Part shown: in pieces, positions 1-64,000 of the stretch
Layout of the letters: each line of letters begins with the position of its first letter
Position numbering within the stretch: the stretch's first letter is position 1
Source of the DNA: an uncultured Bacteroides sp.
GTDB lineage: Bacteria; Bacteroidota; Bacteroidia; Bacteroidales; Bacteroidaceae
Length of the DNA stretch: 64,000 nt
NCBI GenBank assembly: GCA_902388495.1
Contig: CABMPP010000003.1
Coordinates: 186,001-250,000, forward strand
Reading direction: 5' to 3'
Translations under genes and position numbers: made by a program
Notes under the pieces: generated by a model
The model's input: the letters and a program-made list of their open reading frames with translations, nothing else
What the model was told of the DNA's origin: nothing
Databases searched by the model: none

Positions 1-2078
1 TCGGCCAAGGTGGTCAGTCCGAGTTCGATGTTTCTTCGCCAGTCATCAAGCCATTTCAGGTAATCGTCTCCCAATCCGGCTTTTATCAGTGCCTGATGGA
101 CATAATACTTGAAGTAAATGGAAGCGGGAGTCAGCTCTTTATCCGCTAAAATCAGTTGCCCTATCTCCATCGCTTCTTTTCCGTTGACCAAGCCGCTCAG
201 GATAGCTAAAGAATTGGTGTGTTGGGAGAATTTGTCTTTCTCCGATGTGTCGGAGAACAGTTTCTTCTTGTCATCCCAGTACTTGCTTTTTATTGTTTTT
301 GCCAACTGTGCTATTTTTTCCTGATACAGAGAGGCGTAGTCGTTCATCCCCCATGTCTTTTCCAAGTCATAAGCGTTTTGGTAGGCTATCAGCAACTGGA
401 GGTCCAGCATAGCGGAACAACCGTCTTTGCCGACATGTCCCATTCCTCTGTTGAAGCCGAACGCCCAGTCTATGAATGCCCAGTTGGGGAGTCTTTTTAT
501 TGAACCGTCGGTATCCTGGAATTTTTGGAAATAACCTAATATCTGCCGCTCACCCGGAAGGCGGTTTTTCAGGAAAGTAATGTCACTGCCATACATCATG
601 TAGTCGTGCAACATTCCTATATACCATAAACTGAAGGTGGGTATGATCTGAGGATTCACTGAAGGGTAGCGACTTAAAGTAATGCCTTCCGGTTGCCTGG
701 AATTGTCGGCATTGGTGAGCATGCTTTTAACCAGCCGGTCGTCTCCGCTATCGTAAAGAGATACTAATGCCTGGATGCGGCTGTCGCCTATGTATTGCAG
801 TTGTTCGTAGTAGGGGCAATCCATATAAGTTTCTACTGCACAAAGTCTTGCTGTCCGCCATCCCATCTCGAATATTTTCTGCATTTCTTCGTTCTCTGTT
901 TCGAGCTTGGCGTTTAAGATGAACGGGTAACCGACGAAGGTGCTATAAAAATCATCGATAATTAGTGGCTCCTCCTTGGTTTGTACCTGAATATTCACGT
1001 ATCTGAATGTTCTGTAGGACAGCGAGGTGAAGGTCTGGTCGTTGCTTCCGTCGGAGATGAGGATGTCGGGTTTGCCGACCAGTCTCTTTCCTTCTGTTTC
1101 ATTGCGGTTTCCTTTGGCAAATTTGTCATCGTAGAGTGCTTCTCCGTAGGTCAAAGTAACAATGCTTTCCTTGCCACCTTTAACGTCAATGGTGGGGAAG
1201 GCATTGGTTAAGACGATATTGTCCAATAGTATATTGGCTGTAGTATACGGCGGTATGCTTATTTTCCCTTTCTGGGCAGGAAATGAGGCCGGGACGTTGG
1301 CATTCTCCACTTTTCGGACTTTACCGAACCTTTGGTACTTCAACTCCATTTGGGGGATGGCGGAGGAAACGAGCCGCCATGTTTTGTTGGCATCTATTCC
1401 TATCGTGTTTTTTGGCGTACCACGGGAGATGGGCTGCGCCTTTGTCCATGAACTGTCATCATAGGATAGTTTTTGCCAGCCTTTGATGTGGCTTCTCATG
1501 TCGATCTGTTCGTTGGGGGGGACCACAGAATACCCTCTTACTCTTTCAGTCAATGACGGGATGCTGTAACTGTGATCCTGAATGCAGTTCCATGATTTAT
1601 TGGTATTCAAGATGGCTGAGGCCTCGACAGCTCCCTGCAAAATAAATCCTGTACGGAATGAGAATTGCGCTTCTGCCTTTTGGTCTCCTTCGTTCCAGAT
1701 CTGGGCTGCAATGACGTTCCTGCCTGCTTTCAGTTGGGGGGCTATGTCTACCGTTTCATAATTCCAATGCTCGATGTCTCCCCGCGCAGGACCTAAGGAT
1801 ACGAGTTGCTCGTTTACATATAATTTATATCTGTTGTCTCCCGATACGAAAATAGGAAATCTGGAAGGAACCTGGCTGATATTGAAATCTTTTCGGAAGA
1901 AATAGACACCGTATGCGGAAGGAGATGTCTGGGGTACGGTAATCCATTCCGCATCCCATTGTCTGTACGTTAGCGTTGAGTCTGTCATTTGCGCCTTTAG
2001 GACAAAAGGTATAATCAAGGTGAGCAGAAATAATGTCTTTCTCAGTCTGCGTATGGAGGATATTCTGATTCTGTTCAT
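1..2078 (-). CDS. GH78-type alpha-L-rhamnosidase-like glycoside hydrolase (3' end beyond window)
   Basis: Reading from an ATG at 2078 the frame stays open to the window edge, so about 690 residues are seen and the C-terminus is missing. An N-terminal hydrophobic stretch (FLLTLIIPFVLKAQ) looks like an export signal. Next come beta-sandwich segments typical of rhamnosidases (SGDNRYKLYVNEQLVSLGPA; AGRNVIAAQIWNEG), then the start of an alpha/alpha-barrel with DCPYYEQLQYIGDSRIQ, which matches the GH78 catalytic-domain signature region. GH78 enzymes release terminal alpha-L-rhamnose from plant or microbial glycans, here probably in the periplasm. It is the last visible gene of a minus-strand PUL, 131 nt beyond the SusD gene. 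The family call is by motif; the substrate is not shown. Confidence 0.8.
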   Translation of the reverse strand, partial: MNRIRISSIRRLRKTLFLLTLIIPFVLKAQMTDSTLTYRQWDAEWITVPQTSPSAYGVYFFRKDFNISQVPSRFPIFVSGDNRYKLYVNEQLVSLGPARGDIEHWNYETVDIAPQLKAGRNVIAAQIWNEGDQKAEAQFSFRTGFILQGAVEASAILNTNKSWNCIQDHSYSIPSLTERVRGYSVVPPNEQIDMRSHIKGWQKLSYDDSSWTKAQPISRGTPKNTIGIDANKTWRLVSSAIPQMELKYQRFGKVRKVENANVPASFPAQKGKISIPPYTTANILLDNIVLTNAFPTIDVKGGKESIVTLTYGEALYDDKFAKGNRNETEGKRLVGKPDILISDGSNDQTFTSLSYRTFRYVNIQVQTKEEPLIIDDFYSTFVGYPFILNAKLETENEEMQKIFEMGWRTARLCAVETYMDCPYYEQLQYIGDSRIQALVSLYDSGDDRLVKSMLTNADNSRQPEGITLSRYPSVNPQIIPTFSLWYIGMLHDYMMYGSDITFLKNRLPGERQILGYFQKFQDTDGSIKRLPNWAFIDWAFGFNRGMGHVGKDGCSAMLDLQLLIAYQNAYDLEKTWGMNDYASLYQEKIAQLAKTIKSKYWDDKKKLFSDTSEKDKFSQHTNSLAILSGLVNGKEAMEIGQLILADKELTPASIYFKYYVHQALIKAGLGDDYLKWLDDWRRNIELGLTTLA

Positions 2079-2209
2079 AATAATCTTGTTAATGGTAAAT
2101 TCTTTCTGTACTTACATGAATAGCCGCTTCTTGCACCGAAGTGAAGAAGGAGGCACAGAGATATCCCTGCCATTCTTGGCCAAAGCCCCTGTGCCTCTTT
2201 TCTATGTAT

Positions 2210-3988
2210 TTATTCCCAGCCCGGGTTCTGTGTCATCTCTGCATCTACGTTCAAGTCTATGATGCTTTGAGGTATAGGCCACAGATTCCATTCGATAGGT
2301 AAGGTGTATCTGGAATAATCGGCAATAAACATTCCATGGTCATATATCCGTTGTTTCCATACATCCGGTTCCATGCGGAGCAGCGTGAACCATCTGCCTT
2401 CTTCGTACAGGCATTCCCGGATACGTTCGTCCAGAATGCTGTTTATATCGAATTTGTCCGCAGAGTACATCTCCGTACAGTGGGCCCGCCGACGAACCGT
2501 GTTGACTGCATCGACAGCCAGATCTTTCTGATTGTTTCTAAGATAAGCTTCTGCCAGCAGCAGATAAGTTTCCGCAGAACGAATGGCATAGTTATCGTGA
2601 CTGTAACTCTGGTGGGAAGTGTCAGTATCTCTGTATGCCCACTCGTCCAATGGGATTATTTTCACAAAGATAGGAGTAAATTTGGATAAATTGGTAGGAT
2701 TCTGGTCTAACATGAAGATGGGCACTTTCTTTCGGAACATGCTGTGGTTAGGGTCTGTGCAAACAAAAGTGGTACGTACTGTGACATCTTCCTGATAGCG
2801 CAAGTCTGCCGGATCTGTCCATACATTGTAAGAAGCATAGTTGGTGGCCTTAGCTTCGGCAATACCGAATCCTCCCAGGTAAGCGGGGAAAGTTGCGGTG
2901 TTGTATTCGGGTGCAATTGCCTTCCACGGACCGGCTGCTGCTCCCGATTCTACATACTCTGCCGCCCAGTTCAAGTCTCTTGTCACCAAGCTGAAGAAGA
3001 AGGGCTCGCTTCCGATTTGTCCTCCCGTTTCGTCCAGTTGCTCATAGGTCGGCGACTGGAAAACCCATATAGCTTCCGTATTACCGCTGCTTCGGTCGTA
3101 GTTCCCGGCAAAAAATAAATCGGCATATACATTTCCGTCGGGGAGGTAGGTCGGGGTATTCCTGTTTTCTGATTTGTCATTGGGATTGGCACGAACACCG
3201 AATCTGGAAGTCATCAGAGGATGGAGGGCAATCGCACTCTGTGCATAATTTATGGCTTTAGTATAATTGGAATTGTCCTTAGTCTCTACGCCCAATGCAA
3301 GGTAGGCTTCGGCCAGCAGATGAGCGGGGGCTCCTTTGCCCAATCGTCCGTCCTTCTCCGGATAATCCGGCAGATTCTCATAAGCTTTAACCAGATTGTC
3401 TATTGCAAATTGGTAGGTTTGTTCCCTGGTGGCCCGGGTGTAACCATATTGTACGTTCTCTTCGAATTTATCTACTATCGGAACTCCTCCCCATGCTTCT
3501 GCCAGGTGCAGGTAAGCAAAACCTCTGAAGAAGTTGGCTTCGGCAATTATATTCTTTTTCAGATTTTCATCGGCCCATGTTATGTTTTCCTGCTCGCATC
3601 CGTGGAGAGTCAAATTGGCGTAACTGATGACCTGATACAACTCATTCCACATAAGTTCTACATGGGAAGATGTGGTGCTCCAGGTTCCGAAATTGGAATA
3701 GCCGGATGCGCCGTCGTGCCTCCAATAGGGGACGTCCAGCACATCTGTACCGAAAGATTTGTATTCGTAGGTGGAAACCCACGGGTCCATTGTTTTGCCA
3801 AACCAGTTGTAAAGCCGGATATAACACATGGTTAACTGGTCTTCTACCTGGCTGCTTTTTTCAAAAGCGTTCTCAATCGTGTAAAGTGACTTGGGATGTT
3901 CTTCCAGGAACTTATCGTCACAGCTGCAGAAGATAGATAAACCGATGGCAGCTACTGTTAGGATATACTTGAATGTTTTCATACTCAT
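2210..3988 (-). CDS. SusD/RagB-family starch-binding-like outer membrane lipoprotein
   Basis: The product has 592 residues and a lipoprotein signal (SIFCSCDDKFLEEHPKS), so the mature protein starts at a cysteine and sits on the outer face of the outer membrane. TPR-like helices (IIAEANFFRGFAYLHLAEAW, then IRSAETYLLLAEAYLRNNQK) and the C-terminal LWPIPQSIIDLN...QNPGWE are classic SusD features. It would bind a glycan and hand it to the SusC channel encoded just upstream; only 5 nt separate the two genes. Two start codons (3988 and 3982) are possible; the second (MKTFKY) gives the more usual signal peptide. The glycan is unknown. Confidence 0.95.
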   Translation of the reverse strand: MSMKTFKYILTVAAIGLSIFCSCDDKFLEEHPKSLYTIENAFEKSSQVEDQLTMCYIRLYNWFGKTMDPWVSTYEYKSFGTDVLDVPYWRHDGASGYSNFGTWSTTSSHVELMWNELYQVISYANLTLHGCEQENITWADENLKKNIIAEANFFRGFAYLHLAEAWGGVPIVDKFEENVQYGYTRATREQTYQFAIDNLVKAYENLPDYPEKDGRLGKGAPAHLLAEAYLALGVETKDNSNYTKAINYAQSAIALHPLMTSRFGVRANPNDKSENRNTPTYLPDGNVYADLFFAGNYDRSSGNTEAIWVFQSPTYEQLDETGGQIGSEPFFFSLVTRDLNWAAEYVESGAAAGPWKAIAPEYNTATFPAYLGGFGIAEAKATNYASYNVWTDPADLRYQEDVTVRTTFVCTDPNHSMFRKKVPIFMLDQNPTNLSKFTPIFVKIIPLDEWAYRDTDTSHQSYSHDNYAIRSAETYLLLAEAYLRNNQKDLAVDAVNTVRRRAHCTEMYSADKFDINSILDERIRECLYEEGRWFTLLRMEPDVWKQRIYDHGMFIADYSRYTLPIEWNLWPIPQSIIDLNVDAEMTQNPGWE

Positions 3989-3993
3989 CTTTA

Positions 3994-6900
3994 TTAAAAT
4001 TTAAAGTTAAGACCAAAAGTGATTGTTCTTTGAAGTTGGGCAGCACTGTAGTTCCTGACTTCAGGATCGCTTCCGTCCCAGTTCGGGGCAAAGAAGAGCA
4101 GATTTGAACCTGCAACATACACCTTTAAACCGGATAATCCGAGCTTTCCGAGAACATTGTTGTTGAAAGTATAGGCCAGGTTTAAATCCTGCAATCTGAC
4201 GTAGGTATACGATTGGAGTGCTACGAATCTGTCGTCGCTAAAACTCCATCTCGGGTACTTGTTACTTGGATTTTCGGGAGTCCAGTAAGGATGATCCAAT
4301 GTGTTATGGTAGAAATAGGTATCTTCGGTCAGGTAGGCGCTGTTGTTTCTTGCTTTGCCGTAGCCATTGCCTCCGAAAACTCCGTTGAACAGCATGTAGA
4401 GGGTGAAGTTTTTGTAACTCAGTGTGTGAGTCATACTCATGCGGAAGTTTTCTTTAGAATAACCCAGGATTTTCCGGTCTTCTGCCGTCAGTTTATTATC
4501 TCCGTTCAGGTCGGCATATTTGGCATCGCCGGGAGTTGCTACAAGGTTGGATACATAATTTTCTTCTCCGGCTTGTACGATGCCGTCCCATACATAGCCA
4601 TAAATAGCACCGAGAGACTTGCCGATGAACAGCCCGTTTGTGATGTCATCTTGTCCGTCACCATACAGTTCGACGAGTTTATTTCTGTTCAGGGTGAAGA
4701 TGAGACCGGAGTTCCATCTGAAATTCTTTTGGTTGATGATGGAACCGGATACATTGAGCTCGATACCCCAGTTATTGATCTGTCCCATTGTGGCATCCTG
4801 GGTAGTCAGGCCGGAACCCATGGGAGGTATTTTCCGGGTAAAGATCTGATTGCGGGTAGACGAGTGATAGATGTTGACATCTGTATGCAGGCGATGGTTC
4901 CATAAGTCTGCCTCAAAACCGTAGTTCAATGAGGTGGTTTCTTCCCATCCCAATTCCGGATTACCCAGTGACGTCAGCATCTGGCCGTATGCCACTTCAT
5001 TGCCAAAGTAGTAGACCTGGTTTCCGCCGCGTCCCATACTGACAAGTGACAGGGTACGGTAAGGAGTCAGGGACTGGTTTCCGTTCTTACCCCACGAAAT
5101 CTTCAGCTTTAAATCATCTATCTGGCTGATGTCTTTCATAAAGTCTTCACGCGAGATACTCCATGCTCCGCCAATGGATGGAAATACACCCCATTTCTTG
5201 TTCTTACCGAATACGGAAGAACCGTCTCGGCGTACAGAAAGATTTAAGTGGTATTTATCATCATACGAGTAATTGAGGCGTCCCAAATAACCGATATTTG
5301 CTTTGCGGGCATAGGTGAAGCGGTCCATTTTCTGTACTTCCGCGTTTGGAAGTCCGTGGATGCCTAATGAGGTGTTTCCTACTTTCCGGAAATCAGAACC
5401 GCTGACATATTGCTGTTCCACTTTCTGTTCGTCTCTTGTGTATACAAAAGTTGCATTGATGTAATGCTTGTCAATGGTTCTGTAGTAGGTCAGGATGTTA
5501 TCGAGGACCCATGACTTGGTGTCCTGGCTGTCGATATATCCGTTTGCCTCCCTCAAATGGGTGTCAAAAACTTCTGTGGTGTATCCGTCTTCTCCAAGAT
5601 TCATGTCGGGGAAGTTCGTTTCGTGGGTAAAGCGTCTTCTTTCGGAAGTGCGCTTGGTATAAGACCCCGTAATTTTATAACTCAAACCTTCTATCTTGGG
5701 AATCTTGATATTCAGATAACCGCCTACAATGAGGGTGGAACCTCTTCGTTCCTGGTCAATGCCGTTGAATGTATTCCAAAGAGGATTAACGGTGGTACTT
5801 TCTTTCCCATCCGGATATTTTCTCATATTCCCGTTTTGTAGTTCGGGCTCTCCATAAGGTGTAAGGGTCACAGCATTTCCGTAACTGGGTTTTACGCCTA
5901 CCGACTTGTTGAATGCAACGTTTACATTCGTACCGATACTTATATAATCGTTGATATCCGTGTTGATTCGGGCAGTGAATGTATTTCTCTTGAAGTCATC
6001 GCCGTAATAGTTTCCTTTCTGGTCCCAATGATTGGCTGACATGAAATAGTTGCTCTTGTCCGTTGCACCGGAGAAGTTGAGGGAATAGTTTTGTAGTACT
6101 CCCGTCCGGGAAATATAATCCACCCAGTCGGTGGTTTCTCCCCGTTCATAGTTTGCCCTTTCCAGTTCACCCATCCAAGTGGGGTCTGCATCGGGGGCAA
6201 GACCGGAACGGCGGTTCATCAGTTCAATATATCCCTGGGGACTTCTCATTTTAGGGCGGTAATTGGGCTGGCTGATTGCTATCGAAGGATTGAAGGTTAT
6301 GATAGGCTTACCTTTTTGTCCTTTCTTGGTGGTAATCATAACCACACCATTGGCAGCTCTTGTACCATAAGTAGCCAGGGTACTGGCATCTTTCAGTACC
6401 GTTACGTTATCGATGGAGTTCACATCCAGGTCATTAATGGATCCGTCAAAGATAAGTCCGTCTACTACGAGCAGAGGGTCTGAACTTGTATTGCTGATGG
6501 AGCGCTGTCCGCGTACCTGCATGGAAGATACTCCATCGGCTTCTCCGGAGCGGTTAATGGTTACTCCTGCTACTGTTCCTTGAAGCAAGTTTAGTACATT
6601 GGCAGTAGGTGTCAGGGTGATAGGCGAGTCTTCGAGTTTTATGCTGGACACCGAACCGGCAAAGTTTTCTCTTTTGGTGACACCATAACCGATGATTACG
6701 ACTTCTTCCAGTCCTACGGCATCTTCCTTTAGTTTGATATTAATGGTGGTTTTACCTCTCACCGGAGTTTCCAGTGATATGTATCCGATATACGATACTT
6801 GGATAATTGCATCCTCCGGTACGGTAAGAGTGTAATATCCATCTATATCTGTGATAGTCCCTGTGCCTTGGTCTTTAATCCGGACGTTGGCACCGATAAT

Positions 6901-7347
6901 CGGTTCTCCGCTTTCATCGGTTACCGTTCCGGAAATTTTGACTTCTTTCTGGAGCGGATGTTGTTGTGGAGACATGTCTCTGTTCATTAGTAAGATGTTA
7001 TTTCCCTCTACAACATATGTAATATTTGATTCTTTGAATATATTGTCTAATACCTTTGTGACAGTAGAATTCGATTCTTTTATAGAGACTTTTTTCGATA
7101 GGTTTACATATTGGTTGTTGTAAACAAAAAGATAGTTTGTCTGTCTTTCTATCTGGGTGATAACATCTTTGAGGGATGCATTATCCACTTGTATGTTAAC
7201 CTTTGCATTTTGCGAACTTGCGTTTGATGCAAAAATGCATGACATACCCATAAATAATAGAATTACGGTTAACTTCATGGTCTTGGATATTCGTGTTATA
7301 CATAATATTAGTAGGGTATTCTTATACCCAATTTGATTTTTTTTCAT
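3994..7347 (-). CDS. SusC/RagA-family TonB-dependent receptor with STN signalling domain
   Basis: This 1117-residue outer membrane protein has a signal peptide ending near residue 45 and an STN domain at about 48-120 (NIQVDNASLKDVITQIERQ). A carboxypeptidase-regulatory-like domain follows at 137-208, then a TonB-box-like EEVVIIGYG at 214-222, a plug and a large beta barrel ending in aromatic NFKF. It imports oligosaccharides delivered by SusD using TonB energy. The STN domain is the part that signals through a periplasmic FecR protein, and a FecR and an ECF sigma gene lie directly upstream in the same direction. This makes a complete trans-envelope induction circuit. Confidence 0.96.
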   Translation of the reverse strand: MKKNQIGYKNTLLILCITRISKTMKLTVILLFMGMSCIFASNASSQNAKVNIQVDNASLKDVITQIERQTNYLFVYNNQYVNLSKKVSIKESNSTVTKVLDNIFKESNITYVVEGNNILLMNRDMSPQQHPLQKEVKISGTVTDESGEPIIGANVRIKDQGTGTITDIDGYYTLTVPEDAIIQVSYIGYISLETPVRGKTTINIKLKEDAVGLEEVVIIGYGVTKRENFAGSVSSIKLEDSPITLTPTANVLNLLQGTVAGVTINRSGEADGVSSMQVRGQRSISNTSSDPLLVVDGLIFDGSINDLDVNSIDNVTVLKDASTLATYGTRAANGVVMITTKKGQKGKPIITFNPSIAISQPNYRPKMRSPQGYIELMNRRSGLAPDADPTWMGELERANYERGETTDWVDYISRTGVLQNYSLNFSGATDKSNYFMSANHWDQKGNYYGDDFKRNTFTARINTDINDYISIGTNVNVAFNKSVGVKPSYGNAVTLTPYGEPELQNGNMRKYPDGKESTTVNPLWNTFNGIDQERRGSTLIVGGYLNIKIPKIEGLSYKITGSYTKRTSERRRFTHETNFPDMNLGEDGYTTEVFDTHLREANGYIDSQDTKSWVLDNILTYYRTIDKHYINATFVYTRDEQKVEQQYVSGSDFRKVGNTSLGIHGLPNAEVQKMDRFTYARKANIGYLGRLNYSYDDKYHLNLSVRRDGSSVFGKNKKWGVFPSIGGAWSISREDFMKDISQIDDLKLKISWGKNGNQSLTPYRTLSLVSMGRGGNQVYYFGNEVAYGQMLTSLGNPELGWEETTSLNYGFEADLWNHRLHTDVNIYHSSTRNQIFTRKIPPMGSGLTTQDATMGQINNWGIELNVSGSIINQKNFRWNSGLIFTLNRNKLVELYGDGQDDITNGLFIGKSLGAIYGYVWDGIVQAGEENYVSNLVATPGDAKYADLNGDNKLTAEDRKILGYSKENFRMSMTHTLSYKNFTLYMLFNGVFGGNGYGKARNNSAYLTEDTYFYHNTLDHPYWTPENPSNKYPRWSFSDDRFVALQSYTYVRLQDLNLAYTFNNNVLGKLGLSGLKVYVAGSNLLFFAPNWDGSDPEVRNYSAAQLQRTITFGLNFKF

Positions 7348-7417
7348 AATTTTGTATCGTTCTTTAAGTGAGTACTTATTGAATTAAAGAAAATGGCAGT
7401 TTACTGACATTTTTTAT

Positions 7418-7447
7418 GACCGGATTATGCTGCAACATAATCCGGTC
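7418..7447. terminator. 12-bp perfect hairpin between FecR and SusC genes
   Basis: The arms gaccggattatg (7418-7429) and cataatccggtc (7436-7447) are exact reverse complements around a 6-nt loop. The hairpin sits between the stop of the FecR gene and the start of the SusC gene. On the minus strand it is followed by ATAAAAAATG, not a clean U run, so partial termination or mRNA processing is as likely as full termination. Confidence 0.6.
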
Positions 7448-7482
7448 TGTGTTTTTCATACTTTCATTTTACATAGGCATTC

Positions 7483-8433
7483 TCATTTTATGGTTATTAA
7501 ATTCTGTTCATTATCTCGGGTGTAGGAAAATCCATGCTCCAATTGGAGCACTTTCAATACTTGTTCTACTCCGTCATCGACCCTGAATTTTCCTGTATAT
7601 CTTAGTTTCAAGAGTTTAGTGCTCTTTGCTATGTTGATTCTTACATCGAAATATAGCTGCAACTTTTGTATAATACTCTCCACTGTTTCATTATCAAAGC
7701 AAAGTAATCCCTCTTTCCATTTAAAGTGGTCGTGGTTCTTAATGGTGGAAACTTTTATTTTCCCTTCATCTATCTTCACGCATTCGTCTACTTTGACTAT
7801 ATAGCCTTGAGGCAGACTCGACGTTTTTAGCTTGATACTTCCTTTTAATAAGGATACTTCGTGCATGTTATAGTCGGCATAGTCTGTTACATTGAACGAG
7901 GTACCCAGTACTTCAATATCCATTTTATCGGTTTTTACGATAAACGGCTGTTTGTCCGAATGAGTTACGTCAAAATAGGCTTCTCCTTCTAATTTGACGA
8001 TGCGTTTGTCTTTTTCAAAGTTAGTAGGATAGATGAGTTTGCTTTTGGCATTCAGCCATACGGTAGTACTGTCGGAAAGGGTTAATTGGGCACGTTGCCC
8101 TGCCGGCACATATAGTGTCTGATAGGCTATCGGTTGCAACGGTTGTTCCGGTTTATCTGTATACTTCTTTATGCCGATCCATACTATCAGGAATATGGCA
8201 GCAATCTTCAGTGACTCATATATGATTGTCCTGAATGAGAAGATACGCTTTTTACTGCTACGTGTTGACTGATTATATGCCTGCTTATTTAATATTGAAA
8301 TGTCATACAGTTTATGTAAGGCCATAAACTCCCGAACGTTTTCTTCGCTCTTGTCCAGCCAGTTTACGACGTTTTCAATTTCCTCGGTTGATACATTTCC
8401 TTCAATATATCGTTGCAAAAGTTTCTTGTCCAT
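7483..8433 (-). CDS. FecR-family anti-sigma factor
   Basis: The 316-residue protein has a short cytoplasmic N-terminal region that should hold the sigma factor, and one membrane segment at about 73-88 (ESLKIAAIFLIVWIGI). A periplasmic FecR domain follows at roughly 105-200 (QRAQLTLSDSTTVWLNAKSK and LEGEAYFDVTH), then a C-terminal DUF4974 region (CFDNETVESIIQKLQLYFDV), which resembles an STN fold. It would keep the ECF factor inactive until the STN domain of the loaded SusC protein contacts it. It lies 72 nt downstream of the ECF gene and upstream of SusC. Confidence 0.95.
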   Translation of the reverse strand: MDKKLLQRYIEGNVSTEEIENVVNWLDKSEENVREFMALHKLYDISILNKQAYNQSTRSSKKRIFSFRTIIYESLKIAAIFLIVWIGIKKYTDKPEQPLQPIAYQTLYVPAGQRAQLTLSDSTTVWLNAKSKLIYPTNFEKDKRIVKLEGEAYFDVTHSDKQPFIVKTDKMDIEVLGTSFNVTDYADYNMHEVSLLKGSIKLKTSSLPQGYIVKVDECVKIDEGKIKVSTIKNHDHFKWKEGLLCFDNETVESIIQKLQLYFDVRINIAKSTKLLKLRYTGKFRVDDGVEQVLKVLQLEHGFSYTRDNEQNLITIK

Positions 8434-8505
8434 TATGCTTGTTTTATATCCTTCTGCGATAATAGACGATTCAGCTTTGCCAATCCCTAAGATGAAAATG
8501 GAAAA

Positions 8506-9048
8506 TCAGATAAATAGTAGGTAAAAAAGTGGCAGATATTCTTTTAATGCTATGCGGAGTGCCTTTAATGACTTGGTAATGTGGTATTCTACTGCTTTGG
8601 GAGAGATTGATAATCTTTCTGCTATTTCCTTCACAGACAGATATTCATAGCGGCTCATTTCGAAGATTTGTCTTGTTTGTCCCGGAAGAGAATCCAGCGT
8701 GTTTTTTATAATTTCACTGATTTCGGTAGAAAATATTTCTTCGGGATCACAGGCTTCAAGCGTCGTAATGCGGTATTGCAAGTCTCGTGCCATCATCGAT
8801 GAGATAGACTCTATTGCGATTTGTTTTATCTCCTGATGTTTCAGATAATCTAAAGTGCTGTTTTTTAATATTTTTAGAAGTAATGCTTGTGGATATTCAA
8901 CTTTTTCTCTTCTGATGACTTGCCATAGGCGTATCATTGACTCAGACACAATATCTTCTGATGCCATTGTATCTCTAACGTATGATTTGACAAACAAGAA
9001 AGAGCTGGTGTAGTACTGGGTATACAGTTCATCAAAGGTTGCTATCAT
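8506..9048 (-). CDS. ECF RNA polymerase sigma-70 factor (PUL regulator)
   Basis: The 180-residue protein has sigma region 2 at about 10-75 (KSYVRDTMASEDIVSESMIR) and region 4 at about 115-165 (LPGQTRQIFEMSRYEYLSVK, then a helix-turn-helix AERLSISPKAVEYHITKSL). It is the first gene of the ECF-FecR-SusC-SusD-hydrolase row and so probably drives SusC and the genes behind it. Bacteroides family members of this sort respond to the cognate FecR/SusC pair. No FecR-independent regulation is visible. Confidence 0.95.
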   Translation of the reverse strand: MIATFDELYTQYYTSSFLFVKSYVRDTMASEDIVSESMIRLWQVIRREKVEYPQALLLKILKNSTLDYLKHQEIKQIAIESISSMMARDLQYRITTLEACDPEEIFSTEISEIIKNTLDSLPGQTRQIFEMSRYEYLSVKEIAERLSISPKAVEYHITKSLKALRIALKEYLPLFYLLFI

Positions 9049-9107
9049 TGTATACTGGTCTATTTTTCATTTATTGTCGAAATATATCGATAAATTTGAT
9101 ATAAACG

Positions 9108-9146
9108 AAAAAAAGGCGGGGAAACTTTGCAGTCCCTCGCCTTTTC
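9108..9146 (-). terminator. Rho-independent terminator of the glutamate dehydrogenase gene
   Basis: On the minus strand a GC-rich stem (AAAAGGCGAGGG pairing with CCCCGCCTTTT, one bulge) ends in a T-rich run (CGCCTTTTTTTCG). It starts 36 nt after the stop codon of the NADP-glutamate dehydrogenase gene. Confidence 0.8.
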
Positions 9147-9181
9147 TTCGTTTATACTTGTACTACTATGGCTTACTAGTC

Positions 9182-10519
9182 TTACAGAATACCTTGTGCC
9201 ATCATGGCCTTGGCTACCTTCATGAAACCGGCAACGTTGGCACCCTTCACGTAGTTTACATAACCGTCGGCTTCTGTACCATACTGTACACAAGCTTCGT
9301 GAATGTTCTTCATGATGCTCTTCAGTTTTTCGTCTACCTCTTCTGCACTCCAACTCAGTTTGATAGAGTTTTGAGTCATTTCGAGGCCGGATACTGATAC
9401 ACCACCTGCATTGGCAGCCTTGCCCGGAGCGTACAGAATCTTGGCATCTTGGAATACTTTGATAGCTTCCGGAGTAGAAGGCATGTTGGCACCTTCGGAT
9501 ACAGCCATTACACCGTTGGCTACCAACTGGCGGGCTTGGTCGCCGTTCAGTTCGTTCTGAGTGGCAGAAGGCAGAGCGATGTCTGCTTTTTCACCCCAAG
9601 GCTTGGCACCTTCTACATACTTAACGCCCGGATATTGCTCTGCATATTCGCGGATACGTCCACGATAGAGGTTCTTCAATTCCATGATGTAATCCAGCTT
9701 TTCGCGGTCGATGCCGTCCGGATCGTAAACATAACCGTCGGAGTCGGACATAGTCAATACTTTACCACCCAGTTCCAATACTTTTTCAGCAGTGTATTGA
9801 GCTACGTTACCGGAACCGGAAATCAGGCAAGTCTTGCCTTTCAGGTCAGTACCCTTGGTTTTCAGCATCTCCATCAGGAAGTAGATGTTACCGTAACCGG
9901 TAGCTTCGGGACGGATCAATGAACCACCGAATTCGCGGCCTTTACCTGTGAATGTTCCGGTAAACTCGTGAGCCAGCTTCTTGTACATACCGAACATGAA
10001 ACCTACTTCACGACCACCTACACCGATATCACCGGCAGGAACGTCAGTCTCGGGACCGATGTGACGCCACAGTTCCAGCATGAAGGCCTGAACGAAACGC
10101 ATTACCTCAGCATTGGACTTGCCGCGCGGAGAGAAGTCGGAACCACCCTTGCCACCACCCATAGGCAGCGTAGTCAGTGAGTTCTTGAATGTCTGTTCAA
10201 AAGCAAGGAATTTCAAGATAGAGAGGTTTACAGAAGCATGGAAGCGTACACCGCCTTTATACGGGCCAATGGCGTTGTTGTGTTGTACACGGTAACCCAT
10301 GTTGGTCTGTACATTGCCTTTGTCGTCCACCCAAGTCACACGGAATTGGTAAACACGGTCGGGGATACAAAGACGTTCAATCAGATTGGCTTTGTCAAAC
10401 TCCGGATGTTTGTTGTACTCTTCTTCAATGGTAGAAAGAACTTCTTCTACTGCTTGATGATACTCCGGTTCGTTGGGGAACCGTCTTTTCAGGTCTTCTA
10501 ATACCTTTGCTGCATTCAT
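9182..10519 (-). CDS. gdhA: NADP-specific glutamate dehydrogenase
   Basis: The 445 residues match the usual length of hexameric bacterial glutamate dehydrogenases. The enzyme reductively aminates 2-oxoglutarate to glutamate with ammonia and NADPH in the cytoplasm. The substrate-binding lysine lies in PMGGGKGG (K124), the catalytic aspartate in PAGDIGVGGREVG (D164), and the nucleotide-binding fold in SGSGNVAQYTAEKVLELGG (234-252). It stands alone with its own promoter upstream and terminator downstream. In Bacteroides this enzyme is a main ammonia-assimilation route. Confidence 0.97.
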   Translation of the reverse strand: MNAAKVLEDLKRRFPNEPEYHQAVEEVLSTIEEEYNKHPEFDKANLIERLCIPDRVYQFRVTWVDDKGNVQTNMGYRVQHNNAIGPYKGGVRFHASVNLSILKFLAFEQTFKNSLTTLPMGGGKGGSDFSPRGKSNAEVMRFVQAFMLELWRHIGPETDVPAGDIGVGGREVGFMFGMYKKLAHEFTGTFTGKGREFGGSLIRPEATGYGNIYFLMEMLKTKGTDLKGKTCLISGSGNVAQYTAEKVLELGGKVLTMSDSDGYVYDPDGIDREKLDYIMELKNLYRGRIREYAEQYPGVKYVEGAKPWGEKADIALPSATQNELNGDQARQLVANGVMAVSEGANMPSTPEAIKVFQDAKILYAPGKAANAGGVSVSGLEMTQNSIKLSWSAEEVDEKLKSIMKNIHEACVQYGTEADGYVNYVKGANVAGFMKVAKAMMAQGIL

Positions 10520-10575
10520 AATCTACTTCTTTTTTATGGTTATTGTTTTCAATCTTCTTATCAAGTTTGCGGTTG

Positions 10576-10606
10576 CAAAAGTATACATAAAAATGAAACT
10601 AACAAA
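10576..10606 (-). promoter_or_regulatory. Bacteroides-type promoter of gdhA
   Basis: The minus strand carries TACTTTTG (10583-10576), an exact TAnnTTTG -7 element, and TTTG (10606-10603) as a -33 element, with 19 nt between. It lies 57 nt upstream of the gdhA start codon. Confidence 0.75.
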
Positions 10607-10622
10607 CAATTTATAAATAAAA

Positions 10623-10660
10623 TGCGTCATAAAACAACAATATTGTCATTTTATGACGCA
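10623..10660 (-). terminator. Terminator hairpin after the maeB unit
   Basis: Perfect 12-bp arms tgcgtcataaaa (10623-10634) and ttttatgacgca (10649-10660) enclose a 14-nt loop. The hairpin lies 23 nt after the stop of the 57-aa gene and is followed on the minus strand by TTTTATTTATAAA. It separates the maeB unit from gdhA. Confidence 0.75.
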
Positions 10661-10682
10661 AAAGCGAATAAAAAGATATTAT

Positions 10683-10852
10683 TTATCCTCTTTTAAGTGA
10701 CTTTATTACCGGAATAAAGACTAATGCCGCCGAAATGGCAAGCGTTAGAATGATTGGGCCGTCAATTCGTTCGACAGATATTAAAACAATGTAGCAAAGT
10801 GCCGCCCAAAGCAGCACAATGCAAACTATTTGAAATTTAGATAACGGTCGTT

Positions 10853-10856
<4 letters not shown>
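10683..10856 (-). CDS. 57-aa two-helix membrane protein translationally coupled to maeB
   Basis: A short gene overlaps the end of the malic enzyme gene: its ATG (10856-10854) and the maeB stop TGA (10855-10853) share the sequence ATGA, which suggests translational coupling. The product begins MKRPLSKFQIVCIVLLWAAL and has two hydrophobic segments (about 9-27 and 34-51) ending in a positive tail KSLKRG. So it is probably a small inner membrane protein with two helices. A terminator hairpin follows. I do not recognise a named family. The reading frame, the overlap and the terminator position together support it as real. Confidence 0.7.
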
Positions 10857-13141
<2,285 letters not shown>

Positions 13142-13175
13142 GGTGTATTTAGTTAAAATGGTTATAATTTTGCTG

Positions 13176-13183
13176 CAAATGTA
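13176..13183 (-). promoter_or_regulatory. -7 promoter element of maeB
   Basis: TACATTTG on the minus strand is an exact TAnnTTTG match, followed by GC, 35 nt upstream of the maeB start codon. No clear TTTG -33 element is present at the usual spacing. Confidence 0.55.
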
Positions 13184-13257
13184 GGGATAAAAGTTCTAAA
13201 TTGTAGTTAGCTGTCGATAATTTCTATTATAATTATAGCAGATTAGCTAAAAATGCT

Positions 13258-13265
13258 TATTTTTG
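13258..13265 (+). promoter_or_regulatory. -7 promoter element of the GH20 gene
   Basis: TATTTTTG matches TAnnTTTG and lies 50 nt upstream of the GH20 start codon at 13316, in the short divergent region shared with maeB. Confidence 0.5.
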
Positions 13266-13315
13266 GCAATAAATTAAAACATTACCCCCTTTTATTAACT
13301 TAACACGTATGTATT

Positions 13316-15817
13316 ATGAGATTTATGAAACTCCCTTTAGCGGGATTATTACTTTCTGTGATGGCACTATTTACAGGATGTAAAACGACAAGTAACGAAC
13401 AAAAAGCACCGGTTGTCCTGACCTGGGAGATGGGTGCGAAGGGCATTGAACCCGGATATTATGAGAATACTTTTATTCTCAAGAATATTTCCGAAACTCC
13501 TCTGACCAAAGATTGGACCATTTATTATTCACAACTTCCCCGTGGCATCAAGCAGGAAGCAAATGCTGCGGTAAAGATTGAAGCGGTGAACGGAAACTTT
13601 TTCAAGATGTCTCCCACGGCCGATTTTACTCCGTTGGCTCCCGGCGATTCCATGCGGATAACGTTCCGTTGCACCTTCAGCGTGGAACGGAATGCACAGG
13701 CACCCGAAGGTACTTATTGGGTGGCAACCGCTGCCGACGGTAAAGAAGGCGCTCCCTTGCCCGTGGCGCTGAACTGCTTGCCGCTGCCCAATCCTGAAGC
13801 CATGAGAATCTATCCGGATGCTGCTAAAATTTACGAAGCCAACCTCCGACTGACTGACACTCCTCTGCGGACCTATGATATCTTGCCTGCGGTGAAGAAA
13901 GCAGTGCCGTCTCAGGGCAGCGTTACGCTGGAAGGTAAAGTCGGACTTGTGTTTCCCGAAGAGTTTGCGGGTGAAGCCGGATTGCTGAAGGAGAAGCTTG
14001 CCGGATATGGGCTGGAAGTGGCAGACAATGTCCGTCCCACAATTGTACTGGAGGCACTTGCCGACAAAAAGGAAGCTGTGAATGATGAGTATTATAAGAT
14101 AGGCATAGGCGATGACGGAATAAGAATTACCGCAGCTACTCCTCATGGAATCTTCAACGGTACGCAGACCCTCCTCGCCATGCTGAAAGGACAGCAGATG
14201 CCTTATAAGTTGGACGGAGTGGAGATACAGGACTATCCCGATCTGCTTTATCGCGGACAGATGATAGACATTGCGCGTGACTACACTACCGTAGCCGACA
14301 TGAAGACGCTCATCGATCTCTTTGCTTCTTACAAACTCAATGTATTCCATTTCCACTTCTGCGACGACGAAGGCTGGCGGCTCGAAATCCCCGGCTTGGA
14401 AGAGTTGACTCTGGTAGGTAGCCGTCGCGGCCATACTACAGACGAGAGTACTTGTCTTTATCCCGGTTACGACGGAGGTTATGATCCCGAAGCCGCCACA
14501 CCGGGCAACGGTTATTATTCCCGTGCCGAATTCATCGACCTACTGAAGTATGCCGCCGAAAGACACGTCCGCGTCATCCCCGAAATTGAGACACCCGGAC
14601 ACGCCCGTGCTGCCATCGTCTCCATGAAAGCGCGATATAATAAGTATAAAGATACCGACCCGCAGAAGGCAACCGAATATCTGTTGACCGACTTGCAGGA
14701 CTCTTCGAAGTACGTCTCCGTGCAGAGCTATACAGACAATGTGATAGACGTGGCTCTGCCCTCCACCTACCGTTTCCTGGAGAAGGTAGCGACGGAAATT
14801 GCTGCCATGTACAAGGAAGCGGGCGTAGAATTGCCGTCCATCCATTTGGGTGGTGACGAAGTGGCGGAGGGTGCATGGACCGGTTCGCCTGCCTGCCTGG
14901 CTTTGCTGAAGGAGAAAGGATGGGAAGGTCGACGCGATTTGGCCGAATATTACATCACCAAGATGTCCGGCATACTTCACTCACACGGTATCAAGACCAG
15001 CGGTTGGCAAGAAGTGGGCCTGGGACATACTCCCGAAGGACACCGTCAGATGACTTCCGAACTTTATAGCGTGGATTGCTGGACCGGCCCCGAAAGCTTC
15101 GACCAGCTTTACAATATGGCAAACTCCGGTTATCCTGTAGTTGTTTCCAGTGTCTGCAACTTCTATATGGATATGACTTACACCGGGCATCCCGACGAAC
15201 CGGCAGGACTTGACTGGGGAGGCAATGTGGATGAAGCTATTTCTTACTCTATGCTTCCTTTCAACATCTACCGTGCCCTCCGTATGAACCGTGACGGCAG
15301 TCTGCGAGACATGAGCCAAGTGAGGAAGGACGGTGTGCGCCTCACGCCCGAAGGCCGTGCCAATATCATCGGTGTCGGCGGCAAGCTCTTTTCAGAGACC
15401 ATCCGCAATTTCGGTGATGTGGAATACAGTCTCTTCCCCAAGATGATGGGATTGGTAGACCGTGGCTGGAATGCGCATCCTGCTTGGGAAGCTCTTTCCG
15501 GTGAAGCCGAAGCAACAGCTTTCAATCAGGAGTTGTCTCGCTATTACGAGGTTATCAGCCACAAGGAGATGCCTGCTTGGGCGAAGGAGAATATTAATTT
15601 CCGTCTGCCGTTGCCCGGATTGAGAATGAAGGATGGTAACCTCTATGCTAATGTCGCCATTGACGGTGCCGAGATACGCTACACTACCGATGGAACGGAG
15701 CCTACTGCACAATCCGCTTTGTGGCAGGCACCTGTGAAGTGTGATGCTTCGGCAGTTGTCAAGGCTAAGACGTTCTATCAGGGCAAGGAGAGTTTGTCGA
15801 TAACGCTGAAGAAATAA
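13316..15817 (+). CDS. GH20 beta-N-acetylhexosaminidase lipoprotein
   Basis: The 833-residue protein has a lipoprotein signal (LLLSVMALFTGCKTT), then an N-terminal beta-sandwich domain of chitobiase type. A GH20b domain follows (IRITAATPHGIFNGTQTLLA), then the GH20 barrel with HLGGDE at 510-515, where the Asp-Glu pair supports substrate-assisted catalysis. A C-terminal chitobiase-like domain (IRYTTDGTEPTAQSALW) closes the protein. It removes terminal GlcNAc or GalNAc from glycans such as host N-glycans or mucin chains, probably at the outer membrane or in the periplasm. It is monocistronic, followed by a long palindrome. There is no PUL partner beside it. Confidence 0.95.
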   Translation: MRFMKLPLAGLLLSVMALFTGCKTTSNEQKAPVVLTWEMGAKGIEPGYYENTFILKNISETPLTKDWTIYYSQLPRGIKQEANAAVKIEAVNGNFFKMSPTADFTPLAPGDSMRITFRCTFSVERNAQAPEGTYWVATAADGKEGAPLPVALNCLPLPNPEAMRIYPDAAKIYEANLRLTDTPLRTYDILPAVKKAVPSQGSVTLEGKVGLVFPEEFAGEAGLLKEKLAGYGLEVADNVRPTIVLEALADKKEAVNDEYYKIGIGDDGIRITAATPHGIFNGTQTLLAMLKGQQMPYKLDGVEIQDYPDLLYRGQMIDIARDYTTVADMKTLIDLFASYKLNVFHFHFCDDEGWRLEIPGLEELTLVGSRRGHTTDESTCLYPGYDGGYDPEAATPGNGYYSRAEFIDLLKYAAERHVRVIPEIETPGHARAAIVSMKARYNKYKDTDPQKATEYLLTDLQDSSKYVSVQSYTDNVIDVALPSTYRFLEKVATEIAAMYKEAGVELPSIHLGGDEVAEGAWTGSPACLALLKEKGWEGRRDLAEYYITKMSGILHSHGIKTSGWQEVGLGHTPEGHRQMTSELYSVDCWTGPESFDQLYNMANSGYPVVVSSVCNFYMDMTYTGHPDEPAGLDWGGNVDEAISYSMLPFNIYRALRMNRDGSLRDMSQVRKDGVRLTPEGRANIIGVGGKLFSETIRNFGDVEYSLFPKMMGLVDRGWNAHPAWEALSGEAEATAFNQELSRYYEVISHKEMPAWAKENINFRLPLPGLRMKDGNLYANVAIDGAEIRYTTDGTEPTAQSALWQAPVKCDASAVVKAKTFYQGKESLSITLKK

Positions 15818-15819
15818 TC

Positions 15820-15900
15820 CTGTCATTCAGAGCGAAGCGAAGAATCTCTTCTCTTCGTATATTCAGGAGAGTGGATTCTTCGCTTCGCTCTGAATGACAG
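15820..15900. repeat. Long perfect inverted repeat (27-bp arms), possible terminator or repetitive palindrome
   Basis: Arms at 15820-15846 and 15874-15900 are exact reverse complements over 27 bp (left arm starts ctgtcattcagagcgaagcg) with a 27-nt loop. The element lies 3 nt beyond the GH20 stop codon and ends 31 nt before the stop of the converging TPR regulator gene, so it could terminate both transcripts. The arm is much longer than an ordinary terminator, and this sequence type recalls interspersed palindromes in Bacteroidetes intergenic regions. That last point is from memory and not tested here. Confidence 0.85.
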
Positions 15901-15930
15901 ATAGTGTCAGTAATGGAAGTACATTGCCCG

Positions 15931-18039
15931 TCAGTGTGCTTCCATTATTTTTTTAATCTCCGCATCCACATCTGTCCCTTCGGGCAGTTCCAGTTTCAGC
16001 CGGATGCGGTAGCGCATCTTCGATACACTGGGCTTGCTGATACCTAACGTGTGTGCCATCTCCTCGTTGTTCTGTTTCAGCATGGCAAGTATGCAGAAGA
16101 GTTCGTCGCTGTAGGTAAGGTCGGGACAATGGGTGCGAAGGCGGGTTAATGCCATGGGATAGACGGCAGAGAAGTTACGGCGGAACACTTCGGCGTCTTC
16201 CTTGCTGAAAAGGCTCTGTTGCAGACTTTCCATGAAGCCTTCCAGGTCGCAGGTGTTGGGGTGGGCGGCTTGTATGTCGGAGAGTTGGCGCAGCAGGGCG
16301 CGGTTGCGGTCGTGCAGGCGCTGGCGGGACTCGATGAGGCGGTGCAGTTGCGATTCTTTTTCGTGCAGCAGGGCTTCGGCGGCTTGGCGTTCTTTTTCGG
16401 CCGACGCCTTTTCTTGCAGGTTCAGGCGGTGGCGCAGGCTGAGGGCGCGGTGGCGCATCACTCCCCATACGATGACGGCTGCCAGTAGCAGCAGGCAGAG
16501 GGCGCCGACGAGCAGCGTGGTGTGCAGACGGCTGTCCTTCAAGGCTACTTCGGCGGTGAGGGCACGGTTTTGCTGCTCCTTCTTCTCGGTCTCGAAGCGG
16601 ATGTTGGCGGAGGCGAGCTGGCGGATTTTGGAGTCACTGGCTACGGAGTCCGTGAGAGCCTGGTAGTGGGGCAGGAAACGGGCGAGGCGGTCGTATTGTC
16701 CCAGCCGGCGGTAGCAGTCGACGAGCAGGCGGGCGGCTTCGTGCGCCATGAGGCGTTGGGAGGTGTTTTCGGACTGGGTGACGGCTTGTTGCAGCAAGGG
16801 GACGGCACGGGCATATTGTCCGGCACGGACGAGGGCACTACCGTAGTAGTAGTGGTAGGAGGCTTGGAAGTGGGGCGGCACTTGGCTTTCGTAGGCGGCA
16901 AAGGTGCGCAGGCTGCCGGCGAGGGAGTCGGGCAGGGTGCTTAGTAGGTGGGCACGTTCCAAGGCAATCTGCATGCGGCAGTAGTCGTTGTCGGTGACTT
17001 GGAAGCAACTGTCGGCACGGGTAAGTGCCAGGAGGGCTTCGTCGGTGCGTTGCATTTCGCCCAAGATGGCGGCGCGGTTTATGTAGGAATAGCCACGGAG
17101 GTTGTTCAGCACTTGGTAGTCGTCGGGGGCGTCGGTGACGAGGGCGCAGTAGCGTAGGGCGTCTTCGTAGAGGCCCAGTTGGCGGTAGGCTTCGGTCAGG
17201 TTCTCGGCGGCTACGAGGCGGCCTTGCTCGTCGGCGCGGTCGGGGGTGGTGTCGATGGCTTCGCGGCAGAGGGCGATGCTTTGTTCGTACTTGCCTTCGC
17301 GGAGGTAGATGTCGGCGAGGCGTGCCACGGAGTGCGAGTACAGTCCGCCGCGGAAGCCGGTGCGGCGGGCAATGTCGATGACACGCAGAAAGGCTTCCTT
17401 GGCGCGGGTGCTGACGGTGTCCACGCCCATGTAGGTGATGCCGGCGGCGCCGCTCCAGTAGTTGTCGTATTCGGGGCTTTCGGGGAAGTATTTTCCGTCG
17501 GTGCCGGAGGAACTACGGGCGATGCTGTCTTCGGCCTCGGCCAGCTGCATGGCACGGTTCAGCAGTTCGATTGCTTCGTTGTGGCGGTCGAGGGGCATCA
17601 GCATTTGGGCTTTGGCGGTGAGGAGGCCGCGCAGGCAGTAGCGTTCGATGAAGGGAAGGCGGAGGCGCTGCAGGCTGTCGAGGTGGCGCAGTCCGGCTTC
17701 ATAGTCCATCAGGATGTTGTAGTTAGCCATCAGTTCGCGCAGGGCACGGTTGCAGAGTTGGCGGGCTTCACGGGTGGTGAGGCTGTCGGGGTGTGGCGGT
17801 GCGGCGGGGTCGAGGCGGGCGGGCAGAAGGAAGACGGAGTCGAGGTAGGGCGTGGCGTCGCGCTCGCGATTCTCGTCGCAGAGCTGGTGGGCGGGGCCCA
17901 GGGTGCGCAGGCTGTCGGCAAGGTAGCGGGGAGAAGGCGTGTCTGCGGCGGTAGATGTCTGACTGCTGTTGCCGGTGGGGTGGCAGGCGGCGAGGAGTAG
18001 GGGAAGCAGAAGCAAGAACAAGAATATGTGTCTTTTCAT
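15931..18039 (-). CDS. TPR-containing membrane-anchored transcriptional regulator with C-terminal HTH
   Basis: The 702-residue protein starts with a lipoprotein-like signal (LLLLPLLLAACHPTG, Cys19). About twelve TPR-like helical repeats follow, then one membrane helix near 505-525 (LLVGALCLLLLAAVIVWGVM), a coiled coil rich in Glu/Gln/Arg, and a C-terminal LuxR/sigma-4-like helix-turn-helix (MAHTLGISKPSVSKMRYRIR). This arrangement, a periplasmic sensor joined through the membrane to a DNA-binding domain, is common in Bacteroidales. The target genes are not shown. Base composition is far more GC-rich than its neighbours: in 17761-17820 I count 47 G/C of 60. The HTH resembles that of the 185-aa regulator at 27197-27754. 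Confidence 0.85.
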   Translation of the reverse strand: MKRHIFLFLLLLPLLLAACHPTGNSSQTSTAADTPSPRYLADSLRTLGPAHQLCDENRERDATPYLDSVFLLPARLDPAAPPHPDSLTTREARQLCNRALRELMANYNILMDYEAGLRHLDSLQRLRLPFIERYCLRGLLTAKAQMLMPLDRHNEAIELLNRAMQLAEAEDSIARSSSGTDGKYFPESPEYDNYWSGAAGITYMGVDTVSTRAKEAFLRVIDIARRTGFRGGLYSHSVARLADIYLREGKYEQSIALCREAIDTTPDRADEQGRLVAAENLTEAYRQLGLYEDALRYCALVTDAPDDYQVLNNLRGYSYINRAAILGEMQRTDEALLALTRADSCFQVTDNDYCRMQIALERAHLLSTLPDSLAGSLRTFAAYESQVPPHFQASYHYYYGSALVRAGQYARAVPLLQQAVTQSENTSQRLMAHEAARLLVDCYRRLGQYDRLARFLPHYQALTDSVASDSKIRQLASANIRFETEKKEQQNRALTAEVALKDSRLHTTLLVGALCLLLLAAVIVWGVMRHRALSLRHRLNLQEKASAEKERQAAEALLHEKESQLHRLIESRQRLHDRNRALLRQLSDIQAAHPNTCDLEGFMESLQQSLFSKEDAEVFRRNFSAVYPMALTRLRTHCPDLTYSDELFCILAMLKQNNEEMAHTLGISKPSVSKMRYRIRLKLELPEGTDVDAEIKKIMEAH

Positions 18040-18103
18040 GGCTGGTGATTTGAGTGTTTAGTTGTCTGTGTCTTCCATGTCTTCTAAAATTTCTTTTATG
18101 AAC

Positions 18104-18304
18104 TCATCGGAAACATTTCTCTATTTCCTTTTCAGCCTCTTCGCGACTTAGTTCCGGATATTTGTTCCGTTCACGCAAACTGCGGCGAATGGCTTTGGCC
18201 ACTTGAAGGCTTTCTTCCCACTGCATCATCCTCTTGAGGAAACTTTTGCTAATTTCCACGGTGACGCGGTCTTGTCCTTCGCTAATGATTTTGTAATTTC
18301 TCAT
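18104..18304 (-). CDS. Small antitoxin-like protein, possibly frameshifted at the C-terminus
   Basis: The 66-residue product reads MRNYKIISEGQDRVTVEISK followed by a charged helix (AKAIRRSLRERNKYPELSRE). It looks like a small DNA-binding or antitoxin-type protein, but I recognise no family with certainty. A strong purine-rich ribosome site (AAGGAGG) sits 6 nt before the ATG, and the ATG overlaps the stop of a 24-codon upstream frame (ATGA). Just past the stop another frame continues with an acidic tail DEFIKEILEDMEDTDN ending at 18058, so the gene may carry a frameshift and originally have been about 15 residues longer. Confidence 0.55.
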   Translation of the reverse strand: MRNYKIISEGQDRVTVEISKSFLKRMMQWEESLQVAKAIRRSLRERNKYPELSREEAEKEIEKCFR

Positions 18305-18375
18305 AATGTTCCTCCTTGCTGTATATTGCTTTTAGGGTGATTATTGTTTATAGTCAATACTGTTCTACGTTTCAT
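18301..18375 (-). CDS. 24-codon leader reading frame overlapping the next small gene
   Basis: MKRRTVLTINNNHPKSNIQQ plus four residues ends in a TGA that overlaps the ATG of the 66-aa gene. A TACCTTTG -7 element lies upstream at 18503-18496 on the same strand, so the frame is probably within the transcript. It may be a real microprotein or just a coupling leader; composition alone does not decide. Confidence 0.3.
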   Translation of the reverse strand: MKRRTVLTINNNHPKSNIQQGGTL

Positions 18376-18495
18376 GACTTCCTCTTTGTTTACAGTGTAT
18401 GCCTTTTGCCGAATATCCTCCGGCAGTGGCAAAGGTAATGAAAAAAGTGCGACATCCTGCCATCTGTTTGCCGGAAATATGGATTGTCCGCTCCG

Positions 18496-18553
18496 CAAAG
18501 GTAACATTTTCAGGACGATTGCACCTGAAATATGAGGGGAATATGTATCTTTG
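18496..18553. promoter_or_regulatory. Divergent promoter pair between small gene and MNT-HEPN cluster
   Basis: The minus strand has TACCTTTG (18503-18496), the plus strand TATCTTTG (18546-18553), both exact TAnnTTTG matches and pointing away from each other. The plus element lies 28 nt before the ATG of the first nucleotidyltransferase gene. Confidence 0.55.
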
Positions 18554-18580
18554 TGCTTGTAACGAGAAGGAGAAAAGGAT

Positions 18581-18892
18581 ATGAATAAAATTATTCAAGA
18601 TAGATTGGATGCCTTGAAGACGCTTTGCAAACGTTATAGAGTGAAGAGCCTTTATGTATTCGGCTCGGTCAATACTCCTCATTTCAATGATAAGAGTGAT
18701 ATCGATTTGCTGATAGATTTTGAGCCGGATGTCAGCATCGAGGAATATACAGACTCGTTTTTTCTGTTGCGCGAGAAGCTCACGGAGCTTTTCAAACGCA
18801 AGATTGACCTTGTGACACGTCGTTCACTCTCCAATCCGTTCTTTATAAATGATGTAGAACAATCTAAACAACTACTGTATGGGGAGTCGTAG
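18581..18892 (+). CDS. MNT-type nucleotidyltransferase (MntA-like antitoxin)
   Basis: The 103-residue protein has the minimal nucleotidyltransferase core: GS at 28-29 (YVFGSV) and the metal-binding pair D40-x-D42 (SDIDLL), with a third strand KIDLVTRRSL. In known MntA/HepT pairs this enzyme adds AMP to a tyrosine of the HEPN toxin and so inactivates it. The next gene is a HEPN protein overlapping by 14 nt, as expected for such a pair. The functional assignment rests on motif and neighbourhood. Confidence 0.85.
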   Translation: MNKIIQDRLDALKTLCKRYRVKSLYVFGSVNTPHFNDKSDIDLLIDFEPDVSIEEYTDSFFLLREKLTELFKRKIDLVTRRSLSNPFFINDVEQSKQLLYGES

Positions 18893-19229
18893 CTTGAGGA
18901 AATACCTATATGATATTCAGCAATCGATAGAGTCGATTAATGAGTATTTGGGCGAGAAAAGAGATTTCTTTGCTTACGAGCAGAACAAATTGCTCCGACG
19001 TGCTGTAGAGCGTGAGTTGGAGATTATAGGTGAAGCCGTCAACCATTTGCTTGAGTTGGATAATACGATAGCCATTGATAATGCACGCCGAATTGTGGAT
19101 TTGCGTAACTTTGTAATTCATGGTTATGATAAGGTGGATAATGTGATAATATGGGGTGTCGTTAGTAAAGACCTTCCTAAACTGAAGGAGCAGGTAGATA
19201 TATTGATGGCACAAACTACTATTATTTAG
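18879..19229 (+). CDS. HEPN-domain ribonuclease toxin, DUF86 family (HepT-like)
   Basis: The 116-residue helical protein contains the HEPN active-site motif R-x4-H-x-Y at R76, H81 and Y83 (RNFVIHGY). Proteins of this family are RNases controlled by an adjacent MNT nucleotidyltransferase, which modifies the motif tyrosine. All three key residues are intact, so the toxin is probably active. Its start overlaps the end of the upstream MNT gene, and a second MNT gene begins 23 nt downstream, which is unusual. Confidence 0.87.
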   Translation: MGSRSLRKYLYDIQQSIESINEYLGEKRDFFAYEQNKLLRRAVERELEIIGEAVNHLLELDNTIAIDNARRIVDLRNFVIHGYDKVDNVIIWGVVSKDLPKLKEQVDILMAQTTII

Positions 19230-19252
19230 CGTCTAAGTAATAAGTAAGAGAT

Positions 19253-19546
19253 ATGGAGACTACACAAGAAATCATTGACCGTCTGCGAGCATACAAGGAG
19301 CAGTTCGCCGACAAGTATGGCATCGAGCAGCTGGGGCTGTTCGGCAGCGTGGCGCGGGGGGAGCAGGACGACAAGAGCGACATAGATGTTGTCATTAAGT
19401 TGAGCCGTCCCAGTTTCTTCACTTGCTTTGGTATTCAGGAAGAGTTGCGGAAGCTTTTCCGTCGTAAGGTCGATTTAGTAACCCTGCACGAGAACATGTT
19501 CCGCAGTTTTCGTCAAAACCTTGAACGTGATGCGATATATGTCTGA
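19253..19546 (+). CDS. Second MNT-type nucleotidyltransferase, no clear HEPN partner of its own
   Basis: The 97-residue protein carries GSVARGE (G31-S32) and the D43-x-D45 pair (KSDIDVVI), with RKVDLVTLHENM as the later strand. The active-site residues appear intact. It differs clearly in sequence from the MNT gene at 18581. Only a 25-codon open frame follows (19530-19607), so a downstream HEPN gene is missing or lost. It may act on the HEPN protein just upstream, or be a remnant of a second module. The gene is more GC-rich than the HEPN gene. Confidence 0.8.
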   Translation: METTQEIIDRLRAYKEQFADKYGIEQLGLFGSVARGEQDDKSDIDVVIKLSRPSFFTCFGIQEELRKLFRRKVDLVTLHENMFRSFRQNLERDAIYV

Positions 19547-19691
19547 AACGAGTGTCCTGCACCGCATCATCGCCGATTTGCGGCGTGGCGATTGCCCTGC
19601 CCTTTAAGAACTTCTCCCTGTACAAGTCTCCCTTTATAAATAATCCGAATCAGTAGTTGAATTGGCCCAATACGATGATAGACATGAGTTG

Positions 19692-19782
19692 TATTTTTAG
19701 ACAGAAGAACAAAAGAACATATCAGAAAATATAAGCTATAGTATATTATGAATTTGTTCTTTTGTTCTTCTGTCTAAAAATA
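19692..19782. repeat. Perfect 28-bp inverted repeat with AT-rich loop
   Basis: Arms 19692-19719 (starts tatttttagacagaagaaca) and 19755-19782 are exact reverse complements over 28 bp, separated by a 35-nt AT-rich loop. It lies in the 400-nt gap between the second MNT gene and the HU-like gene. It is long for a terminator and could be a non-autonomous mobile remnant or a stable structured RNA. No coding sequence is seen in it. Confidence 0.85.
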
Positions 19783-19854
19783 ATTCTTTTGTCATTTAAC
19801 TCATAACACTGTCAGTAATGAGATAATCCAACTGCCGATTGCGCCTAACTAAGA

Positions 19855-19900
19855 AGAGAGTGTCAAACCTGAAATACTAATCTCAGTTTTGACACTCTCT
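19855..19900 (-). terminator. Terminator hairpin of the HU-like gene
   Basis: Arms of 18 nt, agagagtgtcaaacctga (19855-19872) and its reverse complement at 19883-19900, pair with one mismatch around a 10-nt loop. The hairpin lies 49 nt after the stop of the minus-strand HU-like gene. Confidence 0.65.
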
Positions 19901-19948
19901 CCGTTGAAGGGGGCGTGAGCCTTCTCCCGTCTCCTCCTCCGCCGCCGC

Positions 19949-20449
19949 TTATCCAAACGGATTCTCGTTCAGGTCGCCGTCCGGCCCTACGCTGCCGCCG
20001 GGTGTGGAGCCGCCGCCACTGCCGCCGGGCGTACCCGTGCCGTCCAGGTGACTGATGGAGTTGACATTCGTCCACGTCACATCCTCGCCGATGAGGGCGC
20101 GGGTGACGGTGTTTCCTTTGCGGCGCGATTCGGGGACGAAGCGCACGCGGGTGCCGGCGATTTGGTTGGCCGTCACCTTCTCGGCGCTGTCCACGCCCTT
20201 GCCGGTGGAGACGCAGGTGTAGTAGAAGGTGCCCAGACCTTCGACGTGCACGGTGCGGCCGGTGTTCATACTCGTCCCCAGCACCAGGCCGAGGGCTTCG
20301 AGGGTGGCTTTGGCGTCGGCGCTGCTCACGGTGGAGATGAGCGCTATCTGCTTGCAAAGCTCGTCCATTTCGATGGGCTTGCCCACGCTCACGGCTTGGG
20401 GGTGCCACATCTTGGACATCTTTTTGTAAATAGGTTTGAAAAATGCCAT
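19949..20449 (-). CDS. HU-like DNA-binding protein with glycine-rich tail
   Basis: The 166-residue protein has an HU/IHF-like fold at about 15-130: helices (KPIEMDELCKQIALISTVSS), AKATLEALGLVLGTSMNTGR, and the strand GRTVHVEGLGTFYYTCVSTG. It then ends in a Gly/Pro/Asp-rich tail (GGSGGGSTPGGSVGPDGDL). Bacteroides genomes carry many divergent HU-related proteins of this kind, and their DNA targets are mostly unknown. It follows the fimbrillin-like lipoprotein gene in the same direction. A four-unit 22-bp-periodic palindrome array lies between the two genes, 53 nt before this start codon, and could be its regulatory site. Confidence 0.9.
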   Translation of the reverse strand: MAFFKPIYKKMSKMWHPQAVSVGKPIEMDELCKQIALISTVSSADAKATLEALGLVLGTSMNTGRTVHVEGLGTFYYTCVSTGKGVDSAEKVTANQIAGTRVRFVPESRRKGNTVTRALIGEDVTWTNVNSISHLDGTGTPGGSGGGSTPGGSVGPDGDLNENPFG

Positions 20450-20502
20450 ACTCTATGGTTTTTAAGTGAAACATGCCCTGAGGACCTCTGTGGAGGGGGT
20501 GG

Positions 20503-20587
20503 GACACTTCTAAGAAGTATCACTGATACTTGTGCTAAGTGTCGGGGATACTTCTTAGAAGTGTCGAGGATACTTGTGCTAAGTGTC
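20503..20587. repeat. Four-unit 22-bp-periodic array of imperfect palindromes
   Basis: Four 19-nt units start exactly 22 bp apart at 20503, 20525, 20547 and 20569. Units 2 and 4 are identical (gatacttgtgctaagtgtc). Unit 3 is gatacttcttagaagtgtc, and unit 1 is its exact reverse complement. Every unit is a palindrome of the form GAYACTT-n5-AAGTRTC, so each can form a short hairpin in RNA or a two-fold protein site in DNA. It lies between the fimbrillin-like gene and the HU-like gene. The 22-bp step would put all units on the same face of the helix. Confidence 0.9.
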
Positions 20588-20644
20588 GGTGAGGCTCTCC
20601 GGTGTCTGTCCGGCTGCGCTTCGGTTGTCAGGATTTATTTAATT

Positions 20645-22945
20645 TTATTTGTTGTTCGGGACGGTGTGGCCTTCCTGGCAATCGGTCACGGTCGTGTTCT
20701 TGCCGCCGCCGATGCGGTTGTCGCTGCCTTCGCTCGATGAGGCTGGGCTACCATCCACCGTGGCTTCGTTGGCGCAGCAGGAATATACTGTGCCGTCCGT
20801 GGTGTTGCTGCCCACCAGGCCGCCGGTATAGTTCTCGGTGCCGGAAGCGCCGGTGACGCTGCCTGCTGCCACTGCTGCTGTCGATGTATTGCGGCTGGTG
20901 TGCAGGGTGCCGCTACTGCTACCTGCGAGCCCGCCGGTGTAGCATTTTGTGGCAGCTGTTCCGCCTGTAACCGTGCCCTCATTGGTGCAGCCGATGATTT
21001 CGTTATTGGTACTGAGAGCGGCTACCAATCCGCCGGTATAACTGCTGTAGCCGCTGGTCTTTCCTCCGGTCACGTCTCCTGTGTTCCGGCTGTTGGAGAG
21101 GGTGGTATAACCTCTCACATATCCTATCAGTCCGCCGGCATAGCAATCCTTGCTGGCATTGTCTCCGATGCCCACCTTGCCATGGTTCCGGCAGTTATGG
21201 ATGCTGACAGGGGAATCGATGTTGCCCACTGCATATCCTGCTACTCCGCCGACATAGCTTTTGCTGTCTGTAGCTCCCGCAATCTCGGCATGGTTGGTGC
21301 ACGATTCAAGTCGGCTGCTGATACCTGCATATCCCACCAGTCCGCCGGCCTTGCTGCTGGATGTACCTGCACTTCCGCCTTGCACCTTGCTGCCTGCCTC
21401 TACCGTGCAGCCGGACAGGGTTATGTCTTGGCTCTGTCCTATGAGGCCACCGGTGTTGGAGGTATTGCCGGTAGTTTTCCCGCCGCTGACGGTGCCTTTG
21501 TAGCTGCATCCGCTGATGGGGGTGTTTCTGGCATATCCTACCAGTCCGCCGGTGCTGCACTCGGCACTGCCGTTATAGCTGTTTGTTACCGTGGCTGCTA
21601 CGTGGAGGTTGCGTATAGAGGCATTACTGATGTATCCGAAGAGCCCGAAATTCGCACTGCTTCCCTTCAATGTTCCGCTGATGGTGTGTCCGTTGCCGTC
21701 GAAGTTTCCACTGAACGTGTGTGAGTAGTCTGTTCCTATCGGCGTCCATTCTGTTGTAGCTATATTGATGTCGGTGGTGAGGCGGAAGTAGCTGTTGTTA
21801 TAGTTGTTTCCTCCATTGACTTGTGTTTGCAGGTACTTCAATTGTGCGGCGGTGGAGATGATGTAGGGGGATGTTTGGCCGCCGTCGCCGGAGGCGAAGG
21901 CGGTGGCAGCCTGGGTGCTGTTATCCAAAGTCTGTGCCGTGGTGCTGCTTTCCACTTTCGTCCATTTGCTGTTGTCGTTGTCGCTTATCGTTGCGGTATA
22001 TCGCATGCCTGCCACGTATGCTTTGCCTATCTGCGGCGTGGTGTAGCGGTAGGCGGTTCCGTCGTTGCAGCGCACGATGAGGGTGAAAGTCTTACCGGTG
22101 AGGTCGGTGGGGAATATCATCAGATGTGCGGTGAAGCCGCTTTCCGTCCAGGTGATGCCGTTCAGCGCGAGGCTGGTGGAGCCGGGAACGTAGGTGCTGC
22201 CACTGATGTACATCTTATTATAGAAGCCTGCCCCGGCATCATCCACGCTAAGTATAAGGAGGGCGGGGGAGTTGTCCGGTGCTGTGGAGGGTGTGTAGCC
22301 TGTGGGGCGTCCGGTTATCTTCACCGTCATCATGGCGGTGAGGTGGTGGAAGGCGAGGTCGTTGTTCGTGGGGAGGGCATCGATGTCTGCCACGGTGGCG
22401 GTCATGTAGTCGTAGGCGGCGATGTGGTCATAGTTATTGTCGCCTGTCTGTATCTGCCCGTCCATGCTGAGGGAGATACTATTCCAGTAGTTGGCAGGTG
22501 TTTTGTCGCTCAGCAAGGCTGCCGCTGCGGGGTAGATGGCTTTGGCTACGCCGGTGATGGGGGTGCTCGGGGTAGTGGTGGCGGTGAAGGTGGCGCTCTT
22601 TCCGTCACCGGAGATGGAGGAGGGGTTATCTATCTTGTATTCGATGCCGTCGCTTTGACCGCTGGCCGGGTATAGCTTGAAGGCGTCGCCCACGGTCCAC
22701 TTCACGATGACGCCGGGGGCGGGGGTGCTGCCCGTCTCGTCGGTGTAGCCCAGGCGGGTTTGCGGGGTGTTGCTTCCGGCATCGCCGTCGGTGGCAAGGG
22801 TGGCGGTAAGGGTGATGGGGGTGCCTGCATCATCGCCGACGGCTGTCGGGACGGGCGTTTCGTTGCTGCATGCAGCGGCAAGGGCTAGCAAGAGGGCTGT
22901 GGCAGCCGCTGCTTGCGCAAGGGGTAGGAAATGGAGTTTCTTCAT
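20645..22945 (-). CDS. Fimbrillin-like GLUG-repeat lipoprotein, copy 1
   Basis: From ATG 22945 (MKKLHFLPLAQAAAATALLL) the product has about 766 residues. An upstream ATG at 22957 is in frame, but the inner start aligns with the second copy at 24675-26903. A lipobox ends in LALAAACSNE. A fimbrillin-like domain fills roughly the first 340 residues (VKWTVGDAFKLYPASGQ; FHHLTAMMTVKITG). The C-terminal half is built of GLUG repeats, seen as recurring TGGLVGY/AGGLIGY units. Such lipoproteins are surface or pilus-associated adhesin-type proteins. It is preceded by an 86-aa gene and followed by an HU-like gene, and is very similar in layout to the second copy. Confidence 0.88.
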   Translation of the reverse strand: MKKLHFLPLAQAAAATALLLALAAACSNETPVPTAVGDDAGTPITLTATLATDGDAGSNTPQTRLGYTDETGSTPAPGVIVKWTVGDAFKLYPASGQSDGIEYKIDNPSSISGDGKSATFTATTTPSTPITGVAKAIYPAAAALLSDKTPANYWNSISLSMDGQIQTGDNNYDHIAAYDYMTATVADIDALPTNNDLAFHHLTAMMTVKITGRPTGYTPSTAPDNSPALLILSVDDAGAGFYNKMYISGSTYVPGSTSLALNGITWTESGFTAHLMIFPTDLTGKTFTLIVRCNDGTAYRYTTPQIGKAYVAGMRYTATISDNDNSKWTKVESSTTAQTLDNSTQAATAFASGDGGQTSPYIISTAAQLKYLQTQVNGGNNYNNSYFRLTTDINIATTEWTPIGTDYSHTFSGNFDGNGHTISGTLKGSSANFGLFGYISNASIRNLHVAATVTNSYNGSAECSTGGLVGYARNTPISGCSYKGTVSGGKTTGNTSNTGGLIGQSQDITLSGCTVEAGSKVQGGSAGTSSSKAGGLVGYAGISSRLESCTNHAEIAGATDSKSYVGGVAGYAVGNIDSPVSIHNCRNHGKVGIGDNASKDCYAGGLIGYVRGYTTLSNSRNTGDVTGGKTSGYSSYTGGLVAALSTNNEIIGCTNEGTVTGGTAATKCYTGGLAGSSSGTLHTSRNTSTAAVAAGSVTGASGTENYTGGLVGSNTTDGTVYSCCANEATVDGSPASSSEGSDNRIGGGKNTTVTDCQEGHTVPNNK

Positions 22946-22953
22946 GGCGTGTG

Positions 22954-23214
22954 TCATTGTTCTATGGTGAGTATATCGTTTATCAAGTCTTCCAGGTCGC
23001 TGGTGGTGGCGCTGTTGTAGTTGCGTCGGCCGGGGGAGGAGTAGGTTCCGGTGTTACGGAGGCTGAATGCGTCGGCACCGCCGAAGTTGCTGGCGCTCAT
23101 CACGCTGCCTTCCATTTCCATCTTGATAACTTCTACCCGGGGTGGGGAGTAGGGGGCGCGGGCATTGTCCGTCGTCTGTAGTCTTTCTGCTTGTTTTGCT
23201 CTTTCTGTTTTCAT
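22954..23214 (-). CDS. Small conserved protein of the fimbrillin cassette, copy 1
   Basis: The 86-residue protein has a variable N-terminus and a nearly invariant remainder compared with the copy at 26908-27171: SPPRVEVIKMEMEGSVMSAS, a Gly/Ser/Asn section (GGADAFSL), SPGRRNYNSATTSDLEDL and the end DILTIEQ. It has no signal peptide or membrane helix. Its stop TGA overlaps the upstream ATG of the lipoprotein gene. I recognise no named family. The conservation of a short gene directly before each fimbrillin-like gene suggests it works with that product or its regulation. Confidence 0.8.
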   Translation of the reverse strand: MKTERAKQAERLQTTDNARAPYSPPRVEVIKMEMEGSVMSASNFGGADAFSLRNTGTYSSPGRRNYNSATTSDLEDLINDILTIEQ

Positions 23215-23618
23215 AATGCTGCTGTATTATAACGGTTAATTAATAGTGTTATCTCGAAATCGGTTTGATGGGCATCGGGCGTTGCGAGTGATGGTTCGCA
23301 TGTATCTGTTGTCATTATTTTTATTCCTTCCCTCTGTGATGCTTTTTTGGCGAAATCGTTGCCTCTAAGGTAGTTCATATTTTCATAACAGCCGCATGCG
23401 GGCTATGGACAGTTAGATAGACGGTGTGGGGAAATATGGGGTGAAAAGGCAGCAAATGGGCATGCCTTCCCGCCTTCGGAGGAAAAATAAGGGGCGGAAA
23501 CGACGAAAGCGGAAGGTTTCGGTGCCTTCCGCTTTCGGGGGGATGTGAGGGGGATATGTAAGGATATTATGGGATGTGGCATAGCAGGTATATGTATATA
23601 CCCAATGCCATTGGCCGA
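23215..23618. promoter_or_regulatory. Upstream region of cassette copy 1 with conserved promoter and palindromic box
   Basis: This gene-free stretch shares blocks with the region before cassette copy 2. On the minus strand TACCTTAG (23372-23365) is a one-mismatch -7 element. The box ctatggacagttagatagacggt (23403-23425 on the plus strand) contains a CTAT...ATAG dyad and begins 42 nt beyond gcctctaagg, the same distance as in copy 2 at 27843. A terminator hairpin of the nuclease gene lies at 23505-23536. The 23215-23340 part shows nothing I can name. Confidence 0.65.
23505..23536 (-). terminator. Terminator hairpin after the Rpn-family nuclease gene
   Basis: Perfect 12-bp arms gaaagcggaagg (23505-23516) and ccttccgctttc (23525-23536) enclose an 8-nt loop, 83 nt after the nuclease stop codon. 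A closely related hairpin lies at 27946-27975 after the MetY gene. Confidence 0.75.
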
Positions 23619-24464
23619 CTACAAGGCGGCAATTTGTTCGGGAGTGAACCCGGTGCTTTGGGCGATGATGTCGGCAGAGACACCAGCGGCTTTCAGGTTT
23701 CGGGCAACTTCTTCCTTGCCTTCCTTTCGTCCTCTCTGTTCTCCTCTCTGTTCCGCTTTCTTTTCCGCAAATTCCAGCACCGCGAGGTTATCGCGGTAAA
23801 TCTTAATACTTTCATCGTAGCGCAAGCGCTCCTCTTTCGTCATGGAGGCAATATCTGTGATTTGCTCCAGTTCCTTGAACACAGCCATATAGGGCTGGAA
23901 AGGAATGTTCTTGAATGTTTCCATATACTTCAGTGTATAAATCCAACGGTCAAAATTCGTATCACATTCCGCCTCGTTCTTTTCGAAGCGCGGCAGTTCG
24001 AGAAAGACCTGGCGAAGCTTGTCGCAAAACAGCTCGCCCGTGTCGCGGTCGGCAAGGATAACGTCGGTGCGGAACTTGCCCGTCTCGTTGAAGCAGAAGT
24101 TCATGAAGAACACGCCATAAACGGCATGCACCTTGAACTGCCAGTTGCTTCCTCTCTCGCCCTGTCCGGCGATGGCGCGGGCGAGGTAGTAGAGGGAACG
24201 TTCCTTGAAGTTCTCTTGTTCCTTGTACTGCATTTCCACGATGATGGGTTCGTCGTCCGTCGTGGTGCAGTACACGTCGTAGATGGTGCCCCGTCCTTCC
24301 GCCACTTCGGGCAGCAGCTCGGGGTTCATGTACTTCACGTCCGTTATCTCTTTCTCCCCTTCGAGCAGGCTGTTCAGAAAGCTGATAAGCAGTCTCTTGG
24401 AGACTTCCTGGCCGAATATCTTCTTGAAGCCGAAATCCGAGAAGGGGTTGATGAATCGTTCCAT
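23619..24464 (-). CDS. Rpn family recombination-promoting nuclease / PD-(D/E)XK transposase-like protein
   Basis: The 281-residue protein begins MERFINPFSDFGFKKIFGQE, the hallmark start of this family. It has the nuclease core with IYDVYCTTTDDEPIIVEMQY (D-x10-ExQ type) followed by the KERSLYYLARAI helix. The C-terminus has a charged helix with AEQRGEQRGRKEGKEEVARN, which is variable in this family. Known Rpn proteins are DNA endonucleases that stimulate RecA-independent recombination in E. coli. It lies exactly between two copies of the fimbrillin cassette, in the same direction as both. Confidence 0.92.
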   Translation of the reverse strand: MERFINPFSDFGFKKIFGQEVSKRLLISFLNSLLEGEKEITDVKYMNPELLPEVAEGRGTIYDVYCTTTDDEPIIVEMQYKEQENFKERSLYYLARAIAGQGERGSNWQFKVHAVYGVFFMNFCFNETGKFRTDVILADRDTGELFCDKLRQVFLELPRFEKNEAECDTNFDRWIYTLKYMETFKNIPFQPYMAVFKELEQITDIASMTKEERLRYDESIKIYRDNLAVLEFAEKKAEQRGEQRGRKEGKEEVARNLKAAGVSADIIAQSTGFTPEQIAAL

Positions 24465-24613
24465 ATTGCTTTGTTTTTTAAAGGCTTGTCCTGGTTGCAG
24501 GATTCCGCAAAGATAACAAATAACCGTAAAAAAGGATGTGCGTCGGGATGTTTTTTTTCAGCGGTGCAGGGCAGCAGGTAGCCGGCTTGCCAAAAAAATC
24601 CCCGTACTCCGGT

Positions 24614-24662
24614 TGAAGTGCACTCCTAAAGTTTGGTATCCAACTTTTGGGGGTGCACTTCA
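24614..24662. repeat. 49-bp imperfect palindrome resembling joined insertion-sequence ends
   Basis: The outer 10 bp pair perfectly (tgaagtgcac with gtgcacttca). Further in, cctaaagtt faces aacttttgg with small mismatches. It lies 12 nt after the stop of fimbrillin copy 2 and may serve as its terminator. The sequence of each arm read inward (TG...GCACCCCCAAAAGTT) resembles terminal repeats of IS3-type elements as I remember them, which would make this a MITE-like remnant. No transposase is nearby. Confidence 0.6.
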
Positions 24663-24674
24663 GGAATAGTGCGC

Positions 24675-26903
24675 TTAGTTGCCTGCCGGGACGGTGTGGC
24701 CTTCCTGGCAATCGGTCACGGTCGTGTTGTCGCCGCCGCCGATGCGGTTGTCGGTGTCTGTGCCCGAAGCATCGGCTGCTTTGCCCGCCACCGTGGCTTC
24801 GTTGGTGCAGCAGGAATATACCTCGCCGTTCGTGATGTTGTAGCCCACCAGTCCGCCGGTAAGGTTCTGGTGGTTAGTGGAAGATTCGGTTAAACGGCCG
24901 GCTGTCACTATTGCTGTCGATGTATTGTGGCTGGTGTGCAGGATGCCGGAATTGTTGACACCTACGAGCCCGCCGGTATGGCAGTCTTGGGCTGTTCCAC
25001 CGGTTACCGTGCCCTCATTGGTGCAGTTGATGATAGTATTGCTGCCGTTGTAGCCCACCAGTCCCCCGGTCCTGCTGTAAGAAGCAGCTGTTCCTCCGGT
25101 CACGGCTCCCCAGTTCCGGCAGTTGTTGATGTTACTGGGATTACTACCGCCGCTGGGTGCATATCCTACCAGTCCTCCGGTGTAGCTGTTTCTACTTTCA
25201 GCCCCCTCGATGTCGGCATAGTTGGTGCACGACTCAAACTGGGTGTTGGAAAGTACATATCCTACCAGCCCGCCGGTATGGCTGTCGGAGGAGGTTGTAC
25301 TGCCGCCCGTCACCTTGCTCCCTGCTTCTACCGTGCAGCCGGATAAGATGGTATTTTGACATTGTCCCACCAGTCCGCCGGTGTAGTTCTCATTGGAGGT
25401 GGAGGTGCCTGCAGTTTTTCCTCCGGTGACGCTGCCTTTGTAGCTGCATCGGTAGAGAGTGTGTCGGCCGTAGTCGGCAGTGAAAAATCCCGCCACTCCT
25501 CCGGTGCAGCATTGGGAGGCGTCGTCATAGTTGTTCGTCACCGTGGCTGCTATGCGCAGGTTGCGTATGTTACTATCGACGCATCCGAAGAAGCCGAAAT
25601 ATGGATTGTTGCCTCTCAGTGTTCCGCTAATGGTGTGGCCGCCGCCGTCGAAGCTTCCTTGGAATCTGTTGCTGTAGTCTGTTCCTATTGGTACCCACGT
25701 CACGTCGTCCGCTATCTTGATGTCGGTGGTGAGGCGGTAATCGTTGTAGCTCCCGTCATTGACTTTCTTTTGCATCAGCAGCAGTTCTTCGGCGGTGGAG
25801 ATGAGGTAGGGATCATCATCGTAGCCGGTGCCGGAAGCGAATTTATCGGCTATTTGGGTGCTGCCGGTTAAGGTTTCTGTTGTGCTGCTTTCCGTCCACT
25901 TGTCTCCGGTTATCGTTGCGGTGTATCGCATGCCTGCCACGTATTTCTTTCCTATCTGCGGAGTGGTGTATCGGTAGGTGGTGCCGTCTTTGCACAGCAC
26001 GCTGAGGGTGAAGGTGTTGCCCGATAGATCAACAGGGAATATCATCAGGTGTGCGGTGAAGCCGTTGGTGCCCCAGGTGATGTTTTCCAGCCGTAGGCTG
26101 GCAGAGCCGTAGGTAGGTAAACTATTGTCGGTGGACATTTCGCTGTAGAAGTATGCGCCCTCATCATTTGCGCTGAGGGTGAGCTGCACGGGGGAGTTGT
26201 CGGCAGCATCGGGGCTTGTGACGGGCGTATAGCCCGAGGGTTGTCCGGTTATCTTCACCGTCATCATGGCAGCGAGGTGGTGGAAGGTGAGGTCGTTGCC
26301 TGCGGGGAGGCTGGAGGCATCGGCCACGTCGGCCACCATGTAGTCGTAGGCAGGGGTGTGGGCGTAGCTGTCATCGCCGGTTTGTGTCTGCCCGTCCATG
26401 CTGAGGGTGATATTACCCCAGGAGGTGGCAGGGGTTCCGTCGTTCTTCAGGGCTGCCGCTACGGGGTAGATGGCTTTGGCTTCGCCGGTGATGCTGCCGG
26501 TACTTGTGGTGGCGGTGAAGATGGCGGTCTTGCCTTCGCCTGTAATGGCTGCGGCGTCCTTTATCTCGTATTCCATGCTGCCGCTCGTGCCCCTGGCCGG
26601 GTATAGCTTGAAGGCATCGCCCACGGTCCACTTCACGATGACGCCGGGAGTGGTGGCACTACTTTCGCTCTCGTGGGAGAGGCGGGTATCGGGGGCATTG
26701 CCGGTGTCCGTGTCATCGGCCAGGGTGGCGGTGAGGGTGGTGGGACTGCCGGGGTCGGTGCCGTCGGCAGGCGGCAGGGTTTCGTTGGTGCATGCGGTGA
26801 GCAGGGCGCAGGTCAGCATGGACGGTAAGGCGCAGGCCAGCATAGGCAGCAGAGCTTCTGCCATCATGGGCAGCAGGGCGGTGTATAGGTTTCGTTTCTT
26901 CAT
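24675..26903 (-). CDS. Fimbrillin-like GLUG-repeat lipoprotein, copy 2
   Basis: The 742-residue product starts MKKRNLYTALLPMMAEALLP and has a lipobox before TNETLPPADG. A fimbrillin-like domain occupies about 40-330 (VKWTVGDAFKLYPARG; LTFHHLAAMMTVKITG). The rest is GLUG repeats (NYTGGLVGQ, SHTGGLVGY, CHTGGLVG). It matches copy 1 over its whole length, with divergence mainly in the repeat region. The last 20 or so residues (DNRIGGG, TTVTDCQEGHTVP) are nearly the same in both. It starts 4 nt after the stop of the small cassette gene, in a likely three-gene operon led by the HTH regulator. Confidence 0.88.
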   Translation of the reverse strand: MKKRNLYTALLPMMAEALLPMLACALPSMLTCALLTACTNETLPPADGTDPGSPTTLTATLADDTDTGNAPDTRLSHESESSATTPGVIVKWTVGDAFKLYPARGTSGSMEYEIKDAAAITGEGKTAIFTATTSTGSITGEAKAIYPVAAALKNDGTPATSWGNITLSMDGQTQTGDDSYAHTPAYDYMVADVADASSLPAGNDLTFHHLAAMMTVKITGQPSGYTPVTSPDAADNSPVQLTLSANDEGAYFYSEMSTDNSLPTYGSASLRLENITWGTNGFTAHLMIFPVDLSGNTFTLSVLCKDGTTYRYTTPQIGKKYVAGMRYTATITGDKWTESSTTETLTGSTQIADKFASGTGYDDDPYLISTAEELLLMQKKVNDGSYNDYRLTTDIKIADDVTWVPIGTDYSNRFQGSFDGGGHTISGTLRGNNPYFGFFGCVDSNIRNLRIAATVTNNYDDASQCCTGGVAGFFTADYGRHTLYRCSYKGSVTGGKTAGTSTSNENYTGGLVGQCQNTILSGCTVEAGSKVTGGSTTSSDSHTGGLVGYVLSNTQFESCTNYADIEGAESRNSYTGGLVGYAPSGGSNPSNINNCRNWGAVTGGTAASYSRTGGLVGYNGSNTIINCTNEGTVTGGTAQDCHTGGLVGVNNSGILHTSHNTSTAIVTAGRLTESSTNHQNLTGGLVGYNITNGEVYSCCTNEATVAGKAADASGTDTDNRIGGGDNTTVTDCQEGHTVPAGN

Positions 26904-26907
26904 GGCG

Positions 26908-27171
26908 TCATTGTTCTATGGTGAGTATATCGTTTATCAGGTCTTCCAGGTCGCTGGTGGTGGCACTGTTGTAGGTGCGTCGGCCGGGGGAGGAGTAGGT
27001 TCCGGTGTTATGGAGACTGAATGCGTCGGCACCGCCGAAGTTGCTGGCGCTCATCACGCTGCCTTCCATTTCCATTTTGATGACTTCTACCCGGGGTGGG
27101 GAGTAGGGGGCGCGGCGGGTGGCGTGGATGCTGTCCGTCGTCTGTACTTTTTCTGCTTGTTTTGCTTTCAT
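26908..27171 (-). CDS. Small conserved protein of the fimbrillin cassette, copy 2
   Basis: Chosen start MKAKQAEKVQTTDS at 27171 gives 87 residues and aligns with the 86-aa copy at 22954. A longer in-frame start at 27222 would overlap the upstream regulator gene and has no counterpart in copy 1. The conserved body is SPPRVEVIKMEMEGSVMSAS followed by NFGGADAFSLHNTGTYSSPG and the end DLINDILTIEQ. It is soluble, with no signal peptide and no known family. The first residues differ between the copies while the rest is almost identical, so selection seems to act on the C-terminal two thirds. Confidence 0.8.
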   Translation of the reverse strand: MKAKQAEKVQTTDSIHATRRAPYSPPRVEVIKMEMEGSVMSASNFGGADAFSLHNTGTYSSPGRRTYNSATTSDLEDLINDILTIEQ

Positions 27172-27196
27172 AATCATATATATTAAAGGTTTATAA

Positions 27197-27754
27197 TCAG
27201 TCTTCCTCTCTGAACACCACATAGCCCGGCGGCATCTTTCCGGTGGGCTCGCCCAACTGCTGAATCCATTGCGTCAGTTCCTCTCCTTCGGGGGCGCCGT
27301 TCAGCTTCTGGCGCAGGCGTTGCTTGGTCTTTATCACGCTGTTGGGGCTGACGCCGGTGCTTTCGCCTATCTGCCGGTTTCTGAACCCCAACTTTACGAG
27401 GAAGCAGGTCTGCTGCTCGGCTATGGAGAGGCGTGTGTGCACGTGCTCTTCCAGCTCCTTCATGAAACCGGGGTAGTGGGTCATCATGAAGGAGAGTATC
27501 ATCTTGTAACTCTGCTTTTTCCCGGTGGGCAGCAGGGAGGTGCCGTCGTGCTGTGCGCATATTTGCACCATGGGGCATTCGGCTTCGTGCTGTTTCAGTT
27601 GTTGTTGCAGGCGCATCTTTATCAGTGCGTCCGTGCGGCGGCGTATCTTCGCCCACCTCCAGGCGGGCAGCAACTGTTGCGCGATAAGTGCAACCGTACA
27701 TCCGCCAAAAAAGAAGGCGGCAGCCAGTAGTGTGTATTCTATGTTCATTGTCAT
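27197..27754 (-). CDS. Membrane-anchored LuxR/sigma-4-type HTH regulator of the fimbrillin cassettes
   Basis: The 185-residue protein has one N-terminal membrane helix (about 6-27, YTLLAAAFFFGGCTVALIAQ), a basic coiled region, and a C-terminal helix-turn-helix (RNRQIGESTGVSPNSVIKTK). The HTH resembles the one ending the TPR regulator at 15931. It lies 25 nt upstream of the small cassette gene and probably heads the operon. Its own upstream region and that of cassette copy 1 share a palindromic box, so it is a good candidate activator of both. Copy 1 has no regulator of its own. Confidence 0.82.
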   Translation of the reverse strand: MTMNIEYTLLAAAFFFGGCTVALIAQQLLPAWRWAKIRRRTDALIKMRLQQQLKQHEAECPMVQICAQHDGTSLLPTGKKQSYKMILSFMMTHYPGFMKELEEHVHTRLSIAEQQTCFLVKLGFRNRQIGESTGVSPNSVIKTKQRLRQKLNGAPEGEELTQWIQQLGEPTGKMPPGYVVFREED

Positions 27755-28006
27755 AATTTATATTCGTTCGTCGCAGTGTGCTCCCATAGTGAAAACACGT
27801 GCCTCTAAGGTAAGTGTTATCGGGCTAACTGCCATGTTCTGCCTATGGACAGTTACATAGACGGTTTAAGGGAATTCGAGGTGAAAGGGCAGGAAATGGG
27901 CAGCCTTGCCGGAAGGAGGAATTAAAATGAAGGGGAAGGAACAAAAAAGCGGAAGACTTTCCGGCCTTCCGCTTTGAGGGAGATAAAATGTGTGGATGTA
28001 AATATT
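27755..28006. promoter_or_regulatory. Upstream region of cassette copy 2 with conserved promoter and palindromic box
   Basis: Minus-strand TACCTTAG (27812-27805) is a one-mismatch -7 element. The box ctatggacagttacatagacggt (27843-27865 on plus) has a CTATG...CATAG dyad and differs from the copy-1 box by one base. Spacing between the two elements is identical in both copies. The MetY terminator hairpin lies at 27946-27975. Confidence 0.65.
27946..27975 (-). terminator. Terminator hairpin of the MetY gene
   Basis: Ten-bp perfect arms aaagcggaag (27946-27955) and cttccgcttt (27966-27975) lie 32 nt after the MetY stop codon, followed on the minus strand by TTTGT-type sequence. Confidence 0.75.
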
Positions 28007-29287
28007 TTATGCTTTCAGCGCCTGTTCGATATCTGCAATAATATCGTCCGCATTCTCAATACCTACCGAGAAGCGGATAAGGTCGGGACGTACGCCGGCT
28101 TCCATCAGTTGCTCGTCCGAGAGCTGGCGGTGCGTATGGCTGGCGGGATGCAACACGCAGGTGCGGGCATCGGCCACATGAGTAACGATGGCAGCCAGTT
28201 TCAACGAATCCATGAATTTTATGGCTACTTCACGGCCGCCTTTCAACCCGAAGGTGACAACACCGCAAGAACCGTTCGGCATGTATTTTTGTGCCAGGTC
28301 GTGGTATTTATCTCCCGGCAGACCGCAGTAATTTACCCAAGCCACCTTGTCGTTCTTAGAGAGATATTCGGCAACGGCTTGCGCATTCTTGCAGTGTTGC
28401 GGCATGCGCAGGTGTAAGGTTTCCAGACCGAGATTCAGTAAGAAAGCATTTTGTGGAGACTGGATGCTGCCGAGGTCGCGCATCAGCTGTGCGGTAGCTT
28501 TGGTGATGTAGGCCATCTTGCCGAAGGCTTTCGTATAAGTCAGTCCGTGGTAAGACTCATCCGGCGTGCACAGTCCGGGGAATTTGTCGGCGTGCGCATC
28601 CCAGTCGAAGTTACCGCTGTCTACGATGGCACCGCCTACGCTGGTGGCATGTCCGTCCATATACTTGGTGGTGGAGTGTACCACGATGTCGGCACCCCAC
28701 TCGAATGGGCGGCAGTTGATGGGAGTAGGGAAAGTGTTGTCCACAATCAGGGGCACGCCGTGGCTGTGAGCGATGCGGGCAAACTTCTCGATGTCCAGCA
28801 CTTCCAGCGTCGGATTGGAGATTGTTTCACCGAACAGCGCTTTGGTATTCGGGCGGAAAGCAGCGGAGATTTCTTCTTCGGATGCATCCGGGTTGACGAA
28901 AGTCACGTCAATGCCCAGTTTCTTCAATGTTACGCCGAAGAGGTTGAACGTGCCGCCGTAGATGCAGGATGAGGCCACGAAGTGGTCGCCTGCCTGGCAG
29001 ATATTGAAGATAGCGTAGAAATTGGCAGCTTGTCCGCTGGACGTCAACATGGCACCTACACCTCCTTCGAGGGCGGCTATCTTGGCGGCAACGGCATCGT
29101 TCGTCGGGTTTTGAAGGCGGGTATAGAAGTAACCTGCCTCTTCAAGGTCGAACAGGCGTGCCATTTGTTCGCTGGTTTCGTATTTGAAGGTTGTACTTTG
29201 GTAGATGGGGAGTACACGGGGCTCGCCCTTTTTCGGAGTCCATCCTGCTTGCACGCAGAGGGTCTCCGGCTTGAATTGCTTTGCCAT
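28007..29287 (-). CDS. metY: O-acetylhomoserine aminocarboxypropyltransferase/cysteine synthase
   Basis: The 426-residue PLP enzyme belongs to the Cys/Met metabolism family. Its length and LCVQAGWTPKKGEPRVLPIY start fit MetY. The PLP lysine is K208 in STTKYMDGH, and SSGQAANFYAIFNICQAGDH and FPTPINCRPFEWGADIVVHS are family signatures. It makes homocysteine from O-acetylhomoserine and sulfide, a direct sulfhydrylation step of methionine synthesis. It stands alone with a TACTTTTG -7 element at 29347-29340 and a hairpin terminator. I see no SAM or B12 riboswitch in the 118-nt leader region. Confidence 0.95.
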   Translation of the reverse strand: MAKQFKPETLCVQAGWTPKKGEPRVLPIYQSTTFKYETSEQMARLFDLEEAGYFYTRLQNPTNDAVAAKIAALEGGVGAMLTSSGQAANFYAIFNICQAGDHFVASSCIYGGTFNLFGVTLKKLGIDVTFVNPDASEEEISAAFRPNTKALFGETISNPTLEVLDIEKFARIAHSHGVPLIVDNTFPTPINCRPFEWGADIVVHSTTKYMDGHATSVGGAIVDSGNFDWDAHADKFPGLCTPDESYHGLTYTKAFGKMAYITKATAQLMRDLGSIQSPQNAFLLNLGLETLHLRMPQHCKNAQAVAEYLSKNDKVAWVNYCGLPGDKYHDLAQKYMPNGSCGVVTFGLKGGREVAIKFMDSLKLAAIVTHVADARTCVLHPASHTHRQLSDEQLMEAGVRPDLIRFSVGIENADDIIADIEQALKA

Positions 29288-29339
29288 AATGCTATCTGTT
29301 TTTTTAAGAGTTTTTTATCTATTAACGTCTAAGCCATCG

Positions 29340-29367
29340 CAAAAGTAAGGAAAATAATGTAAATTTG
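29340..29367. promoter_or_regulatory. Divergent -7 elements for metY and the amidase gene
   Basis: TACTTTTG on the minus strand (29347-29340) serves metY, and TAAATTTG on the plus strand (29360-29367) serves the amidase gene. Both match TAnnTTTG exactly, and they lie only 12 bp apart. Confidence 0.6.
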
Positions 29368-29405
29368 TCCGCAATTAAGGGAAAATACTGCTAAATGATA
29401 ATCCT

Positions 29406-30455
29406 ATGGCTCGATTATTGCTTTTATTCTTTTTCATGCTTTGCTCTTTTTCGGTTTTTGCCCAAGAAGAATATGCGACTCCGAAATCCGGTGAGGGCAT
29501 ATCTGCCTTTCTTGAAAGGAATAACCGTCCGGCAAGAACGTACTATAAGGAGTTCTTGAAGCTGAACGAGAAGCGTTTGCGAGGAAAAGAAGAATTGCGT
29601 TTAGGAGTGAAATATGTATTGCCACCATTGAGAAGCGGTAAGCCGGTAGCCGGTGAAGGCAAGAAAGATAGTGCGGCGAATGTTTCTTCTTCAACCTCTT
29701 CCGGTAGTGGAAAAAAGAATGTTCATGAACCTTTGTTCGGAAAAGCGCTTGCCAATGTGCCGGTAACTTCCAATCGCTTGCGGGGCGCTTGCTTCTACGT
29801 AGTCAGCGGACATGGCGGTCCCGATCCCGGTGCTATCGGCAGAATTGGCAAGATAGAGTTGCACGAGGATGAGTATGCTTATGACGTTGCCTTGCGTCTT
29901 GCCCGCAATCTGATGCAGGAGGGGGCCGAGGTGCGTATCATCATCCAAGATGCTAAAGACGGCATTCGTGACGATCAATACCTCTCGAATAGCAAGCGCG
30001 AAACCTGCATGGGTGCCCCTATCCCTTTGAATCAGGTGGCGCGTCTGCAACAGCGTTGTGCTAAAATCAACGAACTTTATAAGAAAGACCGCAAGAACTA
30101 TAAGTATTGCCGTGCCATCTTCCTCCACGTAGATAGTCGCAGTAAAAGCCATCAGACCGATGTCTTCTTTTATCACTCCAAGCACAGCGCTGAAAGCAAG
30201 CGCCTGGCAACCACCATGAAAAAGACTTTTGAGTCGAAATACGACAAGCACCAACCCAACCGTGGCTTTACGGGGACCGTCAGCGCCCGTAATCTGTATG
30301 TACTTGCCAACACTTCCCCCGCTTCTGTCTTCGTAGAGCTGGGAAATATTCAGAATACTTTCGACCAACGCCGTTTTGTAATTAGCTCCAACCGCCAGGC
30401 TTTGGCGAAGTGGATGATGGAAGGATTTATCACGGATTATAAGAAGTCGAAGTAA
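29406..30455 (+). CDS. N-acetylmuramoyl-L-alanine amidase (Amidase_3)
   Basis: The 349-residue exported protein has a signal peptide (LLLLFFFMLCSFSVFAQ), then a LysM-like segment (GEGISAFLERNNRPARTYYK). The zinc amidase domain at about 128-345 carries metal and catalytic residues in SGHGGPDPGA, ELHEDEYAYDVA, AIFLHVDSRS and SVFVELGNIQN. It cleaves the bond between muramic acid and the stem peptide, usually in cell separation or wall turnover. It is monocistronic and faces away from metY. Confidence 0.93.
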   Translation: MARLLLLFFFMLCSFSVFAQEEYATPKSGEGISAFLERNNRPARTYYKEFLKLNEKRLRGKEELRLGVKYVLPPLRSGKPVAGEGKKDSAANVSSSTSSGSGKKNVHEPLFGKALANVPVTSNRLRGACFYVVSGHGGPDPGAIGRIGKIELHEDEYAYDVALRLARNLMQEGAEVRIIIQDAKDGIRDDQYLSNSKRETCMGAPIPLNQVARLQQRCAKINELYKKDRKNYKYCRAIFLHVDSRSKSHQTDVFFYHSKHSAESKRLATTMKKTFESKYDKHQPNRGFTGTVSARNLYVLANTSPASVFVELGNIQNTFDQRRFVISSNRQALAKWMMEGFITDYKKSK

Positions 30456-30495
30456 AGACGTGCTTACTTCTATTTACTGATTGCTTTTTCGGTCA

Positions 30496-31344
30496 TTATA
30501 GGATAATGTCTTTATAGATTTTACCTGGATGTTCTTTGTAGGAACTGCTCTCATAACATTTAACAAGTAATTCTGCGTCTTCTAGCAGTGCTTGGTTGGA
30601 GTCTTCTGAAAGATTGGCTGTTAAAATCCCACTACCCAACACTCCCGGATTGCAAGGAGTGGGAGTTTGCCGGATGAAATCTACGATTAACTCTACACAG
30701 ATACTGTTTTTTATCTGATGCTGTTCCACTGCTTCCTTTATTTCATCATTCAGCTCTTTTTTCATTTCCGGGTTCATATATCCATACCAAAGAAAACACT
30801 TCATACCCCGCCGTGCAGCTTCAATAAATACATCCAGATAAGTATGCCCGTCATCATTAGGACGGTTGATTTCATACGGATCTATGTGCAAAAATGTTTT
30901 CGGGGACAACGAAGGCAACAACGCCAATGTCCCAGAGATAGAATCGCAGTTATAGAACGTGACACGTGGTGATAGCCCTTGTTGAACTGCATATTCGCGT
31001 ACCGTGTCGAGCGAAGACTGTTCCAAGTCGAAGAAGATGTATCGGTCTGCTACATCTTTCAGCACATTCATGGCAAGCCCCGGAGAACCGATGTACGTTT
31101 CGTTTAGCATGGATTGGTCCTCTATTTGATAGTAAAAAGATTGTGATAAGGAGGCATACCGGGGAGCTTCCTTTAGGAAATGATATATGCCGTATTCTTG
31201 TTCGGGAGAATGCTGCATACTGTATTGTGCACATGCCGAGTTCGTTTCCACATACACTTGTGGCTTTTCTCTGCTCAACACATCGCATAACCCCAAGTGT
31301 TTCAGCATATCGGCTTGTTTGCCGTAGTGGGTATAGGTTGTCAT
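30496..31344 (-). CDS. RlmJ-like (DUF519-type) methyltransferase-family protein
   Basis: From ATG 31344 (MTTYTHYGKQADMLKHLGLC) the product has 282 residues. A longer start at 31401 would overlap the GNAT gene. The THYGKQADMLKHLGL start, YIGSPGLAMNVLKD, YIFFDLE and FLHIDPYEI resemble 23S rRNA m6A2030 methyltransferase RlmJ. However, the catalytic DPPY-type motif reads DPYE, so activity on rRNA is uncertain. It starts 8 nt after the stop of the GNAT gene and is probably cotranscribed with it. Confidence 0.6.
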   Translation of the reverse strand: MTTYTHYGKQADMLKHLGLCDVLSREKPQVYVETNSACAQYSMQHSPEQEYGIYHFLKEAPRYASLSQSFYYQIEDQSMLNETYIGSPGLAMNVLKDVADRYIFFDLEQSSLDTVREYAVQQGLSPRVTFYNCDSISGTLALLPSLSPKTFLHIDPYEINRPNDDGHTYLDVFIEAARRGMKCFLWYGYMNPEMKKELNDEIKEAVEQHQIKNSICVELIVDFIRQTPTPCNPGVLGSGILTANLSEDSNQALLEDAELLVKCYESSSYKEHPGKIYKDIIL

Positions 31345-31352
31345 GGCTACGG

Positions 31353-31616
31353 TTATTTCATTTCCGGATGCCTCTCCAACCACTTCGCAGCATACCAGCA
31401 AGTCGCTTTCGGTTTCAAGCCTTGCTCTGTCGCATACTCATAAGTCTTTTTGACAAGAGCCGCCGCAATGCCCCGCCCTTCGATAGGAGGAGGGACAACT
31501 GTGTGAAGAATGTCCAGACTGCTGCTGTCCAGACGATATTCTACATAGGCTGTATAGCCGTCTACTTCGGTGGTGAACAAGTGGCGTTCGGGCAGATGAT
31601 TGATGATGTACTCCAT
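31353..31616 (-). CDS. GNAT-related small N-acetyltransferase (YidJ/Gcn5-like)
   Basis: The 87-residue protein matches the short 'GCN5-related N-acetyltransferase' type. It carries the acetyl-CoA loop EGRGIAAALVKKTYEYA preceded by HTVVPPPIEGRG, and a cysteine in the late strand KATCWYAAKWL. Such proteins bind acetyl-CoA; substrates are unknown. It is the first gene of a two-gene unit with the RlmJ-like gene, divergent from an AraC regulator. Confidence 0.85.
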   Translation of the reverse strand: MEYIINHLPERHLFTTEVDGYTAYVEYRLDSSSLDILHTVVPPPIEGRGIAAALVKKTYEYATEQGLKPKATCWYAAKWLERHPEMK

Positions 31617-31679
31617 GACGTTTCCCTTTCTTTGGTGAATGAGTGCAAGGTCGTAAAAAAAAGGGAGAAAGACAAAGGA

Positions 31680-31754
31680 ATGTCTCTTTTTTACAATACG
31701 TTATAAATAGAAGGGCGTAACTTTGCCACGATTATCCGGAAACATTTATCTTTG
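31680..31754 (+). promoter_or_regulatory. AraC gene promoter with repeated candidate operator modules
   Basis: Two modules, atgtctcttttttac (31680-31694) and atacgttataaatagaag (31696-31713), recur before the VOC gene at 32588-32619 in the opposite order. A TATCTTTG -7 element at 31747-31754 lies 6 nt before the ATG, so the transcript has almost no leader. Confidence 0.55.
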
Positions 31755-31760
31755 CTTATT

Positions 31761-32564
31761 ATGCAGTCGTTTAGAATCATAAAACCAATTCAGGAACTGG
31801 CCTCTTATATCCGCTATTATTGGATATTGAGGGATGATGCCATAGAATCCGTATCGGAACGGACTCTGCCTGTGGGCTGTATTCAGTTGGTATTCCATAA
31901 GGGAAAGCGGCTACTATCATTGAAAGAGAATCTGTTGCAGCCGAGAACTTTTGTCTGCGGACAGAGTTTCGGCTTTTCCGATGTCTGCTCGACGGGAGAG
32001 ATTGCAATGATTGCGGTCGTCTTTCAGCCTTATGCGGCAAAAGCATTCTTGCGAATGCCTCTTGGGCTGTTTGAGGGACAAAGTGTTTCTACAGAAGATA
32101 TAGAAGATACTGAACTTTCGGATCTGGCAAAAAAGGTGGAAGATACTCCGGAGGATGAGGCTTGCATTCGTCTGATCGAGTTGTTTTTGCTTCATCGGTT
32201 TTATGATTTTTCAGATTATCACTTGAAAAGGATATCGGCTGCATTGTTGGAAATCAATGAACAGCCACAGACCAATATTGCCCGGCTGGCAGACATCGCC
32301 TGTTGGAGTAGCAAGCAATTCAGCCGGGTGTTTACGGAATATGTGGGAACTACTCCCAAGGGCTTTATGCGCATTGTGCGTATGCAGCGGGCACTTTATA
32401 AGATACAGTGCAATCCCGGGCTTCCGTTGGTGCAGGTGGCTTATGAGTGCGGGTTTACCGATCAGTCGCACATGATAAAGGAGTTCCGGCTTTTTTCAGG
32501 TTACACGCCGGTGGAGTATCTTGCTGTCTGTGCACCTTATTCCGATTATTTTTCCAATGAATGA
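31761..32564 (+). CDS. AraC-family transcriptional regulator (DUF6597-type sensor domain)
   Basis: From ATG 31761 (MQSFRIIKPIQELASYIRYY) the product has 267 residues. The upstream TTG of the same frame lies inside the -7 element and was not used. The N-terminal domain (ERTLPVGCIQLVFHKGKRLL) is of the DUF6597 type. The C-terminal domain at about 165-262 holds two helix-turn-helix units (IARLADIACWSSKQFSRVFT and LVQVAYECGFTDQSHMIKEF). The shared modules before this gene and the VOC gene suggest that it controls both. The ligand is unknown. Confidence 0.9.
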   Translation: MQSFRIIKPIQELASYIRYYWILRDDAIESVSERTLPVGCIQLVFHKGKRLLSLKENLLQPRTFVCGQSFGFSDVCSTGEIAMIAVVFQPYAAKAFLRMPLGLFEGQSVSTEDIEDTELSDLAKKVEDTPEDEACIRLIELFLLHRFYDFSDYHLKRISAALLEINEQPQTNIARLADIACWSSKQFSRVFTEYVGTTPKGFMRIVRMQRALYKIQCNPGLPLVQVAYECGFTDQSHMIKEFRLFSGYTPVEYLAVCAPYSDYFSNE

Positions 32565-32587
32565 AAAGGGCTGTTTAAAGTGGGTAG

Positions 32588-32650
32588 ATACGTTTAAATA
32601 GAAGATGTCTCTTTTTTACTATCGGGAGAGTTTGGGTTGCTCTACTTTTG
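32588..32650 (+). promoter_or_regulatory. VOC gene promoter with candidate AraC operator modules
   Basis: atacgtttaaatagaag (32588-32604) is followed directly by atgtctcttttttac (32605-32619), the same two modules found before the AraC gene. TACTTTTG at 32643-32650 is an exact -7 element, 46 nt before the VOC start codon. Confidence 0.55.
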
Positions 32651-32696
32651 CAGAGTCTTTGCAAAGGCACAGTAGTAACTAAAACAAAAAGAACAA

Positions 32697-33062
32697 ATGA
32701 AGAATTTGATTGCATTTTTTGAGATTCCGACCAGAGACTTCCGTCGGGCAGTCGATTTTTACGAAACGGTACTGGGTGTGCAACTTCCTGCTTATGAATG
32801 GGAAAAAGAAAAAATGGCGTGCTTCACCGAAGAAGGTGAAACGGTAGGTGCCATATCTTGGTCACCCGATTTTCTTCCTTCGGAGCATGGTGTATTGATT
32901 CATTTCAACTGCGATGACTTGGAAGTTGCTTTGGAAAAAGTCATTTCGAAAGGAGGAAGGGTTGTCATTCCTATAACGAAAATTCAGGCAGAAGGCAAGG
33001 GGTACTTTGCAGTCTTTGCCGATTGCGAGGGGAATCATGTAGGGTTGTACGCCGATAAGTGA
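32697..33062 (+). CDS. VOC family (glyoxalase/bleomycin-resistance-like) protein
   Basis: The 121-residue protein has the paired beta-alpha-beta-beta-beta modules of the vicinal oxygen chelate fold. Signs are EIPTRDFRRAVDFYETVLGV at the start and YFAVFADCEGNHVGLYADK at the end, where the glutamate-type metal position is replaced by a histidine/glycine context. The reaction cannot be named from sequence. It follows the AraC gene and shares promoter modules with it, so it is probably the regulator's target. Confidence 0.87.
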   Translation: MKNLIAFFEIPTRDFRRAVDFYETVLGVQLPAYEWEKEKMACFTEEGETVGAISWSPDFLPSEHGVLIHFNCDDLEVALEKVISKGGRVVIPITKIQAEGKGYFAVFADCEGNHVGLYADK

Positions 33063-33063
33063 T

Positions 33064-33090
33064 AATTTAGGGGCGCTGCGCCCCTAAATT
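33064..33090. terminator. Bidirectional terminator between VOC and DJ-1 genes
   Basis: Perfect 12-bp arms aatttaggggcg (33064-33075) and cgcccctaaatt (33079-33090) enclose a 3-nt loop. The hairpin starts 2 nt after the VOC stop and ends 9 nt before the DJ-1 stop, so it can serve both converging genes. Confidence 0.9.
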
Positions 33091-33098
33091 TCCATTTA

Positions 33099-33689
33099 TT
33101 ACACAAATCCGTTCTTATAGAAATTATACGATTCCCGGATTCTTTCTGGAGTATCGGCCTCGAGCAGCAGAAGCAGTTCGCGGGAGAACTCTAATTGCCC
33201 CGTACCGTTGGCGGTGACGATATTCTTGTCGCTGGCGGCTTGCTGTTTTTGGTATCCGGCTTCGTTCGTATACCGTTCGCCGGCCCATAGTTTCAGTTGC
33301 TGAACGGTGTTTCCGGTATGTTTTACGTCGTTCAGGAAACCATGCTTTGCCATGAAGGAGGCCGCGTTGCAGATTGCACCGACTATTCTCCCGCGTTGCA
33401 GGGCATCTTGTATTAATGGTACTACTTGTTCAGCTTCCGGAGAACCCCATTGCATGCCACCTATCAGTATCAATGCTGCATAGTCTGTGGGTATTGTCTG
33501 GAAACTATAATCGGGCAGGGTGTGGAAACCGCCGATGGAACTTACGGCATCCATGGTGGGAGCCGCGACTCTGGTCGTATATTTCACTTCACTGCCCGGC
33601 ATTACTCCCGCATTGAGGGAGGAGGCGATGAATGCACCTTCCCAGTCGGCATATTCGTTTAATAAGACGAAGATTACTTCTTTTTTCAT
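33099..33689 (-). CDS. DJ-1/PfpI family protein (type 1 glutamine amidotransferase-like)
   Basis: The 196-residue protein has the DJ-1/PfpI fold: a start strand KEVIFVLLNEYADWEGAF, then YAALILIGGMQW, and the nucleophile elbow GAICNAASF with C107. Family members include proteases, hydratases and glyoxalase-like deglycases, so the role is not fixed. It is transcribed alone and converges on the VOC gene. Confidence 0.88.
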   Translation of the reverse strand: MKKEVIFVLLNEYADWEGAFIASSLNAGVMPGSEVKYTTRVAAPTMDAVSSIGGFHTLPDYSFQTIPTDYAALILIGGMQWGSPEAEQVVPLIQDALQRGRIVGAICNAASFMAKHGFLNDVKHTGNTVQQLKLWAGERYTNEAGYQKQQAASDKNIVTANGTGQLEFSRELLLLLEADTPERIRESYNFYKNGFV

Positions 33690-33753
33690 TAGTCTGTTTT
33701 TCTTATTTACTCTTTTTATTTAGTGACAACACGTAAACAGCATCTTTCGAATG

Positions 33754-34104
33754 TCATTTTCGTCTCATCGTTTGTTCTCCTCTCCGGGTCATCTCCTCTG
33801 CAAAGGCTTCGGCACCGTTCTCCTTGATATACCGGATGCAGGCAGCCCGGTCGGAATTAAACAGAAGGGCGAATACCTTTCCGATGAGATTGGAATGTAT
33901 CTTACATGCCTTTACGTCTGTTTCGCACTCGGCACAAGTGGCATAACCTTTGTCTTGACAGCATCGTCGGTTTTTGCACCAACCGGCTTTCTCGTTTTTG
34001 TGGCAACCGGGGCATGAGCCTTTTAAGAATTTCCGGCAAGCTCCGCAGTAAAGCCCGCAAGCCGCAATGTATGAGGCATTAGCCTTAATTTCTGTTTTGT
34101 CCAT
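33754..34104 (-). CDS. DUF3795 cysteine-rich protein
   Basis: The 116-residue protein contains 12 cysteines, most in pairs (ACGLYCGAC, SCPGCHKNEKAGWCKNRRCC, TCAECETDVKAC). This is the DUF3795 pattern and suggests binding of zinc or another metal. The function of this family is not established. An exact TAACTTTG -7 element lies upstream at 34150-34143. Confidence 0.88.
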   Translation of the reverse strand: MDKTEIKANASYIAACGLYCGACRKFLKGSCPGCHKNEKAGWCKNRRCCQDKGYATCAECETDVKACKIHSNLIGKVFALLFNSDRAACIRYIKENGAEAFAEEMTRRGEQTMRRK

Positions 34105-34142
34105 TATGGAAGTGATTTTTTAATGTCTACTTTCTCTTGCTG

Positions 34143-34150
34143 CAAAGTTA
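34143..34150 (-). promoter_or_regulatory. -7 promoter element of the DUF3795 gene
   Basis: TAACTTTG on the minus strand fits TAnnTTTG and lies 38 nt upstream of the DUF3795 start codon. Confidence 0.55.
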
Positions 34151-34222
34151 CATTTATTTGGGAGAATCAATGCGATAATTATCCTCAAAAAGTATGGTTG
34201 TTAAGTGGTGGAGTTACTAATC

Positions 34223-34320
34223 TTTATTCGTCCTGCTATGGGGAAATTTTCATACCACTGTAGTGGTATGCATTTCTCCTTATAGTGGTATGCAATTTCC
34301 CCAATAGAGGAACGAATAAA
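34223..34320. repeat. Large imperfect inverted repeat with agtggtatg copies
   Basis: Outer arms tttattcgt...ggggaaatt and aatttcccc...cgaataaa face each other. Inside, cataccact-gt-agtggtatg (34251-34270) is a perfect 9-bp palindrome, and a third agtggtatg follows at 34284-34292. The whole dyad fills the 261-nt gap between the end of the AraC/GyrI gene and the start of the DUF3795 gene. It may be a terminator, an operator, or both. Confidence 0.65.
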
Positions 34321-34365
34321 TATATACTATATGAAACCTTGCATATAGTGATAAAAGTTTCTCGT

Positions 34366-35223
34366 TTATTCTACAGGAATATAAATCTCCGTTAGCAGTT
34401 CTTCCGGTGCCGTTGTCGACGGGTCATTCATATAACGTTCCGCACTGGGTTCATCCCGCAGGGTACACTCCATTTCGGGAATGTATTTAGCATAAATGGT
34501 ATCATAGACGGCTTGCAGATGCTCGTAAGAACCTTTATACAAGAAGATGGCATAGCGCCCGGCAGGTATTTGCTTGGAGCCGACGTCACCTTTAGGACTG
34601 ACGGCTTCGGGCATAACCATACATACATCGGTGCGCAATCTTTCGGTCGGAGTCACCTTGGGATCGTCGTGATAGATACAGTACGGCATCACTTCACCTA
34701 TCGGCAGTTTCTGCTCCCGGATGAACTGGAAAAGGCGCATCCATGTGCCGCAATAGTCATTCAGTTTGTAGTCTCCGAATAAGCGGATATAAATTACATT
34801 TTTTGCGGGAACTTCTCTGATTTCCCGTTTTAGTTCCAGTTCCGGACGGATAATGGCTGGTTTCATAATTACAAAGTTTTTATTGTTACGATACTCTAAT
34901 GGTGAAATGCCGTAGAACTGCTTGAATACTTTCGACAGCGACGAAGAGGAAGAATAACCGATGCGATAGGCAATGTCTGCTATCGGCAGGTCGGAATAAC
35001 GCAGCAATCGGGCGGCAGCTTCGGTACGCGTCCGGACTATAAACGTACCGATGGGCTCTCCCAAAAAGGCTTTCATGATGCGATGGAAGTAAAACGGGGA
35101 GAAATGGGAAATCGCGGCCAGTGATTTCAGGTCAATTTCTTCTCCGAGGTGCAGATTGATGTAATCTACCACTGCATTCACACACTTCTGATACTCTTCT
35201 TGCGTTGTCTTTTTCTGTTGCAT
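34366..35223 (-). CDS. AraC-family regulator with GyrI-like effector domain
   Basis: From ATG 35223 (MQQKKTTQEEYQKCVNAVVD) the product has 285 residues. The further upstream ATG at 35244 lies only 4 nt after a TATTTTTG -7 element (35256-35249), so the inner start is preferred. The AraC HTH pair is N-terminal (LKSLAAISHFSPFYFHRIMK and ADIAYRIGYSSSSSLSKVFK). A GyrI-like small-molecule-binding domain follows from about residue 120 (IYIRLFGDYKLNDYCGTWMR; GRYAIFLYKGSYEHLQAVYD). This layout is that of the Rob/SoxS-like multidrug-responsive type. The target is unknown. Confidence 0.9.
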   Translation of the reverse strand: MQQKKTTQEEYQKCVNAVVDYINLHLGEEIDLKSLAAISHFSPFYFHRIMKAFLGEPIGTFIVRTRTEAAARLLRYSDLPIADIAYRIGYSSSSSLSKVFKQFYGISPLEYRNNKNFVIMKPAIIRPELELKREIREVPAKNVIYIRLFGDYKLNDYCGTWMRLFQFIREQKLPIGEVMPYCIYHDDPKVTPTERLRTDVCMVMPEAVSPKGDVGSKQIPAGRYAIFLYKGSYEHLQAVYDTIYAKYIPEMECTLRDEPSAERYMNDPSTTAPEELLTEIYIPVE

Positions 35224-35248
35224 AGTTCTATTGGGCTTTTTCATGCTG

Positions 35249-35299
35249 CAAAAATAAGAGGAAAAGAGATAGGGGAGTTGTCCGATGTTGCTATATTTG
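35249..35299. promoter_or_regulatory. Divergent -7 elements between AraC/GyrI and TIGR02757 genes
   Basis: TATTTTTG on the minus strand (35256-35249) and TATATTTG on the plus strand (35292-35299) both match TAnnTTTG and point outward from a 35-bp spacer. Confidence 0.55.
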
Positions 35300-35308
35300 C
35301 AAATTAGT

Positions 35309-36013
35309 ATGACCGAAGATATAAAGCGACAATTATCAGCATGGGCGGCAACTTATCACTGTGCCGACTTTATACAGAGCGATCCGGTGCAATTTCCGCA
35401 TCGGTACGTGCAGAAGCAGGACATTGAAGTGAGTGGCTTGCTGACGGCTATCATGAGCTTTGGTAACCGCAAGCAGATTCTGAAGAAAGCAGATGAACTG
35501 CACGCCTTGATGGGGGCTTCTCCTTATAAATATGTATTGTCGCGCCGGTGGGAGAGAGATTTCCCTTCGACGGATAGCAGCAGCTTTTATCGTATGCTTT
35601 CTTATGCCGATTTCTACTCTTACTTCAAGCGGTTGCACGCGGCATATTCCCGTTTTGACAGTCTTGAAGATGCTTTGTTGGTGCACTGCGGCACGCCTAT
35701 GGAGAAGCTTTGTGCATTTCTGGATGTTTCTTCCAAAAGTCCTCAGAAGAAGCTGAACATGTTTCTGCGCTGGATGATACGCCGGGGTCCGGAGGTGGAT
35801 TTTGGCATTTGGGAAAACTTTGACTGCCGGGATTTGATAATCCCCTTAGATACCCACGTCTGCCGTGTAGCCTGCGACTTAGGACTTACCGAGACGGAGA
35901 CTTTCTCCCTGAAAAATGCCCGCCGGATTACTGCTGCATTGGCGGAGGTCTTTCCCGATGATCCGTGTTTCGGAGATTTTGCGCTGTTCGGTTATGGGGT
36001 GAATCATAAATGA
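35309..36013 (+). CDS. TIGR02757 family protein
   Basis: From ATG 35309 (MTEDIKRQLSAWAATYHCAD) the product has 234 residues. The longer frame start at 35285 lies inside the promoter. The family is marked by SDPVQFPHRYVQKQDIEVSG, KKLNMFLRWMIRRGPEVDFG and LIIPLDTHVCRVACDLGLT. The late part resembles helix-hairpin-helix DNA glycosylases, but no function is established for this family. It lies divergent from the AraC/GyrI gene. Confidence 0.9.
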   Translation: MTEDIKRQLSAWAATYHCADFIQSDPVQFPHRYVQKQDIEVSGLLTAIMSFGNRKQILKKADELHALMGASPYKYVLSRRWERDFPSTDSSSFYRMLSYADFYSYFKRLHAAYSRFDSLEDALLVHCGTPMEKLCAFLDVSSKSPQKKLNMFLRWMIRRGPEVDFGIWENFDCRDLIIPLDTHVCRVACDLGLTETETFSLKNARRITAALAEVFPDDPCFGDFALFGYGVNHK

Positions 36014-36015
36014 AA

Positions 36016-36054
36016 AAAGTTCTATTGCCCTCCGACATCAGGCAATAGAACTTT
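36016..36054. terminator. Bidirectional terminator
   Basis: Perfect 14-bp arms aaagttctattgcc (36016-36029) and ggcaatagaacttt (36041-36054) have an 11-nt loop and flanking A/T runs. It serves the converging TIGR02757 and DJ-1 genes. Confidence 0.9.
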
Positions 36055-36062
36055 CTGTTTTG

Positions 36063-36593
36063 TTATGCTTTCAGTGCGGCAATCACCTTCGGCATCATTG
36101 TCCAGATATGGTTTTCATCTTGGGCAGTGTAGAAGTTTCCGTCTATTTCGGATGGACTGTCGGTAGCTTTTCCATTCTGGATGGCGGCCTTTGCCAATGG
36201 GTGGACGGCTACTTTCTTGCCTTTCGTCACTCCGGTGAAGTCGAACATCATGGCAGCGGCACAGTGGCCGATCATCATTTTGCCTTTCTCGCCGAAAGCC
36301 TTGACTACTTCCAGCATCGTAACATTATATGGTTTGTCTGCGTTCTGCTGGAATACGGGCACTGCATCGCCGCAAGAGAATACCAGCGCATCGTACTCAT
36401 CTTCGTGTCCTTTCAGGTTGGCTACTACATCATCCGCCATCAGCGTAATGCCGGAGTTGGTTTTAATTTCCTTGCTATCTGCCACTGCATATACCTTATA
36501 GGAAATGCCATTCTCAAAAAATGCTTCCAAATATTGGAATAAACCGAATCCGTTAACCGGATTGACTGCTAAAACCGCAACTTTCTTTGCCAT
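36063..36593 (-). CDS. DJ-1/PfpI family protein
   Basis: From ATG 36593 (MAKKVAVLAVNPVNGFGLFQ) the product has 176 residues. The nucleophile elbow is MMIGHCAAAM with C111, preceded by YDALVFSCGDAVPVF. Only about a third of positions match the DJ-1 protein at 33099, so they are not recent duplicates. The gene is divergent from an HxlR-type regulator with a perfect palindrome in the gap. This suggests a redox or electrophile-responsive unit in which the regulator controls this gene. Confidence 0.88.
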   Translation of the reverse strand: MAKKVAVLAVNPVNGFGLFQYLEAFFENGISYKVYAVADSKEIKTNSGITLMADDVVANLKGHEDEYDALVFSCGDAVPVFQQNADKPYNVTMLEVVKAFGEKGKMMIGHCAAAMMFDFTGVTKGKKVAVHPLAKAAIQNGKATDSPSEIDGNFYTAQDENHIWTMMPKVIAALKA

Positions 36594-36652
36594 AATTTTA
36601 ATTATTAAGTGAGACAATAGTTATTTTCAGTAAGTTTATTACTTTTGTACAG

Positions 36653-36733
36653 CAAAGTTATGCTTCTTGTCCGATAAAAACAAGAAGGAACTTGAATGTT
36701 AGATAGTTACAACAATGTAACTATTGTTGGTGT
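36653..36733. promoter_or_regulatory. Promoter and palindromic operator between DJ-1 and HxlR genes
   Basis: TAACTTTG on the minus strand (36660-36653) is the -7 element of the DJ-1 gene. A perfect 9-4-9 palindrome atagttaca-acaa-tgtaactat spans 36713-36734, 25 nt before the HxlR start. It has the form expected of an operator for a dimeric winged-helix protein. Confidence 0.65.
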
Positions 36734-36758
36734 TCAACTAATTAGGAAAAGTTAAAAT

Positions 36759-37109
36759 ATGGAAAACTTTCATCGTATAGATGTTTGTCCGATAAGGGAT
36801 GTGCTGAGCGGACTTGGCGATAAGTGGACAATGCTTATTTTGGTTACACTGAAGGCGAATGGAACAATGCGTTTCAGTGATATTCAGAAGACGATAGGCG
36901 ATATTTCCCAACGTATGCTGACGGTTACGCTCCGTTCGCTGGAAACCGATGGCTTAATAGTCAGGAAAGTATATGCCGAAGTTCCGCCTCGTGTGGAGTA
37001 CGAGCTTACGGAAACGGGGCGCAGCCTGATGCCGCATATCGAGTCTTTGGTAGGGTGGGCTTTGGAGCACATGGATGATATTTTGCACCGGCGTAACATA
37101 CAAAACTAA
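36759..37109 (+). CDS. HxlR-family winged-helix transcriptional regulator
   Basis: The 116-residue protein has the HxlR core: a cysteine near the N-terminus in CPIRDVLSGLGDKWTMLILV, a recognition helix (ISQRMLTVTLRSLETDGLIV) and the wing (EVPPRVEYELTETG). Many HxlR proteins sense electrophiles or oxidants through the N-terminal cysteine, C9 here. A palindromic operator lies between it and the divergent DJ-1 gene. Confidence 0.92.
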   Translation: MENFHRIDVCPIRDVLSGLGDKWTMLILVTLKANGTMRFSDIQKTIGDISQRMLTVTLRSLETDGLIVRKVYAEVPPRVEYELTETGRSLMPHIESLVGWALEHMDDILHRRNIQN

Positions 37110-37140
37110 GGGAGGACAGTAATCGTTTTACTGTCTTCCC
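37110..37140. terminator. Terminator between HxlR and YtxH genes
   Basis: Arms gggaggacagtaa (37110-37122) and ttactgtcttccc (37128-37140) pair with one G-T position around a 5-nt loop. It starts right after the HxlR stop codon and faces the end of the YtxH gene. Confidence 0.85.
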
Positions 37141-37161
37141 CAAGGACTATAGGCAGTCATC

Positions 37162-37455
37162 TTATTTCTTTGCATCTGCAAAGGAATGTACCTTATTCTT
37201 CAGATTGTCAGCCTTCTCGGCTGCCTCATGAACTTCATCCGCCACTTTATCCGCTACTTTGGTTCCTGCATGCAGTGCTTCCTCTTCAGCAGTGTGGAAC
37301 ATGTCTTTGGCTTCGCTGCCCGCTTTGTGAATGGCATGACACATTTCTCTTCTCAGTCTTTCAGCTCTTGGCGTACGAGAAAAATGATAAACTAATGCAC
37401 CTACAACCGAACCGATCCCCAGTCCGATCAGAAAATGAGATTCTTTACATTTCAT
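37162..37455 (-). CDS. YtxH-like small membrane-anchored protein
   Basis: The 97-residue protein has an N-terminal hydrophobic segment (HFLIGLGIGSVVGALVYHF) and then an Ala/Lys/Glu-rich amphipathic helix (ADKVADEVHEAAEKADNLKN). This is the pattern of YtxH-domain proteins, which are stress-related and LEA-like in composition. The role is not known. It lies alone, downstream of a terminator shared with the HxlR gene. Confidence 0.8.
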   Translation of the reverse strand: MKCKESHFLIGLGIGSVVGALVYHFSRTPRAERLRREMCHAIHKAGSEAKDMFHTAEEEALHAGTKVADKVADEVHEAAEKADNLKNKVHSFADAKK

Positions 37456-37556
37456 AATTAAGTTAGTTTTAAACGATTAAAATTAAAATCAATTCTGTGT
37501 AGATAACATGCCAGCCCTGCGTTGGTTCATGCCGTGCAACGCAATTAATAAAAAAT

Positions 37557-37583
37557 AATTCCGATTCGTCACGAACCGGAATT
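37557..37583 (-). terminator. Terminator of the 104-aa exported protein gene
   Basis: Arms aattccgattcgt and acgaaccggaatt (37557-37569 and 37571-37583) pair with one mismatch around a single base, with A/T runs on both sides, 33 nt after the stop codon. Confidence 0.75.
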
Positions 37584-37615
37584 ATTTATCATGAGTTATC
37601 TACTTTGCGAGATGC

Positions 37616-37930
37616 TTATTCTTTTACAGCTTCTCCTTTTTCATTCAAAAGAACAGTTGTTTCAGTGCCATCTTGAGCGGTAACTACAATTTTGTAAACC
37701 TTAGCGCCGTCTTTTTCTTTCACATAGGCTTCTTTTACCGAAGTTCCTTCATAATCTTTTGCCAGCGTCTGCATAACAGCTTGCGGCAACTGGGTGGGGT
37801 CCATCTTTACAAACTCGTCTTGTGGAACCTGTGCTTCTGCTACTACTGCTGCGTTGTTTACTTCCTGTGCAAATGCTACAGAACTACCTACTCCCAAAAT
37901 CATTGCTAATGCTACTAATACTTTTTTCAT
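37616..37930 (-). CDS. Small exported PepSY-like protein
   Basis: The 104-residue protein has a clear signal peptide (MKKVLVALAMILGVGSSVAF followed by AQ). The short mature part has PQAVMQTLAKDYEGTSVKEA and VYKIVVTAQDGTETTVLLNE, the helix-then-strands rhythm of PepSY-like periplasmic proteins in Bacteroides. Its function is unknown. It is monocistronic with its own hairpin terminator. Confidence 0.82.
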   Translation of the reverse strand: MKKVLVALAMILGVGSSVAFAQEVNNAAVVAEAQVPQDEFVKMDPTQLPQAVMQTLAKDYEGTSVKEAYVKEKDGAKVYKIVVTAQDGTETTVLLNEKGEAVKE

Positions 37931-38145
37931 AATCGTAAAGTTTAAGTGAATATTTTGTTTTATTGTTTCTAACGCTAACTATAGGACAAAGGGGATGCCA
38001 AAAGATAGTGGCTGTTTTTATATGTTTGTATATCAGTGTAATATGTATGAAATGTGCTTATCGTGGCCTATCAATGAAGTGTAGAAAAGTGTGGAATTGG
38101 GTAATACACTTGGGGAATAATTGCACGGTTCTAATTTATTCTGCT

Positions 38146-38153
38146 TAAATTTG
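38146..38153 (+). promoter_or_regulatory. -7 promoter element of the monooxygenase gene
   Basis: TAAATTTG fits TAnnTTTG and lies 25 nt upstream of the start codon at 38179. The 250 nt before it (37931-38145) hold nothing else I can name. Confidence 0.55.
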
Positions 38154-38178
38154 CCGAATACTTAAAATATATACAGAT

Positions 38179-38454
38179 ATGATTAGATTAAATGTTTTTA
38201 TTCAGGTAAGTGCGGAGAACCGTGCTGCTGTTTTGGAAGCTGCAAAAGAATTGGTTGCATGCTCTTTGAAAGATAAAGGTTGCATTGCTTATGACATTTT
38301 TGAGAGCGCAACCCGCAGTGACGTCCTTATGATTTGCGAAACGTGGGAGAATGCCGAGTCATTGGCTGCGCACGAGGCAGCAACTCATTTTGTGACACTG
38401 GTGCCTAAGATACAAGGACTGGCTTCCATGAAGTTGGAGAAGTTCGACTTCTGA
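38179..38454 (+). CDS. Antibiotic biosynthesis monooxygenase (ABM) domain protein, putative quinol monooxygenase
   Basis: The 91-residue protein has the ABM/YgiN-like ferredoxin fold: a first strand MIRLNVFIQVSAENRAAVLE, then GCIAYDIFESATRSDVLMICE with ETWENAESLAAHEAATHFV, the usual helix with a conserved histidine. Family members are small cofactor-free monooxygenases acting on quinols or aromatic substrates. It is monocistronic. Confidence 0.88.
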   Translation: MIRLNVFIQVSAENRAAVLEAAKELVACSLKDKGCIAYDIFESATRSDVLMICETWENAESLAAHEAATHFVTLVPKIQGLASMKLEKFDF

Positions 38455-38532
38455 TATAAATAAAACGAAAAGTACATTGTGCATTGAGTGTAAAGAGTCT
38501 GTTATACGTATATAAAAGAAAAGATATATACC

Positions 38533-41274
38533 ATGAAACAGACTCTTATACTAATCGCCTTGTTCTTTTCCGCGTTGCTGCAAGCGCAGGTCAATACTCA
38601 ATCTATGCAGCTTTCTCAGGAACATCCGCGCTACCTTACCGGTGCCGGAGGAAAAGAGACCACTCTGAAATTGATCAATGACGAACCGTGGGCTAAAGAT
38701 GTGTTCGGCAAACTGAAGGCAAAGACCGACGTATATACCCAATTGACGGAAGCACAACCCGAATGGTTACTTTCGCGCCTTGCCATGTATTGGGAGTCTC
38801 ATGCAACAGATGTATATGTCAAAGGCGAAACTTTCGACCATGCCGGTGGACAGAAAGCACCTGTTCCTACCGTACGCTATACAGGCACGCGCGGGACTTT
38901 TGCCACACACAGCCGTCCCAAGCTGGAAGATGTTGTGCCTTATGACGATGCCGGAGGCAATGTGACATTTTGTAATAGTACCTTGCCCGGAAATCCGATG
39001 GAAAGCGTGCATCCTTCCAAGACGGGGCGCAATATCGAGGCTCTGAATCGTGAAATTATCGGCATTGCCCGCGATGCTGCTTTTCTCTACTGGCTGACGG
39101 ATGAAGAGAAGTATGCTAAACTGGCAGCCGGAGTTTTCGATACCTATATGCAAGGCATCTATTACCGCAATGTCCCTGTTGACCTGAATCACGGCCATCA
39201 ACAGACCCTGGTCGGTATGACTTCTTTTGAGGTAATCCATGAAGATATTCTCCATGATATTGTTCCTCTCTACGATTTCCTTTATAATTATCTGCATGCC
39301 AATTATACCGATAAACTCGATATCTATGCCGGAGCTTTCAAGAAGTGGGCCGATAATATCATTGCGAATGGTGTTCCTCACAATAACTGGAATCTGATGC
39401 AGGCGCGCTATATCATGGATATCGGCATGGTTCTGGAAGATAACCATCTCTATGCCGACGGCAAGGGACGGGAATATTACATCGATTATGTTCTCAACCG
39501 TTCCAGCATCCGGCAGTGGAGTCTGAAGAAACTGGCGGATTACGGTTTTGATCCGAATACCGGTATTTGGGCTGAATGTCCCGGATATAGCAGTGTCGTA
39601 TTGAATGATTACGCTAACTTTACCAATCTGTTCGACCGTAACCTGCATTATGATTTGACGAAAGAGTTGTCCGTTATACCTAAGGCTGTGGCTGCCACTC
39701 CGCAGTATTTGTTCCCTAACCGGATGATATGTGGTTTTGGAGATACTCATCCCAGTTATTTGAACACCAATCCCGTGGTGCGCATGATAGAGAATGCCCA
39801 GGTCAATGGCAAGAAAGAGCAGGAAGACTATTTCACCGCTTTGCTGAAATGCTTGAATCCGGATGCAGACAGGGCAGGGGAGAAAAAGAATGTCCGTGTT
39901 TCCATCAATGCCTTTTTTGATGACAAGCCTCTGGCGCTGAATCCCGAAATAAAGGCAGGCAAGATAGAAGACTATGTATCGCCGTTGTTCTATGCTCCCA
40001 ATGTATCATGGCTGGTGCAGCGCAACGGTATGCATCCCCGTCATAGCCTGATGATATCCATGAATGGCAGTGAAGGAAACCACATGCATGCTAACGGCAT
40101 TTCTATGGAACTGTATGGCAAAGGTTATGTCCTCGGCCCCGATGCCGGCATCGGACTTTACTTGTATAGCGGTCTGGATTATGCCGAATACTATTCTCAA
40201 TTTCCCAGTCATAACACGGTATGCGTAGATGGCATATCCAGCTATCCGGTCATGAAAAGCAACCATGCTTTCCGCCTGAAATCCTGCTTTCCTGCTCCGT
40301 CGGCAAAGAAAGGGGAGTTTGCGCCTGTAACATACAGCGAAGTCTACTTCCGCGAACCCGAAAGCTGTGCCGATCAGACCCGCCTGATGGGAATCGTTAC
40401 TACCGGACCGGAAACAGGATATTATGTCGATATTTTCCGGAGTCGCAAAACAGAGGAAGGAGACAAGATGCACGATTATTTCTACCATAACTTGGGGCAG
40501 ACGCTCTCGCTGACCGGTACGGATGGGGCAGACCTGAACCTGCAATCGACGGAAGAGTTGGCATTTGCCGGTGCACATCTGTATGCCTACTCTTATATAT
40601 ACGATAAGAAAGTGTCGGAGACGGATAAGGACGTGAAAGCTACTTTCACCATGGCAGCGGAAGACGGCGACGATATTTCCATGAATCTTTGGATGAAGGG
40701 AGAGCCCGAACGAAAGGTGTTTACAGCTTTATCTCCTATGACAGAGGGGTACAGCCGCACACCGGGAATGCCTTACGACATCAAAGAACAGCCAACACTC
40801 ACTTTTGTAGCCCGGCAGGCCGGCGAAGCTTGGAACCGACCGTTTGTTGCTGTTTACGAGCCTTCTTCGGTCAAAGAACCCGGCGGTATCTCTTCCGTCG
40901 TTTTTCCTGAGGTGGAATGTACGGAGCAAGGTAGCCATGTCGGCATCAGAATTACTCAAAAGAACGGGCGTACCGATCAGATTCTGTCATCCGATCATCC
41001 CGCCCATCTTTGTGTTATGGGGAAGATGAGTGCTTCGGCCGCTTATGCTCTTTGGGGAAGCAACCGGCAGAGTGGAAACACGTTGTTTTTAGGAAACGGC
41101 ACTTTGCTGCAAACACCCGGAGCCACTATAAAATCGGAAACTCCGGTCAATGTACTCTTGGAAGAAAATGCCGACGGATGGTACTGTACCTCTTCCGGCA
41201 ACTGTTCAGTTTTGCTGAAAGGTAAGGAGTACAAAATCCAGGCGGCGGGGAGAATGAAAATACAGATTCAATAA
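38533..41274 (+). CDS. Heparinase II/III-like polysaccharide lyase-type protein
   Basis: The 913-residue exported protein (signal MKQTLILIALFFSALLQAQ) has an alpha/alpha-toroid half (PHNNWNLMQARYIMDIGMVL and DYGFDPNTGIWAECPGYSSV). It continues into the heparinase II/III-like beta-sandwich half (SEGNHMHANGISMELYGKGY with FPSHNTVCVDG). Related enzymes are lyases or hydrolases on uronate-containing glycans such as glycosaminoglycans or alginate. The exact PL family and substrate cannot be fixed from sequence alone. It sits at the head of the second PUL, 94 nt before the AraC-type membrane regulator. Confidence 0.85.
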   Translation: MKQTLILIALFFSALLQAQVNTQSMQLSQEHPRYLTGAGGKETTLKLINDEPWAKDVFGKLKAKTDVYTQLTEAQPEWLLSRLAMYWESHATDVYVKGETFDHAGGQKAPVPTVRYTGTRGTFATHSRPKLEDVVPYDDAGGNVTFCNSTLPGNPMESVHPSKTGRNIEALNREIIGIARDAAFLYWLTDEEKYAKLAAGVFDTYMQGIYYRNVPVDLNHGHQQTLVGMTSFEVIHEDILHDIVPLYDFLYNYLHANYTDKLDIYAGAFKKWADNIIANGVPHNNWNLMQARYIMDIGMVLEDNHLYADGKGREYYIDYVLNRSSIRQWSLKKLADYGFDPNTGIWAECPGYSSVVLNDYANFTNLFDRNLHYDLTKELSVIPKAVAATPQYLFPNRMICGFGDTHPSYLNTNPVVRMIENAQVNGKKEQEDYFTALLKCLNPDADRAGEKKNVRVSINAFFDDKPLALNPEIKAGKIEDYVSPLFYAPNVSWLVQRNGMHPRHSLMISMNGSEGNHMHANGISMELYGKGYVLGPDAGIGLYLYSGLDYAEYYSQFPSHNTVCVDGISSYPVMKSNHAFRLKSCFPAPSAKKGEFAPVTYSEVYFREPESCADQTRLMGIVTTGPETGYYVDIFRSRKTEEGDKMHDYFYHNLGQTLSLTGTDGADLNLQSTEELAFAGAHLYAYSYIYDKKVSETDKDVKATFTMAAEDGDDISMNLWMKGEPERKVFTALSPMTEGYSRTPGMPYDIKEQPTLTFVARQAGEAWNRPFVAVYEPSSVKEPGGISSVVFPEVECTEQGSHVGIRITQKNGRTDQILSSDHPAHLCVMGKMSASAAYALWGSNRQSGNTLFLGNGTLLQTPGATIKSETPVNVLLEENADGWYCTSSGNCSVLLKGKEYKIQAAGRMKIQIQ

Positions 41275-41330
41275 GTTAATGTATTTTCGCTTTTTTCTTT
41301 ATAGGCTGAGAGTGCAACGGGATTTTTCAT

Positions 41331-41338
41331 TATATTTG
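41331..41338 (+). promoter_or_regulatory. -7 promoter element of the propeller/AraC regulator gene
   Basis: TATATTTG matches TAnnTTTG exactly and lies 30 nt before ATG 41369. This argues against the longer frame start at 41279. Confidence 0.55.
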
Positions 41339-41368
41339 TTGCGTTTGATTAATGGTAACACAGATTTA

Positions 41369-44161
41369 ATGAAAGACATATTGAGATACATACTGACTTG
41401 TTCCTTATTATTGATTAGCCTTTTTGCATATCCGCATTCGTATGCATTCCGGGGAGTATCTGTATCCGAAGGACTTTCCGATTTATTGGTCAATGCAATT
41501 TATAAGGATACAGAAGGGTATGTATGGTTGGGCACCGGCAGTTCACTCGAACGTTTTGACGGGGTTCACTTCAAACATTATCCTATAATAGGTGCCAATG
41601 AAAAACTGAAAAGGATCAATGCTATCACCGAAATGGCTGATAACCAGATTTGGCTGGGAAATGGCATGGGGCTTTGGCGTCTGAATAAAGAGACGGATAT
41701 ATTGGAAAGCATCGTTCCCGAAAAGATAGATTGTCCGGTACATTCACTTCTGGCAGAAGATGGTATACTGTATATCGGTACTGAAAAAGGGTTGTTCCTT
41801 TATAAGGACGGTAAGTTGGACCAGGTTTTGTTGGATAAGAACACCTTCTCTGCAGCCAATACTATTACTGATATTTGTAAAGGAGCAGAAGACATTCTTT
41901 GGCTGGCTACCGAAAGCGGACTTTATTCTTTGCAATTGTCTGACAGAAAAGTGGCCGGATATCATAACATAATGAGTGATAAGCATGTATGTGCCTTCAA
42001 TCACATAGCTCGGATTGGTGAAATGCTTTATTTGGGAACGATGGATCAAGGCATTATAGCTTTCGATACCCGTATCGGCAAGTTCGGTCATTTTGTAGAT
42101 GTGGGATGTAATGTCATTTCCTCTTTGTCCAGTGATGGAAAGAATATATTGTATGTAGGTACGGATGGCAATGGTGTTCATTTCATTGATACCGGTCAGA
42201 AACAGATTATCCGTTCTTTGCGGCACGAGTCGGGAAACGACGGAAGCCTGCGTTCCAATTCTGTCTATTCGTTGCTGGTCGATCGTGACGGGGTTATTTG
42301 GGTGGGTTTTTATCAGTTTGGGCTTGACTATACGCTATATCAGACTGATTTGTTTTCCACTTATACTTTTCCTCCTTATTTCGATTCGAAAGATATGCCT
42401 ATCCGTGCCGTCTCTATCCGTGCACACGAGAAGTTGATCGGTTCCCGTGACGGCTTGTTCTATATTGACGAACAGCGGAAGCGCTTCAGAAGCTTTAAAG
42501 TGCCCCAGATGCGTTCCAGCATGATATTTTGCATATTATACCATCAAGGGGAGTATTACGTGGGGACTTATGGAGGTGGAATGTATGTCTTGAATCCCGA
42601 AACTTTGACTCTTCGTGATTTTGAGCCGGAGGAGTCTATGCCTTTTCAGAAAGGACATATCTTCTGCATCAAGCAGGATGCTGATAATCAGTTGTGGATA
42701 GGAACTTCTCAGGGCATTTACTGCTATAAAGACGGCAAACAATCAGCTCATTATACCAGTGCCAATTCCAAGCTTCCCGAGGGGAACGTGTACGAGATTT
42801 ATTTCGATTCAGCAGGTAAAGGATGGGTGTGTACGGAAAATGGAATGTGCATTTGGGACCCCTCTTCTGCCAAGTTGAGGACGGATATTTTTCCGGAAGG
42901 CTTTATTCAGAAAGAGAAGATCAGAGTTGTTTATGAAGACAGTAAGCACAATCTTTATTTCTTTCCGGATAAAGGTCCCTTGTTTATGTCCGATTTGTCT
43001 ATGAATAGTTTCCGACAACTGCAACCCGGTACCCCTTTAGAGGGAAGGGACGGGCTTTTCATTGTTGAGGACAATGATCAGTGGCTGTGGTTGGGTACCA
43101 GCAATGGTTTGTTCGGTTATGATAAAGAACATAATTTTGTTCCTTATAATTTTGTGGACGGTATTCCCAGTCCGATTTTTACTCTTTGCCTGCCTATATG
43201 CGACGAAGAGGGGAATCTTTGGTTTGGCAATACCAAAGGATTGCTGTATCTGGATGTTGCCCGCATGGAGTCCAAGAAGCAGAACCCTTATCCGGTCATG
43301 GTTACGGATGTATATATCAATGGCCGTCCTTCCCGGCATCCGGTTCTCCGTGAAAAGGATGGAAAGTCGGAAATTTCGTTGGAATCTTCTCAGAAGAATA
43401 TCACTTTCAGCTTTTCTGACTTCTCGTATACCTCTCCGGGATTTATGTCATACGAGTATAAGTTGGAAGGGGAAGATGAAAGCTGGATTGCGATGACGGG
43501 CAGTTCGGATGTTACTTATTATAATCTGCCTTCGGGCAGCTATGTGTTCAAGGTGCGGCGTATGGGGCAACCGGATTCTGAAAGTCGGTTGGCGGTGAAG
43601 ATAGCATCTTCTTTCAGTGTATGGGCTGCTTTGGGAGTAATCGTTGTATTGCTGCTGGGAGGTGGAGCAGGCTATTATATATGGCGCTCGAAAAAAGGTA
43701 CAGGGCAGCCGGTTCCGGCAGTGGAGGCTACAGTATCTGAAACTGCACTTCCTGAAATAAAGCCGGTGCCGGAAGACAAATACAAAACAAATAAAGTCAG
43801 TCCCGAAGAGTGCAAGCGTTTGACCGAGAAGCTCGAGAATATGATGCATCGCGACAAGCCATATACTAATCCCGATTTAAAGATTGCAGATCTGGCTGCT
43901 GTTATGGGCACTTCTGCCCATACACTTTCTTACTTGTTCAATCAGCATCTCAACCGTAATTATTATGATTACATCAATGATTATCGTATTTCCGAGTTCA
44001 AGCAGTTGGTGAACAAAGACGAATATACCAAATATACATTAAGCGCTTTGGCCGAGCTATGCGGCTTCAGTTCGCGTGCTTCCTTCTTCCGTTACTTCAA
44101 GAAAGCTACGGGGATTACTCCCAATGAGTATATCCGTAGTATCGGAAAGGACAATGAGTAA
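41369..44161 (+). CDS. Membrane-spanning propeller sensor fused directly to AraC DNA-binding domain (no kinase)
   Basis: From ATG 41369 (MKDILRYILTCSLLLISLFA) the product has 930 residues. A signal or N-terminal helix comes first. Repeated two-component-regulator propeller blades follow (GYVWLGTGSSLERFDG, NQLWIGTSQGIYCYKDG, NLWFGNTKGLLYLD), then a Y_Y_Y domain (YEYKLEGEDESWIAMTGSSD), one membrane helix at about 750-772 (VWAALGVIVVLLLGGGAGYY) and a C-terminal AraC domain (IADLAAVMGTSAHTLSYLFN). In classic hybrid two-component sensors a histidine kinase and receiver stand between membrane and AraC parts; here only about 65 residues do. It is probably a one-component membrane-tethered activator of the PUL behind it. 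Confidence 0.88.
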   Translation: MKDILRYILTCSLLLISLFAYPHSYAFRGVSVSEGLSDLLVNAIYKDTEGYVWLGTGSSLERFDGVHFKHYPIIGANEKLKRINAITEMADNQIWLGNGMGLWRLNKETDILESIVPEKIDCPVHSLLAEDGILYIGTEKGLFLYKDGKLDQVLLDKNTFSAANTITDICKGAEDILWLATESGLYSLQLSDRKVAGYHNIMSDKHVCAFNHIARIGEMLYLGTMDQGIIAFDTRIGKFGHFVDVGCNVISSLSSDGKNILYVGTDGNGVHFIDTGQKQIIRSLRHESGNDGSLRSNSVYSLLVDRDGVIWVGFYQFGLDYTLYQTDLFSTYTFPPYFDSKDMPIRAVSIRAHEKLIGSRDGLFYIDEQRKRFRSFKVPQMRSSMIFCILYHQGEYYVGTYGGGMYVLNPETLTLRDFEPEESMPFQKGHIFCIKQDADNQLWIGTSQGIYCYKDGKQSAHYTSANSKLPEGNVYEIYFDSAGKGWVCTENGMCIWDPSSAKLRTDIFPEGFIQKEKIRVVYEDSKHNLYFFPDKGPLFMSDLSMNSFRQLQPGTPLEGRDGLFIVEDNDQWLWLGTSNGLFGYDKEHNFVPYNFVDGIPSPIFTLCLPICDEEGNLWFGNTKGLLYLDVARMESKKQNPYPVMVTDVYINGRPSRHPVLREKDGKSEISLESSQKNITFSFSDFSYTSPGFMSYEYKLEGEDESWIAMTGSSDVTYYNLPSGSYVFKVRRMGQPDSESRLAVKIASSFSVWAALGVIVVLLLGGGAGYYIWRSKKGTGQPVPAVEATVSETALPEIKPVPEDKYKTNKVSPEECKRLTEKLENMMHRDKPYTNPDLKIADLAAVMGTSAHTLSYLFNQHLNRNYYDYINDYRISEFKQLVNKDEYTKYTLSALAELCGFSSRASFFRYFKKATGITPNEYIRSIGKDNE

Positions 44162-44178
44162 GTCCTATTTCTTGCTGT

Positions 44179-44223
44179 AGAGTCTCAAATTATTAATTGA
44201 TACTGAGAGTCCCAAATTATTAA
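44179..44223. repeat. Direct repeat of 18 nt, candidate AraC operator
   Basis: agagtctcaaattattaa (44179-44196) and agagtcccaaattattaa (44206-44223) differ at one position and start 27 bp apart. They lie just after the propeller/AraC regulator gene and 148 nt before the ECF gene. Confidence 0.6.
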
Positions 44224-44245
44224 GTCGCTATTTATTAGTGACTTA
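44221..44245 (+). terminator. Hairpin after the propeller/AraC regulator gene
   Basis: Arms taagtcgcta (44221-44230) and tagtgactta (44236-44245) pair with one G-T position around a 5-nt loop and are followed by ttctgctttt. It partly overlaps the second copy of the direct repeat. Confidence 0.55.
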
Positions 44246-44320
44246 TTCTGCTTTTGGTCTAAACTAATGAAATGAGATTTGTTCTGTCGCTAAAAGAAAT
44301 GTTTTATCATTTTTACCTTT

Positions 44321-44328
44321 TATATTTG
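44321..44328 (+). promoter_or_regulatory. -7 promoter element of the second ECF gene
   Basis: TATATTTG, an exact TAnnTTTG match followed by CC, lies 42 nt before the ECF start codon at 44371. Confidence 0.6.
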
Positions 44329-44370
44329 CCATCGTTAAGCAATGTAAAACATTAACCAAGGTCTGAAAAC

Positions 44371-44886
44371 ATGAAAGACATAACGATGACATCCGCCCAA
44401 TTAGTAGCTGACTCTTATGTGAACTATTACCGCTCTGTTTATTACTATATATGTTATAGAATAAACAGCAAAGAGGATGCAGAAGACTTATCCCAGGACG
44501 TATTCCTCCGCTTGATGGATTACAAGCAAATGCTTCATCCGGACACCGTGAAATGTTTTATTTTCACCATTGCCCGTAATCTGGTGACTGATTATTTGCG
44601 TCGCCATTATAAAAAACAGGAAATCACCTCTTACGTATACGATCATTCCGTAACTTATACTACCGAAATGGAAAGTGGAGTTATGGCGAAAGATTTGTCA
44701 ATGTTGGAGCATCGCAGGTTAAGCCTTCTTCCGCCTCAGCGCAGAAAAGTATATATAATGAGTCGTTTTGAGGATAAATCTGTGGCTGATATTTCCGCTG
44801 AACTGCAACTTTCTTCCCGTACAGTCGAAAACCATTTATTTGCCGGACGTAAAGAGATACGTGAGTTTATAAAACAATGTATATAG
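44371..44886 (+). CDS. ECF RNA polymerase sigma-70 factor without adjacent anti-sigma gene
   Basis: The 171-residue protein has region 2 (SKEDAEDLSQDVFLRLMDYK) and region 4 (RRKVYIMSRFEDKSVADISA, then LQLSSRTVENHLFAGRKEI). It lies 36 nt before a SusC gene and presumably drives it. Unlike the ECF factor at 8506, no FecR gene follows, and the SusC protein lacks the STN domain that would talk to one. Control may come instead from the membrane AraC regulator just upstream. Confidence 0.93.
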   Translation: MKDITMTSAQLVADSYVNYYRSVYYYICYRINSKEDAEDLSQDVFLRLMDYKQMLHPDTVKCFIFTIARNLVTDYLRRHYKKQEITSYVYDHSVTYTTEMESGVMAKDLSMLEHRRLSLLPPQRRKVYIMSRFEDKSVADISAELQLSSRTVENHLFAGRKEIREFIKQCI

Positions 44887-44922
44887 TTAGATCAATATAA
44901 TGTTAATTTTAAATTTGTAATT

Positions 44923-47900
44923 ATGGAGAATGATTTATCAAAGTTCCCGCTAAAGAGAATTCTTTTCTCTACGGTGATGGCTTCCGCTCTTCTGGCAGGT
45001 AGCCCGCATACTGTTTTGGCAGATGTGAACGAGGTACGGACAACCATGCAGGTTGGTACGGTGAAAGGACAAATTGTGGATGCCAATGGCGAACCGGTGA
45101 TTGGTGCCAGTGTGCAGGTGAAAGGTGCCGGTACTGGAGTAATTTCGGATATAGATGGTAATTTCGCAGTAGCTGCATCATCTAATGCTACATTGATTAT
45201 CTCTTATGTGGGATATAAAACACAGGAAGTCAAGTTGCAGGGGAAGAATTCCATTAAGGTGGTGTTGCAGGAAGATGCCGAATTGCTGGATGAAGTAGTA
45301 GTTGTAGGTTACGGTACACAGAAAAAAGCAACCCTGTCCGGTTCTGTATCTCAGGTAAGAGGTGACGAAGTGTTGAAAGGGAAAGCCACGACTTCGGTTG
45401 CAGCGGCTTTGCAAGGAACTATTCCCGGACTTACCATTACGCGTACTTCTTCACGACCGGGTAATGAAAATACTTCTATTTCCCTCCGTGGTGGTATGTC
45501 GGTCAATAAGGATGCCAATCCATTGGTCTTGATTGACGGAGTGGAGGCTTATACGTGGGAACTTTCTCAAATGAATCCCAGTGACATCGAGAGTATATCT
45601 GTTTTGAAGGATGCTTCAGCAGCCATTTATGGTAATAAGGCTGGTGCCGGTGTAATATTGGTAACAACCAAACGTGCTAAGGAAGGTAAAGTAACTGTGA
45701 CATACAACGGCAATGTACATGCCAATATTCCAGGAAAACGCTTTCCAGTAGCCGATGGTACTACTTGGGCAAACATGTTTATTCATGCTACTGAGAATGA
45801 CGCACTGGCTCGTGAAGATAAAACTCCCCAATGGTGGATGTGGTCGGAAAAAGCTTGGAGGACTGTAGCTAAGGGTGATATTTATGAAGGCGTTGAAGGT
45901 GGGATGTGGAGACATCTTGATCCTTCGGTAGATGTGTTTGATGCGATTTACGGAACTACCTGGGGGCAGAACCACAATGTAACAATAAGTGGTGGTAATG
46001 ATAAGCTGAAGGCTGTTACTTCATTGGGTTATTCCAAAGACCGTTCTTTGGAGAAGGTTGTGTTTGACGGACAGAAAAAATACAACCTCCGTTCCAACAT
46101 CGATTACCAGCTTGGCAAGTACATAAAGACCGAATTCAATTTATCTTATGATAAACGGATAGTTAGTACTCCCACACAAGGTATCGGACAAGGTGTGCAG
46201 GACTTTTATCTTTTTCCGTTGTACAATGAGTTCGGACAATTTTACGATACTTTCTCCGGTGAACGTAATGTCCTTTCTCAACTGACGGAGGGAGGGCGTA
46301 CTAATGATACAGAAGAAGTCCTCCGTTTGGGTGGCAAACTCACAATCGATTTGAGTAAACTCACAAAGGGACTTTCTTTCAGTACGAATGCCAACTTTCG
46401 TATCCGTAAGCATTTGAAAATAGAACGCCAGACAAGAGTTACGAACTATGACTGGGCGGGTGAGAAAGAGAGTGAGACAGGACTACCGGTAAGTGGCGCT
46501 ACATCAGGTTCTATTTTTAAGCAAACTGCCGATAAGGACTGCTGGGTAAAGAATACCTATGAAGATACCTTCTATCAGACTTATGGTGGCTTTCTTAATT
46601 ACAGCCGCTTGTTCGGAGATCATAATGTAGCAGCGATGTTCGGTATGACGGCTGAAAAGACTGAATATAAGAAATTGTATAGTTTCCGTAAAAATATGCC
46701 GAACGATGAGCTGGATGATATCAACACCGGTGATGTGGCTACTTCAGAGGCTACAGGAGGTAGCAATCATAATGGTACGGTTTCCTATATCGGACGTCTG
46801 AACTATGACTACAAAGGCATTTATCTGTTGGAAGGTCTTTTCCGTCGTGACGGTTCTTCCAAGTTTTATAAGGATAATCGTTGGGCAAACTTCCTTGGTG
46901 TATCCGGTGGCATCCGCCTTTCCGAATATGCTTTTCTGAAAGATAAGGGTATTTTTGACAATTTGAAGATCCGTGCTTCTTATGGTGAAGCCGGTTCGCA
47001 GACCGGTATCGGAGACTATGATTATATTTCTACCATAAAACAAGGGAATACAATCCTGGGATATAATGGTCAGAAAGTGAGTACGGCATGGGTTGACGGA
47101 ATGTCTTCAAAGAATCGTACTTGGGAACGCGTCAGTACTCTGAACTTTGGTTTAGACTTTGCTGTGTTGGATAACCGTTTGTCCGGTACATTTGAGTACT
47201 ATGTACGAAAAAACAATGATATGTTGATCTCGGTTACATATCCTGCAACACTTGGCGCATCTGCTCCAAAGACGAACGATGGTGGTTTCCGTGCTAATGG
47301 TTGGGAATTGAACTTGCAGTGGCAGGACAGAATAGGTAAAGATTTCCAATATAATGTAGGCTTTTCCTTGGCTGATGCCAGAACTAAAGTAACCAATTAT
47401 AATGGTGCGGCTGTGCATGGCGTTGGGGTCAACAATAAGGTTGGAGGTAGCGCATGGCAGGAAGGAAAGCCGCTGAACGCTATCTATGTATATAAAACGA
47501 ATGGATATTTGCAGAATGATGCCGAAGTAAAGGCTTATTATAAAGAGATTACTCAAAAAGAAGGAGGTATTCATCCGGTAGAAGGCTCTGAAAACCAACT
47601 GATACCAGGATGTGTACGTCGTGTTGACGTCAACCAGGATGGTAGAATCACTACAGATGACCTTGTGTATTATGGTGATGCCAATCCTCATTATGAATTT
47701 GGTATTAATTTGGGAGCCAAATATAAAGGCTTTGACTTCTCTATGTTCTTGCAGGGAGTAGGCCAGATGTATGTATTGCGCGAAGGTTGGTTGGGAAGTC
47801 CATTCAATGCTATTTATACGAATCAGAATGTAACTTTCTGGGGAAATACATGGACACCGGAAAACACAAATGCACGTTATCCTATTATGTGCGGATGGAA

Positions 47901-48186
47901 AGGTGGAGCCAGAAATACCTGGAATTACAAAGACTATAACGATATTAACGTTGTAAATAGTTGGTATGTACGTGCCAAGAATATTTGCCTGGGTTATACT
48001 CTTCCCAAGTCTTTGCTTTCAAAAGTTGGTGTAGAAAATCTTCGTGTGTATGTTTCAGCCGACAACGTGTTTGAATTCTCTAATGTAAAAGATGGGTTTG
48101 ACCCTGAAAGCAAGGCTGCTACCAATTCCGGTAATATGGATGTATTTGCACGTACACTCTCATTTGGTATTGACTTGACATTCTAA
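44923..48186 (+). CDS. SusC/RagA-family TonB-dependent outer membrane receptor
   Basis: The 1087-residue protein has an export signal (KRILFSTVMASALLAGSPHT), a carboxypeptidase-like domain at about 44-120 (VKGQIVDANGEPVIGASVQV), a TonB-box-like DEVVVVGYG, a plug (SVAAALQGTIPGLTITRTSS) and a barrel ending in SFGIDLTF. No STN domain is present. It imports glycan fragments bound by the SusD protein encoded 24 nt downstream. The glycan is unknown. Confidence 0.95.
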   Translation: MENDLSKFPLKRILFSTVMASALLAGSPHTVLADVNEVRTTMQVGTVKGQIVDANGEPVIGASVQVKGAGTGVISDIDGNFAVAASSNATLIISYVGYKTQEVKLQGKNSIKVVLQEDAELLDEVVVVGYGTQKKATLSGSVSQVRGDEVLKGKATTSVAAALQGTIPGLTITRTSSRPGNENTSISLRGGMSVNKDANPLVLIDGVEAYTWELSQMNPSDIESISVLKDASAAIYGNKAGAGVILVTTKRAKEGKVTVTYNGNVHANIPGKRFPVADGTTWANMFIHATENDALAREDKTPQWWMWSEKAWRTVAKGDIYEGVEGGMWRHLDPSVDVFDAIYGTTWGQNHNVTISGGNDKLKAVTSLGYSKDRSLEKVVFDGQKKYNLRSNIDYQLGKYIKTEFNLSYDKRIVSTPTQGIGQGVQDFYLFPLYNEFGQFYDTFSGERNVLSQLTEGGRTNDTEEVLRLGGKLTIDLSKLTKGLSFSTNANFRIRKHLKIERQTRVTNYDWAGEKESETGLPVSGATSGSIFKQTADKDCWVKNTYEDTFYQTYGGFLNYSRLFGDHNVAAMFGMTAEKTEYKKLYSFRKNMPNDELDDINTGDVATSEATGGSNHNGTVSYIGRLNYDYKGIYLLEGLFRRDGSSKFYKDNRWANFLGVSGGIRLSEYAFLKDKGIFDNLKIRASYGEAGSQTGIGDYDYISTIKQGNTILGYNGQKVSTAWVDGMSSKNRTWERVSTLNFGLDFAVLDNRLSGTFEYYVRKNNDMLISVTYPATLGASAPKTNDGGFRANGWELNLQWQDRIGKDFQYNVGFSLADARTKVTNYNGAAVHGVGVNNKVGGSAWQEGKPLNAIYVYKTNGYLQNDAEVKAYYKEITQKEGGIHPVEGSENQLIPGCVRRVDVNQDGRITTDDLVYYGDANPHYEFGINLGAKYKGFDFSMFLQGVGQMYVLREGWLGSPFNAIYTNQNVTFWGNTWTPENTNARYPIMCGWKGGARNTWNYKDYNDINVVNSWYVRAKNICLGYTLPKSLLSKVGVENLRVYVSADNVFEFSNVKDGFDPESKAATNSGNMDVFARTLSFGIDLTF

Positions 48187-48210
48187 CTAATTATCAAAAA
48201 AAGAACAATT

Positions 48211-50178
48211 ATGAAAAAGAATAATATATTTGTGGCATTGTTGGCAGGTGCATTGCTGACAACTGGTTGTAGTGATTTCCTGGACTTGGAACCGCTCGAC
48301 CAACAGACCGAGGCTATCTTCTTCAACAAGAAAAGCGATTTTGTAGAAGCTGCCATGAAGTTGCATGAAGATATTTTTGCGTGGGAAGTGGCTGATGCCA
48401 ATAAAGGTGTGATAGAAGGGCTTGGATTTGACGGCGGGACAGATACCGGTGGAGGAAGTACCGGGCTGGGCACTACTCCAACTGCTGATAATTACTATAC
48501 TACCGTATATAAGTGGTTGCGTCGTTGCAATGATTTGATTGCGAAAGGCGAACAGTATACCGATCAGAATGAAATTGCAGGTTCGATAGGACAAGCCTAC
48601 TTCTTTCGTGCATGGCATCATTTCTTCCTTGTACAAAGATATGGTGGTGTAATAATAGCGACGAAGTCTCCCGATACCAATGACGCCAATATTGTATGGG
48701 GAAAACGTGCTTCCCGTTATGAAGTGATAAAACAAGTTATTGATGATTTGGATGTTGCGATTGCAAAACTCTCAAATACTACCGTGTCAAGCACTGGTAA
48801 TGATGGCCAGGTAACTTTAGAGGCGGCCAAGGCTTTTAAAGCACGCGTATGTCTTTATGCCGGTACATGGGACAAGTATGTAGGCGAAAAGACAGATGGC
48901 GATGGCACACAGACCGGAGCAGGAACGCATAAACCGGAGGGGTATCCTTCTATAGAAGGTTTTCTCACTATGGCAAGGGACTTGTCGCAAGTTGTTATGG
49001 AAAATCCGGCATTTGAGTTATGGAAAGGAGTTGAAGAAGTGAAAGGTACCGGTAACGATGATATGTATGCACATTGCAGTTATTATTATCTCTTTAACTT
49101 GGAAGCTTCGGACTCCAATCCGTCCGGTCTGGACAAAAGCTCTAACAAAGAGTCCATATTCCGTTCGGTTTACGATGCAACGAACCGTCCTTCCAAAATG
49201 TTTTTCACTCATAGTTGGTATGCCGGAATGACGCGTAAGTTGGCTGATATGTATCTCTGTACGGATGGTTTACCGGTTCATCTTTCTCCATTATTTCAGG
49301 GATATACTGATTTTATGTCAGAGATGAAGAATCGCGATTGGCGCTTCCGCTCGGTGCAGAATGCGGCCAAGGTGGATTGGGAAGATAACTTCTCCTGGAA
49401 TTGGGGATATGGTATGTACAATTCCGGTGCAGATTATAGCAAGGATATTACGACATTGGCTCAGGGCACTTATATGAATGTTCCTAATTATCGTTCACTG
49501 ACCGGAGGTAGTATCGGTAGCCGCAAGTATCGCACGGAATTGGCAAGTGTCAAAGCTAACGGAGCAGAAGCTCCTGATTGCATGCATATCCGTTTAGCTG
49601 AAATGTACCTGACTTATGCTGAGGCTGTTTGTGAATTAGGAGGTGGTGATATATCAGATACCGACTTGGACAAGTCTATTAATAAAGTCCGTGAACGTGC
49701 GGGAGTAGCACCTCTTAATGCTGCTCTGCTTGCCGAGGCTAACCGTATTGCTGACGAGAAAGGCTACGGGCATCTTACAATGTTGGGCGAGATACGTCGT
49801 GAACGCGCTTGTGAATTTTATGCTGAGAGATTGCGTTTCAATGATCTTTGCCGGTGGGGAATAGCAGAAGAAGCCCTTGGTGGTCTGCCCACGTGCGGAG
49901 TCTATCTCTCTTATAAAGGTAAGGACTCTTACGTCAAGACTTTGATCAGCCCTATTGATAACGAACCGGTGTATAACCCCGAAGCATTTCCTGATGCAGT
50001 AATTTTGCAAGAACGTGTGTCATTCCCCGAATATGCCGGACTTACTCCGATGGAGCCGGGATGTGTAATTGGTACTACGGTTGTAGACCGTCAGTTCAAA
50101 CAGAAAGATTACTTGCAGCCTATACCTACGGATGAAATACGTCTTAATGGTGATTTGTTACAGAATCCGGGTTGGTAA
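48211..50178 (+). CDS. SusD/RagB-family outer membrane lipoprotein
   Basis: The 655-residue protein has a lipobox (LLAGALLTTGCSDFLDLEPL), TPR-like helices (AGSIGQAYFFRAWHHFFLVQ; CMHIRLAEMYLTYAEAVCEL) and the usual C-terminal LQPIPTDEIRLN...QNPGW. It binds glycan at the cell surface as partner of the SusC receptor just upstream. At 655 residues it is longer than the 592-aa SusD of the first PUL. Confidence 0.95.
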   Translation: MKKNNIFVALLAGALLTTGCSDFLDLEPLDQQTEAIFFNKKSDFVEAAMKLHEDIFAWEVADANKGVIEGLGFDGGTDTGGGSTGLGTTPTADNYYTTVYKWLRRCNDLIAKGEQYTDQNEIAGSIGQAYFFRAWHHFFLVQRYGGVIIATKSPDTNDANIVWGKRASRYEVIKQVIDDLDVAIAKLSNTTVSSTGNDGQVTLEAAKAFKARVCLYAGTWDKYVGEKTDGDGTQTGAGTHKPEGYPSIEGFLTMARDLSQVVMENPAFELWKGVEEVKGTGNDDMYAHCSYYYLFNLEASDSNPSGLDKSSNKESIFRSVYDATNRPSKMFFTHSWYAGMTRKLADMYLCTDGLPVHLSPLFQGYTDFMSEMKNRDWRFRSVQNAAKVDWEDNFSWNWGYGMYNSGADYSKDITTLAQGTYMNVPNYRSLTGGSIGSRKYRTELASVKANGAEAPDCMHIRLAEMYLTYAEAVCELGGGDISDTDLDKSINKVRERAGVAPLNAALLAEANRIADEKGYGHLTMLGEIRRERACEFYAERLRFNDLCRWGIAEEALGGLPTCGVYLSYKGKDSYVKTLISPIDNEPVYNPEAFPDAVILQERVSFPEYAGLTPMEPGCVIGTTVVDRQFKQKDYLQPIPTDEIRLNGDLLQNPGW

Positions 50179-50222
50179 TGTAAATAAAGAAGCCTAAGTT
50201 TTCAATAGGTGTTTTCGTATAT

Positions 50223-50259
50223 ACCTGCAAGATAGCTTGAAACAAACTTTCTTGCAGGT
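50223..50259 (+). terminator. Terminator after the second SusD gene
   Basis: Ten-bp arms acctgcaaga (50223-50232) and tcttgcaggt (50250-50259) are followed by tttatttatatta, a usable T-rich tail, 45 nt past the SusD stop. The GH43 gene behind it may therefore depend on read-through or its own promoter. Confidence 0.75.
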
Positions 50260-50349
50260 TTTATTTATATTATTTTTGGACCGATGACTGAGTGTTCTTT
50301 ATATGATAGACTTATAAGAACAGAATTCAAGAAGTTGTATACTTAGAAT

Positions 50350-52782
50350 ATGAATATTATGAAAAAGTTTTCATTACTGTTTTTACTGGTTTGGATGATG
50401 TTGCATGTAGATGCGCAAGAATATCCGAAAGTAATTTTGCCGGGCGACTATCCCGACCCCTCTATTGTGAGGGATGGCAAGGATTATTATATGACTCACT
50501 CACCATTCTATTATGCGCCGGGTTTCCTCATCTGGCATTCGCAGGACTTGGTGAATTGGGAACCGGTGTGCCGGGCTTTGGCCGAATGGGATGGCTCGGC
50601 TATGGCTCCTGATTTGGTAAAGTATAAAAATCGCTTTTATATATACTACCCCTCTGCCGGAACCAACTGGGTGATTTGGTCTGATAATATTGGCGGACCA
50701 TGGAGCGAACCGATTGACTTGAAGGTGGGTGGTATTGATCCCGGACATCTTGCCGGCAAGGATGGCAGACGTTATCTTTATCTGTCTGACGGGCATGTCG
50801 TGCCTTTATCTGATGATGGATTGTCCACCGTAGGAGAAGTGAAGAAAGTATATGACGGTTGGGAGTATCCGCTTGAGTGGGAAACGGAATGTATGTGCTT
50901 GGAATCTCCCAAGTTGAATTATAAAGACGGTTATTACTATATGACTTCCGCTGAAGGAGGGACAGCGGGACCTGCTACAAGCCACATGGTAGTTGCTGCC
51001 CGTTCCAAAAGTCCGCTCGGACCGTGGGAGAATTCTCCTTACAACCCGGTGGTACATACATATAGTGCACAAGATAGCTGGTGGTCGAAAGGGCACGGTA
51101 CGCTGATAGATGATATAAATGGCAATTGGTGGATTGTATATCACGCTTATGCCAAAGGCTACCATACCTTGGGGCGTCAAACGCTGATTGAGCCGATTGA
51201 ATGGACGGCAGATGGGTGGTATCGCACCAAATCTACCGCTACCCCAATAAAACCTGAGAAACAAATCGCACACGGATTGAAGCTGTCTGATGGTTTTAAC
51301 GGACCAGAATTAGGCCTTCAATGGACTTTCTGGAAAGAATATACCCCTGACGCTTTGGCTTTCGATAAAGGAACTCTCCGGGTGAAAGCTAAGGGAGATA
51401 CTCCTGCCAACGGGCGTCTGCTCCTGACAACTGCCGAAGATAAGAACTACGAAGCACAAGTGGAAGTAAATGTAAGCAAAGGAAATACAGCGGGGCTTAT
51501 CTTGTTTTATAACGAAAAGGCTTATGCAGGAATCGTTTCTGATGGCAGTAAATTTATTGTGTATCAGAATGCGGATAAGAAAGCAGAGCTACCCAATGAA
51601 CTGGGCAGAAGTTTTATTGCCAAAATTCATAACCAAGGCAATAGTCTTCGGATAATGGTGAGCAAGGATAATAAAGAATGGATTACTCTTGCAGAGAATG
51701 TAGATGTTTCACAGTTGCATCATAATAATTATAAAGGCTTTTATGCTCTGCGTATAGGACTGCTCTCAACGGGAAAAGGTAATGCCGGATTTAAGCGGTT
51801 CCGTTACAAGAATGCCGTTCCGCAGGAAAAAGACATGAGTGCTTATCTGATGGTGTTTCATAAAGATGAGACGCATGGACTTTATATGGCTATCAGCCGG
51901 GATGGGTATACGTTTACGGCATTGAATAATGCGGAGCCGATGATTGCCGGAGATACGATTGCCTATCAGAGAGGAATTCGTGATCCACATATTTACCGTG
52001 GTCCGGATGGCGCTTTTTATCTGGCGATGACAGATCTGCATGTGTTTGCAAAGCGGGATGGCTATCGGGAAACCGAATGGGAACGCGACGGCAAGGAATA
52101 CGGATGGGGGAATAATAGGGGACTGGTCTTAATGAAGTCCTGGGATTTGATTAACTGGAAACGCGCGAATATCCGTTTCGACAAATTGACGGCAGGATTG
52201 AGTGAAATAGGTTGTGCTTGGGCTCCTGAAGTAATATATGATAAGAGAAAAGGGAAACTGATGATTTATTACACGATGCGTTTCAGAAATGAAGCGAACA
52301 AGCTGTATTATGTGTATGTGAACGATGATTTTGATACTATCGAGAGTCTGCCACAAATATTATTCGAATATCCGGACGAGAATATTTCGGCTATTGATGG
52401 AGACATCACGGAAGTGGGAGATAAATATCACTTGTTTTACGTTGCTCATGATGGACCTGCAGGAATCAAACAGGCAGTTTCAAATCGTGCGAATGAAGAT
52501 TATGAATACGATCCGCGATGGTATGACTTTGAGCCGAAGGCTTGTGAGGCTCCCACAGTTTGGAAACGGATCGGTGAAGATAAATGGGTATTGATGTATG
52601 ATGTGTACAGCCTGACTCCTCCGAATTTTGCATTCCTTGAAACAACAGATTTCGTCACTTTCAAGGATCTGGGACGTTTCAATGAAGGAGTGATGAAAAC
52701 TACCAATTTCACAGCTCCAAAACATGGTGCAGTGATACACCTGACTGCTGAAGAGGCGGAAAGACTGGAAAATTGTTTATAA
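50350..52782 (+). CDS. Two-module GH43 glycoside hydrolase
   Basis: The 810-residue exported protein has a first GH43 five-blade propeller at about 28-300, with catalytic base D36 (GDYPDPSIVRDG), GIDPGHLAG as modulator region and ECMCLESPKL as acid region. A concanavalin-like beta-sandwich follows (about 310-490, LRVKAKGDTPANGRLLLTTA). A second GH43-like propeller runs at about 495-805 (GIRDPHIYRGPDG, CAWAPEVIYD, AIDGDITEVGDKYH). Both propellers keep the three acidic positions, so both may be active. GH43 enzymes act on arabinan, xylan or galactan side chains. It is the last gene of the second PUL. Confidence 0.88.
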   Translation: MNIMKKFSLLFLLVWMMLHVDAQEYPKVILPGDYPDPSIVRDGKDYYMTHSPFYYAPGFLIWHSQDLVNWEPVCRALAEWDGSAMAPDLVKYKNRFYIYYPSAGTNWVIWSDNIGGPWSEPIDLKVGGIDPGHLAGKDGRRYLYLSDGHVVPLSDDGLSTVGEVKKVYDGWEYPLEWETECMCLESPKLNYKDGYYYMTSAEGGTAGPATSHMVVAARSKSPLGPWENSPYNPVVHTYSAQDSWWSKGHGTLIDDINGNWWIVYHAYAKGYHTLGRQTLIEPIEWTADGWYRTKSTATPIKPEKQIAHGLKLSDGFNGPELGLQWTFWKEYTPDALAFDKGTLRVKAKGDTPANGRLLLTTAEDKNYEAQVEVNVSKGNTAGLILFYNEKAYAGIVSDGSKFIVYQNADKKAELPNELGRSFIAKIHNQGNSLRIMVSKDNKEWITLAENVDVSQLHHNNYKGFYALRIGLLSTGKGNAGFKRFRYKNAVPQEKDMSAYLMVFHKDETHGLYMAISRDGYTFTALNNAEPMIAGDTIAYQRGIRDPHIYRGPDGAFYLAMTDLHVFAKRDGYRETEWERDGKEYGWGNNRGLVLMKSWDLINWKRANIRFDKLTAGLSEIGCAWAPEVIYDKRKGKLMIYYTMRFRNEANKLYYVYVNDDFDTIESLPQILFEYPDENISAIDGDITEVGDKYHLFYVAHDGPAGIKQAVSNRANEDYEYDPRWYDFEPKACEAPTVWKRIGEDKWVLMYDVYSLTPPNFAFLETTDFVTFKDLGRFNEGVMKTTNFTAPKHGAVIHLTAEEAERLENCL

Positions 52783-52875
52783 GGAGATAACCCGCTTCCT
52801 TGCCGGATGCCATTTACGTTCCTTGCTGCTTGCTGTAGAGTGAGAAGTTCATTAAGTGCATATCCGCATTCCCCG

Positions 52876-52980
52876 TTATCCATATTCATCCGTTTTAGTG
52901 ATTGGCACAGCACCGACTTCGGTACCGAACAGACTTAATATCTGGTTCACCTTGTCCAGCCGAAGAGACTGCTTGCCCTG
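52876..52980 (-). pseudogene. Remnant of HipB-like XRE-family antitoxin gene
   Basis: Between an upstream in-frame stop and TAA at 52878-52876 the minus strand encodes QGKQSLRLDKVNQILSLFGT followed by EVGAVPITKTDEYG. This matches the C-terminal end of HipB-type antitoxins, which commonly read NGKQS...LDKV...FG.EVGAVP. The N-terminal helix-turn-helix half is missing and no HipA gene is seen downstream. Confidence 0.6.
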
Positions 52981-53185
52981 CTAAATGTGATATTACACCT
53001 TTTCGGGTATAAATAGGCTGAAATTCTCATTTCTTATACCCGTTTGGGTGTATTCTTCACTGCAGAAAGTGTAACTTGAACTCAGCGCCAAATAAAAGTT
53101 GATGCGCATTTTACCCTCATACCCTCATAAAAACTCTGTGTCCCTTTATTCATCGGCGTTTAAGCTATGGTAGTAACCCTGGTAG

Positions 53186-53219
53186 CAACTATGAGAGTAA
53201 GCGTTTGCTCTCATAGTTG
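53186..53219 (+). terminator. Strong hairpin near the end of the HU-like gene
   Basis: Perfect 12-bp arms caactatgagag (53186-53197) and ctctcatagttg (53208-53219) have a 10-nt loop. On the plus strand ttttctgctttatttt follows. It lies 24 nt beyond the stop of the minus-strand HU-like gene, so it may act on transcripts from either side. Confidence 0.75.
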
Positions 53220-53242
53220 TTTTCTGCTTTATTTTAGATAAC

Positions 53243-53866
53243 TCATTGCTTATTAATGTAATATCCGTTCTTTGGTACATAAATCGGTTGCATCAATCCA
53301 CCTACATTTTCCAGCTTTTCTTCACTGCGCAAGCGGCGAAGATGACGCATGGCGGTACTTCTCACCATTCCGCACAAGTTTTGGAAGTCTGTTCTTCTCA
53401 GGAATTGGTGGGTTTTGAAGTAGTTAGTCAGTCGCCGGTCAATCTCTTCATTGGTTAAGCGCTTGAATTCCAAGCTTCCTTTCAGACATTGCACTTTCAG
53501 GGGACCGAATTCGTTCTTCAAGGTCTGGTCTGCACGAAACTTGATGGCTTTCAGTTTTACTTTCGTCAGTTTCCGCTTGGTGTCGGCGGTTACGGGTTCG
53601 GTGCAGGTCAGGCAAGGGTAGAAGTAGCCGATGCCGTCCAAGTGAACCTGCCTGCCTTCGGAAAGTTCTTCGCCCATGATATGTGAGAGGGCGTCGAGTA
53701 CGGCGCTGACGTCGGTTTCTGTCAGTGAGCAGCGTTCCTGGATGCGGCGGCGCAACACGTCGGTACCCGTCGAGCCGTTCAGTTTGATGCGTGGGTGCAG
53801 GGTTTTCTCTTTTTCTTGTTTATCGGAGGGTTTCGGGTCCTCGTACCAGTCAAATAGTATTGCCAT
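53243..53866 (-). CDS. HU-like DNA-binding protein with C-terminal winged-helix-like domain
   Basis: From ATG 53866 (MAILFDWYEDPKPSDKQEKE) the product has 207 residues. The HU-like domain covers about 25-120 (TDVSAVLDALSHIMGEELSE with GRQVHLDGIGYFYPCLTCTE). A C-terminal extension (about 140-205) contains RTDFQNLCGMVRSTAMRHLR and GGLMQPIYVPKNGYYINK, which looks like an extra winged-helix DNA-binding unit. The gene is divergent from the VirE-like gene, a common pairing in Bacteroides. The shared gap is a nine-unit 22-bp-periodic array with a promoter for this gene at its far end. Confidence 0.88.
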   Translation of the reverse strand: MAILFDWYEDPKPSDKQEKEKTLHPRIKLNGSTGTDVLRRRIQERCSLTETDVSAVLDALSHIMGEELSEGRQVHLDGIGYFYPCLTCTEPVTADTKRKLTKVKLKAIKFRADQTLKNEFGPLKVQCLKGSLEFKRLTNEEIDRRLTNYFKTHQFLRRTDFQNLCGMVRSTAMRHLRRLRSEEKLENVGGLMQPIYVPKNGYYINKQ

Positions 53867-53899
53867 AGTTTTGGGTTTTAAAAGTATATGCATTGTTTG

Positions 53900-54097
53900 A
53901 GCTCAGCACTGGTGTGGAACGTGTCAAGGCCTTGTGTTCCTTTGGTTCGGCCTTAATGTTTCTTGTGTTCAGCCCTATTGTTTATCAAGAGCTCACAATT
54001 GTGAATAAATTTGTTTACGTTAGTAAGCCTATTTGTTTATATTTGATAGCTTATTTATCCACATTAGTGAGCCCTTGATAAACATTAGGCAAAGATA
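53900..54097. repeat. Nine-unit degenerate 22-bp-periodic array upstream of HU-like gene
   Basis: Cut into 22-nt rows from 53900, the region gives related units. Rows at 53944, 53966 and (as reverse complement) 54076 share C-C-T-a-t/a-TGTTTATCA-like cores. The row at 53988 matches the reverse complement of the row at 54054 at 18 of 22 positions. Rows at 54010 and 54032 both start tttgttta. The junctions gtttatcaagagctca (53980-53995) and tgagcccttgataaac (54068-54083) form a 16-bp inverted repeat with one mismatch. Hand alignment only; rows 1-2 are the weakest. Confidence 0.6.
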
Positions 54098-54121
54098 CAA
54101 TAAACTAAGGGACAAAACAAA
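54090..54121 (-). promoter_or_regulatory. Promoter of the HU-like gene reading through the 22-bp array
   Basis: TATCTTTG on the minus strand (54097-54090) is an exact -7 element, with TTTG (54121-54118) as -33 at 20-nt spacing. A transcript from here would carry the whole array as about 220 nt of 5' leader before ATG 53866. Confidence 0.65.
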
Positions 54122-54254
54122 TGAAACGCCTTTATTTGTCAAAAGAAACAATGGTATTTATCGGGTGAAATACTTGCATTCCGGAGATTTATGGCGTATC
54201 TTTACAAGCATTAAGCGGCATTCCGCAGATGTAAAAACAACCGATAAGAAGCAA

Positions 54255-56354
54255 ATGAAAATAACTTTAATCAGAGAAGAGAAAGAAACCGGAAAGGAAA
54301 CTCTAAGTACTTGTGACACAAATACATTTTTTGAAAAGATAAAGACAGAGACAAAATCCGGACACATCACCGCCCTGAGGGAACTGTTGCCGGCATTGGA
54401 AGGCACCCGATCTCGATATGAACATATCGACAAACTTCCCCGTATTTATCCTGCCGTGGAGTACAGCCGTACCAAGGAAGGTGAGCGGCGTATGAAGCTG
54501 TATAACGGACTGGTACAGTTGGAAGTAAACAAACTGTCCGGTCGCTACGAAGTGGAATTTGTGAAGCGGCAGGCGGAACTTCTGCCGCAGACTTTTGCTG
54601 CCTTTTGTGGTTCCAGCGGACGAAGTGTGAAAATCTGGGTACGGTTTGCCTTGCCCGATGACGGCGGACTGCCTGTCAAGGAAGTGGAGGCGGCACTGTT
54701 TCATGCCCATGCCTACCGGCTTGCCGTGCGGTGCTATCAGCCGGTGTTGCCTTTTGACATTACGTTGAGTGAACCGTCGCTGATGCAAAGTTGCCGGATG
54801 ACGCTGGACGAGTCTCCTTATTATAATCCGGATGCTGTCCCTTTCTGCCTGGCGCAACCGTTCGCAATGCCGGATGAGGGCACTTTCCGCCAGCGGAAGC
54901 AGGACGAGAAGAACCCACTGGCACGCATGGCGCCCGGCTATGAGACGGCAGAGACATTTACGTTGATGTATGAGGCTGCCTTGGGGCGCGCACTTCGTGA
55001 GGTGGAGAACTGGCGGCGTGGCGATGACGACTTGCAACCGCTGCTTGTCTGCCTGGCCGAGCAATGCTACAAGGCAGGTGTGCCCGAAGAAGAAGCGGTA
55101 CGCCAAACGTTGATTCATTATCACCGCCAGGCAGATGAGCAGACGGTAAGGCTGACTTTGCACAATCTTTATCAGGAATGTAAAGGTTTCGGACAGAAAA
55201 GCAGTTTGGGCAAGGAGCAGGAGACGGCTTTCCTGCTGGAAGAATTTATGAACCGCCGCTATGAATTCCGCTACAATACGGTGCTGGACGATTTGGAATA
55301 CCGCCAGCGCGATTCTATCCATTTCTACTTCAAACCTGTGGACAAGCGTGTGCGCAACAGCATCTCTATCAGTGCCTTGAAAGAGGGCATCAGTGCGTGG
55401 GATCGCGATGTGGACCGGTTCCTGAATTCGGAATACGTCCCGCTGTACAATCCCGTGGAAGAGTATCTGTACGACACGGGTCGCTGGGATGGAAAGGACC
55501 GCATCCGCGCCTTGGCCGACCTTGTGCCGTGTAACAATCCGCATTGGCGGGAGCTGTTCTACCGCTGGTTTCTCAGCATGGTGGCGCATTGGCAGGGCGT
55601 CGATCGTCAGCATGGAAACAGTACTTCACCTTTGTTGGTGGGGGCGCAAGGCTATCGGAAGAGTACCTTTTGTCGTATCTTGTTGCCGCCTGAACTTCGT
55701 TTTGGCTATACGGACAGTCTCGACTTCAAGAGCAAGCAGGAGGCGGAGCGCTACCTGGGACGTTTCTTCCTGATAAATATTGATGAATTCGACCAGGTGA
55801 ACGTCAGCCAGCAGGGCTTCTTGAAGCATCTGTTGCAAAAGCCTGCCGCCAATCTGCGGAAACCCTACGGTACAGCCATTCGGGAGGTGCGCCGGTATGC
55901 TTCTTTCATCGGTACGAGCAATCAGAAAGACTTGCTTACTGATCCCAGCGGCAGCCGCCGTTTTATCTGCATCGAAGTGACGGCGCCTGTCCGCACCAAT
56001 GTCACCATCAATTATAAGCAGCTTTATGCGCAGGCCATGGATGCCATCTATCACGGCGAGCGCTATTGGCTGGATGATGAGGATGAGGCGATTTTGAAGC
56101 GGACTAATCAGGAATTCGAACAAATCAGTCCGTTGGAGCAACTGTTCCATTGCTATTTTCGTTCCGTGGATGCTGAAGCGGAAGAAGGAGAATGGCTTAC
56201 GACCATGCAGATTATGAACTACTTACAGACAAAAACGAAGGATAAGCTGGCTCTCAACAAGGTGGCGCAGTTCGGACGTACGCTTCAGAAGCTGAATATA
56301 CCGTGCAGGAAGTCTTATAAGGGGACGCAGTATCATTTGGAGAAGGTGGGGTAG
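54255..56354 (+). CDS. VirE/VapE-like P-loop protein with BT4734-type primase-like N-terminal domain
   Basis: From ATG 54255 (MKITLIREEKETGKETLSTC) the product has 699 residues. The longer frame start at 54033 lies inside the repeat array. The N-terminal part (about 25-230) is of the BT4734-like type (RIYPAVEYSRTKEGERRMKL; VKIWVRFALPDDGG). The C-terminal part is a VirE/VapE ATPase with a Walker A-like GAQGYRKSTF, Walker B LINIDEFDQ, and the sensor stretch FIGTSNQKDLLTDPSGSRRF. Such proteins resemble phage or plasmid primase-helicases. Many Bacteroides genomes carry them beside HU-like genes, with unknown function. Confidence 0.88.
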   Translation: MKITLIREEKETGKETLSTCDTNTFFEKIKTETKSGHITALRELLPALEGTRSRYEHIDKLPRIYPAVEYSRTKEGERRMKLYNGLVQLEVNKLSGRYEVEFVKRQAELLPQTFAAFCGSSGRSVKIWVRFALPDDGGLPVKEVEAALFHAHAYRLAVRCYQPVLPFDITLSEPSLMQSCRMTLDESPYYNPDAVPFCLAQPFAMPDEGTFRQRKQDEKNPLARMAPGYETAETFTLMYEAALGRALREVENWRRGDDDLQPLLVCLAEQCYKAGVPEEEAVRQTLIHYHRQADEQTVRLTLHNLYQECKGFGQKSSLGKEQETAFLLEEFMNRRYEFRYNTVLDDLEYRQRDSIHFYFKPVDKRVRNSISISALKEGISAWDRDVDRFLNSEYVPLYNPVEEYLYDTGRWDGKDRIRALADLVPCNNPHWRELFYRWFLSMVAHWQGVDRQHGNSTSPLLVGAQGYRKSTFCRILLPPELRFGYTDSLDFKSKQEAERYLGRFFLINIDEFDQVNVSQQGFLKHLLQKPAANLRKPYGTAIREVRRYASFIGTSNQKDLLTDPSGSRRFICIEVTAPVRTNVTINYKQLYAQAMDAIYHGERYWLDDEDEAILKRTNQEFEQISPLEQLFHCYFRSVDAEAEEGEWLTTMQIMNYLQTKTKDKLALNKVAQFGRTLQKLNIPCRKSYKGTQYHLEKVG

Positions 56355-56366
56355 CTATTATATTGT

Positions 56367-56462
56367 AATTATTGGTTTTGGCGTACTCAGCAGCAAAAGG
56401 AGATTGATTATATAGAAGAAGACGGACAAATGTCCGCCTTCGAGTTCAAGTGGAATCATTGA
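56367..56462 (+). pseudogene. C-terminal remnant of a DUF4143-type AAA ATPase gene
   Basis: Directly after the VirE-like gene the plus strand encodes NYWFWRTQQQKEIDYIEEDG then QMSAFEFKWNH and a stop. This is the characteristic end of AAA/DUF4143 proteins (RT..Q.EIDYIEE..G...AFEFKW). No start codon or N-terminal part remains. It is probably scar tissue of an insertion or deletion in this gap. Confidence 0.6.
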
Positions 56463-56475
56463 GACATCTTTGTCA

Positions 56476-58833
56476 TTACAATTTTACAGTCACATTCTTT
56501 CCCGTGTAATTCACCGTTTTTCCGCCTTTCATCGGCTGGTCTCCGGTTCCGGACTTCTGATTAACCACAATCACTTTGAACTTGCGGTTCTTCAGCATTC
56601 CGGGGAAATCTCCTTTGCGGTCTTCTATCGTCAGGCGCCGTGTGTGGTCGTCCCAGCGGAAGCAGATGGTGGAACAGAGCCCCTTTTCGTAGTTATAATT
56701 GTCATTTTCGTCTTCGTAGAGGGTGAATATTCCGTCGGCACCGGGATAAATGCGTATCTCCAGGTTGTCCCAACTCTTCTCGGTGGAGTATTGAACCGAG
56801 GGGCCAAATGGCAAAATACTTCCGGCTTTGATGTAAACGGGGAGGATGTCTTTAGACACACTGCGCGCTACCGTCTGCCCGCCTTGCTGCTTTTCGTTGT
56901 TCCAGAAGTCCCACCAGTCAGTTCCTGCGGGCAGATAGACCGGCCATTCCGTTACTTCCGGCCGGGTGACGGGAGTTACCAGTATGGAACGTCCGAAAAG
57001 AAATTCCCCACCGACTTCGTAGGTATTCTTGTCCGTTGTGAAGTCCATCAGCAACGGGCGCATAAAAGTTCCGTCGTTATGAGACACATCCCAAGAGGTG
57101 CTGTATGTATAAGGCAGGAGGCGATAGCGCAACTTAATCATCTTCTCCTGGGCATCGAAGCACCAACTGCCGCGTTCTCCGAAGTTCCATATTTCGCGGG
57201 CTACTTCTGTGCCGTGCGAACGCATCATCGGGCAGAAGGCGCCGAACTGCATCCAACGTACGTACAGCTCCTGATACTTGGGGTTCTTGGCACCGCCGCC
57301 TTCATTCCAGCGTCCGGCAAAGAAGCCGCCTATGTCGCTGTTCCAGTTGGGGATACCCATCAAAGTGTAGTTCAGTGCGGCGGGAATCTGCTTTTCGAGC
57401 ATCTCCCAGGTGGATGCCACGTCTCCGCTCCAAGTGTTGGACCCGTAGCGCTGCTGTCCGATGAAGCCCGAACGGGTGAGGATTACCACGCGCTTGTCCT
57501 TGTTTTGTGCTTTCTGGTGCGAAGCTATTCCGCTGTTGTGCATCAGCGAATAGGCATTCTTTACGCTCCGGTATGAACCCAAGTGGGTGGGCAGGTCGTA
57601 GTCCGATTCTTTCCGGTTGATGTGGTCGGGCTCGGTGGAGTCGAGCCACCAGCCGTCGTTGCCGATGTAGCTGAAAATGCCTTTATTCAGATATTTCCAG
57701 TAGATGTCCCTGGCTTCGGGGTTGTAGACATCGTAAGGGCGTGCGCCGCTTTGTGGAGGCCAGGTGTCGAAGTTGATAATCATGCCCTTGGCATCCAGCT
57801 CCTTGCGTTGCTCCGTCTTGGAACCGAATCCGGGCCATGCCACAATCATCAGCTTGGCATTCAGCCGGTGTATTTCGTCGGCCCATTTCTTGGGATTCGG
57901 GAAGCGTTCGGGGTCGAAACTGTGTGAATTCCATGCGCTGTCCGTGCGGTTGTATTCGGGCCAGTAGCGCCAGTCCTGAATCATGCAGTCAATGGGAATC
58001 TGTAGTTCGCGGTATTTCTTCAGTACGCTCAGGTTTTCTTCTTGCGTGTGATAGCGTTCTTTGCTTTGGAAGAATCCGTAGGCCCAGAGTGGAAGCATGG
58101 GCGAATGTCCCGTCAAGTCGCGCACTTGGGCTATGACACCATCGGAGTCCTTGCCGTACATGAAGTAATAGTCCGCACAGTGTCCCAGACTTTGGAAGGA
58201 GAGTTCCTGCGGAGAGTCGGCAAACTCGGAGATGGAATAGTTGTCCCAATATACGGCATAGCCTTTCACGGGCGACATGAAGTAGGGAGAATAGGTGAAC
58301 ATGTTCTCGTTCTGCATGTGGTGCATGGAGTTGCGGCGGTTGAACTTGCCGTCCATCACTTGCCCCACTCCGTAGATCGGTTCGTCTTTTTCCAGCAGGA
58401 AAGCACTTCTTACCTGATAGGAGGGTGTGCCGGCATCATCTTTCCCGGCAAAGGAGGTGCCGTAGTCTTTGTCTTTCAAGAGTTCCTTGCCTCCGGCTGT
58501 ATAGAAACTGATGCCTCCGGTGGAGGGGTTGACAATAACTTTCAACGAGGATGACTTTAATGTGGCTTGTCCTTGTTCCTGAGAAATCTCCACTTTCATA
58601 CGCTCCGGCGACTTGATGACTACCAGACTCTCCTTATCGTAAGGTTTCCCTTCGGGAGTTTTGTAAACCCGGACAATGGTAGGCGAATAGAACTCTACGC
58701 TGATGTCCATTCCTTGTGTGTTGCACTTGATGCCCTGGGATGTTTGTTGCACATTCTGCGCCTCGCATACGGTTGCAAACAGTGTTGCACAAGTCAGCAC
58801 GAGGCCGACTTTCTTACTAAGATTTATTTTCAT
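56476..58833 (-). CDS. GH31 alpha-glycosidase (alpha-xylosidase/alpha-glucosidase type)
   Basis: From ATG 58833 (MKINLSKKVGLVLTCATLFA) the product has 785 residues. The longer start at 58911 lies upstream of the promoter. The GH31 barrel shows the nucleophile D398 in GWWLDSTEPD and the acid/base D471 in WSGDVASTW, with GFFQSKERYHTQEENLSVLK at the barrel start and SDIGGFFAGRW near its end. GH31 enzymes release alpha-xylose, alpha-glucose or related sugars from oligosaccharide ends. It is exported, and has its own TACTTTTG promoter at 58862-58855, directly behind the regulator gene. Confidence 0.93.
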   Translation of the reverse strand: MKINLSKKVGLVLTCATLFATVCEAQNVQQTSQGIKCNTQGMDISVEFYSPTIVRVYKTPEGKPYDKESLVVIKSPERMKVEISQEQGQATLKSSSLKVIVNPSTGGISFYTAGGKELLKDKDYGTSFAGKDDAGTPSYQVRSAFLLEKDEPIYGVGQVMDGKFNRRNSMHHMQNENMFTYSPYFMSPVKGYAVYWDNYSISEFADSPQELSFQSLGHCADYYFMYGKDSDGVIAQVRDLTGHSPMLPLWAYGFFQSKERYHTQEENLSVLKKYRELQIPIDCMIQDWRYWPEYNRTDSAWNSHSFDPERFPNPKKWADEIHRLNAKLMIVAWPGFGSKTEQRKELDAKGMIINFDTWPPQSGARPYDVYNPEARDIYWKYLNKGIFSYIGNDGWWLDSTEPDHINRKESDYDLPTHLGSYRSVKNAYSLMHNSGIASHQKAQNKDKRVVILTRSGFIGQQRYGSNTWSGDVASTWEMLEKQIPAALNYTLMGIPNWNSDIGGFFAGRWNEGGGAKNPKYQELYVRWMQFGAFCPMMRSHGTEVAREIWNFGERGSWCFDAQEKMIKLRYRLLPYTYSTSWDVSHNDGTFMRPLLMDFTTDKNTYEVGGEFLFGRSILVTPVTRPEVTEWPVYLPAGTDWWDFWNNEKQQGGQTVARSVSKDILPVYIKAGSILPFGPSVQYSTEKSWDNLEIRIYPGADGIFTLYEDENDNYNYEKGLCSTICFRWDDHTRRLTIEDRKGDFPGMLKNRKFKVIVVNQKSGTGDQPMKGGKTVNYTGKNVTVKL

Positions 58834-58854
58834 GGTTATTTGAAATTTATGTTG

Positions 58855-58862
58855 CAAAAGTA
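58855..58862 (-). promoter_or_regulatory. -7 promoter element of the GH31 gene
   Basis: TACTTTTG followed by CA, an exact TAnnTTTG match, lies 21 nt before ATG 58833 in the gap after the regulator gene. Confidence 0.55.
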
Positions 58863-58911
58863 GTCCACAAAGCTCCAAATGCGGCAATAGCCATGTTGAA
58901 ACGGATAACAC

Positions 58912-61203
58912 TCAGGTTGATTTCTTCATTTTCTCGGCGTATTCGGAGGGACGGCATCCATACATTTCCTGGAAACACTTACTTAAATAACTGGAACTGC
59001 TGAAGCCGGTACATTCTGCAATTTCGGCAATGCTGAGTTTGCCTTCCAGAATCAGTTGGGCTGCCCGTTGCAAACGGATATTACGGATGAACAAACTCGG
59101 AGACTGATCGAGTATGCCTACCAACTTCCGGTAAAGTCCGGTGCGTTCCATGCACAAATCGCGGCTCAACTGTTCTACGGAATACCCGGGCACATGTATA
59201 TTCTTTTCTACTAATCCGATGGCTCTTGTCAGGAAAACGGATTCTGCTGTATCTTGTTTATACTCATTTGGCAGAGCTTCTTCGCAGGCATGGGAGGTTT
59301 TCTCTTCTGCGTGTTTTTTCTGTTCGGCCTCATATTGGTTACACTGTTCTATCAGGTTGCGGATGCGGAGCAGCAGGATTTCTTCTTTATGGCGTCGCTC
59401 CAGCTCTCTTTTAGTACGGTACACGTATAGACGGATACCTGCCACGATTGTTGCCAGTGTCAGCATCAGATAGGTGGCGTATGCAATATTGGTTTTCCAC
59501 CAGGGAGCGTGGACAGTGAGTTCTATTCGGGTCATTTGTCTGTCATTCCAATGGCTTGCGTCACCCGAATCCATGACTTTGAAGGTATAGTTTCCTGGAG
59601 GAAGGTTGGTGTAAGGTGCCCGGAGAATACCATTGTTCTGTCTGGTGTCGGTGGCATAAACCCATTGTCCGTCGATGCCTTCCAATTGGTAGCGGTAGTA
59701 AGTGTGCGTGCGGTCGAAGTAGTTTAAGGCAGAGCATTCAAATGTGATGAAGTTCTGGTTATAGTTCAATTCAATTTTCCGGGTGTAGGGAGCTGCCTGG
59801 GGCAAAATCATCCGGTTTTCGTAGATTTTGTTTGGGGCTATTCTTTCACCGTGCACATAGAAGGCTGTGAAAACGGGCGGGTAGGGCAGTTCCGGGGAGA
59901 GGGACTTAGGATTAGGACAGAAGATATCGCAACTGCCGTTGTCTCCGAAATAGAGTGTTCCGTCATGTGACACGAAGGCTGCTCCGGAACTGTATTCTCC
60001 TTGCAGTTCTTTGGGAAGGGCGGATGCTTCTATCGGCACGAGTTTCCGTTTGCTGTCTGCCTGAATGTCCAGCAGGTAAACGGCAGAGTGGTCTTTTACG
60101 AATATATTGCCGTTTCTGTCTTCGGCAAAGCTGGAGGCCGCCGTGTTTTCTTCAAGGGATATAGGGAAATACTTTGGGGCTATATGAATCCGTTTATACT
60201 TGGCGGGATGATAATACAGCAATCCTCTATTGAACATTCCGAGCCATAGGGCTCCTTGCCGGTCTTGGAAAATCGTGCTGATTTCTGTGGCAATAATATT
60301 TCCCTTTTGAGTCCTCAGGGCAGGCAGGTATTGCTGCGTTCCTTGTGCGAGGTCGATGATCCAAAATCCACGGATACAACTGATATAAGCTTTGTTGTCC
60401 GCAGAAATCATCAAGGTGTTGAGGGTATAGTCCTTTTCTAATATTTTTGTCCACGTCCGCTTGTGGAGATCAAAATAGAAAAAGCCTCCTTTAGAGCCGT
60501 TCCGCAGCTGGTAGAATCCGTCCTTTCCTCTGAGGATGAGTGAGGTGTTTTGGAACTTCTCCCGATCGTTGTCGGGATATGCGGCAATGGCGTATAGTTG
60601 TTTTCCGGTGGCTATATGGTAGCAAACAATGTTTCCGGTATCGTAAAACAAATACAGGAATTCATTGTCTGCTGTAAGGTCTTGTATGGTTCCCGGGCAA
60701 TCGGGCAGTTTCATGCGGAAGGAAAGTTCTTGTTGCATGATTTCTCCGGAAGTTATTAACCAAATGTATCCCTGATAATCTACAAACAAGTCTTCTACCG
60801 GCTTTTGTACACCGCTGTTTTGAAAAAAAGAACCTAAGTCCGTGATGTATTTCTCCTTATGGAGGTTGATGCACATCAGCCGTTGGAAGTCTTTAATCCA
60901 CAAAAGAGAATCTCCACTTAGATAAATATGGAAGTGTCCTTTGTATTGATTCAGTGGATATACGCCATTGGGAGTATAGGGAAGGGAGGTGAAGCGTGCT
61001 CCATCATATAAATTAACGCTCTCGGTGGTGGTAAATGTCATTCTTCCGTCCGGTAGCTGAAGTATATAGCGTATCTGATTGTCACTCAACCCTTGCGATG
61101 TGTCGATGGATGTAAATAGAAAGTCATTGGCACATAAGGGTAATGCCAGCTTGAGGCATAAGGCCAGAAGCAGCTTGAACGGGATGTGTTTCTGTTTCTT
61201 CAT
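58912..61203 (-). CDS. Second kinase-less propeller/Y_Y_Y/AraC membrane regulator
   Basis: The 763-residue protein starts with a signal helix (FKLLLALCLKLALPLCAND), then propeller blades (GLSDNQIRYILQLPDGRM; GALWLGMFNRGLLYYHPA) and a Y_Y_Y domain (YYRYQLEGIDGQWVYATDTR). A membrane helix follows at about 569-591 (YATYLMLTLATIVAGIRLYV), then a coiled, Glu/Lys-rich linker and a C-terminal AraC domain (LSIAEIAECTGFSSSSYLSK). No histidine kinase or receiver is present. It lies between the GH31 and GH28-like genes and probably senses a sugar product and switches on this locus. Confidence 0.87.
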   Translation of the reverse strand: MKKQKHIPFKLLLALCLKLALPLCANDFLFTSIDTSQGLSDNQIRYILQLPDGRMTFTTTESVNLYDGARFTSLPYTPNGVYPLNQYKGHFHIYLSGDSLLWIKDFQRLMCINLHKEKYITDLGSFFQNSGVQKPVEDLFVDYQGYIWLITSGEIMQQELSFRMKLPDCPGTIQDLTADNEFLYLFYDTGNIVCYHIATGKQLYAIAAYPDNDREKFQNTSLILRGKDGFYQLRNGSKGGFFYFDLHKRTWTKILEKDYTLNTLMISADNKAYISCIRGFWIIDLAQGTQQYLPALRTQKGNIIATEISTIFQDRQGALWLGMFNRGLLYYHPAKYKRIHIAPKYFPISLEENTAASSFAEDRNGNIFVKDHSAVYLLDIQADSKRKLVPIEASALPKELQGEYSSGAAFVSHDGTLYFGDNGSCDIFCPNPKSLSPELPYPPVFTAFYVHGERIAPNKIYENRMILPQAAPYTRKIELNYNQNFITFECSALNYFDRTHTYYRYQLEGIDGQWVYATDTRQNNGILRAPYTNLPPGNYTFKVMDSGDASHWNDRQMTRIELTVHAPWWKTNIAYATYLMLTLATIVAGIRLYVYRTKRELERRHKEEILLLRIRNLIEQCNQYEAEQKKHAEEKTSHACEEALPNEYKQDTAESVFLTRAIGLVEKNIHVPGYSVEQLSRDLCMERTGLYRKLVGILDQSPSLFIRNIRLQRAAQLILEGKLSIAEIAECTGFSSSSYLSKCFQEMYGCRPSEYAEKMKKST

Positions 61204-61300
61204 ATAGGGCTTTAATTTTTTACAAAGAAAGCCATTCCCGGATAAATAAGTGCATTCAGACGGTATTTTGTTACGCAGATTGTTTGGCTGCTTTTCGATA

Positions 61301-62758
61301 TTACTTCGTGAACGTCACTCCCTCCACATGTTCCCCTATCGAGAAGCGTGCCATGTCTCCCGTCTTGTACCAACCGGGCTTGCCGGGCATGTCGTCCGAG
61401 ATAACGGTTCCGTTTATCCGCAGATTTTCGAAACGGATATTCTTTACTTTCCGTTCCTGGTCATATCCGGCGATGAGGGATAGTTCGGCGTTCTTTCCGG
61501 TGTAGGTGATGTCTTTGAACAAGATATTTTCAATTCCTCTGCCCGGAGCTTTGCAATATTTCTTATTGAAGAAGATGCGCAGGTTTACCAGCTGTCCTTG
61601 GCGGAAGTTTTCGATGCGGATGTTCTCGAAACGCACGTTGCGGATGAGGTTGTTGTCTCCGGCGTTGATGGCGAGGCAACCTTGGTAGTCAACCTGCATT
61701 TCCCGATGGTCCAGTATGTCGATGTTGAGGTAGTTCAGGTTCTCTATCGTGTCGGGATACTCCACATTGCCATGAAGACCGATAAAGATGGGATGGGCTA
61801 CATCTGCCCAAAGTGTGGAGTTTTGCATGGTGATGTTTCGGCATCCGCCGGTGTAACCCTTGCGGGTGGCGTAAACGGTGGTGCAATCGTCGGAGTTGCG
61901 GCAGAATACACCATCGAAGAGTACATTGTTGCTGGCGAAGACATTCATCCCGTCTCCCCAGCCGTAAGAACTGATGGCCTTTACGTTGCGTATGGTCACG
62001 CTGTCCGAACCACCGGTGGGGCATTGAGTGGTGATGAGCCCTTCTACAGATATGTTCCTAGAATTACCGATGTGAATTCCTTCGCCACGTTCTTGGGGAT
62101 GAACGATGCCGCGACCCAGTATCTTTGCATCGCGGACATTGAAAGCACGGATGCAGCCTCTTACTACAGCGCCACCCGCCACATAGACCGTCTTGCCCGA
62201 AGGTACGTTCAGTGTGTCACCCGGCAGTTGATGTATGCCCGGACCAAAATAGATCAGGTTACGGTCTTTTTTCAGTTTCTTCGGGTTCATGCCCGGCTTT
62301 AGCGGATTGTTCGGGTCTATCGGGTTGGCAAAAAGATGCAGGTTGTGGAAGATGTCTCCGTTTACCTCTATCGATAAGTTGCGCGGGCGGTCGAGTTTGA
62401 AAGTCAGGATATTGCCGTTGATTTGAGGAGTGATTTCGTAAGACAGAGGGCGCACTCTGCCTGTTTGGATATCTCCTTTGTTGGATAGCACCGATATCTC
62501 GACTTCGCCTGCGAAATCGAAATATCCCATAGATGCCAGTTCCACGTGGTGACTGGCTCCTCTTACCTCATCTACTTTGACGGCGTAGGTATCTATTGTC
62601 TGCCATTCTTTTCCGGGCTGGCGCACCTTGACGGTAAAGTCGTTTTTCAACTCTGCACCTTCGGGGGAAGGATAGGTGACTAACTGGTTTTGTGCCCCAA
62701 TGCTTTGCACACAAAGCCATAAAAGCGTTGCGATGGTTAATAATTTGTTTGGTTTCAT
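61301..62758 (-). CDS. Right-handed beta-helix glycoside hydrolase, GH28-like
   Basis: The 485-residue exported protein (signal LLTIATLLWLCVQSIGAQ) has an N-terminal beta-sandwich (about 20-150) and a right-handed beta-helix (about 160-485) with GIHIGNSRNISVEGLITTQC, WGDGMNVFASNNVLFDGVFC and RNSDDCTTVYATRKGYTGGC. The paired aspartates in NSDDC correspond to the GH28 catalytic region. GH28 enzymes hydrolyse galacturonan or rhamnogalacturonan. The N-terminal domain also recalls GH49, so the family is not certain. It is divergent from the GH127 gene. Confidence 0.8.
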   Translation of the reverse strand: MKPNKLLTIATLLWLCVQSIGAQNQLVTYPSPEGAELKNDFTVKVRQPGKEWQTIDTYAVKVDEVRGASHHVELASMGYFDFAGEVEISVLSNKGDIQTGRVRPLSYEITPQINGNILTFKLDRPRNLSIEVNGDIFHNLHLFANPIDPNNPLKPGMNPKKLKKDRNLIYFGPGIHQLPGDTLNVPSGKTVYVAGGAVVRGCIRAFNVRDAKILGRGIVHPQERGEGIHIGNSRNISVEGLITTQCPTGGSDSVTIRNVKAISSYGWGDGMNVFASNNVLFDGVFCRNSDDCTTVYATRKGYTGGCRNITMQNSTLWADVAHPIFIGLHGNVEYPDTIENLNYLNIDILDHREMQVDYQGCLAINAGDNNLIRNVRFENIRIENFRQGQLVNLRIFFNKKYCKAPGRGIENILFKDITYTGKNAELSLIAGYDQERKVKNIRFENLRINGTVISDDMPGKPGWYKTGDMARFSIGEHVEGVTFTK

Positions 62759-62909
62759 AAATTCTGAAGTTTACGTTTGTCTTTATATGATACGTTTCGC
62801 ATTATAAATACACTTAATGATAAAGCGTATTTTAATAGAAAGACATTTAGCAAGCTTCTTTTGAGTAGTTTCATGCTTTGGTTCGTATATTATAAAAAAC
62901 AAAGAAAGT

Positions 62910-64000
62910 ATGAGATGTAAGACCGTCATTATTGCAGCGATGTGTTTAGGGATATCCGGCACTTTGCCTGCACAATCCATTTACCCCGGACAACATGCGG
63001 GGAAAATGCAGCAAGAAACCGTTGTTCCGCTTCGGGCGGAAAGTTTTGACCTGAAGGATGTTCATTTGCTGCCCAGCCGTTTTCGCGAGAATATGATGCG
63101 TGATTCTGCTTGGATGGCCTCTATTGATGTAACCCGCTTGCTGCACAGTTTCTATACCAACGCAGGGGTGTTTGCCGGGCGCGAAGGTGGTTATATGACT
63201 GTGAAGAAGTTGGGAGGCTGGGAATCTTTGGATTGTGAGTTGCGTGGGCATACCACGGGACATTTGCTGTCTGCGTACGGATTGATGTACGCGGCTACCG
63301 GCAGTGAACTGTTCAAGCTAAAGGGAGACAGCTTGGTGAATGGGTTGGCGGAAGTACAGAAGGCGCTCGGTAATGGCTATCTCAGTGCTTTCCCCGAAGA
63401 ACTGATTAACCGGAATATCCGTGGAACCGGTGTCTGGGCTCCATGGTACACGCTGCATAAGCTTTATGCCGGTTTGATAGACCAATATCTTTATGCCGAC
63501 AATGTACAGGCATTGAAGGTAGTGAAAAAGATGGGCGATTGGGCATATAATAAACTGAAACCGTTGAGTGAGGAAACCCGGCGCCGGATGATACGTAATG
63601 AGTTTGGAGGTATCAATGAAGCGTTTTATAATCTGTATGCAATAACCGGCAATGAAGATTATCATTGGTTGGCAGAATTTTTCTATCATAATGAAGTGAT
63701 TGACCCGCTGAAAGAATTACGTGATGATTTGGGAACCAAGCATACCAATACGTTTATTCCGAAGGTGATTGCCGAAGCTCGTAATTATGAACTGACAAAA
63801 GATGAGACAAGCCGAAAGCTGACCGACTTCTTCTGGCATACTATGATTGCACAGCATACGTTTGCTCCAGGATGCAGCAGCGACAAGGAGCATTACTTTG
63901 ATCCTCAGAAGATGTCTGAGCATCTTTCAGGATATACGGGAGAGACGTGCTGTACATATAATATGTTGAAACTGAGTCGTCACCTCTTTTGTTGGACGGG
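62910..64000 (+). CDS. GH127/DUF1680 beta-L-arabinofuranosidase-type glycoside hydrolase (3' end beyond window)
   Basis: An open frame from ATG 62910 (MRCKTVIIAAMCLGISGTLP, a signal peptide) runs to the window edge, giving 363 residues of an incomplete protein. Family marks are LRGHTTGHLLSAYGLMYAAT, GVWAPWYTLHKLYAGLIDQY and the cysteine-rich SGYTGETCCTYNMLKLSRHL. In GH127 the paired cysteines and glutamate form a zinc-cysteine site in which cysteine is the nucleophile. The known enzyme removes beta-L-arabinofuranose from arabinose oligosaccharides and pectin side chains. It is divergent from the GH28-like gene and belongs to the third carbohydrate locus. Confidence 0.9.
   Translation, partial: MRCKTVIIAAMCLGISGTLPAQSIYPGQHAGKMQQETVVPLRAESFDLKDVHLLPSRFRENMMRDSAWMASIDVTRLLHSFYTNAGVFAGREGGYMTVKKLGGWESLDCELRGHTTGHLLSAYGLMYAATGSELFKLKGDSLVNGLAEVQKALGNGYLSAFPEELINRNIRGTGVWAPWYTLHKLYAGLIDQYLYADNVQALKVVKKMGDWAYNKLKPLSEETRRRMIRNEFGGINEAFYNLYAITGNEDYHWLAEFFYHNEVIDPLKELRDDLGTKHTNTFIPKVIAEARNYELTKDETSRKLTDFFWHTMIAQHTFAPGCSSDKEHYFDPQKMSEHLSGYTGETCCTYNMLKLSRHLFCWT

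Follow-up and report, generated by a model that had tools for sequence, protein, structure and literature searches.

A four-unit palindromic array upstream of a Bacteroides HU-HIG gene as a putative site for the encoded protein

Four palindromic units, repeated at an exact 22-bp step, lie 53 bp upstream of a gene for an HU-HIG protein in a 64,000-nucleotide stretch of Bacteroides DNA (hereafter the window), and an array of the same kind precedes every close orthologue of this gene that we examined. We lean slightly towards the explanation that the HU-HIG protein encoded downstream recognises this array as its own cognate site on DNA, such that its putative binding would be autoregulatory in cis and copies dispersed through the genome would serve as sites in trans. 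HU proteins are mostly seen as weakly sequence-specific, or near sequence-blind. Because the arrays of related proteins often differ in spelling, and copies of the same spelling occur elsewhere in the same genomes, our comparisons of sequence suggest that each HU-type protein may read a DNA address of its own.

The array and its link to an HU-HIG gene

The units begin at positions 20503, 20525, 20547 and 20569, and each is an exact match to GAYACTT-n5-AAGTRTC, a pattern whose two 7-bp halves form a palindrome around five central nucleotides. No strand is assigned to them. Unit 1 (GACACTTCTAAGAAGTATC, 20503..20521) has the centre CTAAG and unit 3 (GATACTTCTTAGAAGTGTC, 20547..20565) is its exact reverse complement, and unit 2 (GATACTTGTGCTAAGTGTC, 20525..20543) has the centre GTGCT, or AGCAC on the HU strand, and is identical to unit 4 (20569..20587). 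These relationships and the strict step had been described in an earlier, sequence-only reading of the window, and all were confirmed on the sequence. With up to two mismatches permitted, the pattern occurs four times in the window, every time inside the array, and the same scan on 100 shuffles of the window gave a mean of 0.61 matches and a maximum of 3. Apart from the array, a scan of the window for periods of 10-60 returned two weak repeats, with periods of 12 and 24. No Rfam family matches the window at gathering scores.

The gene beside the array (19949..20449, minus strand) encodes 166 amino acids and had been called HU-like, an assignment upheld by scores of 65.1 bits for Pfam HU-HIG (PF18291; cut-off 26.2) and 96.6 bits for NCBIfam HU_rel (TIGR01201; cut-off 68.6). 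The protein exceeds both curated cut-offs and is filed here as HU-HIG. An HU fold is predicted for it (pLDDT 78.8, pTM 0.57), and the best Foldseek matches to the predicted model are HU proteins and 4fmr, the solved HU-HIG/HU_rel relative BVU_2165 (E 2e-4 to 1e-3, query TM 0.37-0.46). Our search of the open-licence PMC literature found no description of a DNA site for the HU-HIG/HU_rel family. Counts of HU-HIG genes at E 0.001 range from 9 to 36 per genome and include some ordinary HU, because the same search matches 9 of 14 control genomes, E. coli among them; a phylum-wide search at 1e-15 gave matches in 12 of 118 genomes.

The spacer between array and HU start codon (20450..20502, minus strand) is C-rich beside the array, and its length of 53 bp is kept in many orthologues. 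On the far side, a motif, TTGTCAGGATTTATTTAAT (20625..20643, plus strand), recurs by eye at a distance of roughly 35-40 bp from several other arrays, whether or not these are HU-linked. The upstream neighbour had been read as an HTH regulator, but Pfam places none beside the array; the gene there (20645-22957, on the minus strand like the HU-HIG gene) encodes a GLUG-repeat protein and has its 3' end facing the array. It belongs to one of two similar-looking pairs (20645-23214 and 24675-27222), each with a GLUG-type lipoprotein gene (770 or 742 aa) that is preceded by a small one (86 or 104 aa); an Rpn/PDDEXK transposase-like gene (23619-24464) separates the two pairs. On the other side, two nucleotidyltransferase genes with a HepT-like gene between them (18581-19546) resemble MntA/HepT toxin-antitoxin modules; they fall under the NCBIfam cut-offs, and PADLOC matches PDC-S09. 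Two inverted repeats were also read from the sequence: a long one with arms of TTTTTAGACAGAAGAACAAAAGAACA and its complement (19694-19780), and GAGAGTGTCAAA / TTTGACACTCTC downstream of the HU gene (19856-19899), which is possibly a terminator.

We defined close orthologues as matches of at least 219 bits and 63% identity, the next match in 99 Bacteroides-genus genomes scoring 155.5 bits. By this definition an array lies upstream of 19 of 19 close orthologues and 0 of 18 more distant HU-HIG loci. The 19 comprise the best locus in each of the 12 genomes among the 99 that have a close orthologue, all with the array; added to these are the gene of the window, a second gene in G009, one in G001 and two in each of G012 and G005. 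The array ends 53 bp from the start codon in nine of these genes, 52 bp in one, 56-57 bp in three and 76-78 bp in six. The connection to HU genes made in the sequence-only reading is supported by these counts, the distance being 52-57 bp in 13 genes and 76-78 bp in the other six.

The association extends to whole genomes. With up to two mismatches permitted, 12 of the 99 Bacteroides-genus genomes have both array and close orthologue, none has the orthologue only, four have the array only and 83 have neither, so that arrays occur in 12/12 genomes with the orthologue and 4/87 without (Fisher 2e-12, uncorrected for shared ancestry). Among 123 Tannerellaceae genomes, two have both, none has the orthologue only and two have the array only, one of these as a single weak pair. 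One further genome outside both samples (G011) likewise has the array and lacks the close orthologue. The reversed pattern, used as a control, gave 0 in every genome among those listed. The seven genomes with an array but without a close orthologue (G004, G011, G027, G078, G103, G163 and G167) are a real gap in the rule that connects arrays to HU genes.

Dispersed copies and their centre types

To survey relatives of the array, the collection genome_contigs, in which each of 84,980 species is represented by a single genome, was scanned for two adjacent units separated by a free linker of 0-20 bp. The scan yielded 27 stretches, 26 of them from records named Bacteroides, Parabacteroides or Mediterranea, and in all 26 of these Bacteroidales stretches the linker is exactly 3 bp despite the freedom permitted. 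The remaining stretch, from Agathobacter, has a linker of 18, looks like chance and was dropped. In the viral collection, there were 0 matches to the exact two-unit pattern. Twelve genomes carry between 3 and 22 adjacent-unit pairs each. A set of 57 arrays was assembled from which end units scoring below 11 were trimmed; it includes near-identical copies, because L025 and L132, once dropped as duplicates, re-entered with differing flanks, and L136 was dropped from it. Four units are present in 34 of the 57 arrays. The outer half-sites are common to the arrays, the 5-nt centre falls into few types and the 3-bp linkers are varied. Among 245 units, strand ignored, the centres are AGCAC (120), ATCAG (36), ATAAG (30), ATAGG (26) and ATGGG (18). 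The conservation of the units is partly a product of selection, because the arrays were found with the pattern, although the search did let in units that deviate at two or three positions.

Arrays do not, however, invariably precede HU-like genes: 15 of 48 distinct arrays are HU-linked, and the rest occupy intergenic gaps beside unrelated genes. In four species an array occupies one shared position between leuA and leuC (L102/L011, L018, L117 and L084/L129). Among 28 scored leuA-leuC gaps, two contain an array and 26, of 3-209 bp, do not (two of 30 loci were unscorable). At one site the centre can differ between species, being AGCAC or ATCAG at leuA-leuC and varying likewise at the gap between coaD and a protease gene. 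Several of these observations favour the most serious alternative, which we consider possible yet unlikely: a dispersed intergenic repeat of the BIME, MITE or minisatellite type, as BrickBuilt is, might have spread and been homogenised by recombination, with the HU gene a frequent or ancestral neighbour and matching centre types the outcome of copying. Arrays adjoin unrelated genes, their copy number varies between species, the leuA-leuC array is present in so few of the scored genomes, and BrickBuilt itself is described as a mobile-like element (PMC4596501).

The centre types of dispersed arrays mostly match that of the HU array in the same genome, as with ATAGG in G010, ATCAG in G006 and AGCAC in G007 and G008. 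Two genomes, G012 and G005, each have two HU genes of different centre type and dispersed arrays of both types, and in G063 the HU array is mixed and there is one dispersed array of each type. Ten genomes with both HU-linked and dispersed arrays provide 25 dispersed arrays for comparison, and in 20 of these the dominant centre type is that of the HU array, against 10.3 when genomes are shuffled (p 0.001). One array (L119) precedes an HU remnant and was counted both ways; without it the match is 18/25, against 8.9 in genome shuffles (p 0.004). The match is weak when shuffled within families (p 0.02, or p 0.06 without the remnant-linked array). The five mismatched arrays comprise one in G039 and four of the five in G001.

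Some array-linked HU genes look decayed: one (L145) contains a stop, the remnant at L119 retains only the start of the gene after the array, and at L006 there is perhaps a trace of an HU gene start after the array. L006 was also considered as a recent copy of an HU locus of the same species, a candidate that was dropped because the BLAST match (86% over 100 bp) covers only the array.

Arrays of other sequence at other HU-HIG genes

Outside the clade of the window protein, 31 of 65 HU-HIG genes have upstream arrays of 22- or 23-bp step and other sequence (25/54 from many genomes and 6/11 from the closed genome G050), and in the other 34 no array was seen upstream. At the same score of 18, arrays occur upstream of 36 of 1336 other genes of G050 (Fisher 6e-27, a value that overstates independence because several of the 65 loci are mutually orthologous). 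HU-HIG upstream regions were searched in 360-bp windows at periods 20-24, 44 and 46, and control upstream regions in 300-bp windows; of the HU genes of G050, just 10 were located by ORF calling in the control count, and four of these have arrays. For all HU-HIG genes, the 360-bp count is 48/83, including 17 of 18 in the clade of the window; the locus missed (L144) was cut short, and its array was seen during upstream inspection.

The motif tracks the identity of the HU protein. Above 80% identity, 30 of 31 protein pairs share a motif, at 70-80% the motif differs in one third of 18 pairs, and below 50% at most 2 of 923 pairs share one. Two proteins of one genome (L198 and L204) are 86% identical over the aligned part and have different motifs. 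Sequence changes in the beta-arm offer a hint as to how this might be achieved. Among proteins that differ by less than 35%, the ratio of arm to body changes is 1.48, 1.48 and 1.24 where motifs differ and 1.10, 0.81 and 0.99 where they are the same; the effect is gone above 35% difference (ratio 0.89, 143 pairs). That the beta-arm is the part of the HU-HIG protein that confers specificity is suggestive only, because the protein pairs are not independent.

A second motif family, that of HU loci L176 and L068, repeats in part the pattern of an HU array accompanied by dispersed arrays. It was found in 7 of 99 genomes. In G076, G004, G078 and G010 it precedes an HU-HIG match by 50-78 bp. Three of these genomes also have dispersed arrays, which are of the same variant as the HU array of the genome (AGTACAAG in G010, ..AGC in G004 and ..AAC in G076). 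In G027, G071 and G102, no adjacent HU-HIG gene appears among the matches listed.

The closed genome G050 was sampled over 2.0 of its 3.36 Mb, chosen to include all 15 HU-HIG matches. This sample contains 88 tandem repeats, with period 22 in 26, 23 in 16 and 11 in 16. Four of six HU-linked motifs (L204, L201, L202 and L198, the second and third sharing one motif) recur away from HU genes, and 60 column-shuffled motif controls gave 0 matches. One array (296975-297425) joins units of two HU motifs. Many array families of G050 have no HU-HIG gene alongside within the part covered. Among them is a multi-copy family of 22-bp repeats, 11-bp based, with the sequence TATACGGAGG (contig C1, e.g. 459786, 789516, 1290027, 1722239 and 1877650), whose arrays precede unrelated genes; in that part, none was seen beside an HU-HIG gene. 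Palindromy is not claimed as a rule for all 22/23-bp arrays, as just 11 of 52 consensus units in G050 reach p<=0.05 in a crude test.

The 52 arrays of G050 with period 21-24, 44 or 46 fall into co-directional gaps (33), convergent gaps (14), divergent gaps (3) and ORFs (2); since ORF calling overlooked the HU gene, two HU-linked arrays are among those scored as convergent. Arrays avoid divergent gaps (3/50, p 0.0004), which is expected of repeats that settle at gene ends and counts against promoter operators as the main role of dispersed arrays. Still, a dispersed repeat predicts neither a constant spacing from the HU start codon, nor the restriction to one clade, nor motifs that are specific to paralogues.

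Half-site reading, a candidate code and known systems

Deviations from the pattern tend not to fall in both halves of a unit. Units that deviate in both halves, at any position, number 29 of 245 against 38.8 expected (p 0.01), and both halves deviate at the same column in 6 cases against 17.3 in shuffles. These counts fit a dimer that reads a pair of half-sites and for which one weak half is more tolerable than both. The same half-site pattern is operator-like, and the arrays might be operators for another DNA-binding protein that controls HU-HIG genes among others, which would also accommodate the seven array-bearing genomes that lack a close orthologue. We find this improbable, because every HU-HIG motif would call for a different regulator, and one that follows HU-HIG identity, and because G050 arrays avoid divergent promoters.

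In some plasmid systems, a centromere-like partition site precedes the gene for its binding protein, and by analogy the tandem sites directly upstream of a DNA-binding-protein gene could play such a part. This is a very remote prospect, given that copies are dispersed, that each genome has many paralogues and that no neighbour family is common to all 11 placeable HU contexts (the choice of ORFs lost the HU gene in 7 of the 18 contexts compared). Finally, although the 7-bp arms of every unit are palindromic around the 5-nt centre, the earlier suggestion of four small transcribed stem-loops in the HU leader is scarcely credible, because compensatory changes are rarer than chance (4 against 12.1, and none of 2000 shuffles gave fewer than were observed), G-U pairs on the HU-sense strand number 15 against 26 C-A, and Rfam offers no match.

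If the HU-HIG protein does bind the array beside its gene, dimers could occupy neighbouring 19-bp units, with one dimer for every two helical turns. At its own gene, occupancy of the array would then result in autoregulation. At dispersed intergenic copies, a local nucleoprotein complex might organise or insulate DNA, or tune expression. HU-HIG paralogues would differ in motif, with protein, motif and dispersed sites changing together. A broader form of this idea, which we put forward only tentatively, is an addressing system of many channels across the Bacteroidales, in which each of many HU-HIG paralogues would use its beta-arm to read a private palindromic code, assembling as a lattice on arrays of 22/23-bp step in cis and on a private dispersed set, while the code changes jointly with its reader.

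If true, HU-HIG proteins would form a family of nucleoid proteins that are addressed by sequence and whose sites are orthogonal to one another. A code specific to paralogues would give a job to the many unexplained HU-HIG paralogues of Bacteroides and would explain the 22/23-nt intergenic minisatellites reported in this group. It would also offer natural pairs of protein and site, as specificity seems to differ between proteins that are 75-86% identical over the aligned part.

The sequence-only reading was aware of no described element with this layout, and this survives for the link to HU genes: in the open-licence PMC literature we found no repeat arrays of Bacteroides or Bacteroidetes linked to HU genes, and 15-mers of the unit match no paper. 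It does not survive for dispersed tandem arrays as such, given BrickBuilt of Porphyromonas gingivalis, and the array is filed neither as BrickBuilt nor as REP. REP/BIME sequences with RAYT carry a GTAG or CGTC tag and often exceed 100 per genome (PMC2817692, PMC3733652). They resemble the present arrays as short dispersed palindromes tied to one gene family and arranged at regular spacing. In contrast, the present arrays have no GTAG/CGTC tag, are few in number, have 3-bp linkers of many sequences and lack stem compensation (4 against 12.1 in shuffles).

BrickBuilt, a MITE/minisatellite with a 23-nt tandem unit and 19 copies in strain ATCC 33277, is the closer relative by description (Klein et al. 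2015, PMC4596501). Its leader and tail bear IS5-like terminal inverted repeats, with the leader kept in 14 of 19 copies and the tail in 13; promoter activity is reported for its segments, and 22-, 23- and 41-nt tandem repeats are mentioned for strain W83. Both elements are intergenic, dispersed tandem arrays of short units that vary in unit number. The 23-nt unit differs from the 22-bp step of the window, although 23-bp arrays do occur at HU-HIG genes of G050. In the accessible part of that report, an HU-type neighbour appears just as an entry in Table 1, where the 84-nt BrickBuilt_14 has a minus-strand gene on one side and PGN_0872, a PF00216 gene on the plus strand, on the other. By this table entry alone, BrickBuilt_14 would fit the rule that an array stands beside an HU gene.
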